In this document: in pieces, positions 1-37,847 of the stretch
Layout of the letters: every line of letters begins with the position of its first letter
Numbering within the stretch: position 1 is the first letter of the stretch
Source: a virus
DNA: 37,847 nt
Virus record (IMG/VR): IMGVR_UViG_3300025325_000973
Location: 1 to 37,847 of that record
Direction: 5' to 3' (one strand)
The notes under the pieces: generated by a model
Database searches by the model: none
What the model saw: the letters and a program-made list of their open reading frames with translations, nothing else
What the model was told of the DNA's origin: nothing
Made by a program: the position numbers and the translations under genes

Positions 1-1
1 T

Positions 2-262
2 GTTCGGCGCTCGACCGACGCTGAACGTGCCGAGAAGTTCCCGCCGCTCGTTCGTGGTCGCCGCCACATTCGTGTACCCAAGTACGTCGTCGTCGGGCCG
101 GGCAATCACATTTGCTCCGTGTTCGGACTGCCACAAGGCGGCGATACTCGTTCTGAAGCCGTGTTCTGGGCCGAGCGCTTCGCGTCCAAGAATGACTACT
201 CGTTCGTTCGACCTTCGGGTTGGGAAGGCGTTACCGCTGCTCTTGATGAGGAGCTGTCGTGA
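2..262 (+). CDS. Hypothetical protein, 3' part (frame enters from the left edge)
   Basis: The frame is open from base 2 to the TGA at 260-262 and gives 86 residues. I do not recognise the product. It has a basic stretch (RGRRHIRVPKYVVVG) and an acidic C-terminus (ALDEELS). Codons are GC-rich, unlike the AT-rich genes from 483 onward. Its stop codon overlaps the GTG start of the next gene, so the two are probably translated together. The frame is in register with the gene that leaves the right edge at 37675: joining the edges would give one protein of about 144 residues. The competing frame starting at base 27 lacks this coupling and was not chosen. Confidence 0.6.
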   Translation, partial: VRRSTDAERAEKFPPLVRGRRHIRVPKYVVVGPGNHICSVFGLPQGGDTRSEAVFWAERFASKNDYSFVRPSGWEGVTAALDEELS

Positions 263-486
263 CCTCCGACGAACTCAGAGCACTCGCTGATGAATGGGCA
301 CGTCTAGGGATTCCAGACAACGAGTTACCAATCGACCTCGCTCGGCTGTGCGCTGAGTTGGGGGAGGCGCTGGAAACCATTGAGCGGCTACGGACTTCGA
401 CGGCCCCCGAAGGGGATTGTCTCTCTGCTGCAACAACGCTGGCCCAGCGCGCCCTCGCCAAGCTCGCTGAGTTGAAGGCTCCATGA
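259..486 (+). CDS. Small hypothetical helical protein
   Basis: A 75-residue protein starting with GTG that overlaps the previous stop (GTGA). It is rich in Ala, Leu and Glu and should be almost entirely helical, with a likely coiled coil over residues 25-45 (LARLCAELGEALETIERLR). Function unknown. Codon use is GC-rich. Its stop (TGA, 484-486) overlaps the ATG at 483 of an AT-rich glycosyltransferase in an ATGA junction, so an abrupt change in base composition falls exactly on a start codon. Confidence 0.65.
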   Translation: MTSDELRALADEWARLGIPDNELPIDLARLCAELGEALETIERLRTSTAPEGDCLSAATTLAQRALAKLAELKAP

Positions 487-1196
487 AGATTGGAATCTTA
501 ACAGTAGCTTTTAATGAGCCAGAATTTATTGTTCCATGTATAAAACAATTTGAGGGATTTAATTTTCCGCATTTAATATTGGTATCCAATAAACCCTGGG
601 GCGGAAATTATCAAATGGACAATACTTGGGCGTTAGCCAAAATGTATAGCGATAACGTAATAATTGATTATTGGCCAAATGCAGCATCTCAATATAATTT
701 CGGATTAGAAATTCTAGAAAAACAAGGATTTGATTGGGTATTAATTGTTGATGCAGATGAATTTTATACCTCAGTAGATATAGGCCGGCTAGTAGGAGAA
801 ATGCGAAATACAAATGCTGATGTTATTTATGCTCCAAACATGTTTGTTTATTGGAAAACTTCAGATAATTTAATAAATCCCAAACAAGACGATTGCCCTA
901 TCATCGCAATAAAACCAAATTTTAGATTTGAATATATCAGAAACAACAATACACCTAATAGACAAGCAAGCATGGCTGAATTACATCATATGTCTTATGT
1001 TCGCTCAGACAAACAAATGAAAAAGAAAATAGAAACATCTAACCATTCACACGAATTTGACACAGAAAAATGGTATGAAGAAAAATGGTTGAAATGGACA
1101 CCGGAAATGACAGATTTACATCCCGTTGTTCCTAGGCAATTCGGCAGAACTATTTTCCATCCAGCCCCACAAGAGATTAGAAGATTGTTTTCATGA
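483..1196 (+). CDS. Family 2-like (GT-A) glycosyltransferase
   Basis: A 237-residue protein with the GT-A layout: an N-terminal strand-loop (ILTVAFNEPEFI) for nucleotide-sugar binding, then a hydrophobic strand ending in the metal-binding motif D90-A-D92-E93. This is the expected DxD-type site for a Mn-dependent transferase of the GT2 kind. The C-terminal half has an HxxH-rich stretch and aromatic residues that could bind the acceptor. No membrane segment is seen, so it should act in the cytoplasm. It is the first of six genes that overlap or nearly touch, and its own stop overlaps the next start by 4 bases. The sugar and acceptor cannot be read from the sequence. Confidence 0.8.
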   Translation: MKIGILTVAFNEPEFIVPCIKQFEGFNFPHLILVSNKPWGGNYQMDNTWALAKMYSDNVIIDYWPNAASQYNFGLEILEKQGFDWVLIVDADEFYTSVDIGRLVGEMRNTNADVIYAPNMFVYWKTSDNLINPKQDDCPIIAIKPNFRFEYIRNNNTPNRQASMAELHHMSYVRSDKQMKKKIETSNHSHEFDTEKWYEEKWLKWTPEMTDLHPVVPRQFGRTIFHPAPQEIRRLFS

Positions 1197-1648
1197 TTGT
1201 CATATACACAGGGGGAAGTTATGATCTTTTCCATTCTGGACATGTTAATTTTTTAAAAAATGCACGCCTTCTTGGTGATTATTTGGTTGTTGCTTTAAAC
1301 AGAGATGAATTCATTTCTAGATTCAAACGCCCACCAATTTGTAACTATAAAGAAAGATATGAAGTTCTTTCATCTTGCGTATATGTCGATGAAGTTATAG
1401 AAAATTCTGGAAACGAAAATTCAGGGAAAATAATAGAACAAGTAATGCCGAATATTATAGCTATTGGAGACGATTGGAAAAATAAAGATTATTTAAAACA
1501 ACTCGGTATAACCCAAGAATTTCTTGAGTATTTAGAAATAGATATTGAGTATATTCCTTACACAAAAAATATATCAACTACAGAAATTATAAGAAGAATT
1601 AAAAATTATGAACCAAGCAATCGCAATTTTCCATCCCCGAGGTATTAG
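1193..1648 (+). CDS. Cytidylyltransferase (glycerol-3-phosphate type)
   Basis: A 151-residue nucleotidyltransferase. The N-terminus has the family signature GSYDLFHSGH, with the catalytic HxGH at H14-H17. GDDW lies at residues 92-95 and an ISTT signature at 127-130. These match the TagD/GCT family, which activates glycerol-3-phosphate or a related polyol or sugar phosphate with CTP to a CDP-linked donor. The arginine and glycine usual before ISTT (RTxGISTT) are replaced (YTKNISTT), so substrate preference could differ. It presumably makes a donor for one of the adjacent glycosyltransferases. It overlaps the previous gene by 4 bases and the next by about 40. Confidence 0.85.
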   Translation: MIVIYTGGSYDLFHSGHVNFLKNARLLGDYLVVALNRDEFISRFKRPPICNYKERYEVLSSCVYVDEVIENSGNENSGKIIEQVMPNIIAIGDDWKNKDYLKQLGITQEFLEYLEIDIEYIPYTKNISTTEIIRRIKNYEPSNRNFPSPRY

Positions 1649-2150
1649 CCTTTGGTTAAATGATTTGTTAAATTCTATAGACACAGATTATCCTCTGTTA
1701 ATAACAAATCACAAAAGTTATCAAATAGACGCTCTTAAACAGACATTTGATAAAACAGATTATGACGAAATATTTTTTTTAAACGAAACTATGATAGTTA
1801 AAGATAATTCTGTCTGGGATATTGTCTTTAAAGATTATTACGGAGTTACGGTTACATTTAATAATAGATTCGAAATGTTTTTGGCAAAATATTTACGCGA
1901 ACATATCTACAAAACTGTTTTCCCCGAGGTTAGTTCTAGAAGAGAAGACATAATTTATGGAGAAGATCACTGGAATCTTAAATACATGGCATCAGATCCA
2001 AATTATGTAATAATAGATGAAATGATTGATCCCAATCCCGATATAGATTCAAATCATGAATATAAATACGGAAGAGATAATTTAGTTTTAGAGAATAGGT
2101 ATTTTAAAAAATGGAAACACAATTGGAATATAGCTATGCTACCAGCATAG
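1608..2150 (+). CDS. Glycosyltransferase-like protein of the glycan operon
   Basis: A 180-residue protein of uncertain family. The segment around residues 50-80 (DEIFFLNETMIVKD) resembles the central strand and acidic turn of short GT-A-like transferases, and a conserved-looking GEDHW follows near residue 119. There is no signal peptide or membrane segment. Its start lies inside the cytidylyltransferase gene and its end overlaps the next gene by 40 bases, which ties it firmly to the operon. A role in sugar transfer is inferred from this context more than from the sequence. Confidence 0.6.
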   Translation: MNQAIAIFHPRGISLWLNDLLNSIDTDYPLLITNHKSYQIDALKQTFDKTDYDEIFFLNETMIVKDNSVWDIVFKDYYGVTVTFNNRFEMFLAKYLREHIYKTVFPEVSSRREDIIYGEDHWNLKYMASDPNYVIIDEMIDPNPDIDSNHEYKYGRDNLVLENRYFKKWKHNWNIAMLPA

Positions 2151-2641
2151 CAGCAGAATTAAAAAAAGATTTAGAAGAAGGAAAAGAATTTCATTCTGGT
2201 GCCGCAATGCACGAAGAAGACTTTCGTGCTTGGGGATCTTTTATGAAAAAATATCAACCAGCAGCAATTTTAGAATTGGGAACAGGAAGTGGGTCTTTTT
2301 CAAGATTTATACAAAAACAAGTTTATTGGTTTATCACTATTGATAATCAAGTTCCAGAAAATCCACCAGATGGATTTATACAATTAGATATTTTTTCTGA
2401 AATTCAACAAATTAGAGAATTTATTGAATTATCACCAAAGCCCTTTCTTTTATATTGTGACAATGGAAATAAAATAGAAGAAGTCAAAATTTTTTCTGAA
2501 TTCTTAATACCGTATTTTGATTATTTGGCTGTTCACGATTATGGAATAGAAATTTTTCCTAGTGATATACCAGATTATTTTGAAAAAATTGTACACATGG
2601 GATTGACCGCCTTCTTCAAAAAAAGAGATTACGAGGAATAA
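2111..2641 (+). CDS. SAM-dependent methyltransferase-like protein
   Basis: A 176-residue protein with the class I methyltransferase motif I (ILELGTGSGSF, residues 53-63), which forms the S-adenosylmethionine binding loop. An acidic residue at the end of the next strand (FITIDNQ) could hold the ribose, and LLYCDNG further on corresponds to motif IV. A methyl group added to a sugar or lipid carrier would fit its place among glycosyltransferases. The chosen ATG overlaps the preceding gene by 40 bases. A later start is possible but would cut into the helix before motif I. Confidence 0.7.
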   Translation: METQLEYSYATSIAAELKKDLEEGKEFHSGAAMHEEDFRAWGSFMKKYQPAAILELGTGSGSFSRFIQKQVYWFITIDNQVPENPPDGFIQLDIFSEIQQIREFIELSPKPFLLYCDNGNKIEEVKIFSEFLIPYFDYLAVHDYGIEIFPSDIPDYFEKIVHMGLTAFFKKRDYEE

Positions 2642-2642
2642 T

Positions 2643-3305
2643 ATGCTGTATACTTGGGAGGAAATTCAAGACGATAGTGAAGCCGTGGCAGAACGTTTTA
2701 AATGGCTTTTCTTTTATGATCTAAATACAATTACGCCCAACACTTGGATGGGCAGAAGAATTCAAAAAAATCCTCTAGACTTATTTATCTATGCCGAAAT
2801 AGCATATGAAATTAAACCTAAAATTGTTATTGAGACGGGTTCTCTAGAAGGAGGGAGCGCTATTTTCTGGGCAGACATGATGAAATTAATACATGGAGAC
2901 GAATCGGGAAAAGTAATTTCTGTTGATGTTAATCCACAAGAACAAACAGACAGAAACGTTACATTCCTTCAAGGAAGCAGCATTAGCCCTGATGTTCTGA
3001 GTAAAGTTTATTCTATTGTTGATAATAATGAACCGATAATTGTTAATTTAGATTCTCTTCATGATATGAATCATGTTTATAACGAGATGCTTGCATATCA
3101 CAATTTAGTTTCTCCAGGATCATATATGATTGTTGAGGATGGAGTTATTAATGGGCATCCCACGCATACAGAATATGGGTTAGGACCTTATGAGGCTTGT
3201 GAATTATTTTTATCTGAGCATCCAGAATTTGAAGCTGATCGTTCTCGTGAACGATTAATGATTACAGCAAATCCGATGGGATTCTTGAAAAGAAATGAAA
3301 ATTAG
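2643..3305 (+). CDS. CmcI-like (cephalosporin hydroxylase family) methyltransferase
   Basis: A 220-residue protein resembling the cephalosporin hydroxylase/CmcI family of Rossmann-fold enzymes, whose members in polysaccharide clusters are mostly sugar O-methyltransferases. Supporting motifs in order: WMGRRIQKNPLDLFIYAEI (residues 35-53), the SAM loop IVIETGSLEGGSAIFWA (61-77), VISVDVN (91-97) and the acidic IVEDGVINGH late in the chain. A good ribosome site (GAGGAATA) precedes the ATG, 1 base after the previous stop. With the preceding methyltransferase it suggests a methylated glycan product. Confidence 0.75.
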   Translation: MLYTWEEIQDDSEAVAERFKWLFFYDLNTITPNTWMGRRIQKNPLDLFIYAEIAYEIKPKIVIETGSLEGGSAIFWADMMKLIHGDESGKVISVDVNPQEQTDRNVTFLQGSSISPDVLSKVYSIVDNNEPIIVNLDSLHDMNHVYNEMLAYHNLVSPGSYMIVEDGVINGHPTHTEYGLGPYEACELFLSEHPEFEADRSRERLMITANPMGFLKRNEN

Positions 3306-3852
3306 TGTAATAATCCCACATCTTGATTTACCCGGAACGAATGACGTTTTAAGAACTTGCTTCAAATCCATAGAGAAAGCTGATGAAAATATTGAATTGA
3401 TAATTGTATTGGGCATAATTGGTTATGGGAAGGCAGTTAATGAGGGACTAGAACGAGCCACTGGAGATTATTTATTTGTTGTAAACAATGACACAGAATT
3501 ATTGAGCGGAAAATTAAGATACATGATCTATCCAGATCACATTACTGTTCCTCAAATAACTCCACCCCCAAGAGATAATAATCCTAGATGTTTCTTTTGT
3601 GTCCCCAGAAAAATATATGAAGAAGTTAAAAATTTTCACTCAGAAGATTTTTATGATGAGAGATTTTTCCCTGGATATTTTGAAGACGATGATTTGATTC
3701 ACCGACTTGAATTGCTAGGGAGAAAAACTCTTCTTGTTAGCAATGTTATAGTTCGTCACAAAGATGGTGGCGGGTTAACAATGAAGCAACTCGGGGAACA
3801 AGAAAGTTTTGATTCTAACAAAATAAAATATGAAGAAAAATGGAATAATTAA
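3295..3852 (+). CDS. Short family 2 glycosyltransferase
   Basis: A 185-residue GT-A protein. It opens with the GT2 strand ISVIIPHLDLPG, has a glycine-containing helix followed by ATGDYLFVVNNDTEL (DxD-type site at 64-68), and a downstream YFEDDDLIHRLELLG segment (128-142) typical of the acceptor and catalytic base region (ED) of rhamnosyl- or galactosyl-type GT2 enzymes. It is shorter than most GT2 proteins and has no C-terminal extension or membrane anchor. It is the last gene of the + operon. Its stop overlaps the end of the convergent gene at 3849, leaving no room for a separate terminator. Confidence 0.8.
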   Translation: MKISVIIPHLDLPGTNDVLRTCFKSIEKADENIELIIVLGIIGYGKAVNEGLERATGDYLFVVNNDTELLSGKLRYMIYPDHITVPQITPPPRDNNPRCFFCVPRKIYEEVKNFHSEDFYDERFFPGYFEDDDLIHRLELLGRKTLLVSNVIVRHKDGGGLTMKQLGEQESFDSNKIKYEEKWNN

Positions 3853-4061
3853 CAATCATATGGTGGCCACATTTTATATTTATCTTTAGCCATCTCCATA
3901 TCTTTGTTAACTTTTATGGCATTAAAACTAAGAACTCTGCCATAAGCTAAGATAGCGCCGTATAAAACAGCGCTATCATATAAATTAATCTTATCTGAAG
4001 TAGCCCATAATTCTATGTAGTTTCTATACATCTCCCTAATTTCTTCTTCGCTTTTAAGCAT
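3849..4061 (-). CDS. Small hypothetical protein
   Basis: A 70-residue, largely helical protein with many charged residues at the N-terminus (LKSEEEIREMYRNYIELW). No family recognised. It starts in a TAATG overlap with the secreted lysozyme-like gene, so it should be translated from the same message. It is the last gene of the leftward transcript and converges with the glycan operon. Confidence 0.6.
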   Translation of the reverse strand: MLKSEEEIREMYRNYIELWATSDKINLYDSAVLYGAILAYGRVLSFNAIKVNKDMEMAKDKYKMWPPYDC

Positions 4062-4435
4062 TAATTAGCCGCCCACCTACATTCCCAAGGCGACCAATCT
4101 CTTCCAGAATCCACATAATATTTATGAGCTGCTTTAGATTGTGTCCAAGCATTCCAATCATGCCCATAAATTTTTCTTTCGTTTGAACCCATCTGGAAAA
4201 GTCCAAGATATTGTCCGTTTCTGGCCCAAACGCTATAAGTGTTTCCTGTTTCACAGCCAGCAATTTCCCAAGCTTCTCTTCCTGCTTCACAATATTTATT
4301 TGCGCTTCCACACCAATTTAAATTAATTGCGTGTCTAATGTTATGTAGAGTGTCGGGTTTATAATGAGCTTCAATATTTCCGGTAAATGTTAATGTATAG
4401 AAGATAATTGCAATTAACGCAATTAATTTCTTCAC
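4061..4435 (-). CDS. Secreted lysozyme-like (transglycosylase fold) protein
   Basis: A 124-residue protein with a signal peptide (MKKLIALIAIIFYTLTF, cleavage likely after residues 20-23). The mature part has the small lysozyme/Rpf-like fold: a helix ending in the catalytic glutamate E62 (AGCETGNTY), then GLFQMGSNERKIYG, where the usual family sequence is GLFQi(s/n). Four cysteines (42, 49, 61, 119) could form disulfides outside the membrane. It should cleave peptidoglycan glycan strands during lysis or late in infection. Proteins of this kind are common in actinobacteria and their phages. It sits between a DNA-binding protein and a small gene. Confidence 0.8.
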   Translation of the reverse strand: MKKLIALIAIIFYTLTFTGNIEAHYKPDTLHNIRHAINLNWCGSANKYCEAGREAWEIAGCETGNTYSVWARNGQYLGLFQMGSNERKIYGHDWNAWTQSKAAHKYYVDSGRDWSPWECRWAAN

Positions 4436-4446
4436 AGAATCACTCC

Positions 4447-4680
4447 TTATTTTTTGCCTACAGTTATTAGCCCTTTGCCAGGACGAAGATCCTCATCTAT
4501 AACCCATTGTTTAAGGTCACAAACTTGTTCCTCAGTCCACCAACGCCAATTTCTTTCATCTCTAGATGGTAGCAAATTTTCAGGAACAATACCTTTATAT
4601 AACCAAATTCTGATCGTGTGCGGGACTCTATTGAGCTCTTCTGCAACCTCGCCAATTGAATAAAGCCTATTTGTACTCAT
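4447..4680 (-). CDS. MerR/excisionase-like DNA-binding protein
   Basis: A 77-residue protein with a winged helix-turn-helix of the MerR/excisionase kind: YSIGEVAEELNRVPHTIR forms the helix-turn-helix (residues 7-24) and a tryptophan-rich wing (RNWRWWTEEQV) follows. It has no effector domain, so it is more likely a small regulator or recombination directionality factor than a full MerR sensor. An extended -10 box (4689-4697) lies 8 bases from the ATG, so its message may have no leader. Confidence 0.75.
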   Translation of the reverse strand: MSTNRLYSIGEVAEELNRVPHTIRIWLYKGIVPENLLPSRDERNWRWWTEEQVCDLKQWVIDEDLRPGKGLITVGKK

Positions 4681-4688
4681 AATTATAT

Positions 4689-4697
4689 ATTATAACA
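4689..4697 (-). promoter_or_regulatory. Extended -10 promoter of the MerR-like gene
   Basis: On the minus strand this reads TGTTATAAT, a perfect extended -10 box. No convincing -35 box is seen 16-18 bases upstream, as is usual for extended -10 promoters. The -10 ends 8 bases before the ATG at 4680, so transcription should begin at or next to the start codon. The same nine bases occur before the gene at 36600. Confidence 0.6.
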
Positions 4698-4707
4698 CAA
4701 GCAGATA

Positions 4708-6102
4708 TTATTCGCGTCTATATATCTGAGAAACAAAAGTATCACTTGGCCCTCCTCCAAAATCGTCCATTCGAGTAGTTGATGGAGTCGCAACTACAAA
4801 ACCAAGTTTGCCTGATTTAAAGTTGTCATAGACGCCAAAATTAAGGATTGAATTTATACATGTCCAACCAGAACCAAGATCAAGCCAAAAATGTGTAGCC
4901 TCTACTCGTCTCTGTATTCCCAATTTATAGTCATTCCCGCGATCAAACCAAGCTAAAATAGTTTCATCTACTTCCCCTGTAAGACCCATTTGTCCACATT
5001 CAATAACTTCGCGAATTGGTTGAAGACCCGAATATCTATCTTCAGGTAGCCATAACATAGAAATTCCTCCGGCGGTTCCAGTATTTGCGCATCCTTCTCC
5101 CCCCAAAATAATTTGCATCCAGCCCTCTACTGCCATAGTTGCATAAACTTCAGCATCTTCCCCATCTATATAGGTTTCAGTACGCCATTGTCCTCCAGTA
5201 GGTCCTGTAACGCCTGGCGCACACTGAGAGGAAATAATCCTTGCAAGGCGCAGAGGAGTTGTGGTGCCACAACTAACAGTAACCCAATCTACTCCGTCAA
5301 GTGGATCAACATCGGCTCTGTTAAAATTATCAAGAATGGGCGTGGTTGGAAAATCTGCATCTAATACAACTTCGGCAAGGGCAATTAATCCTTGAGCATA
5401 ATCTCTATCTGCTGTATCAGATGTTATATCAACCGTATCCGAAGTAATAGTGGCTATACGATAACCACCACGAATATGCATATTTGTATCGTCTGCCCCT
5501 CCCGTTGTTCCATTTCCTGTTATTTGCGTATAGTCCGAATCCCAAGTATAAGTATCAGTTTCAGGACCTTCTGCGGCAAGGAAATGGAGAAATAAATATT
5601 CTCTCCCTGAAGGCAAACCGCTAATTGCAATCGCTTCTGGGTCAGCGGCGGTTGTGAAATCGGCTACTGGTTGAGTAGTAGCCCAGGTATAACCCTCGTC
5701 CACTGAGAATTCTTCTACTGATATTGAACGAGCTGTAACTGCGTCAGAAGGAAACTGTCCCATCAAAGCAGTAATTACACTCGACGTAGAGAGAGCATTT
5801 CGAATACGGCTAACAAATATTGCTCCTTGTGCGTGTGTATGCGTTGATGTTGTACCGTGGGTAGCAACTACTGTGTTATAAACATTACCTTCATCGTCAT
5901 AACAAGCCATTGTGTCATAAAGTTGTTGACTTCCAGAATTTGCGGGATCATGCGTGTTATCACATGCCAACCAAACAACAACGATACGACCAACCCCAAC
6001 AGCGCGCGATGGTGAAATAGAGAGTTCTTCAGAAAGCGGATCTGCACTAACAGCATCTTTAGCTTGAGTTGTACCTAAACTACCAATAGCTGTAAACGTC
6101 AT
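4708..6102 (-). CDS. Tail fibre or minor tail protein
   Basis: A 464-residue protein rich in Thr, Ser, Gly and Asp, the composition of extracellular phage tail proteins. The N-terminal half (about 1-250) looks like repeated beta-sandwich structure. The C-terminal half begins with LDNFNRADVDPL and ends with an aromatic-rich stretch (THFWLDLGSGWTCI), the pattern of LamG/concanavalin-like sugar-binding domains. It is the last structural gene of the leftward operon, the usual place for the receptor-binding protein. Assignment is by composition and position. Confidence 0.65.
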   Translation of the reverse strand: MTFTAIGSLGTTQAKDAVSADPLSEELSISPSRAVGVGRIVVVWLACDNTHDPANSGSQQLYDTMACYDDEGNVYNTVVATHGTTSTHTHAQGAIFVSRIRNALSTSSVITALMGQFPSDAVTARSISVEEFSVDEGYTWATTQPVADFTTAADPEAIAISGLPSGREYLFLHFLAAEGPETDTYTWDSDYTQITGNGTTGGADDTNMHIRGGYRIATITSDTVDITSDTADRDYAQGLIALAEVVLDADFPTTPILDNFNRADVDPLDGVDWVTVSCGTTTPLRLARIISSQCAPGVTGPTGGQWRTETYIDGEDAEVYATMAVEGWMQIILGGEGCANTGTAGGISMLWLPEDRYSGLQPIREVIECGQMGLTGEVDETILAWFDRGNDYKLGIQRRVEATHFWLDLGSGWTCINSILNFGVYDNFKSGKLGFVVATPSTTRMDDFGGGPSDTFVSQIYRRE

Positions 6103-6104
6103 AA

Positions 6105-6524
6105 TTATCCAAAGGTCAAAATAACGCCCAGACCTTTTGCCCCTGTTCCCGAAACATCAACATCAATTGCAATATGATCTCCCCAGGCTACATCATCATT
6201 GCTTGTATCAATCACAGGTTGTGTTGCTGCGTCTTTTGAATTAAACTCACTTACATCAATTTCGCATTTTGTAGAAAGCATGTCCGCTGTTTGTGTTCTA
6301 TTTCTGATTTGAATTGTAGGTTTTCCTGAACTTGAAACTGTAGTAACATAGCTTTCGATACCAATAAGATTCATTCCGTCATTATCGCGGGGAATCATGA
6401 ATTCAAATTTCTGATCTCCTGTCGTCACGGTTTTAGTATCTCCAAAAACTTTAATTTCTCGTACAGTTTGTCCAAGAATTTTAACAGTACCATCGGTGTT
6501 TACTCTAACATGCACAAATGACAT
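6105..6524 (-). CDS. Putative tail or fibre-associated protein
   Basis: A 139-residue beta-rich protein. I chose the ATG at 6524 (MSFVHVRVNTDG) because it lies 5 bases after the preceding stop. An upstream ATG at 6551 would force a 22-base overlap and add an unlikely basic leader. The sequence has alternating hydrophobic strands and no motif I can name. It lies between two probable fibre genes and is presumably part of the tail tip. Confidence 0.6.
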   Translation of the reverse strand: MSFVHVRVNTDGTVKILGQTVREIKVFGDTKTVTTGDQKFEFMIPRDNDGMNLIGIESYVTTVSSSGKPTIQIRNRTQTADMLSTKCEIDVSEFNSKDAATQPVIDTSNDDVAWGDHIAIDVDVSGTGAKGLGVILTFG

Positions 6525-6529
6525 TTTAT

Positions 6530-6913
6530 TTAAGCATCTCCGTCTGCCCAAGCCCTATATTTGATTCCAGTTAGATCAATATTGCCGCTTCCATCTCTTT
6601 GACATATAAATGTTTCTGCATATTCTGGTCTTATTTCATCTGGCAAAGTAAACGCTGTTGTATTAATAACTCCCCCTTTTATTTTTCCTCTTAATCTAAC
6701 TTCTCCATCTTCAGATAGATACCAACCAGCAGGAGCATTAGTAATGCCAGCCACTACACCGGCATTTGTCCAAGAACTCTCAAATGATATTGCATATGCT
6801 TCAGATATTCCAATTTTCCACCAGCCTGTCTCAGGTTCAAGTTTTGGCCTTCTTGTTTGGCCCAAAACATCAGATTCGGTTCTGTCAATATTTAAATCTC
6901 TACTTTTAGACAT
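6530..6913 (-). CDS. Putative tail protein
   Basis: A 127-residue protein starting at MSKSRDLNIDR, 1 base after the upstream stop; the ATG at 6961 would overlap the previous gene by 47 bases. The central part (WTNAGVVAGITNAPAGWYL, then EVRLRGKIKGG and FTLPDEIRPEY) resembles the short beta-domain common in phage tail fibres, in which the word LRG is followed by a statement-like turn and LP...RP. Receptor or fibre role inferred. Confidence 0.6.
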   Translation of the reverse strand: MSKSRDLNIDRTESDVLGQTRRPKLEPETGWWKIGISEAYAISFESSWTNAGVVAGITNAPAGWYLSEDGEVRLRGKIKGGVINTTAFTLPDEIRPEYAETFICQRDGSGNIDLTGIKYRAWADGDA

Positions 6914-6914
6914 C

Positions 6915-8150
6915 CTAAGTCGCCACTTTTCCATAGAAGTCTTTGGCAATTTTTGGTGCAACAGTTTCTATATTGTTGTCTGACATAGCAAGGGTGCATT
7001 CATATATTCTTTGTTTTACATTTGAAACTTGAAGAGCTCCTTTTGATGCGTTTAATTTTACAACATCCCCTAATATAAAATCTTTTCCATAATATATGCT
7101 AGCAGCAGGAGACAAAACAACGCTATAATTAAGATCTGGAACAATTCCGCGCGCTAAATCATTAATAGCATTGGCTCTAAGGTGAGTTGGGCCTCCAGGC
7201 TGAGCAGGAGTTTTTCCTAATCTTTTTTCGTCTCTATAATCATTTCTAACCATATAAATACCAATAGCATTATATCCTTCATTTATTGAACCGCTATCTT
7301 GAGCAACAGCCACCTTTCCTGAGTTAGGTCCTCCTTGTCCGACTGCCCAAAAATAGTTTCCAAATTTCCCTGGCTGAACAAATTCCTGCTCAGTTACATC
7401 ATCACAATTTGATGGTGTTGTTGTGTGATATTCAAAAGAAATAGACCCGCTTTTGTCTGATCCTCTTTTAAGAGCTGTATCTAAGTACATTAAGCGCCCA
7501 TTTCCAGAAGTATGATGATATCTAGGAATAATATCTACAGATGATGCTCTAGCTAAAATACCATCAAATATTTCTGTCCAAACATTTGCTCCTTTTGGCT
7601 GAAAATACGGAGCCATAACTATCTCGCTACTAACATCATAAAACGTACCTTTGTCAATTCCAGTAAATGAAATGGTTGGACCGAAAGCGTTACTAATAAA
7701 GTAAATAAGCCTCCATATAAGTTCTGATTGTCTATAATCCGCTGCTGTGTCGGGATTTGTCTTAAGATAGTGGTTTAACAAATGGAATCTAAGCTGTAAT
7801 CTCCAAAGTGGGTTAAACGCCTGTACGCGCATTATATTTTGTGCTCCTTGTTTTTCGTGAAAACCAACTATGCCCGAAAAAGAAGGAGTATTAGATGGAT
7901 CGGCGTAGCCAGGAGCAGTACGCCAAACTTTAACAAAACTTGTTAGCCTTTTGATTAGTGCAGCCATTGGATCATCTAAATAAAGAGAAAAATTAAGTAC
8001 ATCAACGCTGTTTAAATTGAAATCTAAAGTTCTGTCTGTAGCGTGGGCAATTTCATTGGTTATTCCAATATCAGAATATCCTGCATAATTGGCATTAATA
8101 TCATTTCCGTTTCTGTCGTAATGCTTAATAAGCCAGCTCACGTCGCTCAT
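6915..8150 (-). CDS. Tail protein, Gp37-like (ReqiPepy6 type)
   Basis: A 411-residue protein resembling the Siphovirus Gp37-like family found mostly in phages of actinobacteria. It sits where a tail-associated lysin or baseplate hub would be, directly after the distal tail protein. The N-terminal part (residues 1-120) has beta strands with SLYLDDPMAALI and SFVKVWRTAPG. The middle includes a long helix with a conserved proline-glycine turn, and the C-terminus (SNVKQRIYECTLAMSDNNIETV) is typical of hub proteins. Family call is from memory of the pattern, so moderate. Confidence 0.65.
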   Translation of the reverse strand: MSDVSWLIKHYDRNGNDINANYAGYSDIGITNEIAHATDRTLDFNLNSVDVLNFSLYLDDPMAALIKRLTSFVKVWRTAPGYADPSNTPSFSGIVGFHEKQGAQNIMRVQAFNPLWRLQLRFHLLNHYLKTNPDTAADYRQSELIWRLIYFISNAFGPTISFTGIDKGTFYDVSSEIVMAPYFQPKGANVWTEIFDGILARASSVDIIPRYHHTSGNGRLMYLDTALKRGSDKSGSISFEYHTTTPSNCDDVTEQEFVQPGKFGNYFWAVGQGGPNSGKVAVAQDSGSINEGYNAIGIYMVRNDYRDEKRLGKTPAQPGGPTHLRANAINDLARGIVPDLNYSVVLSPAASIYYGKDFILGDVVKLNASKGALQVSNVKQRIYECTLAMSDNNIETVAPKIAKDFYGKVAT

Positions 8151-8159
8151 GTTGTGCCT

Positions 8160-8657
8160 TTATTGTTGGTAAGTTGGAAAAACCGAATCATCGGATAATT
8201 TCCTACTTCTAGGATCGTCACAGCGAAGTCCGAAAACAAAAGAAAATTTAGGAACATTTGATTCAAAACTCTCTGTTATAGAAAGGTCTTGGTATGGACG
8301 ACAATTAAAATAAAGCTGAATATTGTGATTCCAGGGAATATATACAAGTTTTCTAATTACTCTTTCCGCCAAAGCAGAACCCAAGAAATCAGCGCCACTA
8401 TAAATTTCTGAAATTCCGCGTCCATATATTTTCCCAGACAATGTTAAAGTTTTTCCGCGTCTAAACACATCACCAGATTTTTCTCCAATTGCGTTAGGAA
8501 TTGGATGCGCTTCATATGAAATATCTGCGCCAAAATGGCCATCCACAGATTCAACTTGAATGTAATAAAAAGGAGCAACGGAATTATAATCAATTCTATT
8601 ATTAATAATAAAGCTACTTCCTCCTGAACTTCTATAATCTATAACATGTCCTAACAT
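8160..8657 (-). CDS. Distal tail (Dit-like) protein
   Basis: A 165-residue protein immediately after the tape measure gene, the canonical place of the distal tail protein that links the tube to the baseplate hub. It has the Dit-like order: an N-terminal turn-rich segment, then RRGKTLTLSGKIYG (residues 67-80, the beta-strand shared by Dit N-terminal domains), and IPWNHNIQLYFNCRPYQDL followed by a final strand. Forms hexameric rings in related phages. Name based on position and this pattern. Confidence 0.7.
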   Translation of the reverse strand: MLGHVIDYRSSGGSSFIINNRIDYNSVAPFYYIQVESVDGHFGADISYEAHPIPNAIGEKSGDVFRRGKTLTLSGKIYGRGISEIYSGADFLGSALAERVIRKLVYIPWNHNIQLYFNCRPYQDLSITESFESNVPKFSFVFGLRCDDPRSRKLSDDSVFPTYQQ

Positions 8658-8668
8658 TTAACCATCTC

Positions 8669-11600
8669 CTACGTGTACGACCCCTGAGCGTGTTGAGCGC
8701 CAAGTCTCATAATATAATTCCAATCAGTTTCTCCTTGAGTTGTAACTTCAAAGTTTTGTTGAATAGTTTTAGTATTTGTTGTTTCTGAAGGAGCGCCGAA
8801 TCCTGATTGCTGCAATACTGTTCCTCCTTCAGCAAAGGACTGAAGCATTGGGCCAGCAAATCCCGGCATTACAACTCCGCCCTTAAGGAAATTCTGTACA
8901 ACTCCTCCTCTAGCGAAGCCTCCTCGCTTAGATCCCTTCGGATCTTTGAAAGTGAATCCATGCGTACTTCTTCTTACATAACCTGGAATAAATGCTCCTT
9001 TGGAAGCTATTATTCTTCTTGCATCTCTTGGAGAAACTTGTCCAAATGCTCCATCAGACATTTCTATAAACCAAACAACAATTCCGTCTGGATCTGTTTT
9101 TGGAATAAGGTTAAAATCAGTTGGTCTTCCAAAAGCACTTGTTGTTCCAGAAAATGATTTTTGACCAGAAGCGTCTCTCATACCGGTAGCTTGCTTCTTT
9201 CCTTTTTCGTCCATAGCTGTTCCGAATATAAGCATTTTTGCTTGCTGAATAGAAAGACCTAGCGATTGAGCGATTTTTGCCTGTTGCGCTTTATTGAGAA
9301 TCCATTCGCCAGCGTGAGCTATAACAGGAACCGCAGCTCCCTCGCCACCAGGAACTTGACCTCCATGAGCGAAGGCATATTTTTCAAGAAGCTTCTTTGC
9401 TAAGTCTTTTGTAATTCCTTGATCTTTGAATAATTTTGCAATTATATCTGTTACAGATAATCCTTGACCTCGTAATCTTTTAATTTTCTTTATATCTTGT
9501 TCATCTAAATCTGGCTCCTTTACTAGATCAGCAAATTTTTCTTGTTCACTTTTACCTCCGCCAAAAAGACTTCCAATAACAGGAATTTTCTGAAGAGCAG
9601 ATTTTACTATTCCTCCTAATCCCTTAAGAGCCTCTTTCAATAAACCAGGAATTTTATTAAATATTGCAAGTAGTAAACTAGGAAGTTTTTCAAATGCCTT
9701 GACAATTAAACTAGGAATTGATCTAATTATTTCAAGTATTTTATCTTTGAATTTAAATATTCCGAGGATAATTAAGCCAGCAAGACTAAATGGTGCCAAT
9801 AAAATAGCAACAAGTAACAACTTCCAATGATCTCTTGCCCAGTTGATAACGCTCTTGAAAAAATCAATAATTTTGTCACGCCATTTAATTACGCCAATAA
9901 TTATTAATCCAAATGGTCCAAGCATTATTGCAAGCAAAAGCTTCCAATTACTCTTTATCCAGTTAAATACAAATAGAGCGGCTTTTTGAATGGCTCTAAT
10001 AGTAGGAGCCAAAAAGTGGAATTTTCTGTCAAGAAGTATTATTGCTGCGATAATCGCAACGATAATAGCAATCCAAGGGTTAGTAATAAATACAAATCTA
10101 AGAGCTGCGCCAACCAGTTTTATTCCTGCCGCCAATTTTGGAAATGCTGCACTTAAAGCCGCAATAACACCGAATTGTTTGGCTAAAGCAATAAATGCTT
10201 TCAACTCACCAGTTATCCCCGCTATAGTCGATACAATTATTCCTGATTTCATTACCGTAATTAAAGCTTTAAATACAGAAGCCAATCTTAGGAATAAAGG
10301 AATAACAGTTGCAATAACTTTAGCGCCAATTACTAAAGCTAGAGAAAATGTAATTATATTTTTTGCTAATGGGCCAATTAATGGAATTTTGAAAATAGCA
10401 TTAATTACAGTAGCAATAAAACCAAGCATCTGAAGGAACAAGGCAAAAGCCGGAATTATAGTGTCAAGAATAAGAATTGAAAGTTCGCTTGCCTCTTTGC
10501 TAGAAAAGGCTTTAAACAGTATTACTGCCATCTTTCCAAGTGCCGTCGCAAGTCCACCCACCTGTATTCTCACGTTTGCAAAGAATGCTTTTACTTCTTC
10601 TTTATGCTCATTAAGCCAATCTGACCATTCATTTAATTTGGCAGTAAGATCATCAAGAATCCCTTTACCAGCAGGAGCGGAAAACTTAATAACAAGTCCA
10701 AGAATTCTACCTACCGCTCCTGCAAACTTGAGCCATGAATCTAAATGTTTTCCGGCGGTTGCAAAGAATTTTTCTAGACCGCGAGGATTTTCAGTTGCTT
10801 TATCAAGACGCTCTAAGAATTTAACAAATCTGTCAATTAAATTATCAAATATAGGTGTTGCTGCTCTTGCTACTCTAATAAGAACACGAGCTAAAGCAAT
10901 GAAACCATCAGTTATTTTCGGAACATTCTTAGCGGCTTCGCCGATACTGAATACAAGGAATCTTCTAAATTCAGGAGAAATTGAAAACTTAGAAAGTTTG
11001 TCAACAGCTTTTCCAATTTCTGTCGCAAGAGTTGTTGCTGATTTTAGAATTTTGGGATCTTGAAGAAGAACTGCTATTCTGTCAACCGCTGTAGTAAAGG
11101 CATTAACAATAATGTCAGTAATTGGACGGAAATTAGTTTTATAAATTTCTTTTATTTTCTGAATTGACTTAAAAAGTTTTCTTTCAGCAGGAGACAAATC
11201 TCCAAGAGCATCCTGCAATTGCTCCTGTTGAGCGGTTGCTTTCTTTCTAGCGTCAGTTAAACCAGTTTCGGCATCAGTTTCTTCTCTTTTCGCAACAGCT
11301 AAAGCATGAATAGAATCTCTCAAAGCTCTTGTTGCCAAAACTTGTTGTCTCTCGGCCTGGGCAATTGATTTTGTCGCCTGAGCAAGATTTTCTTGTGCTC
11401 TAACAACTCTATCGCTACCTTCAATTCCCTGCTTTCTCGCTTTAGCAGCATCTTCTTGAGCTCTTTTATTTCTAATAACTGCTTGCTGCTGATTTACATT
11501 TGCTTGTTTAACATCAATCTGCGCTTGTTTTACATCATTTTGTGTTTCTTCAGCTTGACTTTTGATTTGTTGTAAATCTTGTTCAGCCACAGATAATTGT

Positions 11601-13411
11601 TGAAGAGCAACAGAAATTTCTGCTTCGTCTCCTTCAGATCGCGCTTGAACTAATCTGTCTTGCGCTTCGCGCAACTGAGCTTTTGCGTCACCAATATTAG
11701 CCACATTTAATTGACTGCGTTCTTCTTCTTCTCTCAATCTTTGCTTGGCTTCGAGAACACCAAGTTCTGCTTCTTCAAGAGCGAGAGCTGCTTCTTTCTC
11801 TTCAAGATTAGCATCTACAATATCTCTAGCAGCTTGCTTTCTAGCTTCAGCTAGTTCTTTGATAGCATCTGTTTGATTCTTAAGTGCATCTTTTACATCT
11901 TGTTGTGCCTGGGCGAGATCAAATTCAGAATCTTTAACCGCCTCGCCAGCTTTCATTAATGCGAAACGAGAATCAGCAAGTCTTTGCGTTGCTTGTCTTA
12001 TTCCATCAAGTCGATTTTTTTGATCTTCAGCATTAGTTTTTTCGAGTTTATCTGCAAGATTTGCTGCATCAAGAACAGCGCCTAAACGACTAAATGCTGC
12101 CGCAAGTAAACCAACCACAGGAATAAGCTGTGTCAAGCCCGCGAGTAAAGCTCCGCCCAATGCGGCTGCTGCCAAAATAGCAGAAGAAGCAAGAGCAACA
12201 AGTGCTGCGCCAAATTGTACAACTAAAGTTCCTAAAATTTGTAGAACGCCAATCAAAGCTAATATTCTAACTCTGAATGCTCCGGCGGGTCTTACAGCAT
12301 TTCCTAAATGCGCTCCAAGTCTTTGAGCGCCACTAGAAGTCCTAAGCAGTTGCTTTTCAGCATCGCTTAATCCCTCTCTAGCTAATCCAACGCCAAGTCT
12401 AAATTGTCCGAAAGCACGACCAGCGCTAACGCCAAGTCTTCTTAATTTATTATCAACTCTATCTATGTCTGTGTCGGTATCTCTAAGACCAAATTCTTGT
12501 CGAACATCCTGTTCTGTAGCAATAGCAGAAGGACGCAATATAGAAGCTTTTAATATTCTTCTACGAACATTTTCTTCATCTCTTATCCTTGTTCTGATAA
12601 GAACTATTTTGGCTCTTTCTGCATCAACAAATCTATCTCTGCTGTCTTCTTCGGCAGCAATATTGTCAAAAATTGCATCTCTATCCTTTTTAAGATCACG
12701 CACTCTTTCTGCGATAGTTCTTCTTGAAATTCTCCCCGTTTGGGCAATTAATTCTTGTTTTTTCTTTTCAGATATATCAAGTCTGTCGCTAATTCTTTGT
12801 TCATCTAATGCTGCTTCTGCCTCAAGTTCCTTTGTTATTCTATTAATTCTATTTATAATAATCTGACCTTCAAGACGATCATCTCTAATCGCTGCTGCTG
12901 TCTGTTGTTTTCGCGCCAAAATTACGTCTTTAATTAATTTAATTTCTCCTTCTTCATCTTCTGATGATATTCTTATTCTTTCATGTTTAGCTTCAGCAGT
13001 TGCTTTGTCAACCTCTTCAAGTCTTTTTCGTCTTTCTTGTTCAGTTAATTTTAATCTTCTGTTAACTTCTTCTCTAATTTCTTTTTCTTCTCCAAGACCA
13101 GTTCTAAAGCCACCAATTGCTCGACCAACGCCGCCGCCAGTAAAAGCTTCACGAAGTTCGTCTCTAAATCTACGCACAGATTTAGTAGCTTCATCAGCAT
13201 CCCTTTTTATAGATATAAATCTTCCTCCTGCGCCTCTCCCTCTAGGCCCAGAAGAGGTAAAGATTAAATCTAATTCTCTGCCTGTATCTCGTACAGATTT
13301 TTTGAATTTTTGAATTTCTCTATCGTTATCTGAAAAAAAACGACGAAGATTATTAGAACCTTTGTCTATTGCTTCAAGAATAACGCGAACATGGAAATCT
13401 CGGTCGGCCAT
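8669..13411 (-). CDS. Tail tape measure protein
   Basis: A 1580-residue protein that sets tail length. Residues 1-360 are highly charged coiled coil. A very hydrophobic stretch follows (about 380-450, with ILALIGVLQILGTLVVQFGA). Next comes a long Gln/Ala-rich coiled coil (about 450-760), then several hydrophobic segments between 960 and 1250 (FVFITNPWIAIIVAIIAAI, LLLAIMLGPFGLIIIGVI), which in related proteins insert into the membrane for DNA entry. The C-terminus is glycine-rich. Its ATG directly follows the stop of the frameshifted chaperone frame. By the family rule of about 1.5 angstrom per residue, the tail would be roughly 200 nm or more. Confidence 0.95.
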   Translation of the reverse strand: MADRDFHVRVILEAIDKGSNNLRRFFSDNDREIQKFKKSVRDTGRELDLIFTSSGPRGRGAGGRFISIKRDADEATKSVRRFRDELREAFTGGGVGRAIGGFRTGLGEEKEIREEVNRRLKLTEQERRKRLEEVDKATAEAKHERIRISSEDEEGEIKLIKDVILARKQQTAAAIRDDRLEGQIIINRINRITKELEAEAALDEQRISDRLDISEKKKQELIAQTGRISRRTIAERVRDLKKDRDAIFDNIAAEEDSRDRFVDAERAKIVLIRTRIRDEENVRRRILKASILRPSAIATEQDVRQEFGLRDTDTDIDRVDNKLRRLGVSAGRAFGQFRLGVGLAREGLSDAEKQLLRTSSGAQRLGAHLGNAVRPAGAFRVRILALIGVLQILGTLVVQFGAALVALASSAILAAAALGGALLAGLTQLIPVVGLLAAAFSRLGAVLDAANLADKLEKTNAEDQKNRLDGIRQATQRLADSRFALMKAGEAVKDSEFDLAQAQQDVKDALKNQTDAIKELAEARKQAARDIVDANLEEKEAALALEEAELGVLEAKQRLREEEERSQLNVANIGDAKAQLREAQDRLVQARSEGDEAEISVALQQLSVAEQDLQQIKSQAEETQNDVKQAQIDVKQANVNQQQAVIRNKRAQEDAAKARKQGIEGSDRVVRAQENLAQATKSIAQAERQQVLATRALRDSIHALAVAKREETDAETGLTDARKKATAQQEQLQDALGDLSPAERKLFKSIQKIKEIYKTNFRPITDIIVNAFTTAVDRIAVLLQDPKILKSATTLATEIGKAVDKLSKFSISPEFRRFLVFSIGEAAKNVPKITDGFIALARVLIRVARAATPIFDNLIDRFVKFLERLDKATENPRGLEKFFATAGKHLDSWLKFAGAVGRILGLVIKFSAPAGKGILDDLTAKLNEWSDWLNEHKEEVKAFFANVRIQVGGLATALGKMAVILFKAFSSKEASELSILILDTIIPAFALFLQMLGFIATVINAIFKIPLIGPLAKNIITFSLALVIGAKVIATVIPLFLRLASVFKALITVMKSGIIVSTIAGITGELKAFIALAKQFGVIAALSAAFPKLAAGIKLVGAALRFVFITNPWIAIIVAIIAAIILLDRKFHFLAPTIRAIQKAALFVFNWIKSNWKLLLAIMLGPFGLIIIGVIKWRDKIIDFFKSVINWARDHWKLLLVAILLAPFSLAGLIILGIFKFKDKILEIIRSIPSLIVKAFEKLPSLLLAIFNKIPGLLKEALKGLGGIVKSALQKIPVIGSLFGGGKSEQEKFADLVKEPDLDEQDIKKIKRLRGQGLSVTDIIAKLFKDQGITKDLAKKLLEKYAFAHGGQVPGGEGAAVPVIAHAGEWILNKAQQAKIAQSLGLSIQQAKMLIFGTAMDEKGKKQATGMRDASGQKSFSGTTSAFGRPTDFNLIPKTDPDGIVVWFIEMSDGAFGQVSPRDARRIIASKGAFIPGYVRRSTHGFTFKDPKGSKRGGFARGGVVQNFLKGGVVMPGFAGPMLQSFAEGGTVLQQSGFGAPSETTNTKTIQQNFEVTTQGETDWNYIMRLGAQHAQGSYT

Positions 13412-14310
13412 CTACTCACCTTGGTCTACATCTATATTTTGATTTGGTTCAATCGTGCGGTCAGGTTCGGTGGCCTCAACAGGAATATCTTTTCCCGGAA
13501 CTTTCATGGCCCTAAAGAATGGATCTTGATCAAAATTGATTTCATCTCCAGTTCTTATATTATAAATGGATCTTAATCTATTTTCATAGTCTATATCTAC
13601 ATTTTCCAGCATATTTCTTTTTGTGTTTTTGCCGTCATCTAGATTTGTGTTAGCTAATAAACCCGTTATATAAGCATTTCTCTCATCAAGAGCTGTATTT
13701 GATTGTTCTCTTCTTGTATGCGCCTCGTATAAAGCTTCAAATTTTTTCCAAGGCCAATTTAATACATCTTCTATCGTTTCTGCGTGCGAACTCGTGAAAC
13801 TTTCGATGGCTTCGATGACGTTGATCGTGATTGCACTTTCTCTGACACTTTCGCTACCAGAGGACTCATTTGCTTTGAGAAAAAATCCATCATCGCATCC
13901 CAGTTTTGATCAATAAAATGATTAATAATTTCTACAGATTGCTCATCTCCCATTTCTTCAAGAAGCTCTTTGACCTCTTCTCTTTGATTTCTCTTAACAT
14001 TAAGAGAAATACAAAAAATATCTCCAAGAAGATCAGGAGCATATTTAACTACTTTTGCGATTGCTTTTACAAATACATCTGCTTCTACAAGATCGGATGT
14101 ATTTTCTGGAATCTCTTCTAGAAATTCAGATATAACTGCTCCCTCAGAAAGAGCTTTATCAATTGCATCAGCTAGCACAGAGAATAATTCAACTTTTCTA
14201 AAAAAAGTTAGAGGAGATTGAACAAAAGTTCTTTCACCCAAAATTATCGTATAAATTTGTGCCGAAGGTTCTAGTGTTTCTACTACATTAATTGTTTCTG
14301 TTTCGGACAT
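13412..14310 (-). CDS. Tail assembly chaperones G and G-T, by -1 ribosomal frameshift
   Basis: The 0 frame (14310-13771) gives a 179-residue G-type chaperone with an acidic, helical body. A second frame, open from upstream of the slip site to the stop at 13412, has no start of its own until 13612. The sequence T TTT TTC lies in phase at 13885-13879. A -1 slip there gives a protein of about 299 residues: 144 from G plus 155 from the second frame (with WPWKKFEALYEAH). The fusion stop is 1 base before the tape measure ATG. This is the lambda gpG/gpGT arrangement, where both products coat the tape measure protein during tail assembly and are absent from the virion. Confidence 0.85.
13879..13885 (-). 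promoter_or_regulatory. Slippery heptamer for -1 frameshifting
   Basis: On the minus strand this reads TTTTTTC, placed as T TTT TTC in the frame of the G chaperone. It fits the X XXY YYZ rule for -1 slippage. The -1 frame is open on both sides of it and leads into the T region. No other in-phase heptamer of this type was found in the overlap between 13771 and 13885. Confidence 0.75.
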
Positions 14311-14331
14311 GGCTTTGCCTCCTTGTTGCTA

Positions 14332-14922
14332 TTATGTTTCTGCGGCAATTTGTGCTCGCAGATGTTCTATTCTTACTGGCATAAACGTTCTTTCTATTAA
14401 TAGAAAAGCATTTGTTAGATAAGGTTGTGCTTTTTGACCCCTAACACTTAAGAGTCTAAAATTCTTTCTGGTAATGCCTTTATGATAAAAGAATGTCATA
14501 TATTTGCCTGGTGTTAATGCTGTATAAGGCTTTTTTCTGGGGCCATAAATTCCTGTTCCATTATGTACCCATATAGCATATTCTGGTTTTTGAGCAACAG
14601 TTATTGTACTTCTGGCAACCAATTCACCAGGAGTTCCCGCTCCTGCTCCAACAAATCTTCCGCCCGCTCCTCTAATAGAAGTTCCGCCACCAAAAGCAGC
14701 TACACCAGTCACAACTCCAAATCTTGTATCGTCTCTATCTACTGGATGAAGCTTAAGAATTCCTGTATCTTGTGGAGCAAATGTTTCAGCCATAGTTTCT
14801 ACAGCATCAGCAATATCATCTACGGCATCTCTAAGTAAATGCTTGGCTTTAATCATGTCAAATAAGCGTCCCTCAGTAATCGCCTTGTCGCCCTCTAACC
14901 GGATATTTATTAAATCCGCCAT
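14332..14922 (-). CDS. HK97 gp10-like head-tail joining protein
   Basis: A 196-residue protein with features of the HK97 gp10 family (minor tail or neck protein): an N-terminal helix (LRDAVDDIADAVETMAETF), then the marker APQDTGIL, a beta-rich core, and YAIWVHNGTGIYGP (about residues 117-130), the family's conserved aromatic-His-Asn/Gly turn. A glycine-rich insertion (GGGTSIRGAGGRFVGAGAG) is present. It lies after the tail tube rather than before it, which is unusual but seen in some actinophages. A possible attenuator lies just upstream (14934-14961). Confidence 0.75.
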   Translation of the reverse strand: MADLINIRLEGDKAITEGRLFDMIKAKHLLRDAVDDIADAVETMAETFAPQDTGILKLHPVDRDDTRFGVVTGVAAFGGGTSIRGAGGRFVGAGAGTPGELVARSTITVAQKPEYAIWVHNGTGIYGPRKKPYTALTPGKYMTFFYHKGITRKNFRLLSVRGQKAQPYLTNAFLLIERTFMPVRIEHLRAQIAAET

Positions 14923-14933
14923 ATTGCCTTTCT

Positions 14934-14961
14934 AAATAAACCGGCCCCATATAGAGGCCGG
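14934..14961 (-). terminator. Possible intrinsic terminator or attenuator after the tail tube gene
   Basis: On the minus strand CCGGCCTC pairs with GGGGCCGG (one T-G pair) across a 5-base loop TATAT, followed by TTTATTT. It lies between the tail tube gene and the gp10-like gene. It could partly stop transcription so that the very abundant tube and capsid proteins are made in excess over later tail proteins. Confidence 0.55.
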
Positions 14962-15040
14962 AAAATCTTGCTTTTGATTGAAGTGCCTCTGCTCCTTCTG
15001 AAAAGCTGTGCCGCTTTGCGTACACAATATAAGTTTTTGA

Positions 15041-15637
15041 TTATACTTGATCGAAAATTACCTGTGTTCTTGTGTTTACATCCGCAATAGATGTATCTGC
15101 AAGAGCTCTGAAAGCAACAGGAATTGACTGTTGTTCTCCAGTCTTGTTATAAGGAACTGCCGATTCCTGCGCGGTTCTCTGAACTTTGCGGAATGCGTGC
15201 ATTCTCAACTTACCATTAGCTTTCTGGAAGATAACTGCAAGTCTCTTGCGAGTATAAATAGATGGCTCACCAACACCCATCTGACGGAATGAACCTGATG
15301 TTATAATTGCTCCACCCTCCCAAGCAAGTTGGAAGTTCTCAAGTGTAACTTCAGCAAGTGCGGTTGCTACACTCTGTTCATAAGTCACAGGCCGAGAGTC
15401 AATGTCGCCAAGAATCTGGTCTACGTCGAAGGTTTCCTCGGTGTTGTTTCGAGTAACTGTAATACCAGTCTTAGTAGCACCAACATCTACCCACCCTGTT
15501 TGTGCGTCAAATGTAGACAAGTTAATAACATCACCAACTGTAGTTGGGAATGCAATTGTAGTACCTGCTACAAGTAATCTTGCTGCACCACGGATGAAGT
15601 TGTCATCTGTGATTCCAGTTCTAAAAAAGTCTGCCAT
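15041..15637 (-). CDS. Major tail (tube) protein
   Basis: A 198-residue beta-rich protein, placed after the tail completion gene and before the chaperones and tape measure. It has the typical tube protein start (about 1-30, then STFDAQTGWVDVGATKTGITV) in which a strand reporting on a reference value is followed by TEETFDVDQILGDI. A very strong ribosome site (GAGGAGGTG) precedes the ATG, in line with high expression. A perfect 12-base palindrome (TAGTCATGACTA) lies in its leader near 15664-15675. Confidence 0.8.
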   Translation of the reverse strand: MADFFRTGITDDNFIRGAARLLVAGTTIAFPTTVGDVINLSTFDAQTGWVDVGATKTGITVTRNNTEETFDVDQILGDIDSRPVTYEQSVATALAEVTLENFQLAWEGGAIITSGSFRQMGVGEPSIYTRKRLAVIFQKANGKLRMHAFRKVQRTAQESAVPYNKTGEQQSIPVAFRALADTSIADVNTRTQVIFDQV

Positions 15638-15705
15638 AATTAATTCACACCTCCTCTCGGCCTAGTCATGACTACTATTAGTTTATAGAAAATTAACATG
15701 ATAAA

Positions 15706-16287
15706 TTAGCTAAAATCAACGAATTTCTGAACAACATATTCTAGAGTTCCGCCTTGCCAGAACCATCTATCTCCGCGACTTGTTTTTTCTCTTCTTACAA
15801 AAACGTCACCAACTGACATTTTAGGAGCATTTAATTGAGGAATTGTATTATTTAACGTTCTGTTTTCTAACGAATTCATAAAGGTTAAATGTATTGCATC
15901 TAATATTTTTTGTATTCTTGAGTTTACTTCTTGTTCTGAATTAATAGATTTAACCATCACTTCAACTGCCAATAAATCCTGATATAGTTCTCCATCATCA
16001 TCAGATGATCCTGGTGGATTAGCTATATAACAAATTGTGGAGATATTTGGATATTTTTCTATTGAAGCATTTATAAGAGATGGAATCGTTCCTGCATAAA
16101 AATTTTCATCCGCAATTGGTTCTACAAACCATTGTTCGTTTCCTCTATTAAGAGCAGCCCAAAATTCATCATCTTCTATTGTCCAAGTAGAATTCATAGA
16201 AACAATTGTGTCGTTTAGATGATTAAAAAGAACAATAATAGCCTGTCTTTGTATAACCTCGGTTCCCAATCTTGTTGTCAATTCCAT
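15706..16287 (-). CDS. Probable tail terminator or neck protein
   Basis: A 193-residue protein between the head-tail connector genes and the tail tube gene, where the tail terminator normally lies. It has a helical N-terminus (RQAIIVLFNHLNDTIVSM), a central strand with ELYQDLLAVEVMVKS (residues 99-113), then a helix (NSRIQKILDAIHLTFM) and a C-terminal strand with a Tyr. This order of strand, helix, strand fits the gpU-like terminator fold. Assignment is mostly positional. Confidence 0.6.
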   Translation of the reverse strand: MELTTRLGTEVIQRQAIIVLFNHLNDTIVSMNSTWTIEDDEFWAALNRGNEQWFVEPIADENFYAGTIPSLINASIEKYPNISTICYIANPPGSSDDDGELYQDLLAVEVMVKSINSEQEVNSRIQKILDAIHLTFMNSLENRTLNNTIPQLNAPKMSVGDVFVRREKTSRGDRWFWQGGTLEYVVQKFVDFS

Positions 16288-16824
16288 TTATTGAATCACC
16301 TTACTCCAAACAAGAGAGGTATCTTCAGTTCTAATATTTGAATCATCAAAAGCTGGCCAACATTGAGGATCTTTGGTGATTAATATTTCTCTCCCGTTAT
16401 CACCGTAAGAAACGCGCGGAACTACACCGCGAGCGGCATAAATATTAATTCCTAGTTCAGTTCCAAGAGCTTGTGCCTCTGCTGTCAAACGATCAAAGAT
16501 TTTCCACAAATCTGAGCGATGATCAAAAAATGAATCACTTTCATTGGTTCCAGTAGTTGTAGTGGAAGCAAGTTGATCGCTCCAATAATCAACTGCGGCA
16601 GGAATAAATTGCAGAGTTGTTAAAACTCCGAGCAATCTCTGTTCTAAAACATTATATATTACAGCCTCAGAAGCTTCTGCAACAACAGTATTATAAAGTC
16701 TAAACTTTACAAAATCTGCCAGAGATTGTAAATCTTCTGGAGAGTAATATGCGTTCGTTGCTCCCGCGAGAGCTGCGTAGCTTGCGGGCACATACTGTTT
16801 TACGATGTTTGCTATGGCCCCCAC
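16288..16824 (-). CDS. Head-tail connector protein
   Basis: A 178-residue, largely helical protein downstream of the capsid gene. The segment YYSPEDLQSLADFVKFRLYNT (about 26-46) is typical of small helical adaptors that bind the portal, and the C-terminal half is beta-rich and ends at the start of the next gene. The stop at 16288 abuts the next ATG at 16287. Exact connector class not determined. Confidence 0.6.
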   Translation of the reverse strand: MGAIANIVKQYVPASYAALAGATNAYYSPEDLQSLADFVKFRLYNTVVAEASEAVIYNVLEQRLLGVLTTLQFIPAAVDYWSDQLASTTTTGTNESDSFFDHRSDLWKIFDRLTAEAQALGTELGINIYAARGVVPRVSYGDNGREILITKDPQCWPAFDDSNIRTEDTSLVWSKVIQ

Positions 16825-16842
16825 GCTACGGCCCTCACTTAT

Positions 16843-17181
16843 TTAAAATTCTTCGGCTAGAAAACCAGGATCTTCTTCCTGTTCCTCATTTGCTGATTCA
16901 TCAGGAGAGTTGAGTCCCATCATTTCACTGTAGAACTCAACTCTCTTTTTAACTTGAGCAGGAGTCATTGCTTTAAGACCAGGTACTTGCCCTTCTTTAA
17001 TTGCGTCACTCAAATATGGCGGCATATCAGAAAGAGGCATTGTTTGTCCTGGGCGCATTAATTTTGATTCAACATCCCATGCTTCGGTTCCGTCAGGAAG
17101 CAAGCCGGGTTCACTCATGCGTTTCACATGTACTGTGATCGCATTTTCTGCGAAAGCTACTTTTTCAGATACGGCAGCCAT
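16843..17181 (-). CDS. Hypothetical virion-region protein
   Basis: A 112-residue protein between the major capsid gene and the connector. The N-terminal half contains short strands (NAITVHVKRMSEP), a proline-rich turn (PLSDMPPYL), and then KAMTPAQVKKRVEFYSEMMG, which should be helical. The acidic tail (ANEEQEEDPGFLAEEF) is disordered. I do not recognise a family. Its position suggests a small head-completion or Rho-like N-terminal region protein. Confidence 0.55.
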   Translation of the reverse strand: MAAVSEKVAFAENAITVHVKRMSEPGLLPDGTEAWDVESKLMRPGQTMPLSDMPPYLSDAIKEGQVPGLKAMTPAQVKKRVEFYSEMMGLNSPDESANEEQEEDPGFLAEEF

Positions 17182-17198
17182 TATTGATTCATCTCCTT

Positions 17199-18287
17199 TT
17201 AGAATGTTACTCTAGCCCAAACGAGAGCGTCTGGGATAAGAAGTCTAGGCATTTTTGCGCTTGCAACTCTGATCAAATGGTTCTTTGATTCATGATCAAC
17301 AAGAACTTCTGATTGCATTCCCTGTCTAAGCTGAATTTCATTCCATCCTGTTGAAACAGAAACTACTCCATCAAGAGTATCAGCGATTCTTACTCCATCA
17401 AGCACATACTCAGTAGTCATAAGAACATAACCATCTGGTAGATATTTAGTTAGTGATGGACGACCAATACCAGCTTGTCCAACTTCACGATAACCATTGT
17501 CATAGACAGTGATATCTAGCGCAGTAGAGAATGTCTCAAAGAGACTTAGAATTTCTTCTTTGCGTGGTCGCAGAATGCTATTAGAACCTGCTGCATAGAA
17601 GTTCACAGCATTTCTGATCTTCGCGCTGTAGATAAGATAATTAAAAGTCTTCGAATTCATATGAATATGACGACCATAAAAACCTGTATCATCGGCTAGA
17701 AGCTCAGACCAAGCCTGAATATCTGCTACAGGATCAGCATTAGTTGCATCAGCCCAAGATACAGCAGCCTGCACTTTATGATCATCCTGCATACCAGATT
17801 CTACAGCTACTTCCTGTGATCCATCGCTAAATGGAACCACCAAAGCATCCTGGAATAACTTCCAACGCATCCATTCTGCTGCTCTTTCGTTTCTAAGTTT
17901 AAGAATTCTTCCCTTATCAACAAGCTGAACACCAGCACTTCTTCGTTCTTCTTCGTTTGGAGAGTTCAATTTTCTCCACTCTGACTCCTTGATTCTTTCT
18001 TGCTCATCAATCAACACGAGCTCCATGAGAACTTCAGTCCATGTAACTTCTGGCTTGAAGAGAGGAACTGAAGCATCCCATGCACGGAACTGACCAATAC
18101 CAAATGGCTTAATCTCCTGTACACTTACCTTTACTACTGTTTCATAAGTAGTGGTAGACGGAGCAATGGTTTCACCGAGTCTCTGTGGGGCATCTTCGGC
18201 AGCACCAGGCGCACGGCCTGATGGTGGACGACGAATCTCATCAGTTAAAGCGGCTTGATCCCAAACGTCAAATGTTTTAAACGGCAT
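17199..18287 (-). CDS. Major capsid protein (lambda gpE type)
   Basis: A 362-residue HK97-fold capsid protein of the lambda E family. Residues 45-70 contain the typical start ETVVKVSVQEIKPFGIGQF, followed by a helical spine with FKPEVTWTEVLMELVLIDEQ. Later segments include DDTGFYGRHIHMNSKTFNYL and the C-terminal RLLIPDALVWARVTF strand. The last 15 residues fit the A-domain. It has a very strong ribosome site (AGGAGGAGGTGAAG). The gene follows the decoration protein, as D precedes E in lambda. Confidence 0.85.
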   Translation of the reverse strand: MPFKTFDVWDQAALTDEIRRPPSGRAPGAAEDAPQRLGETIAPSTTTYETVVKVSVQEIKPFGIGQFRAWDASVPLFKPEVTWTEVLMELVLIDEQERIKESEWRKLNSPNEEERRSAGVQLVDKGRILKLRNERAAEWMRWKLFQDALVVPFSDGSQEVAVESGMQDDHKVQAAVSWADATNADPVADIQAWSELLADDTGFYGRHIHMNSKTFNYLIYSAKIRNAVNFYAAGSNSILRPRKEEILSLFETFSTALDITVYDNGYREVGQAGIGRPSLTKYLPDGYVLMTTEYVLDGVRIADTLDGVVSVSTGWNEIQLRQGMQSEVLVDHESKNHLIRVASAKMPRLLIPDALVWARVTF

Positions 18288-18305
18288 TTACTTCACCTCC
18301 TCCTT

Positions 18306-18695
18306 TTATTGGAACTTGCATGTGTCGAGTGTGTTTACAACGGCTGATGCATAGTTTGTGAAACCAACGAGAGCGCTGGTTGCGAAAACTACTGCATGGA
18401 AATACATAGCTGCTGGTTCCATTGCTGAAGTTGCTCGCGCAACGAGGTCAACAGGAGCAGCCAAGATGCCTGCTACAGTACCGGAGCCGTTATAAGGAAC
18501 ATGAGCCTTCGCATTTGTAATTGAAAGCTTAAGAATAGTTCCAGCGGGTACTACATAACGACTAGTTGTAGCTTCTGGATCATCAGGCCAGTTTTTTGCA
18601 TCGAGTACAATGGACTTTCTAGGTCCAAGTTGAGCAGCATACTTCAAAATTTCTTTATCTGAATATGATGCTGTTTTAGTTGTTCCGTATGGCAT
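18306..18695 (-). CDS. Head decoration protein (gpD-like)
   Basis: A 129-residue protein immediately before the major capsid gene. The stretch GSGTVAGILAAPVDLVARAT (about 71-90) matches the core of gpD-like decoration proteins, which form trimers at the three-fold points of the capsid and stabilise it after expansion. The ribosome site GGAGGAGGTGAAG is as strong as that of the capsid gene, as expected for a protein made in similar copy number. Confidence 0.75.
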   Translation of the reverse strand: MPYGTTKTASYSDKEILKYAAQLGPRKSIVLDAKNWPDDPEATTSRYVVPAGTILKLSITNAKAHVPYNGSGTVAGILAAPVDLVARATSAMEPAAMYFHAVVFATSALVGFTNYASAVVNTLDTCKFQ

Positions 18696-18712
18696 CTATC
18701 TTCACCTCCTCC

Positions 18713-20563
18713 TTACGCGGTTGCTTCTTCATTAAACTTACGCTTTGCCTCAGCAATAGCGTCAGCTTCACTATATCTTTCATAAAGGAATAGTCTGTTG
18801 GCTTCTGACTTAATCTCATCTGAAAGATTTTCCTCTGTCGCATCGTCTGGTGGAGCAACTCCCTCTGCGTCCTCATCTGTGATAGGATCATCAGCAAGAG
18901 CAACAGTTGGAGCAGCAGCAACAAGACGATTTACAATGTCAGACGCAGTAAGCGATACTTCTTTGCCATCTTCCGAAAGGTTCAGAGCGACCGTACCATC
19001 ATCTGCCATAAGAATTGCCTTAGCTGCTTTAACTAGAGCAGGAGACTTTTTAGCTTCTTCCCACTCACGCACAGCTTCATCAATTCTATTTTTCTTAACA
19101 TCTCGCTCAAGTTCATCATAACGAGCAAGTCTTGCTTCAACCTCGTCTTCAGAAAGTCCTAATTTCTCAAGGAAGGTATCGGCGTTTTCAATTTCTACTG
19201 TAGTCATATCCATAACACCTCCTTCAGAATTATCTTCTGAGTCAGTTTGTTGATCTTCAGAAAATCCAACTACAGTTAAATTTTCTGAAGCTTTGACACC
19301 AAATGGTGCCATTCCTGCGAGCCAAGGCTTACTTGTTAGAGCAAGATGGCCAAGGACAGAATTAAATTTTTTGCCTGATTCTTTGTCAATATAATTAAAG
19401 TGAATTCCACCACTTACATTGGGAATAGTTCCTCGTCCAATTTTTTCTTTAATTTCTGGCTCTGTGAAATCTATTGCCGCCTCAAGAGTTGAGCGCCCCT
19501 TTTCATCTTTGCCATAACGCAATTTCTTGACAAATCCAGTATTTTCTGCTACCTTATCGTCATGATTAAGTGGGACAGTTACATGTTGAATAGCATTTAC
19601 TTCAAAATTTTTCTTAATATCAGACATAGAAATAACTAGTTTCTTTGGATCAGAGTTTCCACTTTTGGTAATTGTAAGTGGTTTTGAAACTTTTGTTCCA
19701 TTACCTGGAGAATATGCCCAAGTTCCTTCACGCAAGAAGGTTTTCCAAATCAAACCATCACTGTCAGCTATATTTTCTTTGCTGTCAGTAAAGAAAAGTT
19801 CTGCTAAAAATTCTTTATTATCTTCACTCATATTCAAATTAGTTTCAACCCAAGCTTTTTCTACGGGCTTCCAGCTATCCTCATCGTCCACTTCAACCGT
19901 TCCCTTTTTGGTGACAGAAAACGGAACTACATAATAATTTGCTCCTGCGTGACAAACCAAAGCTTCATCTTTTTTAACATCTTCTACCCAATATGACATT
20001 CCATAATCAGAACCGCCCATGTTGTCATTTAGAGCAGTTTCAATCTGCTTTCTAATATCTGAAAAACCGCCGTCATTTGTCCAAGCGACTTCGCCAGCAT
20101 CTAAATCAATTTCAGTCATGTTCTCGCTTTCATCATTATTATTCGATGTTAAGATCATATTAACAGTTTCTTCATCCAAATTTGCAGCCCAATCAACGAA
20201 TTCTATAATATAATTATCATCTGGATAATCATCAAGAACAAATTCAGATAATTCTTCTTCTGATAAATTCTTTTTTCTTTCTGTTGAGCGCCATTTTGTT
20301 GTTCCACGAATTAAATCTTTCAATACTGCACATACTGCTTCTGTTCTTGGGCCAAAACGCTTTCTATTGTCACGAACACAACTGGCAAATGGATGCTTTT
20401 TCTTCGCATAGTGTTTTAGAAGACCTCTTAATTTCACCATATCTTTTGGACTCACGTTGGCAGTACCTTTGCTAAAACCGTTAGACAAAGCTATATTAAG
20501 ATACTGTTCAATATCTTCATCTTCTTGCATTTCAAGAATCTTTGTGTTATCATTGTCTGACAT
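18713..20563 (-). CDS. Capsid maturation protease with scaffold domain (Mu gpI-like)
   Basis: A 616-residue protein at the head of the capsid operon. Residues 300-425 are the protease: VPLNHDDKVA with H334, GTIPNVSGGIHF with S384, and LGHLALTSKPWLAGM with H406, the pattern of the Mu gpI-like prohead proteases. The acidic, helical C-terminus (about 450-616) fits an internal scaffold. The N-terminal 290 residues are unusual: a basic helical part (AKKKHPFASCVRDNRKRFG) and a separate domain (about 160-240, SYWVEDVKKDEALVC) that I cannot name. Its ribosome site lies in the last codons of the zinc-ribbon gene 5 bases upstream. Confidence 0.8.
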   Translation of the reverse strand: MSDNDNTKILEMQEDEDIEQYLNIALSNGFSKGTANVSPKDMVKLRGLLKHYAKKKHPFASCVRDNRKRFGPRTEAVCAVLKDLIRGTTKWRSTERKKNLSEEELSEFVLDDYPDDNYIIEFVDWAANLDEETVNMILTSNNNDESENMTEIDLDAGEVAWTNDGGFSDIRKQIETALNDNMGGSDYGMSYWVEDVKKDEALVCHAGANYYVVPFSVTKKGTVEVDDEDSWKPVEKAWVETNLNMSEDNKEFLAELFFTDSKENIADSDGLIWKTFLREGTWAYSPGNGTKVSKPLTITKSGNSDPKKLVISMSDIKKNFEVNAIQHVTVPLNHDDKVAENTGFVKKLRYGKDEKGRSTLEAAIDFTEPEIKEKIGRGTIPNVSGGIHFNYIDKESGKKFNSVLGHLALTSKPWLAGMAPFGVKASENLTVVGFSEDQQTDSEDNSEGGVMDMTTVEIENADTFLEKLGLSEDEVEARLARYDELERDVKKNRIDEAVREWEEAKKSPALVKAAKAILMADDGTVALNLSEDGKEVSLTASDIVNRLVAAAPTVALADDPITDEDAEGVAPPDDATEENLSDEIKSEANRLFLYERYSEADAIAEAKRKFNEEATA

Positions 20564-20568
20564 GGAAA

Positions 20569-20796
20569 TTATTCAACCTCCGCTGCCGCTGTTGAGCGCT
20601 GGAGTAAAAACATTTCTAACAAATTATCACTTGGACAAAAAATCCATTTACATGAGGGACACTTATATGGAGGAGAAGTATGTTCAGCGAACTCTTCTAT
20701 TTCCATTAATCGGTTATATTGGAGAATATCGTGATATTTTTTACAACGGGGGCAAATCATCAAACGCCCATTAATAAATTTTAGTTTTTCTCTCAT
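20569..20796 (-). CDS. Zinc-ribbon protein at the start of the capsid operon
   Basis: A 75-residue protein with two CxxC pairs (MICPRCKK and YKCPSCKW, about 30 residues apart), a classical zinc ribbon. It ends 5 bases before the protease start, and its last codons carry the ribosome site for that gene (GCGGAGGTTG). Ribbons of this size often contact nucleic acid or RNA polymerase; a late regulator is possible but not shown. The divergent promoter region to the right probably drives it. Confidence 0.65.
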   Translation of the reverse strand: MREKLKFINGRLMICPRCKKYHDILQYNRLMEIEEFAEHTSPPYKCPSCKWIFCPSDNLLEMFLLQRSTAAAEVE

Positions 20797-20828
20797 GATT
20801 CCTGTCGTGAGTTAAGATTACATTAACT

Positions 20829-20836
20829 ATTATAAT
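20829..20836. promoter_or_regulatory. Overlapping divergent -10 boxes
   Basis: ATTATAAT contains TATAAT on the + strand (20831-20836) and TATAAT on the - strand (20829-20834). The two genes on either side, at 20796 (-) and 20865 (+), point away from it. On the + side a GGAG ribosome site follows before the ATG. Clear -35 boxes are not seen, so the two promoters may compete for polymerase. Confidence 0.45.
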
Positions 20837-20864
20837 CATTAAAGATGGAGACAAATAGGCAAAA

Positions 20865-21446
20865 ATGACTAAATTATGTGAATGTGGTTGCGGAAATCTT
20901 GCTCCTATAGCAAAACAAACAGATTCAAGAACAGGTTATAAAAAGGGAGAAACAAAAAAATTTATTCACGGACATTACAACCGTAATTTAAAAGATTTAA
21001 CAGGGAAAAAATTTGGAAAGTTGACTATTGTTTCTAGAAATGCTAGCAAAGGTAAATATGAGAATTGGCTTTGTTTGTGCGAATGTGGAAACAAAAAAAC
21101 AATTAGCGGTTATGATCTGTGCAAAGGAAGAGTAAAGACTTGCGGTTGTCATCTCATTGAAATTAAATCTAGAACCAATTGTCAAAATGGACATGAATAT
21201 ACAAAAGAAAATACCTTTAAAAGAAGCAATGGTACGCGCGGATGTCGTAAATGCGGAAGGATGAGAACTAGAAAATGGACAAAAAACAACAAAGAGCATA
21301 TAAAAAAATATGAGAAAAATTATAGAAGCGGAAAAGGATATTTTGTCTTAAGAAAACGCTTATTAAACAAAAGTCGTGAATATAATTTACAACAGCTAAA
21401 TTTATTCAATAATCAATTAAAGGAGTTATTGAAAAATGGTAGATGA
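20865..21446 (+). CDS. Composite zinc protein with homing-endonuclease-type DNA-binding modules
   Basis: A 193-residue protein built from three modules. The N-terminal CECGCGN and FIHGHYNR form a short zinc motif seen at the start of many phage HNH proteins. The middle, LTGKKFGKLTIVSR then WLCLCECGNKKTISGYDL and KTCGC, is the AP2-like module typical of mobile phage HNH nucleases. The third has CQNGHEYTKENTF followed by RGCRKCGRMR, a Cx2GH...Cx2C zinc site common in phage proteins annotated as HNH-like. No full HNH catalytic core is seen, so it may bind DNA without cutting it. The basic C-terminus is helical. Confidence 0.7.
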   Translation: MTKLCECGCGNLAPIAKQTDSRTGYKKGETKKFIHGHYNRNLKDLTGKKFGKLTIVSRNASKGKYENWLCLCECGNKKTISGYDLCKGRVKTCGCHLIEIKSRTNCQNGHEYTKENTFKRSNGTRGCRKCGRMRTRKWTKNNKEHIKKYEKNYRSGKGYFVLRKRLLNKSREYNLQQLNLFNNQLKELLKNGR

Positions 21447-21624
21447 AAACAAAAGATTTGAAAGAAAATTTCTAACTATTAGAAGAGCTCAGAGAAGATT
21501 AATACATCGTTTATCTGATATTGATTGGGAGTTTGATGAACTTCAACCAGAATTGGCTGAATTGAGAGCTGAATCTGCAAAACAAAATGAATTACCGGTA
21601 TTTGTAGTAGAAGATGAAAATTAA
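21436..21624 (+). CDS. Small coiled-coil protein
   Basis: A 62-residue protein, basic at the start (RRAQRRLIHRL) and acidic at the end, with a heptad-like helix through LSDIDWEFDELQPELAELRAE. It overlaps both neighbours by about 10 bases, so it belongs to the same message as the zinc protein before it and the exonuclease after it. Function unknown. Confidence 0.6.
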   Translation: MVDENKRFERKFLTIRRAQRRLIHRLSDIDWEFDELQPELAELRAESAKQNELPVFVVEDEN

Positions 21625-22216
21625 AATATCTAAACGTCCCTGGAAAATTTTATTTTTTGACTGTGAAACTGTGGCAGCGGGTTTTGCCGATCCAGATTGG
21701 GTTCCGCAAAGAATTACCTGTATCGCGTGGTCTTGGGAGGGAAAAATAAAAGTCTTCTCAAAAACGAGAAGAGAAGGTGTCGAAATTATGTTTTCTGAAT
21801 TTTTAGAAGCATATAACGAAGCTGATGTTGTTGTTGCTCATAACGCAATAAGATTTGATCTTGGGGTAATAAATTCAGATTTAATGCGCTTAAAAGCAGA
21901 AGGAAAGAATTTAGAATCGCTAGGTCCTAAAATGGTTCAAGATACAATAAAATTACCAAAATCCAAGGGCTTTAAAAAAGGATTAGACGATTTATCTGTT
22001 CTTCTTGGTGTCCCAATAGAAAAATTCGCTATGAACCACAGACAATGGGAAGAAGCATATAATTGGGATCAAATAATTGAAGGAAAATCTCCAACAAGAA
22101 AGGATTGGGCAACAATTAAAAAAAGATGTGAAAGCGACGTTTTATTACTTAAATTAGTGCGACAAAAACTTATGGATTTAAAAATGTTGAAACCTGCTAA
22201 ACTCTGGACACCATAA
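21614..22216 (+). CDS. DEDD-family 3'-5' exonuclease (RNase H-like)
   Basis: A 200-residue protein with the three exonuclease motifs: Exo I FFDCET (D16, E18), Exo II VVVAHNAIRFDL (N77, F81, D82) and Exo III KKRCESDVLL with D175. These four acidic residues bind two metals in DnaQ-type and PolB-type nucleases. The residue 4 before D175, normally Tyr or His and needed for catalysis, is R171 here, which suggests altered or weak activity. It is a free-standing enzyme, likely acting in phage DNA or host nucleotide metabolism, and starts 11 bases inside the previous gene. Confidence 0.75.
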   Translation: MKIKISKRPWKILFFDCETVAAGFADPDWVPQRITCIAWSWEGKIKVFSKTRREGVEIMFSEFLEAYNEADVVVAHNAIRFDLGVINSDLMRLKAEGKNLESLGPKMVQDTIKLPKSKGFKKGLDDLSVLLGVPIEKFAMNHRQWEEAYNWDQIIEGKSPTRKDWATIKKRCESDVLLLKLVRQKLMDLKMLKPAKLWTP

Positions 22217-22813
22217 ATGAAACTTTCGGTGGATAGATTATTCGGCGAAAGAACTGAAGCAGAGCAATCAGCAGATGATCCCGCCGCAGTCGCTCTTGAA
22301 GAAGCAAAAGCATTAAGAAATTCAATGCCTAGGAAAGGAAGAAAATTGGGGCCACTTTTAAAAGAAGATGTAGAAAGATTTGAAGACGAAGGAGGCACAG
22401 TAGTTGATGATAATGATGATGAATTTGAAAATCGCGTCTTAGAGCCAATAAAATTATATGAAATTCTAAAAGTGGGCATGACCGACCCTTTGCCGCCCGT
22501 CCGTCATCCACTTTCTCAAAGATTTCATGATCTTCTTAAAGAAATTGGAGATTTGCATGACAAAAAGGGTACTGATTATGGCACCCCGGAAGATCCATTT
22601 GCAAATGTGAGAGGGGCAACAGATTTTGGATTGCCCGCTCCTATGGGCGCATTTATAGCTATGAATGATTGTATGCAGAGAATTAAGTCTTTTTGTAAAA
22701 ACAACAAATTAGAAAATGAATCACTTGATAATTCTTTAAGGGATATGGCTGTATATAGTTTAATTGGATTAGTGTTATGGGAGGAAGAGGAAAATGAAAA
22801 TGGATCTAAGTGA
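22217..22813 (+). CDS. DUF1599-like (nucleotide modification associated) protein
   Basis: A 198-residue protein. The C-terminal half (about 95-190) matches the DUF1599/nucleotide-modification-associated domain: RFHDLLKEIGDLHDKKGTDYG, FANVRGATDFG, and GAFIAMNDCMQRIKSF, ending with a helical NSLRDMAVYSLIGLVLWEE. Related all-helical proteins are in the MazG/NTP-pyrophosphohydrolase-like group and occur beside genes that modify or clear nucleotides. The N-terminal 90 residues are acidic and probably disordered (VVDDNDDEFENR). It follows the exonuclease without a gap. Confidence 0.7.
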   Translation: MKLSVDRLFGERTEAEQSADDPAAVALEEAKALRNSMPRKGRKLGPLLKEDVERFEDEGGTVVDDNDDEFENRVLEPIKLYEILKVGMTDPLPPVRHPLSQRFHDLLKEIGDLHDKKGTDYGTPEDPFANVRGATDFGLPAPMGAFIAMNDCMQRIKSFCKNNKLENESLDNSLRDMAVYSLIGLVLWEEEENENGSK

Positions 22814-22910
22814 TTATTGTGGAAAATGTTTACATTGGATTTGGGGTAAATCCTGTAAGTGTGGAAGATTTCAAAATGGAAAAAATGTAGAGAAGGAAAA
22901 TGAAAACTAA
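22794..22910 (+). CDS. Cysteine-rich mini-protein
   Basis: A 38-residue protein with the motif YCGKCLHWIWGKSCKCG (residues 8-24), a compact CxxC...CxC zinc site. It starts 19 bases inside the preceding gene after GAGGAAGAGGAAA and its stop overlaps the next start. Codon use and the tight junctions favour a real gene. Function unknown. Confidence 0.5.
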   Translation: MKMDLSDYCGKCLHWIWGKSCKCGRFQNGKNVEKENEN

Positions 22911-23052
22911 AAAATGGAAAATAAAACTAGAATTTGAATGGGATGCTTGGGATATTTGGACCAAAGAAGAAGTTAGATCAAAAGCAAAAGACCTTATTCC
23001 ATATTTTTGTAAAAACGCGAAAGTGAAAGTAGAATTTATTGATGGAGACTAA
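22900..23052 (+). CDS. Small hypothetical protein
   Basis: A 50-residue protein rich in Lys and Trp (KIKLEFEWDAWDIWTKEEV), with a predicted strand-helix-strand layout and the ending KVKVEFIDGD. It starts 10 bases before the stop of the Cys-rich mini-protein and ends 10 bases inside the next gene. Not recognised. Confidence 0.5.
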   Translation: MKTKKWKIKLEFEWDAWDIWTKEEVRSKAKDLIPYFCKNAKVKVEFIDGD

Positions 23053-23530
23053 GCGTTGTAACGGCCCATTTCATCCCCCTGGCGGGGAAATGGTGCCGCT
23101 TTCGCAATATACTGTCAACAAATCTGGTCCCCGGCAAGGCAAACCTTTATCAAGATGCAAAACTTGTCGTTCTCTAACTAATTCTAAAACTATTCCTTAT
23201 ACTGTCTTTATGCCTCTTTTGGAGACTCTATTAGTAGGTAGAGATGTATTAGAAGTATCTAATCTCGTTAATTTAAACCCAGAACATATCCGTGAACTCT
23301 CGGCTGGACGCCGTAAGAGAATTTATAAAAAGACTTTTCTTAATTTATCTAGAGCTGCGTCTTCTCTACCTAAAGAAAAAATTAGTATAGGTCCAACAAA
23401 TAAAAAAAGTAAAAGAAATGGAATTAATAAATTAACATATGAAGAAAGATTAGGATTAAAACAATTAGTTTCTGCCGCACAAAAGGAAAGATATAAAAAA
23501 GAAAAGCAATTACTTAAACATGTTGTTTAA
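23042..23530 (+). CDS. Zinc-finger hypothetical protein
   Basis: A 162-residue protein starting at METKRC; a TTG 3 bases upstream is also possible. The first 45 residues hold a zinc site of the form RCNGPFH...LSRCKTCRSL, with a turn GGEMVPLSQYTVN between, common in small actinophage proteins that resemble HNH or recombination-related zinc fingers. The rest is basic and helical (YEERLGLKQLVSAAQKERY). Its end overlaps the convergent glycosyltransferase by 17 bases. Confidence 0.6.
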   Translation: METKRCNGPFHPPGGEMVPLSQYTVNKSGPRQGKPLSRCKTCRSLTNSKTIPYTVFMPLLETLLVGRDVLEVSNLVNLNPEHIRELSAGRRKRIYKKTFLNLSRAASSLPKEKISIGPTNKKSKRNGINKLTYEERLGLKQLVSAAQKERYKKEKQLLKHVV

Positions 23531-24650
23531 ATAATTCTAGCCATTGTTGAGATATTAACGACCAATCTCTACTTTCGGCGAATTTTCTACCTTTCTTTTG
23601 AAGATTAGTGTAATAATCATCATCCGTTAGTACGTCAAAAGCTGCCTCATAATAAAGTTCCTCGCTAAAAGGCATTTCTACTATTCTGCCCACGCGACTA
23701 AATTCGGTGCCCATACAGTCACAATTTGTTGTAACAATTGGATTGCCAGCAGCAGCATTTTCAATAGCAGTAATACAACCTGATTCTGTAGCGCTCATTG
23801 CATCTAAAGGATATAACCAAGCATCTGCATTTAATTGTAGTTTGGCCAATTCGTCTTGTCCTATTTTCCCAATATCTTCAATTCCGGGCTGTTTCATAAG
23901 ATGTTCAATTTCAACAGCCATCTCTCCTTGTCGTCCATGCGACCATTTATTCTGATCAGTCCAGTTTTGAGCTCCATATCCAACAAGAAGAGAAGCATGT
24001 TCAAAATCTTTTCTAATTTGTGGCCATATCTTTAATATATTCCACAAACCACGGTCGGGAGAAGATGAATAGATAAACTGAGGAGATTTTGAAAAATCTC
24101 TTCCATATTTAATTTTATTCTCTGGATATTTAGAAATATCAACGCCGTTTGGAAAAACTAAAACTTCACTTTCTTCCATTTCTAAGCCTTGATGAAGTAG
24201 AAATTCTTTATGCCAAGGAGAAAGAGCAGCTACATAATCACAATAATTAGCTGTTGCCTCCATTTCTATGGCTGAAAAATGACATACTTGCATTTCACAT
24301 ATCTTTAGTTTTACATTATCTAGTATGCGGTGATCCTCGAAAGTTGAGGCACACTCCCAAGCGATTGCTACATCCCAAGGGAAATTAGCAAGCATTGGTC
24401 TAGTTAAATTTAAAGGTACATATTCATGAAATCCAGGTTGATATAAGCCTCCATCAAAATTTTTATGAAGAGTTTCATGAAATCTAGAACCCTCTTCTAC
24501 ATTCACAAAATTGGTTACTTCATGACCAGCTCTTGCCCATTCTCTGGAGAGATATATTAATGCTCCTTCTCTTCCACCAATTCCTTTATTTAACGCTGCG
24601 GGATTTACGTCCCCCCATACATTTGAAATTAGAATGTTAGCTATTTTCAA
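23514..24650 (-). CDS. GT4-like (GT-B fold) glycosyltransferase
   Basis: A 378-residue two-domain glycosyltransferase. The N-terminal domain has GIGGREGALIYLSREWARAGHEV (a glycine-rich acceptor loop, residues 24-46). The C-terminal domain has the nucleotide-sugar site: FIYSSSPDRGLWNILKIWP, then DAWLYPL and the conserved acidic patch MSATESGCITAIENAAAGNPI (ExxxxxxxE type), typical of GT4. It ends the second virion gene block rather than lying in a sugar cluster, so it may decorate a tail or fibre protein. Its 3' end overlaps the convergent zinc protein. Confidence 0.85.
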   Translation of the reverse strand: MKIANILISNVWGDVNPAALNKGIGGREGALIYLSREWARAGHEVTNFVNVEEGSRFHETLHKNFDGGLYQPGFHEYVPLNLTRPMLANFPWDVAIAWECASTFEDHRILDNVKLKICEMQVCHFSAIEMEATANYCDYVAALSPWHKEFLLHQGLEMEESEVLVFPNGVDISKYPENKIKYGRDFSKSPQFIYSSSPDRGLWNILKIWPQIRKDFEHASLLVGYGAQNWTDQNKWSHGRQGEMAVEIEHLMKQPGIEDIGKIGQDELAKLQLNADAWLYPLDAMSATESGCITAIENAAAGNPIVTTNCDCMGTEFSRVGRIVEMPFSEELYYEAAFDVLTDDDYYTNLQKKGRKFAESRDWSLISQQWLELFKQHV

Positions 24651-24984
24651 CTGTAATCTCTCTATTTATTTCTTCGCCATTAATATCAATATCTATTATT
24701 TCTTTTGTAGTTCTAATTCTAGGTTTCATAAGATATCGGTGAAGAGAAGAAAGCCAAAAAATTGGTTCGCCCAATACTAATTTTTCATCATCAGAAAAAG
24801 AATCATAATTTACTACATCTTCTTTTTTCCAACCAACTTGTGCTTGTTTTTTAGTAAGAAGAACTGGTCTACATTTAACAGTCCAATATTTATGGACTTT
24901 TCCACAATGCATATCAGTGTCTTCTAGCCCCTTTGTATAATCTATACCATGAATACCATTATTATGACTTAAAACTAAATACAT
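24637..24984 (-). CDS. Hypothetical protein
   Basis: A 115-residue protein with a basic middle (TVKCRPVLLTKKQAQVGWKKED) and an acidic end (IDIDINGEEINREITVE). No family recognised, no membrane segment. It overlaps the glycosyltransferase by 14 bases and is probably translated with it. Confidence 0.55.
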   Translation of the reverse strand: MYLVLSHNNGIHGIDYTKGLEDTDMHCGKVHKYWTVKCRPVLLTKKQAQVGWKKEDVVNYDSFSDDEKLVLGEPIFWLSSLHRYLMKPRIRTTKEIIDIDINGEEINREITVENS

Positions 24985-24994
24985 GTTGGCTCCT

Positions 24995-25288
24995 TTAGAT
25001 ACCTAACTCTGCTTGGTTTATTTGCAACTCAAGCAATTCAATTTGTTTTTGTATTCTACTTCGGACGCGCTGATTTTTTGCGTGATTTAGCAACTCTCTT
25101 AATTTTTTTTGACGTTTTTTTAGCTTTAGGGCTTTTCGAGTTGTTATACCAAGATTTCGCTTTAGCTTGCATTTATCACACCATAGCATAATTATAACAG
25201 AACTTTCTCTGTCTTCAAGTCGTTCTTGAGCTATAGCGTTACATCTAGGGCAATTAACTTCCTTCAATACTTTCTGAATAAATGCCAC
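24995..25288 (-). CDS. Zinc-ribbon protein with basic coiled coil
   Basis: A 97-residue protein with an N-terminal zinc ribbon (NCPRCNAIA then LWCDKCKLKR, 21 residues apart) followed by a very basic helix (RKALKLKKRQKKLRELL) and a Gln/Leu helix to the end. It may bind nucleic acid. It begins as the previous gene ends and belongs to the fibre operon. Function unknown. Confidence 0.6.
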   Translation of the reverse strand: MAFIQKVLKEVNCPRCNAIAQERLEDRESSVIIMLWCDKCKLKRNLGITTRKALKLKKRQKKLRELLNHAKNQRVRSRIQKQIELLELQINQAELGI

Positions 25289-25581
25289 TAGTAAATATTT
25301 TTTTCAATTACGGAAATTGTTCCTTGATCTACAACTGTCGGATTAGTTGTTGTCCATCGCCAATCCCAATTTCCGTATTCATCAACAACTTTAAGGGCAG
25401 AAAAATTTCCGGTTCCTGGTTCATTCACAACAGTTGGAGTAGAGATAATTCCACTAGGGCTTTCTACTGTAAAAACAACTACTGTAGGATCAACAGGAGT
25501 TATTTTAGTTATATCAGAATAAAATGTTTCCTTCCAGATAACGGCTTCTCCCTGATAAAATATAGGATATTGTGACCCCAT
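25288..25581 (-). CDS. Ig-like beta-sandwich virion protein
   Basis: A 97-residue protein. The run of strands VIWKETFYSDI, TVVVFTVESPSG, GNFSALKVVDEYGNWDWRW and GTISVIEKNIY fits a small Ig-like domain of the kind found as free-standing genes in phage tail and capsid regions. Its ATG overlaps the stop of the repeat fibre gene (TAATG). It may decorate the virion surface. Confidence 0.55.
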   Translation of the reverse strand: MGSQYPIFYQGEAVIWKETFYSDITKITPVDPTVVVFTVESPSGIISTPTVVNEPGTGNFSALKVVDEYGNWDWRWTTTNPTVVDQGTISVIEKNIY

Positions 25582-26966
25582 TATTCAATCCTTCTAGTAG
25601 ATTCTATACTATTAATCATTCTATCACTTTCTATACTATTGATTATAGCTCTTGATGCATAACCCTTAATAATAGCGCTAAGAATAATCACAGTCATTAT
25701 TTGAGCTAAATCTACCTCAAATACTTGTCCAATTATTCTTTTCTTTGGTGCCCAAGTAATAATTTGAGCTAAGTCTGTTTCAAAAACTTGTCCAAATTCT
25801 TTCTTTTTGAATGCAGAGAAAGCTTGTGCAAGATCAGTTTCGCTTACTTGTCCAATTGCGAGTATTTTTCTAGAGACGATGTTTTGGGCTAGATCAATTT
25901 CCGTAACTTGTCCAAATGATTTTGTTTTACGCGCTACAAATGCTTGGGCTAGATCAGTTTCCAAAACTTGATTTAAGAATCTATTCTTGGGTGCCCAAGA
26001 AATAGTACGGGCTAAGTCTGTTTCCAATACTTGCTCTAATGAAACAACAAATCCGCCAGCTTTTGTTATAGTTTGCGCAAGATCGGTTTCCAAAACCTGA
26101 TCTAATAATTTAGTTTTTCTTACAGAAAATGCTTGTGCTAAATCTGTTTCTAAAATCTGTGCAAACTCTTTAGTTTTTCTTGAACTGATTATCTGCGCAA
26201 GGTCAGATTCTAAAACTTGTGCAACAGTAACAGTTTTACGAGAAATAAAGCTATTAGATAAATCAGTTTCAAAAACTTGATTTAATAATCTATTTTTAGG
26301 AGCCCAAGCAATTGCTTGTGCCAAATCTGTCTCAGAAACTTGACCAAATTCTTTCATTTTTTTAGAAGCAAACGCTTGTGATATATCTGTTTCTGACACT
26401 TGGCTCAAAATATGAGCAAACGTAGCAGTAAATGCTTGAGCTAAATCAGTTTCAGAAATTTGTCCAAAGGCCAATATTTTTCTAGCGCTTATTGCCTGTG
26501 CTAAATCTGTTTCTGTAACTTGTTCAAGTGTTTTTGTTTTTTTAGAAGTAAATGCTTGCGATAGATCAGTTTCTAATACTTGTTCTAACGTTTTAACCTT
26601 TCTAGAGCTAATTGCTTGTGACAAATCAGTTTCTAGAACTTGATTAAGTAACCTATTCTTAGGTGCCCAAGAAATTGCTTGTGCGAGATCAGTTTCACTT
26701 ACTTGGTCAAAGACCTTGAATTTTCTAGAAACAAACGCTTGTGATAGATCAGATTCCAAAACCTGATCGAGTAATTTAGTTTTTCTAGAGATAAATGCTT
26801 GCGATAAATCCGTTTCTAAGACTTGTTCGACTAATCTATTTTTAGGTGCCCAACTTATAGCTTGCGCTAAATTGGTTTCTGTAACTTGTCCCATAGCTAC
26901 AGTTTGTCCCGTTGCGGATTGAAGTTGTGCCCCACCAGGAAGAAGTGGTCCATAAAGCGGGTGCAT
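25581..26966 (-). CDS. Repeat fibre protein (20 repeats of about 20 residues)
   Basis: A 461-residue protein made almost wholly of a 20-residue repeat (18-22 long) beginning QVxETDLAQA. I count 20 copies between residues 25 and 430. Five of them (1, 4, 10, 15 and 19) carry the variant WAPKNR in place of the basic RKTK. The rest of each unit alternates hydrophobic and basic residues. Such regular repeats fit a long fibre or solenoid shaft. The N-terminus (HPLYGPLLPGGAQ) is probably the attachment point to the tail and the C-terminus (SIESDRMINSIES) is a distinct short repeat. Confidence 0.75.
   Translation of the reverse strand: MHPLYGPLLPGGAQLQSATGQTVAMGQVTETNLAQAISWAPKNRLVEQVLETDLSQAFISRKTKLLDQVLESDLSQAFVSRKFKVFDQVSETDLAQAISWAPKNRLLNQVLETDLSQAISSRKVKTLEQVLETDLSQAFTSKKTKTLEQVTETDLAQAISARKILAFGQISETDLAQAFTATFAHILSQVSETDISQAFASKKMKEFGQVSETDLAQAIAWAPKNRLLNQVFETDLSNSFISRKTVTVAQVLESDLAQIISSRKTKEFAQILETDLAQAFSVRKTKLLDQVLETDLAQTITKAGGFVVSLEQVLETDLARTISWAPKNRFLNQVLETDLAQAFVARKTKSFGQVTEIDLAQNIVSRKILAIGQVSETDLAQAFSAFKKKEFGQVFETDLAQIITWAPKKRIIGQVFEVDLAQIMTVIILSAIIKGYASRAIINSIESDRMINSIESTRRIE
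25640..26900 (-). repeat. Tandem 60-bp coding repeats of the fibre gene
   Basis: The repeat fibre gene carries about 20 imperfect units of roughly 60 bases, each encoding the ETDLAQ word. The units are diverged at the third codon position, so they are old rather than recently amplified. The WAPKNR unit type recurs with spacings of 3, 6, 5 and 4 units, which suggests past duplication of longer blocks. Confidence 0.75.
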
Positions 26967-27310
26967 TATGCTACCTTACGAATAGACCAATCAACAGTAA
27001 TAGTACCTGCAATGGCATCCAGCGTTACATCCCATCCGTGAAGAAGAATAATTGTAGGAGATACCCATACAGGAGTTGCTTGTGCCCCTACGAGGATAAA
27101 CTCTTCGATAACGCGCTGCGTCGAGGCTGATCCGACTTTTTCATAAAAGCGAATCTGCAACTGATCGCCCGCTACCATATCAGAAACATCGAGAAAGACC
27201 TGGAAAATTCCATCTGAAGTTTCAACATCTGGCCCGGCTGTATCAGTAGTCAGTGACCACTCAGTTGATGAGATTGCCTCAGAGCCCGCGAATGGCTCGG
27301 TGATTGCCAC
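26966..27310 (-). CDS. Putative virion protein
   Basis: A 114-residue beta-rich protein (DGIFQVFLDVSDMVAGDQLQ, then a final strand TITVDWSIRKVA). It is probably a small structural or fibre-associated protein. Codon use is GC-rich. It overlaps the repeat fibre gene's start. Confidence 0.55.
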   Translation of the reverse strand: MAITEPFAGSEAISSTEWSLTTDTAGPDVETSDGIFQVFLDVSDMVAGDQLQIRFYEKVGSASTQRVIEEFILVGAQATPVWVSPTIILLHGWDVTLDAIAGTITVDWSIRKVA

Positions 27311-27311
27311 G

Positions 27312-27500
27312 CTAGACCTCCCCTCGGATGCGGGTCAACTCGGCCGACAGTTCACTCGCGATTGTTTGCAACTTCGAGCGCAGATTGGCTCGGTTAGTAA
27401 AGGTTACAACGAAGGAACCAAGCTCGACTCCATTCTCGCGCAGATGAACATGCGCGACCTTCTTTGCGTCTGATACTACGTATGTCGCCGTTATCGCCAT
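27312..27500 (-). CDS. Small hypothetical protein
   Basis: A 62-residue protein with an N-terminal beta hairpin (ATYVVSDAKKVAHVHLRENG) and a C-terminal helix (LRSKLQTIASELSAELTRI). GC-rich codons. It overlaps the ends of both neighbours. Function unknown. Confidence 0.55.
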   Translation of the reverse strand: MAITATYVVSDAKKVAHVHLRENGVELGSFVVTFTNRANLRSKLQTIASELSAELTRIRGEV

Positions 27501-28342
27501 TAGTAGAGAAGATACATCCCAATGTCCATCGCCTCTGCCGTGCTAGAGGCGCTCGCCCGTACTTGCATCTGTGTTCCCGAAGGCAACTCGACCATGAAGG
27601 GCTGACTTGGCCACGGCCCTGTTACACTCTCTCCGGTAGTCGTCTCGTATTGCCATGAGGCAAGCGTGTCGGCGGTAGGAACAGCGGCCTCCCAGTAATA
27701 GGCCTGGCTGGTCATCACCGTGTCGCTCATCGTGCCTTGAGGAAGCGTGAGAACACCCTTGTAATGCCGAGAGAGAGTCGATCCGAAGTTGGTGTAGGCC
27801 GAAAACGCACCGGAGTTGCCAGCAGTATGGGAGGTCCCTCCCGATGTGGCCGTGTCAATTCCGTAGTCATCCATTCCCACACACATAGGCCAGCCGAGAT
27901 TCGATTCTCCTCCGAGTAGACCGATCTGTACACGTACCGTGTCCGAGGCGATAAGTGCCTGATTTCGTGCCGACACTCTCACACCCTTTGGAATGAAGAT
28001 CGGTAGAAAGAACCTGCGTCCCATGTAGGTTGCGCTCGCCGCTCCAGAGGCACTCCAACCACAGATCAGGTTAGAGATGATGACCTGTTCCGAGCCGCCG
28101 CCGGATGGCCCGATAGCGATGTCGAGCAACTGATCAGTGCGCGTATTCGCACCAGCGCTATCGCTGAGTCCTATCCAAAGACCAAAGGAGTCATAGTCTA
28201 CAGGGTCGATGAGTGATACCCACGAGCCTTTGGTATGAATCGTACTAGAAGCGGTTATGAGCGTACCCGAAGCCGTTGATGGCCCTCCCGAGAGGTTCGT
28301 TTGAAACGCAAGCCAGGAGGGAACAGGTAGAGCGAGCGCCAT
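27500..28342 (-). CDS. Putative virion surface protein
   Basis: A 280-residue protein, rich in Ser, Thr and Gly, with alternating strands throughout and no charged coiled coil. It opens LPVPSWLAFQTNL and contains MGRRFFLPIFIPKGVRVSAR near the middle, typical of a jelly-roll surface protein. No family named. Codons are GC-rich, unlike most virion genes here. A strong ribosome site (AAAGGAGGTT) precedes the ATG. Confidence 0.6.
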   Translation of the reverse strand: MALALPVPSWLAFQTNLSGGPSTASGTLITASSTIHTKGSWVSLIDPVDYDSFGLWIGLSDSAGANTRTDQLLDIAIGPSGGGSEQVIISNLICGWSASGAASATYMGRRFFLPIFIPKGVRVSARNQALIASDTVRVQIGLLGGESNLGWPMCVGMDDYGIDTATSGGTSHTAGNSGAFSAYTNFGSTLSRHYKGVLTLPQGTMSDTVMTSQAYYWEAAVPTADTLASWQYETTTGESVTGPWPSQPFMVELPSGTQMQVRASASSTAEAMDIGMYLLY

Positions 28343-28354
28343 CTATAACCTCCT

Positions 28355-29746
28355 TTACTGAGGTGCTACGTTAACCCACGCACCATTGATATACCGTTGA
28401 CAAGTAACATTAATTAATTGGAGATCGCCATCTAGATCAGTACAAGGAGGAGACGTGAAGAAATTCCCCTTCGCGCACCAGGGAGCGGTGTTATTCCCGG
28501 AGCGGAACTTCGCGTCCACGATCTTGGAGCCCGGAGCCACTTCGCCTGGATGCGCGTATAGGGAGGCGTGGCAGCCGATGAACTCGCCACCGAGCACGGA
28601 TGCCTGCGATGCGTTCAGAGAGTAGAAGACCGTGCCGCCAGCAGCCTGCGTGTTCGACTCGCCAGCCGCGTAGTCGCCGCAGCCCTTGATGTTGACGAAG
28701 TTGTTTCCGGCTCCCCCTTGTAATTGAATACAATCTTGATGATCGCCAACACCGGGAACAGCAAGTGGCCCTGAAGCGTTCAGAAAACCAGTCACATCAA
28801 CATTCTGCGGACCGGGACTCATTCTTGTCTTGAATGGATCGGAGATGCGCCCGACGCCCACGAGGTATTGCTCCACAATCAGATCAATCGCGGGAGTACC
28901 ATCGCCCGAACAGCCGGTACGAAGCTCAATCCCGTTCTGGCCAACCTGAGCGGCGATATTCCAAGTTTGTACTACACGAATTGGAAGCGGACCTAGATTT
29001 GAGAGAGGTGTGGAACAGAACCATAGCTGGTTGGTAACAGTAATTGTAGTTCCAAATTCACAATCTCCCTCGTTGTAAATTGGTCCCCATTCCTCGCGGT
29101 TATCAACTGAACATAAGTCAGAAGGTGGTGGCGGAGGAGGAGCATTGAACTCATCATTATCAGCAGCATCTACACATCCAGGATCAGCGGGGAAATCAAT
29201 TAGCCCGTCTCCATCGTTATCCAAACCATCTGCACATTGAGCAACTGGCGGAGGTGGTGGTGGAGGATCATGTGGTATCGCGACATTGCGCGGAGCAGGA
29301 TCATGTGTATATGGAATATCTACAGGAGGCGCGTCGTAGGAAACTATTCCATTAATAACTCCAGGATCTACTGAGAATGGAACATCTACTGGAAGAGCAT
29401 CATAAGAAACTATTCCTGTAGTTGGAGGCGGGTCAACACATGTAGGAGGTGGATCAAGAGTAACAGTAATACCTGCAATTACTCCTGAATCTGCGGGAGG
29501 ATCAACACAAAATTCTGGTGGATCAACAGAAAACGGAACGTCCACAGGTAGGGCATCATAAGAAACTATTCCATTCACAACTCCAGGATCTACTGTAAAA
29601 GGAACATCTACTGCTGGTGCATCATATGTAAATACACCATTTTCTGGTGGTGGGTCATAAACGAAAGATTCGTGGGTTGCTGCTGCTGGAACTGCTAGTA
29701 CAAGAACAGCAACAAGCGCAGAAAGTGCAAAAAATACTTTTTTCAT
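28355..29746 (-). CDS. Secreted composite protein with calcium-type motif and beta-helix
   Basis: A 463-residue protein. It starts with a signal peptide (cleavage near residue 23, AAA-TH). Residues 28-160 hold repeats of the form NGIVSYDALPVDVPFSVDPG. A proline run and a cysteine-bounded CADGLDNDGDGLIDF...DPGC calcium-binding-like motif (171-191) follow. After a second proline run, residues 220-460 look like a right-handed beta-helix (NFVNIKGCGDY, SVLGGEFIGCH). Its base composition shifts within the gene: GC-rich between about 28480 and 28720, AT-richer in the repeat-coding part. Its role may be on the virion or at the host surface. Confidence 0.65.
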   Translation of the reverse strand: MKKVFFALSALVAVLVLAVPAAATHESFVYDPPPENGVFTYDAPAVDVPFTVDPGVVNGIVSYDALPVDVPFSVDPPEFCVDPPADSGVIAGITVTLDPPPTCVDPPPTTGIVSYDALPVDVPFSVDPGVINGIVSYDAPPVDIPYTHDPAPRNVAIPHDPPPPPPPVAQCADGLDNDGDGLIDFPADPGCVDAADNDEFNAPPPPPPSDLCSVDNREEWGPIYNEGDCEFGTTITVTNQLWFCSTPLSNLGPLPIRVVQTWNIAAQVGQNGIELRTGCSGDGTPAIDLIVEQYLVGVGRISDPFKTRMSPGPQNVDVTGFLNASGPLAVPGVGDHQDCIQLQGGAGNNFVNIKGCGDYAAGESNTQAAGGTVFYSLNASQASVLGGEFIGCHASLYAHPGEVAPGSKIVDAKFRSGNNTAPWCAKGNFFTSPPCTDLDGDLQLINVTCQRYINGAWVNVAPQ

Positions 29747-29769
29747 ATTAACCCACCTTAATATCGTTA

Positions 29770-30243
29770 TTAACTTGCTCTAAAGAAACCGGCAGTTGCT
29801 ACTTGTGCTGTGATATCGCTTCCATCAGGAGTAACTACAAAGTCGTGTAGTGTTCCAGTAAGAATGTTTGCATCTGTACCGCCTGTACTATCTGAGTCAT
29901 ATCCAACAACAATATCGTTCCAACCATCTCCCGCTAATACTGCGGTCCAAGTTTGATCTGGGAAATCTACATCAACTTTGTCTCCGGTATCATCATAAGT
30001 AACTGTGATGCTTGATGTGTTATCAAGAATTTTTCTTGCGTAACCAGTGTTTGTAACATAATTGGTAGTACCGGCAACTAATGCTGTAAAGTCATCTAAA
30101 TCTTTTAATACTGAATCTGCTTCAATACCAGATGTAGCTAAAACAGCCACCACTAATACAGAGTTGGCTGGATCGTTAGCATTAACACGTTCGGCCCATT
30201 CTGTCATACGGCCAAGGCCACGGTTAAACATAATATTAGCCAT
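29770..30243 (-). CDS. Putative virion protein
   Basis: A 157-residue protein with a helical first third (RMTEWAERVNANDPANSVLV) and a beta-rich remainder rich in Asp, Thr and Gly. The repeated pattern of strands and the RASxAT-like C-terminal end fit a small coat or tail protein. It overlaps the previous gene by 8 bases. No clear family. Confidence 0.55.
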   Translation of the reverse strand: MANIMFNRGLGRMTEWAERVNANDPANSVLVVAVLATSGIEADSVLKDLDDFTALVAGTTNYVTNTGYARKILDNTSSITVTYDDTGDKVDVDFPDQTWTAVLAGDGWNDIVVGYDSDSTGGTDANILTGTLHDFVVTPDGSDITAQVATAGFFRAS

Positions 30244-30727
30244 TATCTTCCTCCAACTCTACTTCATAGTACCATTTAACCTCTCCACCGTAACCTTCAT
30301 CATCATCATTTTTTTCTGCCGGATATTTATCTGGATTTTGAACAACTTTATATTTTAAATCTCCGTCCATGAAATGGAAAAGTATAGCATCGGCTTGAAC
30401 AAAAGTATGAGTTACTTGCCAAAGATTATCTTTAGGTCCGCCTGGACGATGAACAACTTTCTTATTTTCTAGTTCCGCCCATCCTTCATCAACAGCTTTG
30501 TTTACAAACCCAGTATTTAAAGCAGTTTTTTTAGGTGTCTCCCCTTCAATTACAACGCCTACGAGTGGCCACGGATTGCTGGTCCACGTATCTCTATCAT
30601 CAAAATTCCATGTTGCTGGATCAGCTAAATAGCTTTCGCCAGTAACAGGATCATAGCGCTTTACACGCTCTCCTGACGATTTATCGGCTAGTTTTCTAAC
30701 TCTAAGCCCTTTAACTAATTCAGACAT
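30236..30727 (-). CDS. Hypothetical protein starting the second virion operon
   Basis: A 163-residue protein with a basic first third (KLADKSSGERVKRYDPVTGE) and an acidic C-terminus. The sequence around FVQADAILFHFMDGDLKYKVVQNPDKY looks like a beta-hairpin-rich domain. It is the first gene of the leftward operon that holds the fibre genes. The ribosome site is AAAGGAAAA. A perfect 15-base palindrome lies upstream (30772-30786). Confidence 0.55.
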   Translation of the reverse strand: MSELVKGLRVRKLADKSSGERVKRYDPVTGESYLADPATWNFDDRDTWTSNPWPLVGVVIEGETPKKTALNTGFVNKAVDEGWAELENKKVVHRPGGPKDNLWQVTHTFVQADAILFHFMDGDLKYKVVQNPDKYPAEKNDDDEGYGGEVKWYYEVELEEDNG

Positions 30728-30771
30728 ATATTTTCCTTTGCAAGGGATTCTACGTTTACAATACTATAATA

Positions 30772-30786
30772 CAGATATAATATCTG
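30772..30786. promoter_or_regulatory. Palindrome upstream of the second virion operon
   Basis: CAGATATAATATCTG is two 7-base arms (CAGATAT and ATATCTG) around one base. It overlaps AT-rich sequence resembling a -10 box (TATTAT on the minus strand), about 45 bases before the ATG at 30727. It could be an operator for a dimeric repressor. No second copy was seen in this window. Confidence 0.4.
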
Positions 30787-30805
30787 AATTAGGGCTAAAT
30801 TTAGG

Positions 30806-30890
30806 CAAAAAAAATAGAGACTTTATCGGCCTCTACATTAGTTGGCGCGTTCTCCGTTTCAGGTAGAGCGTCGGAAGCGATAAAGTCTCT
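30806..30890 (-). terminator. Intrinsic terminator with a nested hairpin after the macro-domain gene
   Basis: On the minus strand a perfect 13-bp helix (AGAGACTTTATCG with CGATAAAGTCTCT) begins 8 bases after the macro-domain stop and is followed by eight T residues. Between the arms a second helix (CTCTAC with GTAGAG) closes a 26-base loop. The long, two-tier stem is larger than a normal terminator. It would end the accessory transcript before the second virion operon. Confidence 0.75.
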
Positions 30891-30897
30891 TAATTAA

Positions 30898-31344
30898 CTA
30901 TACTGAAAATGTTATAGCCACAAACCTGTCATCGAGTATCTTTTCTAATAATGGTTTTACATCTTCCCAATCTAACTGTCCGTTACCACAACCAGGGCGA
31001 GGCATAACAATTTTATTGTATTTATATATATTTGCTATATACATTAATCCAAATGAAGAGGATTTTATTAAATCTATATCCGCTTTTTCCCACCAATTGT
31101 GTTTTACTGGCATAATCATCAAATTTTTGTTTATTTCTTTTCTGAATCCGAATGATTCAACTATGTTTCCATTTCTCTTTATAGATAAACCCAATGAAGT
31201 CGGCAGCCAAGGCATTTTAATTGAAGCTTCTTTTGCACATCCGCGTCCCATAACTGCTTCTCCATTTTTCTTAACAAATCCATTAGTAGTAATAACTACT
31301 GCATCGGCCGGATAAGTCCAAATATTTCCTGTATCTTCTCTCAT
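30898..31344 (-). CDS. Macro-domain ADP-ribosyl hydrolase-like protein (ALC1/DarG type)
   Basis: A 148-residue macro domain. N21, AVMGRGCAKEA (30-40) and the phosphate loop MPRPGCGNGQLDW (114-126) match the ALC1-like branch, which includes human TARG1 and bacterial DarG. K81 in PVKHNWW and D125 in LDW fall where TARG1/DarG-type enzymes have their catalytic residues (from memory of the family). Such enzymes remove ADP-ribose from DNA or proteins. In a phage this could reverse host DarT-like defence. It overlaps the 66-residue gene by 4 bases. It is a free-standing domain with no toxin gene beside it. Confidence 0.8.
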   Translation of the reverse strand: MREDTGNIWTYPADAVVITTNGFVKKNGEAVMGRGCAKEASIKMPWLPTSLGLSIKRNGNIVESFGFRKEINKNLMIMPVKHNWWEKADIDLIKSSSFGLMYIANIYKYNKIVMPRPGCGNGQLDWEDVKPLLEKILDDRFVAITFSV

Positions 31345-31541
31345 TTTTCTCCTTCAAAATATTTTTTATATTTTTCTGATATATCAGTTTCGCGCCATCC
31401 ATAATAATGAACAGGCTTACAATCACATAAATCGCTATAACAGTTACTAGTACAATAGGGACGTGTACTTAATATTATTTTGGCAGATAAAAGAAATTTT
31501 TTCAGATCATCTGCTTCCCAATCTCCTTCTGCTCTAATCAT
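31341..31541 (-). CDS. Cysteine-rich small protein between SLOG and macro genes
   Basis: A 66-residue protein with an N-terminal helix (DWEADDLKKFLLSAKIIL) and a cysteine cluster RPYCTSNCYSDLCDC (residues 27-41), possibly a metal site. It overlaps the SLOG gene by 8 bases and the macro-domain gene by 4, so the three are probably translated together. Function unknown. Confidence 0.6.
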   Translation of the reverse strand: MIRAEGDWEADDLKKFLLSAKIILSTRPYCTSNCYSDLCDCKPVHYYGWRETDISEKYKKYFEGEK

Positions 31542-31905
31542 TATTATTTATCTTCTCTACTTTAATTCCACGTTTATCTGCTTCATCAACTGTATTTTTG
31601 GTCCCTTTTGAATTATCTAAATCTTCATGAAACGCTATTACTAAATCTGGATTCATGTCTAACATTAATTTATTTCTTATTGGTCCAGCAGCTTTTCCAT
31701 ATCTTTTCCAATCTGCATGAACTTCGATTAAATTAACACCAAGAGTTTTGCACCAACTAGCTGCAATTCTATCCGCTCCTCTAGCCGCCCCAGAAATAAT
31801 TGTAATATCGTTACCATGCTCTTCTAGAAGTTCTCTAATACGTCGCAATATTGCATATCTATCTTCCCAATCTCTGGAGCCGCATATTAAAATTTTAAAA
31901 ATCAT
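31534..31905 (-). CDS. SLOG/DUF2493 (YspA-like) nucleotide-binding protein
   Basis: A 123-residue Rossmann-like protein. Diagnostic motifs are ILICGSRDW (6-13), TIISGAARGADRIA (about 39-52) and the YGKAAGPIRNKLML segment (about 71-84), the DUF2493/YspA branch of the SLOG superfamily, whose members bind nucleotides or NAD-derived ligands. SLOG domains serve as sensors in defence systems such as Thoeris, where they bind cyclic ADP-ribose. A phage copy without an effector could be a ligand sponge or regulator. Paired here with a macro domain. Confidence 0.8.
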   Translation of the reverse strand: MIFKILICGSRDWEDRYAILRRIRELLEEHGNDITIISGAARGADRIAASWCKTLGVNLIEVHADWKRYGKAAGPIRNKLMLDMNPDLVIAFHEDLDNSKGTKNTVDEADKRGIKVEKINNND

Positions 31906-31914
31906 ATTTTATCT

Positions 31915-32028
31915 TCATTCATCATCATGTGTTAACATCTCAAAGTGAGTTAACATTGCCATCCAACTAATATATGCTTTTCGAATAGCAATAACCGCAG
32001 GACTTTTTTCATAGACAAAATTAGCCAT
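31915..32028 (-). CDS. Mini-protein linking GC-rich and AT-rich genes
   Basis: A 37-residue protein starting at ATGGCT, which overlaps the stop of the GC-rich gene upstream (ATGGCTAA). It has a helical centre (KSPAVIAIRKAYISWMAML). Its end lies 10 bases before the SLOG gene. Codon use is AT-rich, so base composition changes at this start codon. Function unknown. Confidence 0.5.
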   Translation of the reverse strand: MANFVYEKSPAVIAIRKAYISWMAMLTHFEMLTHDDE

Positions 32029-32284
32029 TAAGTCCTGCCTCTCCCTGACTGAGCGGGGGAGTCTCGACGGAGCTCAAGGAGGAGTCATAAAGGAGTTTCA
32101 CAGACAGCTCAAGACGCCGCTCGACCGCGCGCGCGATACCGAGAGTTTCTCGCAGCGCCCCCTGCAACTCCACGATGTGTGCTTCGAGGCGGGTGATCTC
32201 CTCATCTAAGACATTCCACGAGCCGCCATGAAAGCGTGCGTAGTTCAGAGCCACTCGTATGCGCCGCACGTCCTCGCTAGGCAT
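32021..32284 (-). CDS. GC-rich coiled-coil protein
   Basis: An 87-residue protein starting at MPSEDVRRIRVAL; the ATG at 32284 overlaps the stop of the preceding gene (ATGCCTAG), while a start at 32326 would overlap by about 50 bases. It has a coiled coil (LDEEITRLEAHIVELQGAL, 29-47) resembling that of the gene at 259. Arg and GC-rich codons dominate. Function unknown. Confidence 0.6.
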   Translation of the reverse strand: MPSEDVRRIRVALNYARFHGGSWNVLDEEITRLEAHIVELQGALRETLGIARAVERRLELSVKLLYDSSLSSVETPPLSQGEAGLNG

Positions 32285-32912
32285 CGAGTTCCTCGGGATC
32301 AGGCAGTTCTCCCCATGCCTCACCATCCATGTCGTTTGGGTCAGGCCCTAGGTAATCGAAGTTCGTCTCCTTGGGTTCCTTGGCGAGGAGCGGGGCGAGG
32401 GCGCAGTTCTTATGATGTCGCCTCACTGGCCGCTCGCAAAGACGACAGAACTCTCCCATGCCGCCCACAACCAGTTCCTCCAGGCGTGGTTTCTCCGCCG
32501 CCCGCGCCACCTCGATCAGCGCGCGCAGGTGATTGCGGGAAAGGGCGATGAGGACGGCGTTTTCGCGGCCATGCCATGACGAAAAATCTTGCGTACCGCG
32601 CTCGCCTAGGATCACGTCCCATGCCCCGTAGACCGTAAGATCATCACCTGATCCAACGTTGTTGTGGATTGTTGCTATGTGGTCGGTACTGCTCGGGCCA
32701 TAACGGCTAGGAGCCACGGCCTCCCACGGCCCCGCCGTCGCCTCCTGCTCTCGCCGGTCGAGCTGGTCGAGCAGCGTGCCCTGGTTGTTCTTGTCGCGCC
32801 AACCGATCTCGCGACCAAGCATTACGTCCGTCGTATCCATAGCGTCGAGAGCTTCTTGTCCTAGCGGTTGTCTCCGACGTGTCTCTTTCCGGCTGTCAGG
32901 GGTGGCGGTCAT
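32277..32912 (-). CDS. Ea22/Ead-like hypothetical protein
   Basis: A 211-residue protein. The pattern REQEATAGPWEAV...ENAVLIALSRNHLRALIEVA (about 55-140) matches a domain widespread in temperate and actinophage accessory regions (Ea22/Ead-like). A Cys/His site CRLCERPVRRHHKNC follows, probably a zinc site, then an acidic tail. Start at ATGACC overlaps the stop of the AT-rich mini-gene upstream. GC-rich codons. Confidence 0.6.
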   Translation of the reverse strand: MTATPDSRKETRRRQPLGQEALDAMDTTDVMLGREIGWRDKNNQGTLLDQLDRREQEATAGPWEAVAPSRYGPSSTDHIATIHNNVGSGDDLTVYGAWDVILGERGTQDFSSWHGRENAVLIALSRNHLRALIEVARAAEKPRLEELVVGGMGEFCRLCERPVRRHHKNCALAPLLAKEPKETNFDYLGPDPNDMDGEAWGELPDPEELDA

Positions 32913-33007
32913 GCGTCCCACACCCAAAAAATAAGATTACCTAACATAGAGCCAAATACTCCCATCATCCATCCTATAAAATACCATTTTAATTCATTAC
33001 GTGTCAT
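32909..33007 (-). CDS. Single-span membrane mini-protein
   Basis: A 32-residue protein, basic at the start (MTRNELK), then a hydrophobic helix (WYFIGWMMGVFGSMLGNLIF, residues 8-27). It starts 1 base after the thymidine kinase stop and ends in an ATGA overlap with the GC-rich Ea22-like gene. A small membrane protein; role unknown. Confidence 0.5.
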   Translation of the reverse strand: MTRNELKWYFIGWMMGVFGSMLGNLIFWVWDA

Positions 33008-33008
33008 T

Positions 33009-33557
33009 TTAACCTGCTTGCCAGCATTGTTCACAGCGAGCTTCATATTGTTCCATACCCCCCACTTTAACAGTTTCTCCGTCTAATGGTGCGGGTTTTC
33101 CGTTAAGAATACGTTGCGTGTACATTGCGTCTTCTGTTCCGCACTTTTGGCACACTGATCTTAATTTAACAATAAATTTAGCCATTGCTAAAAGTTGCGG
33201 CATATAACCAAATGGTTGTTTATTAAATGTAAGATCAAGACCTGAAACAATTACTCTTTTTTCTTTTGTTAGCTGATTTACCACATCTATAATTTCCGAA
33301 TTAAAAAATTGTGCTTCGTCAATTGCGACAACATCGTAAAAATCAGAACAAATTTCATAAGCGGTATTTATTGCATAAGCTTCTGCTTTTAAACCAGAAT
33401 GGCTAACTATAGCGGATTTATCATATCTATCGTCTATTCTAGGTTTATAAACAATAGTTTTTTGATTAGCTATTTCCGCCCGACGCAATCTGCGAATTAA
33501 TTCTTCAGATTTGCCAGCATACATCGGCCCACAAATCACCTCAAGGTGTCCCGCCAA
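33009..33557 (-). CDS. tdk: Thymidine kinase
   Basis: A 182-residue thymidine kinase of the type II family. It has the P-loop GPMYAGKSEELIRRLRR (10-26), FYDVVAIDEAQFF (Walker B-like, 73-85), VSGLDLTFNKQPFG, and a zinc site CQKCG...CEQC. It phosphorylates thymidine to feed dTTP for phage DNA synthesis. The start is a TTG at 33557, preceded by AAGGCGGTG, inside the end of the upstream endonuclease gene. The first 12 residues are repeated at the start of that gene, so an endonuclease insertion has displaced the original start (see findings). Confidence 0.9.
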   Translation of the reverse strand: MAGHLEVICGPMYAGKSEELIRRLRRAEIANQKTIVYKPRIDDRYDKSAIVSHSGLKAEAYAINTAYEICSDFYDVVAIDEAQFFNSEIIDVVNQLTKEKRVIVSGLDLTFNKQPFGYMPQLLAMAKFIVKLRSVCQKCGTEDAMYTQRILNGKPAPLDGETVKVGGMEQYEARCEQCWQAG

Positions 33558-33981
33558 GATATTTCACCGCCTTAAGTAATTTATTAATGTCGTGATCAAA
33601 ACTTCCTAAAGCAATATTACATCTAAAACAAAGTGTTCCTCTTATAATTCCAGTATTTTTATCATGATCTATCATTAATTCTTTTCTTTTACCTTTCGGT
33701 TTTTCATTGCAAATATTGCAAATTCCGTTAGAAGAAGAAATCATTTTATTTCTTTCCTCCAAAGTTATTCCATACCTTCTTTTAAAATGTTCATTTCTTT
33801 TATGAAGAGGGTGTTTTTCATGCCACTTTTTAAAATAAATTTTTTCACACTTTCTACATGTTCCCCGTCTTCCATCTGGTTTTTTAGAATTTTTATTAAA
33901 TTCTAGTAAATTCTTATATTTTTTACAAGAAGAACATCTTTTGGTCATTGGTCCAGTTATAACTTCAAGATGGCCGCTCAT
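33541..33981 (-). CDS. Endonuclease VII-like homing nuclease inserted at the start of tdk
   Basis: A 146-residue protein. Its first 12 residues (MSGHLEVITGPM) are those of thymidine kinase, not of a nuclease. The body has a zinc pair RCSSCKKY and CRKCEKIYFKKWH, then the endonuclease VII core: NGICNICNEKPKG, LMIDHDKNTGIIRGTLCFRCN. This is the usual ICNIC...DHDxxTGxxRGxLCxxCN pattern, with the active-site D-H-D. The last codons carry the ribosome site for the kinase. This organisation indicates a mobile nuclease that landed just after codon 12 of tdk and uses the original start signals. Confidence 0.85.
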   Translation of the reverse strand: MSGHLEVITGPMTKRCSSCKKYKNLLEFNKNSKKPDGRRGTCRKCEKIYFKKWHEKHPLHKRNEHFKRRYGITLEERNKMISSSNGICNICNEKPKGKRKELMIDHDKNTGIIRGTLCFRCNIALGSFDHDINKLLKAVKYLGGTP

Positions 33982-34169
33982 TCTTCATCCTCGTAAAGTG
34001 GAACATCTGCATAGCCTTGTTCCCAAGCAATTTTAACAACATTCAGATTTTGAGTCCAAAGATTTTCTTCAAGATATTTTTTCAGATGCTCTATATATGG
34101 CGGGCGAAAAGTTCCTACCCATTTCCTAGGGCTGCCATCTTCTTTATATGGTTCAAATGTATATTTCAT
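33978..34169 (-). CDS. Small hypothetical protein
   Basis: A 63-residue protein, with a first half rich in aromatic and basic residues (MKYTFEPYKEDGSPRKWVG) and a C-terminal acidic end. Its ATG overlaps the previous stop (TAATG) and its stop overlaps the start of the endonuclease gene by 4 bases. Unknown family. Confidence 0.55.
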   Translation of the reverse strand: MKYTFEPYKEDGSPRKWVGTFRPPYIEHLKKYLEENLWTQNLNVVKIAWEQGYADVPLYEDEE

Positions 34170-34303
34170 TATATTCCAAACAAATTACCTATTATTTTAA
34201 AACCCGGCACAAATTTAAAAAGTCCATGTTCTAATGGAAATGCCGCCAAAGTTAAAAAACACCAAAAACAAAATTTTTTGCTATGTGTCTTACACTTATG
34301 CAT
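34169..34303 (-). CDS. Cysteine-rich, hydrophobic mini-protein
   Basis: A 44-residue protein: HKCKTHSKKFCFWC (2-15) could bind a metal, followed by hydrophobic FLTLAAFPLEHGLFKF. It starts with ATGCAT, which overlaps the stop of the possible ORF before it, and ends in a TAATG overlap with the next gene. Tight packing favours a real gene. Membrane association possible. Confidence 0.45.
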   Translation of the reverse strand: MHKCKTHSKKFCFWCFLTLAAFPLEHGLFKFVPGFKIIGNLFGI

Positions 34304-34406
34304 TATTTTTTGCCTTTTTAGCCGCTGAACTTATAGTTTTAGTAAAAGGATACAATTTGTGCATTTCTTTAGTTTTCGTGGCTAATTCTTTCAATTTATT
34401 GCTCAA
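34296..34406 (-). CDS. Possible basic mini-protein with TTG start
   Basis: A 36-residue open frame starting with TTG, 11 bases after AGGAG. It is rich in Lys and Ala (KTISSAAKKAKNNA) and ends in overlap with the next small gene. If real it would be a basic helical peptide. The start is uncertain. The 115 bases between 34407 and the holin stop at 34521 hold no gene I can support. Confidence 0.3.
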   Translation of the reverse strand: MSNKLKELATKTKEMHKLYPFTKTISSAAKKAKNNA

Positions 34407-34520
34407 CTCACATTCAACTCCTATTTTTATTAAAATTTGCTACTGTCTTTTCATCAAGTCGTTAAAAAGTTAATTTTGTGTTAATTTTTTGGCCAAATAG
34501 TAACCTTAACTTATGTTTTT

Positions 34521-34697
34521 TTATGAACTAGCAAAATATCCGCCTAAGAAAGCAAAAAGTGTTGTAAAAGCGCTAGCTACTTCAATAGGAACTTCTACAC
34601 CAGAAGAACTAAGTAACCAAATACCAATAATTGAAAGCGCACCGGCAGCAGTTCCTCCACCAACTTTAGAATGAATCTGTGTTTTTGTTTTAGTCAT
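34521..34697 (-). CDS. Holin (actinophage type, two-span)
   Basis: A 58-residue membrane protein: a basic start (MTKTKTQIHSK), a first hydrophobic helix (AAGALSIIGIWLLSSS), a turn with VEVPIEV, and a second helix (ASAFTTLFAFLGGYFASS). This layout with the VEVP turn between spans is typical of small actinophage holins. It would make holes or depolarise the membrane at lysis. The ribosome site GAGGGGGT is good. It starts 1 base after the stop of the gene at 34699. Confidence 0.7.
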   Translation of the reverse strand: MTKTKTQIHSKVGGGTAAGALSIIGIWLLSSSGVEVPIEVASAFTTLFAFLGGYFASS

Positions 34698-34698
34698 A

Positions 34699-34887
34699 TT
34701 ACCCCCTCTCTCTATATTTTCGCTTCGAGGGCATTCCGCCGAGTCCTCTTCTGAATAATTCTTTTATATATATCATTCTTTCTTTTTCTTTGCTTGAAGC
34801 TATGTTAGAAGAAGATGCTGTCATTTCTTTTCCCAAGCGGGCAATTGTTGATTTAAGAGCATCATCTGACAAATCACTAAGATTCAT
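34699..34887 (-). CDS. Small hypothetical protein upstream of holin
   Basis: A 62-residue protein, helical, with NLSDLSDDALKSTIARLGKEM first and a basic C-terminus (GGMPSKRKYRERG). No membrane span. It precedes the holin by 1 base and is probably cotranslated. Upstream sequence lacks a ribosome site, so it may be leaderless or coupled to the 5' gene. Confidence 0.55.
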   Translation of the reverse strand: MNLSDLSDDALKSTIARLGKEMTASSSNIASSKEKERMIYIKELFRRGLGGMPSKRKYRERG

Positions 34888-34923
34888 AATGTAAGAGTAA
34901 CAGATAACATCGCAAACATCAAG

Positions 34924-35478
34924 TTAAATATTAGTTAAGCCCCATTCAGCATATCTTTCCGGAATTTTACAATCAGGGAAATAGTATATTGGATTATTTA
35001 ATGTAAGTACATAATGATTTAATATCAAAAGAGGAATAAGTCTAGCTATAACTTCTTTTTCTGCGCCAAGGCTGATTAAAACATGATCATAGTTTTTCAT
35101 AGCTCTACATTCAGTTATAGCTTCATTTTCATTATTATTTATTCTTTTCAAATGAAAAGATTCATGAGTTAATGCAGACACACCAACAACTTTTATAAAA
35201 TCACTAAATTCTTCAACATCTAAATCTATAGCAAGAGCTCCGAGACAGGCATAATCGTCAATGACTGTAAATTTAGCTTGGCCAGTTGGTTTACTAACGT
35301 ATCCCCACGCATAATTTATTAATTCGTCTTCATTTCCATTTCGACACTTAACAACAACTGGTCTTTTTGCAATTTCACTAGCTATTCGATTTAAAAAGGG
35401 AACTTGAAATTCAGCTTTTGCTGCATTAACAAAAATGGCCGCAGCCAACAATAATACAACAAATAATTTCTTTTTCAT
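34924..35478 (-). CDS. Secreted HExxH metallopeptidase-like protein
   Basis: A 184-residue protein with a signal peptide (MKKKLFVVLLLAAAIFVNAA, cleavage near 22). Residues 101-125 contain THESFHLKRI (H105-E106-x-x-H109) followed by NENEAITECRAM, a pattern that fits a zinc-dependent HExxH peptidase with a downstream acidic ligand (E119 or E123). It is predicted to act outside the membrane. It is next to the holin, so a role in envelope breakdown or in remodelling of surface proteins is plausible. No closer family name can be given. Confidence 0.6.
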   Translation of the reverse strand: MKKKLFVVLLLAAAIFVNAAKAEFQVPFLNRIASEIAKRPVVVKCRNGNEDELINYAWGYVSKPTGQAKFTVIDDYACLGALAIDLDVEEFSDFIKVVGVSALTHESFHLKRINNNENEAITECRAMKNYDHVLISLGAEKEVIARLIPLLILNHYVLTLNNPIYYFPDCKIPERYAEWGLTNI

Positions 35479-35484
35479 TAATTA

Positions 35485-35493
35485 ACTATATCA
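35485..35493 (-). promoter_or_regulatory. Possible extended -10 box for the secreted HExxH gene
   Basis: The minus strand reads TGATATAGT, six bases before the ATG at 35478. It would place the start of transcription on the start codon. It is weaker than the boxes at 4689 and 36608 and overlaps the end of a 29-residue open frame. Confidence 0.35.
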
Positions 35494-35580
35494 ATTCCAT
35501 CTTCCTAATACTATCCATAAGCGCGGCCCTAATTTAATTTTTATATACCAACCTTCTTCATCTTTAAAGAATATATTCAT
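35491..35580 (-). CDS. 29-residue mini-protein
   Basis: A short open frame starting inside the end of the previous gene, with several aromatic residues (GWYIKIKLGPRLWIVLG). The overlap with its upstream neighbour and even codon use suggest a real gene, but it is too short to be sure. Confidence 0.35.
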   Translation of the reverse strand: MNIFFKDEEGWYIKIKLGPRLWIVLGRWN

Positions 35581-35815
35581 TATATGCTTCTGTGGTTATA
35601 CAAATTTCTCCTGAACAAATACCGAGATCAAATGGTCCAACACAAGGCGCAATAGTTCCATCACCAGTTATTCTATAAGCTTGCTCAGTACCACAAGTTT
35701 CACACACTACTCTTGCCGCCGAATTAGATTCAACAATAATTTGATGGCGTTGTTCTCTACGTTCGTTTCTAGCAATTAATTTTTTCTCAGCTATTAGTTT
35801 TTTGCTTCTCGCCAT
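35564..35815 (-). CDS. Small zinc-site protein
   Basis: An 83-residue protein, very basic at the start (MARSKKLIAEKKLIARNERR), then VVCETCGTEQAYRI and APCVGPFDLGICSGEIC. These cysteines could bind zinc. It starts 5 bases after the previous stop. Not recognised. Confidence 0.5.
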   Translation of the reverse strand: MARSKKLIAEKKLIARNERREQRHQIIVESNSAARVVCETCGTEQAYRITGDGTIAPCVGPFDLGICSGEICITTEAYNEYIL

Positions 35816-35820
35816 TTTTC

Positions 35821-35988
35821 TTATGGTTTGTATTTACAACCAGTACCATTACGGCACTCCCAATCAAAACTTTTGTGATAATCACAGCAATCTCGCCGCC
35901 GCAAACTAATTATCCATCTTAATCTACAACAATAATAACATTCTCTTTTAAGAAAACCAGTTTTAGGAATATAATTCATTTTTCTCAT
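35821..35988 (-). CDS. Small cysteine-rich protein
   Basis: A 55-residue protein starting at MRKMNYIPKTG after AGAAGAAG; a start at 36057 is possible but would overlap the preceding gene by 95 bases. It has ECYYCC, RDCCDYH and ECRNGTGCKYK, a likely zinc cluster. Function unknown. Confidence 0.45.
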   Translation of the reverse strand: MRKMNYIPKTGFLKRECYYCCRLRWIISLRRRDCCDYHKSFDWECRNGTGCKYKP

Positions 35989-36373
35989 ATTCTTCTTCTG
36001 TGGGTTCTGGCCCCCAACTTTGAGGCCAAAAATCGTATGGTTTGGCTTTTTCCCCATTAGGGCATACTAAACCTATAATCCAGGGTTTAATTGACCAATT
36101 ATTTGCCACTGGCGAATTACCTCCTTCAGATACTCTCCAAACTCTATTTCTATTCATATCTGCTTGAAGAGCCCTGACAAGTTCTTTTTTAGCACTTTTC
36201 CGTCGCAAAAATTCACCTTGCCAAATTTTTCTCCAAGTACCCGCACCAATAGATCCCTCCCATATAGTCGCACAATAGGTAGGCCAACAGCGTTTTATGT
36301 TCCATGAATAAGTATACATAGCACCACTATAGCACATTGTCATATGATTATATATTAATCTATAATTAAGCAT
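35963..36373 (-). CDS. Hypothetical protein, start uncertain
   Basis: A 136-residue frame. The first 20 residues come from very AT-rich sequence, and later ATGs (MCYSGAMYTYSWNI, MYTYSWN) could be the start. The body has GAGTWRKIWQGEFLRRKSAKK and, later, SVKPWIIGL-like hydrophobic words and an acidic end. No family. It lies between two small genes in the leftward accessory operon. Confidence 0.45.
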   Translation of the reverse strand: MLNYRLIYNHMTMCYSGAMYTYSWNIKRCWPTYCATIWEGSIGAGTWRKIWQGEFLRRKSAKKELVRALQADMNRNRVWRVSEGGNSPVANNWSIKPWIIGLVCPNGEKAKPYDFWPQSWGPEPTEEEYEKNELYS

Positions 36374-36384
36374 TATTGTATGAA

Positions 36385-36600
36385 CTATAGAAGTTGATGA
36401 ATTCTTATCCTTGCTTCATCCCACTCTTTCAGTTGATTATAAACTTTGTTCCAAGTATGGCGTTCAAAATCTCTCAATCCCTCCGCCGAAGTTTCGGCCC
36501 AAGACTTAGAATTCATAACTTCATAACTCATACCCCACTTCTCTTCATAATGTTGCAGTATAGCAAGTAAATCATCTCTAGTATAGGTATATCTTGTCAT
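36385..36600 (-). CDS. First gene of the leftward accessory operon
   Basis: A 71-residue helical protein (RDDLLAILQHYEEKWGMSYEV, then RHTWNKVYNQLKEWDEARIR). Family unknown. Its promoter (36608-36635) has near-consensus boxes and puts the start of transcription on the ATG itself, which suggests it is expressed early and translated from a leaderless message. Confidence 0.6.
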   Translation of the reverse strand: MTRYTYTRDDLLAILQHYEEKWGMSYEVMNSKSWAETSAEGLRDFERHTWNKVYNQLKEWDEARIRIHQLL

Positions 36601-36607
36601 ACCTATG

Positions 36608-36635
36608 ATTATAACATATTGCCTAAAATAGTCAA
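36608..36635 (-). promoter_or_regulatory. Strong promoter of the accessory operon, giving a leaderless message
   Basis: On the minus strand: TTGACT (36635-36630, five of six consensus), 16 bases, then TATAAT preceded by TGT (TGTTATAAT, 36616-36608), an extended -10. The -10 ends 7 bases before the ATG at 36600, so transcription should start at or within one base of the ATG. Leaderless genes are common in actinobacteria. Confidence 0.75.
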
Positions 36636-37269
36636 ATTGTATGAACCTAGGACTATCCTGACACCCTACCCTCCAAAGCCCCTTTTCAGGAAAAGACCGG
36701 GGGAGCCGTCGCTATCGCCGGCACGGCTACCAGGAGCTCGTCTAACGTCGCCGGAACCCTCGTCGGTGTCATACTGCGGCATCGCTCGAATGCCCGGAGA
36801 TCGCCCCTCATACCCCCTAGTGCAGCGCAACGCAAAAGACACCTAAACTTCACCATGCTAAACATACCTGCCCTTACCGTGGGTTCTGCCAGTACCGGGA
36901 GATGCCGAAGGACGACGAGCGGTCGAATCGTTGCAAACATCCTTCGCGCGGTGCTAGTGGATACAAGTAGTCAGCGCCCGTATCTGAAAGTAGTCTCGTA
37001 ACACCGTGGCGGCTTCCCTGTAGCGAAAGCAGGGGGAGCAGCGGAGGAGACTAGGAATAGGATACGGGGGGCGAAGTTACTACCACTAGCACGGCACTAC
37101 GGGAAAGGATGCTAAGTACCTGTATCAGTCGCCAGAGCGCGGGACAATATGCAAGTGTCATAAACGCAATGCGGCTGGAAACGAAAGAGGGTACAGCTAA
37201 TCGGCACCGCGAGAACACCTAGCCTGATATGCCCACTGTATGACGCTGTAAGGGGACGGCAGGCTGGGA

Positions 37270-37466
37270 CCGTACTATTTGTACCCTGCTGTAGGGAATC
37301 GGTTTTATGCAGCGGAAGCGACTTAGCCTAAGTGAGAAGCGTACCCCGGAGTAGTGGAGGTTGCAGCGGAAACTAGGAACAGTGGAAATTTTCGGTTGCC
37401 CCGGAACATTGTTCACGTGAGAAGCGATAAAACCGATTCCCTATAAGAGGGTACAAGTAGAAACGG
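37270..37466 (+). repeat. Structured RNA unit 1
   Basis: From outside in: CCGT with ACGG (270-273/463-466 past 37000); 13 bp 275-287 with 448-460, one G-T pair; internal loop GCTG opposite TAAG (288-291/444-447); perfect 17 bp 292-308 with 427-443. The arms enclose about 118 bases with further hairpins and a GC-GGAA-GC tetraloop. Confidence 0.8.
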
Positions 37467-37469
37467 TAT

Positions 37470-37622
37470 CCGTACTATTTGATCCCTGCTACAGGGAGTC
37501 GGCGGATAGGGGAATACGTGCGAAGGAAACCCGTCGCAGCTAGATACGGACCGTCTAGGGAGTCGCATACTCCGATAATGACGGTTTCCGACTCCCTGTA
37601 AGAGGGATCAGGTAGATAACGG
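37470..37622 (+). repeat. Structured RNA unit 2
   Basis: Same plan as unit 1: CCGT with ACGG (470-473/619-622); 13 bp 475-487 with 603-615, two G-T pairs; internal loop GCTA opposite TAAG (488-491/599-602); 11 bp 492-502 with 588-598. It differs from unit 1 at four helix positions, each with a matching change in the partner base. Confidence 0.8.
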
Positions 37623-37674
37623 TAGGCTTTACTAACTTGCGTCCGGGGTTCCGGGAGAACGGAGAACGGACGTA

Positions 37675-37847
37675 ATGAGAACCATCCCAGTAGCAGAGGT
37701 TCAGGATGCTCCTATCCATTCCTTCGGGCGACTGAGTACCCTGCGCGCCGACTTTCGTAACTGGTACGAGTCGGGCGATACGACTCAGGCCGCCGAGTTT
37801 CGGCTTGGCGGTAAGGAGGACCCGGAGCGCGACGGGTCGGATTCGCA
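37675..37847 (+). CDS. Hypothetical protein, 5' part (runs off the right edge)
   Basis: Frame open from ATG at 37675 to the edge (57 codons), GC-rich, with ribosome site GGAG at 37661 in the loop of a hairpin (CGTCCG 37640, CGGACG 37667) that ends the structured RNA. It begins MRTIPVAEVQDAPIHSFG and is not recognised. Its frame continues in register into the open frame at base 2 if the edges join. Confidence 0.6.
   Translation, partial: MRTIPVAEVQDAPIHSFGRLSTLRADFRNWYESGDTTQAAEFRLGGKEDPERDGSDS

Follow-up and report, generated by a model that had tools for sequence, protein, structure and literature searches.

Near the right end of a tailed-phage record, marked as such by its tape-measure and major-capsid genes, lies a probable structured RNA on the + strand that extends over about 740 nt (36936-37680) and perhaps starts further 5'. 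The window, by which we mean the whole stretch of DNA analysed, comprises the 37,847 nucleotides of IMG/VR virus record IMGVR_UViG_3300025325_000973 (positions 1-37,847, one strand, classed linear). It is best read as a large, so far unclassified structured RNA of the phage that either stands alone or leads the operon downstream of it, and a structured RNA that acts through its shape is most likely. We give about an even chance to the reading as a phage-encoded, large structured non-coding RNA of this strand and length, within which a free-standing mode and a role as scaffold or particle are held with low confidence. To our knowledge, few large structured RNAs of phages have been described so far, and a further one outside the known families offers probing and cryo-EM a well-defined target.

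Extent and domain structure of the RNA

The first-pass annotation had proposed a structured RNA of about 1 kb at 36655-37673. This proposal holds for approximately 36936-37680, where domain B, the two tandem units, domain D and the 3' hairpin fold better than their shuffles and no coding signal is present, but it fails for the 5' third, which has no excess structure. Compared with 150 dinucleotide shuffles, the + strand gave z-scores of -8.2 in unit 1, -7.2 in unit 2, -6.4 in domain B (0/150 shuffles folded as well), -3.0 in the 3' segment and -2.3 in domain D. In all five of these structured domains, folding of the - strand was less favourable in energy, and 36690-37660 as a whole gave a z-score of -7.1 on the + strand and -3.5 on the - strand. 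Every non-Watson-Crick pair in the arms is a G-U pair on the + strand, which, together with the lower + strand energies in 5/5 domains, bears out the earlier assignment to this strand. Selection on + strand RNA structure, also claimed at first pass, is well supported for the ~740 nt by the pairing, the double changes described below and the z-scores; excess structure, compensatory changes and absence of a coding signal, the general marks of a large structured non-coding RNA, occur together in 36936-37680 only.

The 5' third (36655-36935) has neither a coding signal on the + strand nor structural excess. Its scored part (36690-36935) forms a less stable fold than the shuffled sequences do (z +2.0 for the + strand, +3.0 for the - strand), and shuffling it improved the energy of the whole region in 32/32 trials; the RNA was therefore trimmed from 1 kb to ~740 nt. 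Long-range pairs are predicted from this segment (36818-36823 with 37094-37099, p 0.99), and it may be a leader or lie outside the RNA. A closing helix joining the 5' and 3' ends was rejected as being at chance level (217/300).

Domain B (36936-37112) is a long irregular rod with helices 36951-36960/37083-37092 (p 1.00), 36977-36985/37060-37068 (p 0.95) and 36991-36997/37047-37053 (p 0.98), and its terminal hairpin is capped by GC-GAAA-GC (37012-37039). Domain C (37113-37215) may be a degenerate third version of the arm motif (AAGAGGGTACA), 87% identical to the 3' arm of unit 1 across 15 nt; its GTACCT/GGGTAC helix has p 0.96 in a fold without the 5' third, and the domain z-score is only -0.3. 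Domain D (37216-37268) is a hairpin formed by CCTAGCCTG and CAGGCTGGG (p 0.95-1.00). In unit 1, the 5' arm (37270-37308) pairs with the 3' arm (37427-37466) at p 0.96-1.00 and encloses a core (37309-37426) that contains two exact 10-nt repeats, TGCAGCGGAA (37308, 37362) and GTGAGAAGCG (37332, 37417). Unit 2 has its arms at 37470-37502 and 37588-37622, and its core (37503-37587), with hairpins at 37519-37538 and 37548-37587, is unlike that of unit 1. Alone, the cores gave z-scores of +0.3 (unit 1) and -1.5 (unit 2) and are not clearly steadier than chance. The last element is the 3' hairpin (37637-37675), in which candidate GGAG ribosome-binding sites of the next ORF are found.

Tandem arms and paired differences

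The two tandem homologous units were recovered where the first-pass annotation had placed them (37270-37466 and 37470-37622), as was their common plan of CCGT/ACGG, a 13-bp helix, a GCT/AAG internal loop and an upper helix of 12-19 bp. All 28 counted pairs form in both units; 22 are invariant, two differ on one side and four differ on both sides, in agreement with the four compensatory changes reported initially. The GCT/AAG internal loop is non-complementary and identical in both units. Sliding the partner strand by 1-3 columns reduced pairing from 100% to 34-46% and left no double changes. In a Monte Carlo simulation with 5+5 random substitutions in the 25 long-helix pairs, full pairing was retained in 7/400,000 trials, four of which had at least four double changes, and the shuffle control of the covariation tool, which is weak with two sequences, gave 27/500. 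Because no homologue was found, the covariation is drawn from two copies within a single molecule; this one unit-to-unit comparison may be taken as evidence of covariation, while a class would require independent sequences. Through its internal duplication, the RNA reports on its own structure.

Cognate arm pairing was calculated at -47.4 and -51.4 kcal/mol versus -33.3 and -36.3 kcal/mol for swapped arms, and this loss of ~11-18 kcal/mol indicates that the arm differences also disfavour cross-pairing of the two units, an effect that may be selected. The two arms would be rigid struts bearing different heads, with the GCU/AAG loop perhaps serving as one shared contact or protein-binding motif on both, and the paired differences would prevent either arm from pairing with the partner strand of the other. 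We tentatively picture an RNA that is produced on its own during infection and would serve as a scaffold or particle, not one that base-pairs with targets, a mode modelled on proposals for other large phage RNAs. A bolder version, in which the molecule belongs to a new class of large phage RNAs and its two orthogonal arms, set in tandem, show the same motif twice to give a pseudo-symmetric scaffold or multimer that needs no protein, seems unlikely.

Genomic setting and the downstream reading frame

The structured region is a stretch without a convincing gene, located between two gene sets of a compact phage genome. A protein-coding signal over the same bases, which the first-pass annotation had named as evidence against an RNA, was looked for and not detected: codon-phase G+C is flat over 36701-37660 (0.54/0.54/0.57, versus 0.67/0.51/0.64 in the downstream ORF) and likewise in the + frame of the 5' third, and neither table 11 nor reading TAG as Q gave a + strand ORF with a coding signal across the region. 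With TAG read as Q, one long + frame (165 codons, 36746-37243) and long - frames appear, none of them supported. The longest frames of the region matched no Pfam family. One - strand frame in the unsupported 5' third (36686-36940, 84 aa) has a weak phase signal (0.62/0.54/0.61), with no Pfam family and no phage relative found for it, and may be a gene. Genes upstream of the RNA are on the - strand. A small - strand ORF (36600-36385), divergent from the RNA, lies behind a good promoter-like site with an extended -10 (36635-36608).

Directly 3' of the RNA, an ORF starts at 37675 (37675-37847, + strand) and is cut by the window end. The structure could be a long 5' leader of an operon starting here and control its translation or transcription, with the ribosome-binding site held in the 3' hairpin; we regard this as possible but doubtful. 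The last base of the hairpin is the first base of the ORF's ATG and GGAG motifs lie inside the hairpin, which favours a leader, as does the lack of a terminator separating RNA and ORF (no convincing terminator was detected at the RNA 3' end). However, ~740 nt with tandem rods far exceeds usual leaders, and the ORF, within which the contig ends, has no assigned function. Mainly because of its size, a free-standing RNA is preferred. From 36366 up to the RNA, no sigma-70 type promoter-like site was detected on the + strand.

If the contig ends are joined, this ORF continues in frame into window 2-262, and the codon-phase G+C pattern of the joined ORF is similar on both sides of the junction; the contig may therefore be a circular genome without end repeats, cut inside the RNA/ORF module. 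A gap between the ends is possible, since the one relative of this ORF matches the left part only.

The region also differs in composition, with a G+C content of ~0.55 as against ~0.35 in the rest of the phage. G+C-rich blocks (~0.50-0.62) are located at window 27001-29500, 32001-33000, 36650-37847 and 1-482; those at 27001-29500 and 32001-33000 hold ORFs, and the two proteins tested had no phage relatives by tblastn. Such a shift in G+C and the long inverted repeats near the contig end would suit a DNA-level element in which imperfect inverted repeats make up a region for replication, recombination or packaging, but this is improbable given that the non-Watson-Crick arm pairs are without exception G-U on the + strand, that this strand folds better in 5/5 scored domains and that the conserved internal loop is non-complementary.

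Search for relatives and comparison with known large RNAs

No homologue of the RNA was detected by blastn against phages, plasmids and 399 genomes of one phylum, or, with 37260-37680 only as query, against E. coli. Homologues for alignment, as suggested at first pass, were sought among ten relatives of the phage recovered through the capsid protein, and none was found. The two longest of these contigs, G006 and G009, have gene order in common with window 483-27,000 and showed no counterpart to window 27,000-37,847. In G006, a G+C-rich structured block beside a syntenic gene was rejected as a counterpart of the RNA, being a gene for a collagen-like protein with Gly-Pro-Ala repeats (~33430-32873, - strand); the gene that it adjoins is syntenic with the glycosyltransferase-like window 483-1196. 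G009 contains a tmRNA gene (L026:3120-3466, - strand; Rfam 51.3 bits, ARAGORN tag ANNKLITLSRGMNIVSSRGLVYV) and an intergenic hairpin cluster (15181-15300, z -5.5) without an Rfam match.

Motif scans of viral contigs returned 8 matches for TACTATTTGNNCCCTGCT, 10 for GCAGCGGAA..GTGAGAAGCG and 18 for TAAGAGGGNNCANGTAGA, and a scan of genome contigs returned 2 for CTATTTGNNCCCTGCTNNAGGG, numbers that we estimate to be near chance expectation. The TACTATTTGNNCCCTGCT matches were rejected as homologues by blastn comparison, those to GCAGCGGAA..GTGAGAAGCG and CTATTTGNNCCCTGCTNNAGGG after inspection and blastn comparison, and those to TAAGAGGGNNCANGTAGA on testing for the partner strand. A two-arm covariance model (R1) found no relative; it is insensitive, scoring its own unit 2 at E 0.057 and missing unit 1. 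For an RNA that changes fast, motif scans and blastn can detect close relatives only, so the absence of relatives is weak evidence of rarity, and the collections may omit the record itself and its nearest kin. The RNA looks genuine but so far one-of-a-kind, and rests on one sequence.

The Rfam models matched nothing, whether in the whole window at gathering scores or in 36500-37800 with E values of up to 10. For the likeness to GOLLD and ROOL drawn at first pass, membership is unsupported, as neither covariance model matched the record and tRNAs are absent from the 37.8 kb window; the GOLLD control search gave weak hits in 5/14 genomes, none over the cut-off, and the ROOL control search was silent everywhere. 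A divergent GOLLD, ROOL or other known large RNA or ribozyme missed by current models would fit the phage origin, the size, the long rods and the shortness of the Rfam GOLLD model (416 positions, versus more than 800 nt for many GOLLD RNAs, whose 5' region is less conserved, according to PMC12286853), but is very improbable given the blank Rfam result even at E up to 10, the lack of a tRNA in the window and, for an intron, of an interrupted gene.

OLE, HEARO, raiA and group I/II introns (Rfam) resemble the present RNA as large structured bacterial RNAs, but none matched at E up to 10. No typical HEARO partner gene was identified adjoining the RNA, and a group I or II intron was rejected, there being no Rfam match and no split gene around it. 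ROOL (RF03087), a large ornate RNA of phages and prophages, is similar in kind; it differs by the lack of a model match (with its silent control) and of a tRNA in the window. With GOLLD (RF02032) the RNA has in common that it is large, structured and phage-encoded, whereas it lacks both a model match and a tRNA in the window, proximity to tRNA islands being usual for GOLLD, not obligatory (PMC12286853). Separable 5' and 3' domains, described there for GOLLD, are a further common feature, and the part of that source consulted does not mention a tandem arm pair like the present one in GOLLD. Both GOLLD and ROOL appear there as large RNAs of phages whose function is unknown and which assemble into a 14-mer and an 8-mer nanocage, respectively, and to these the present RNA may be compared by analogy only.
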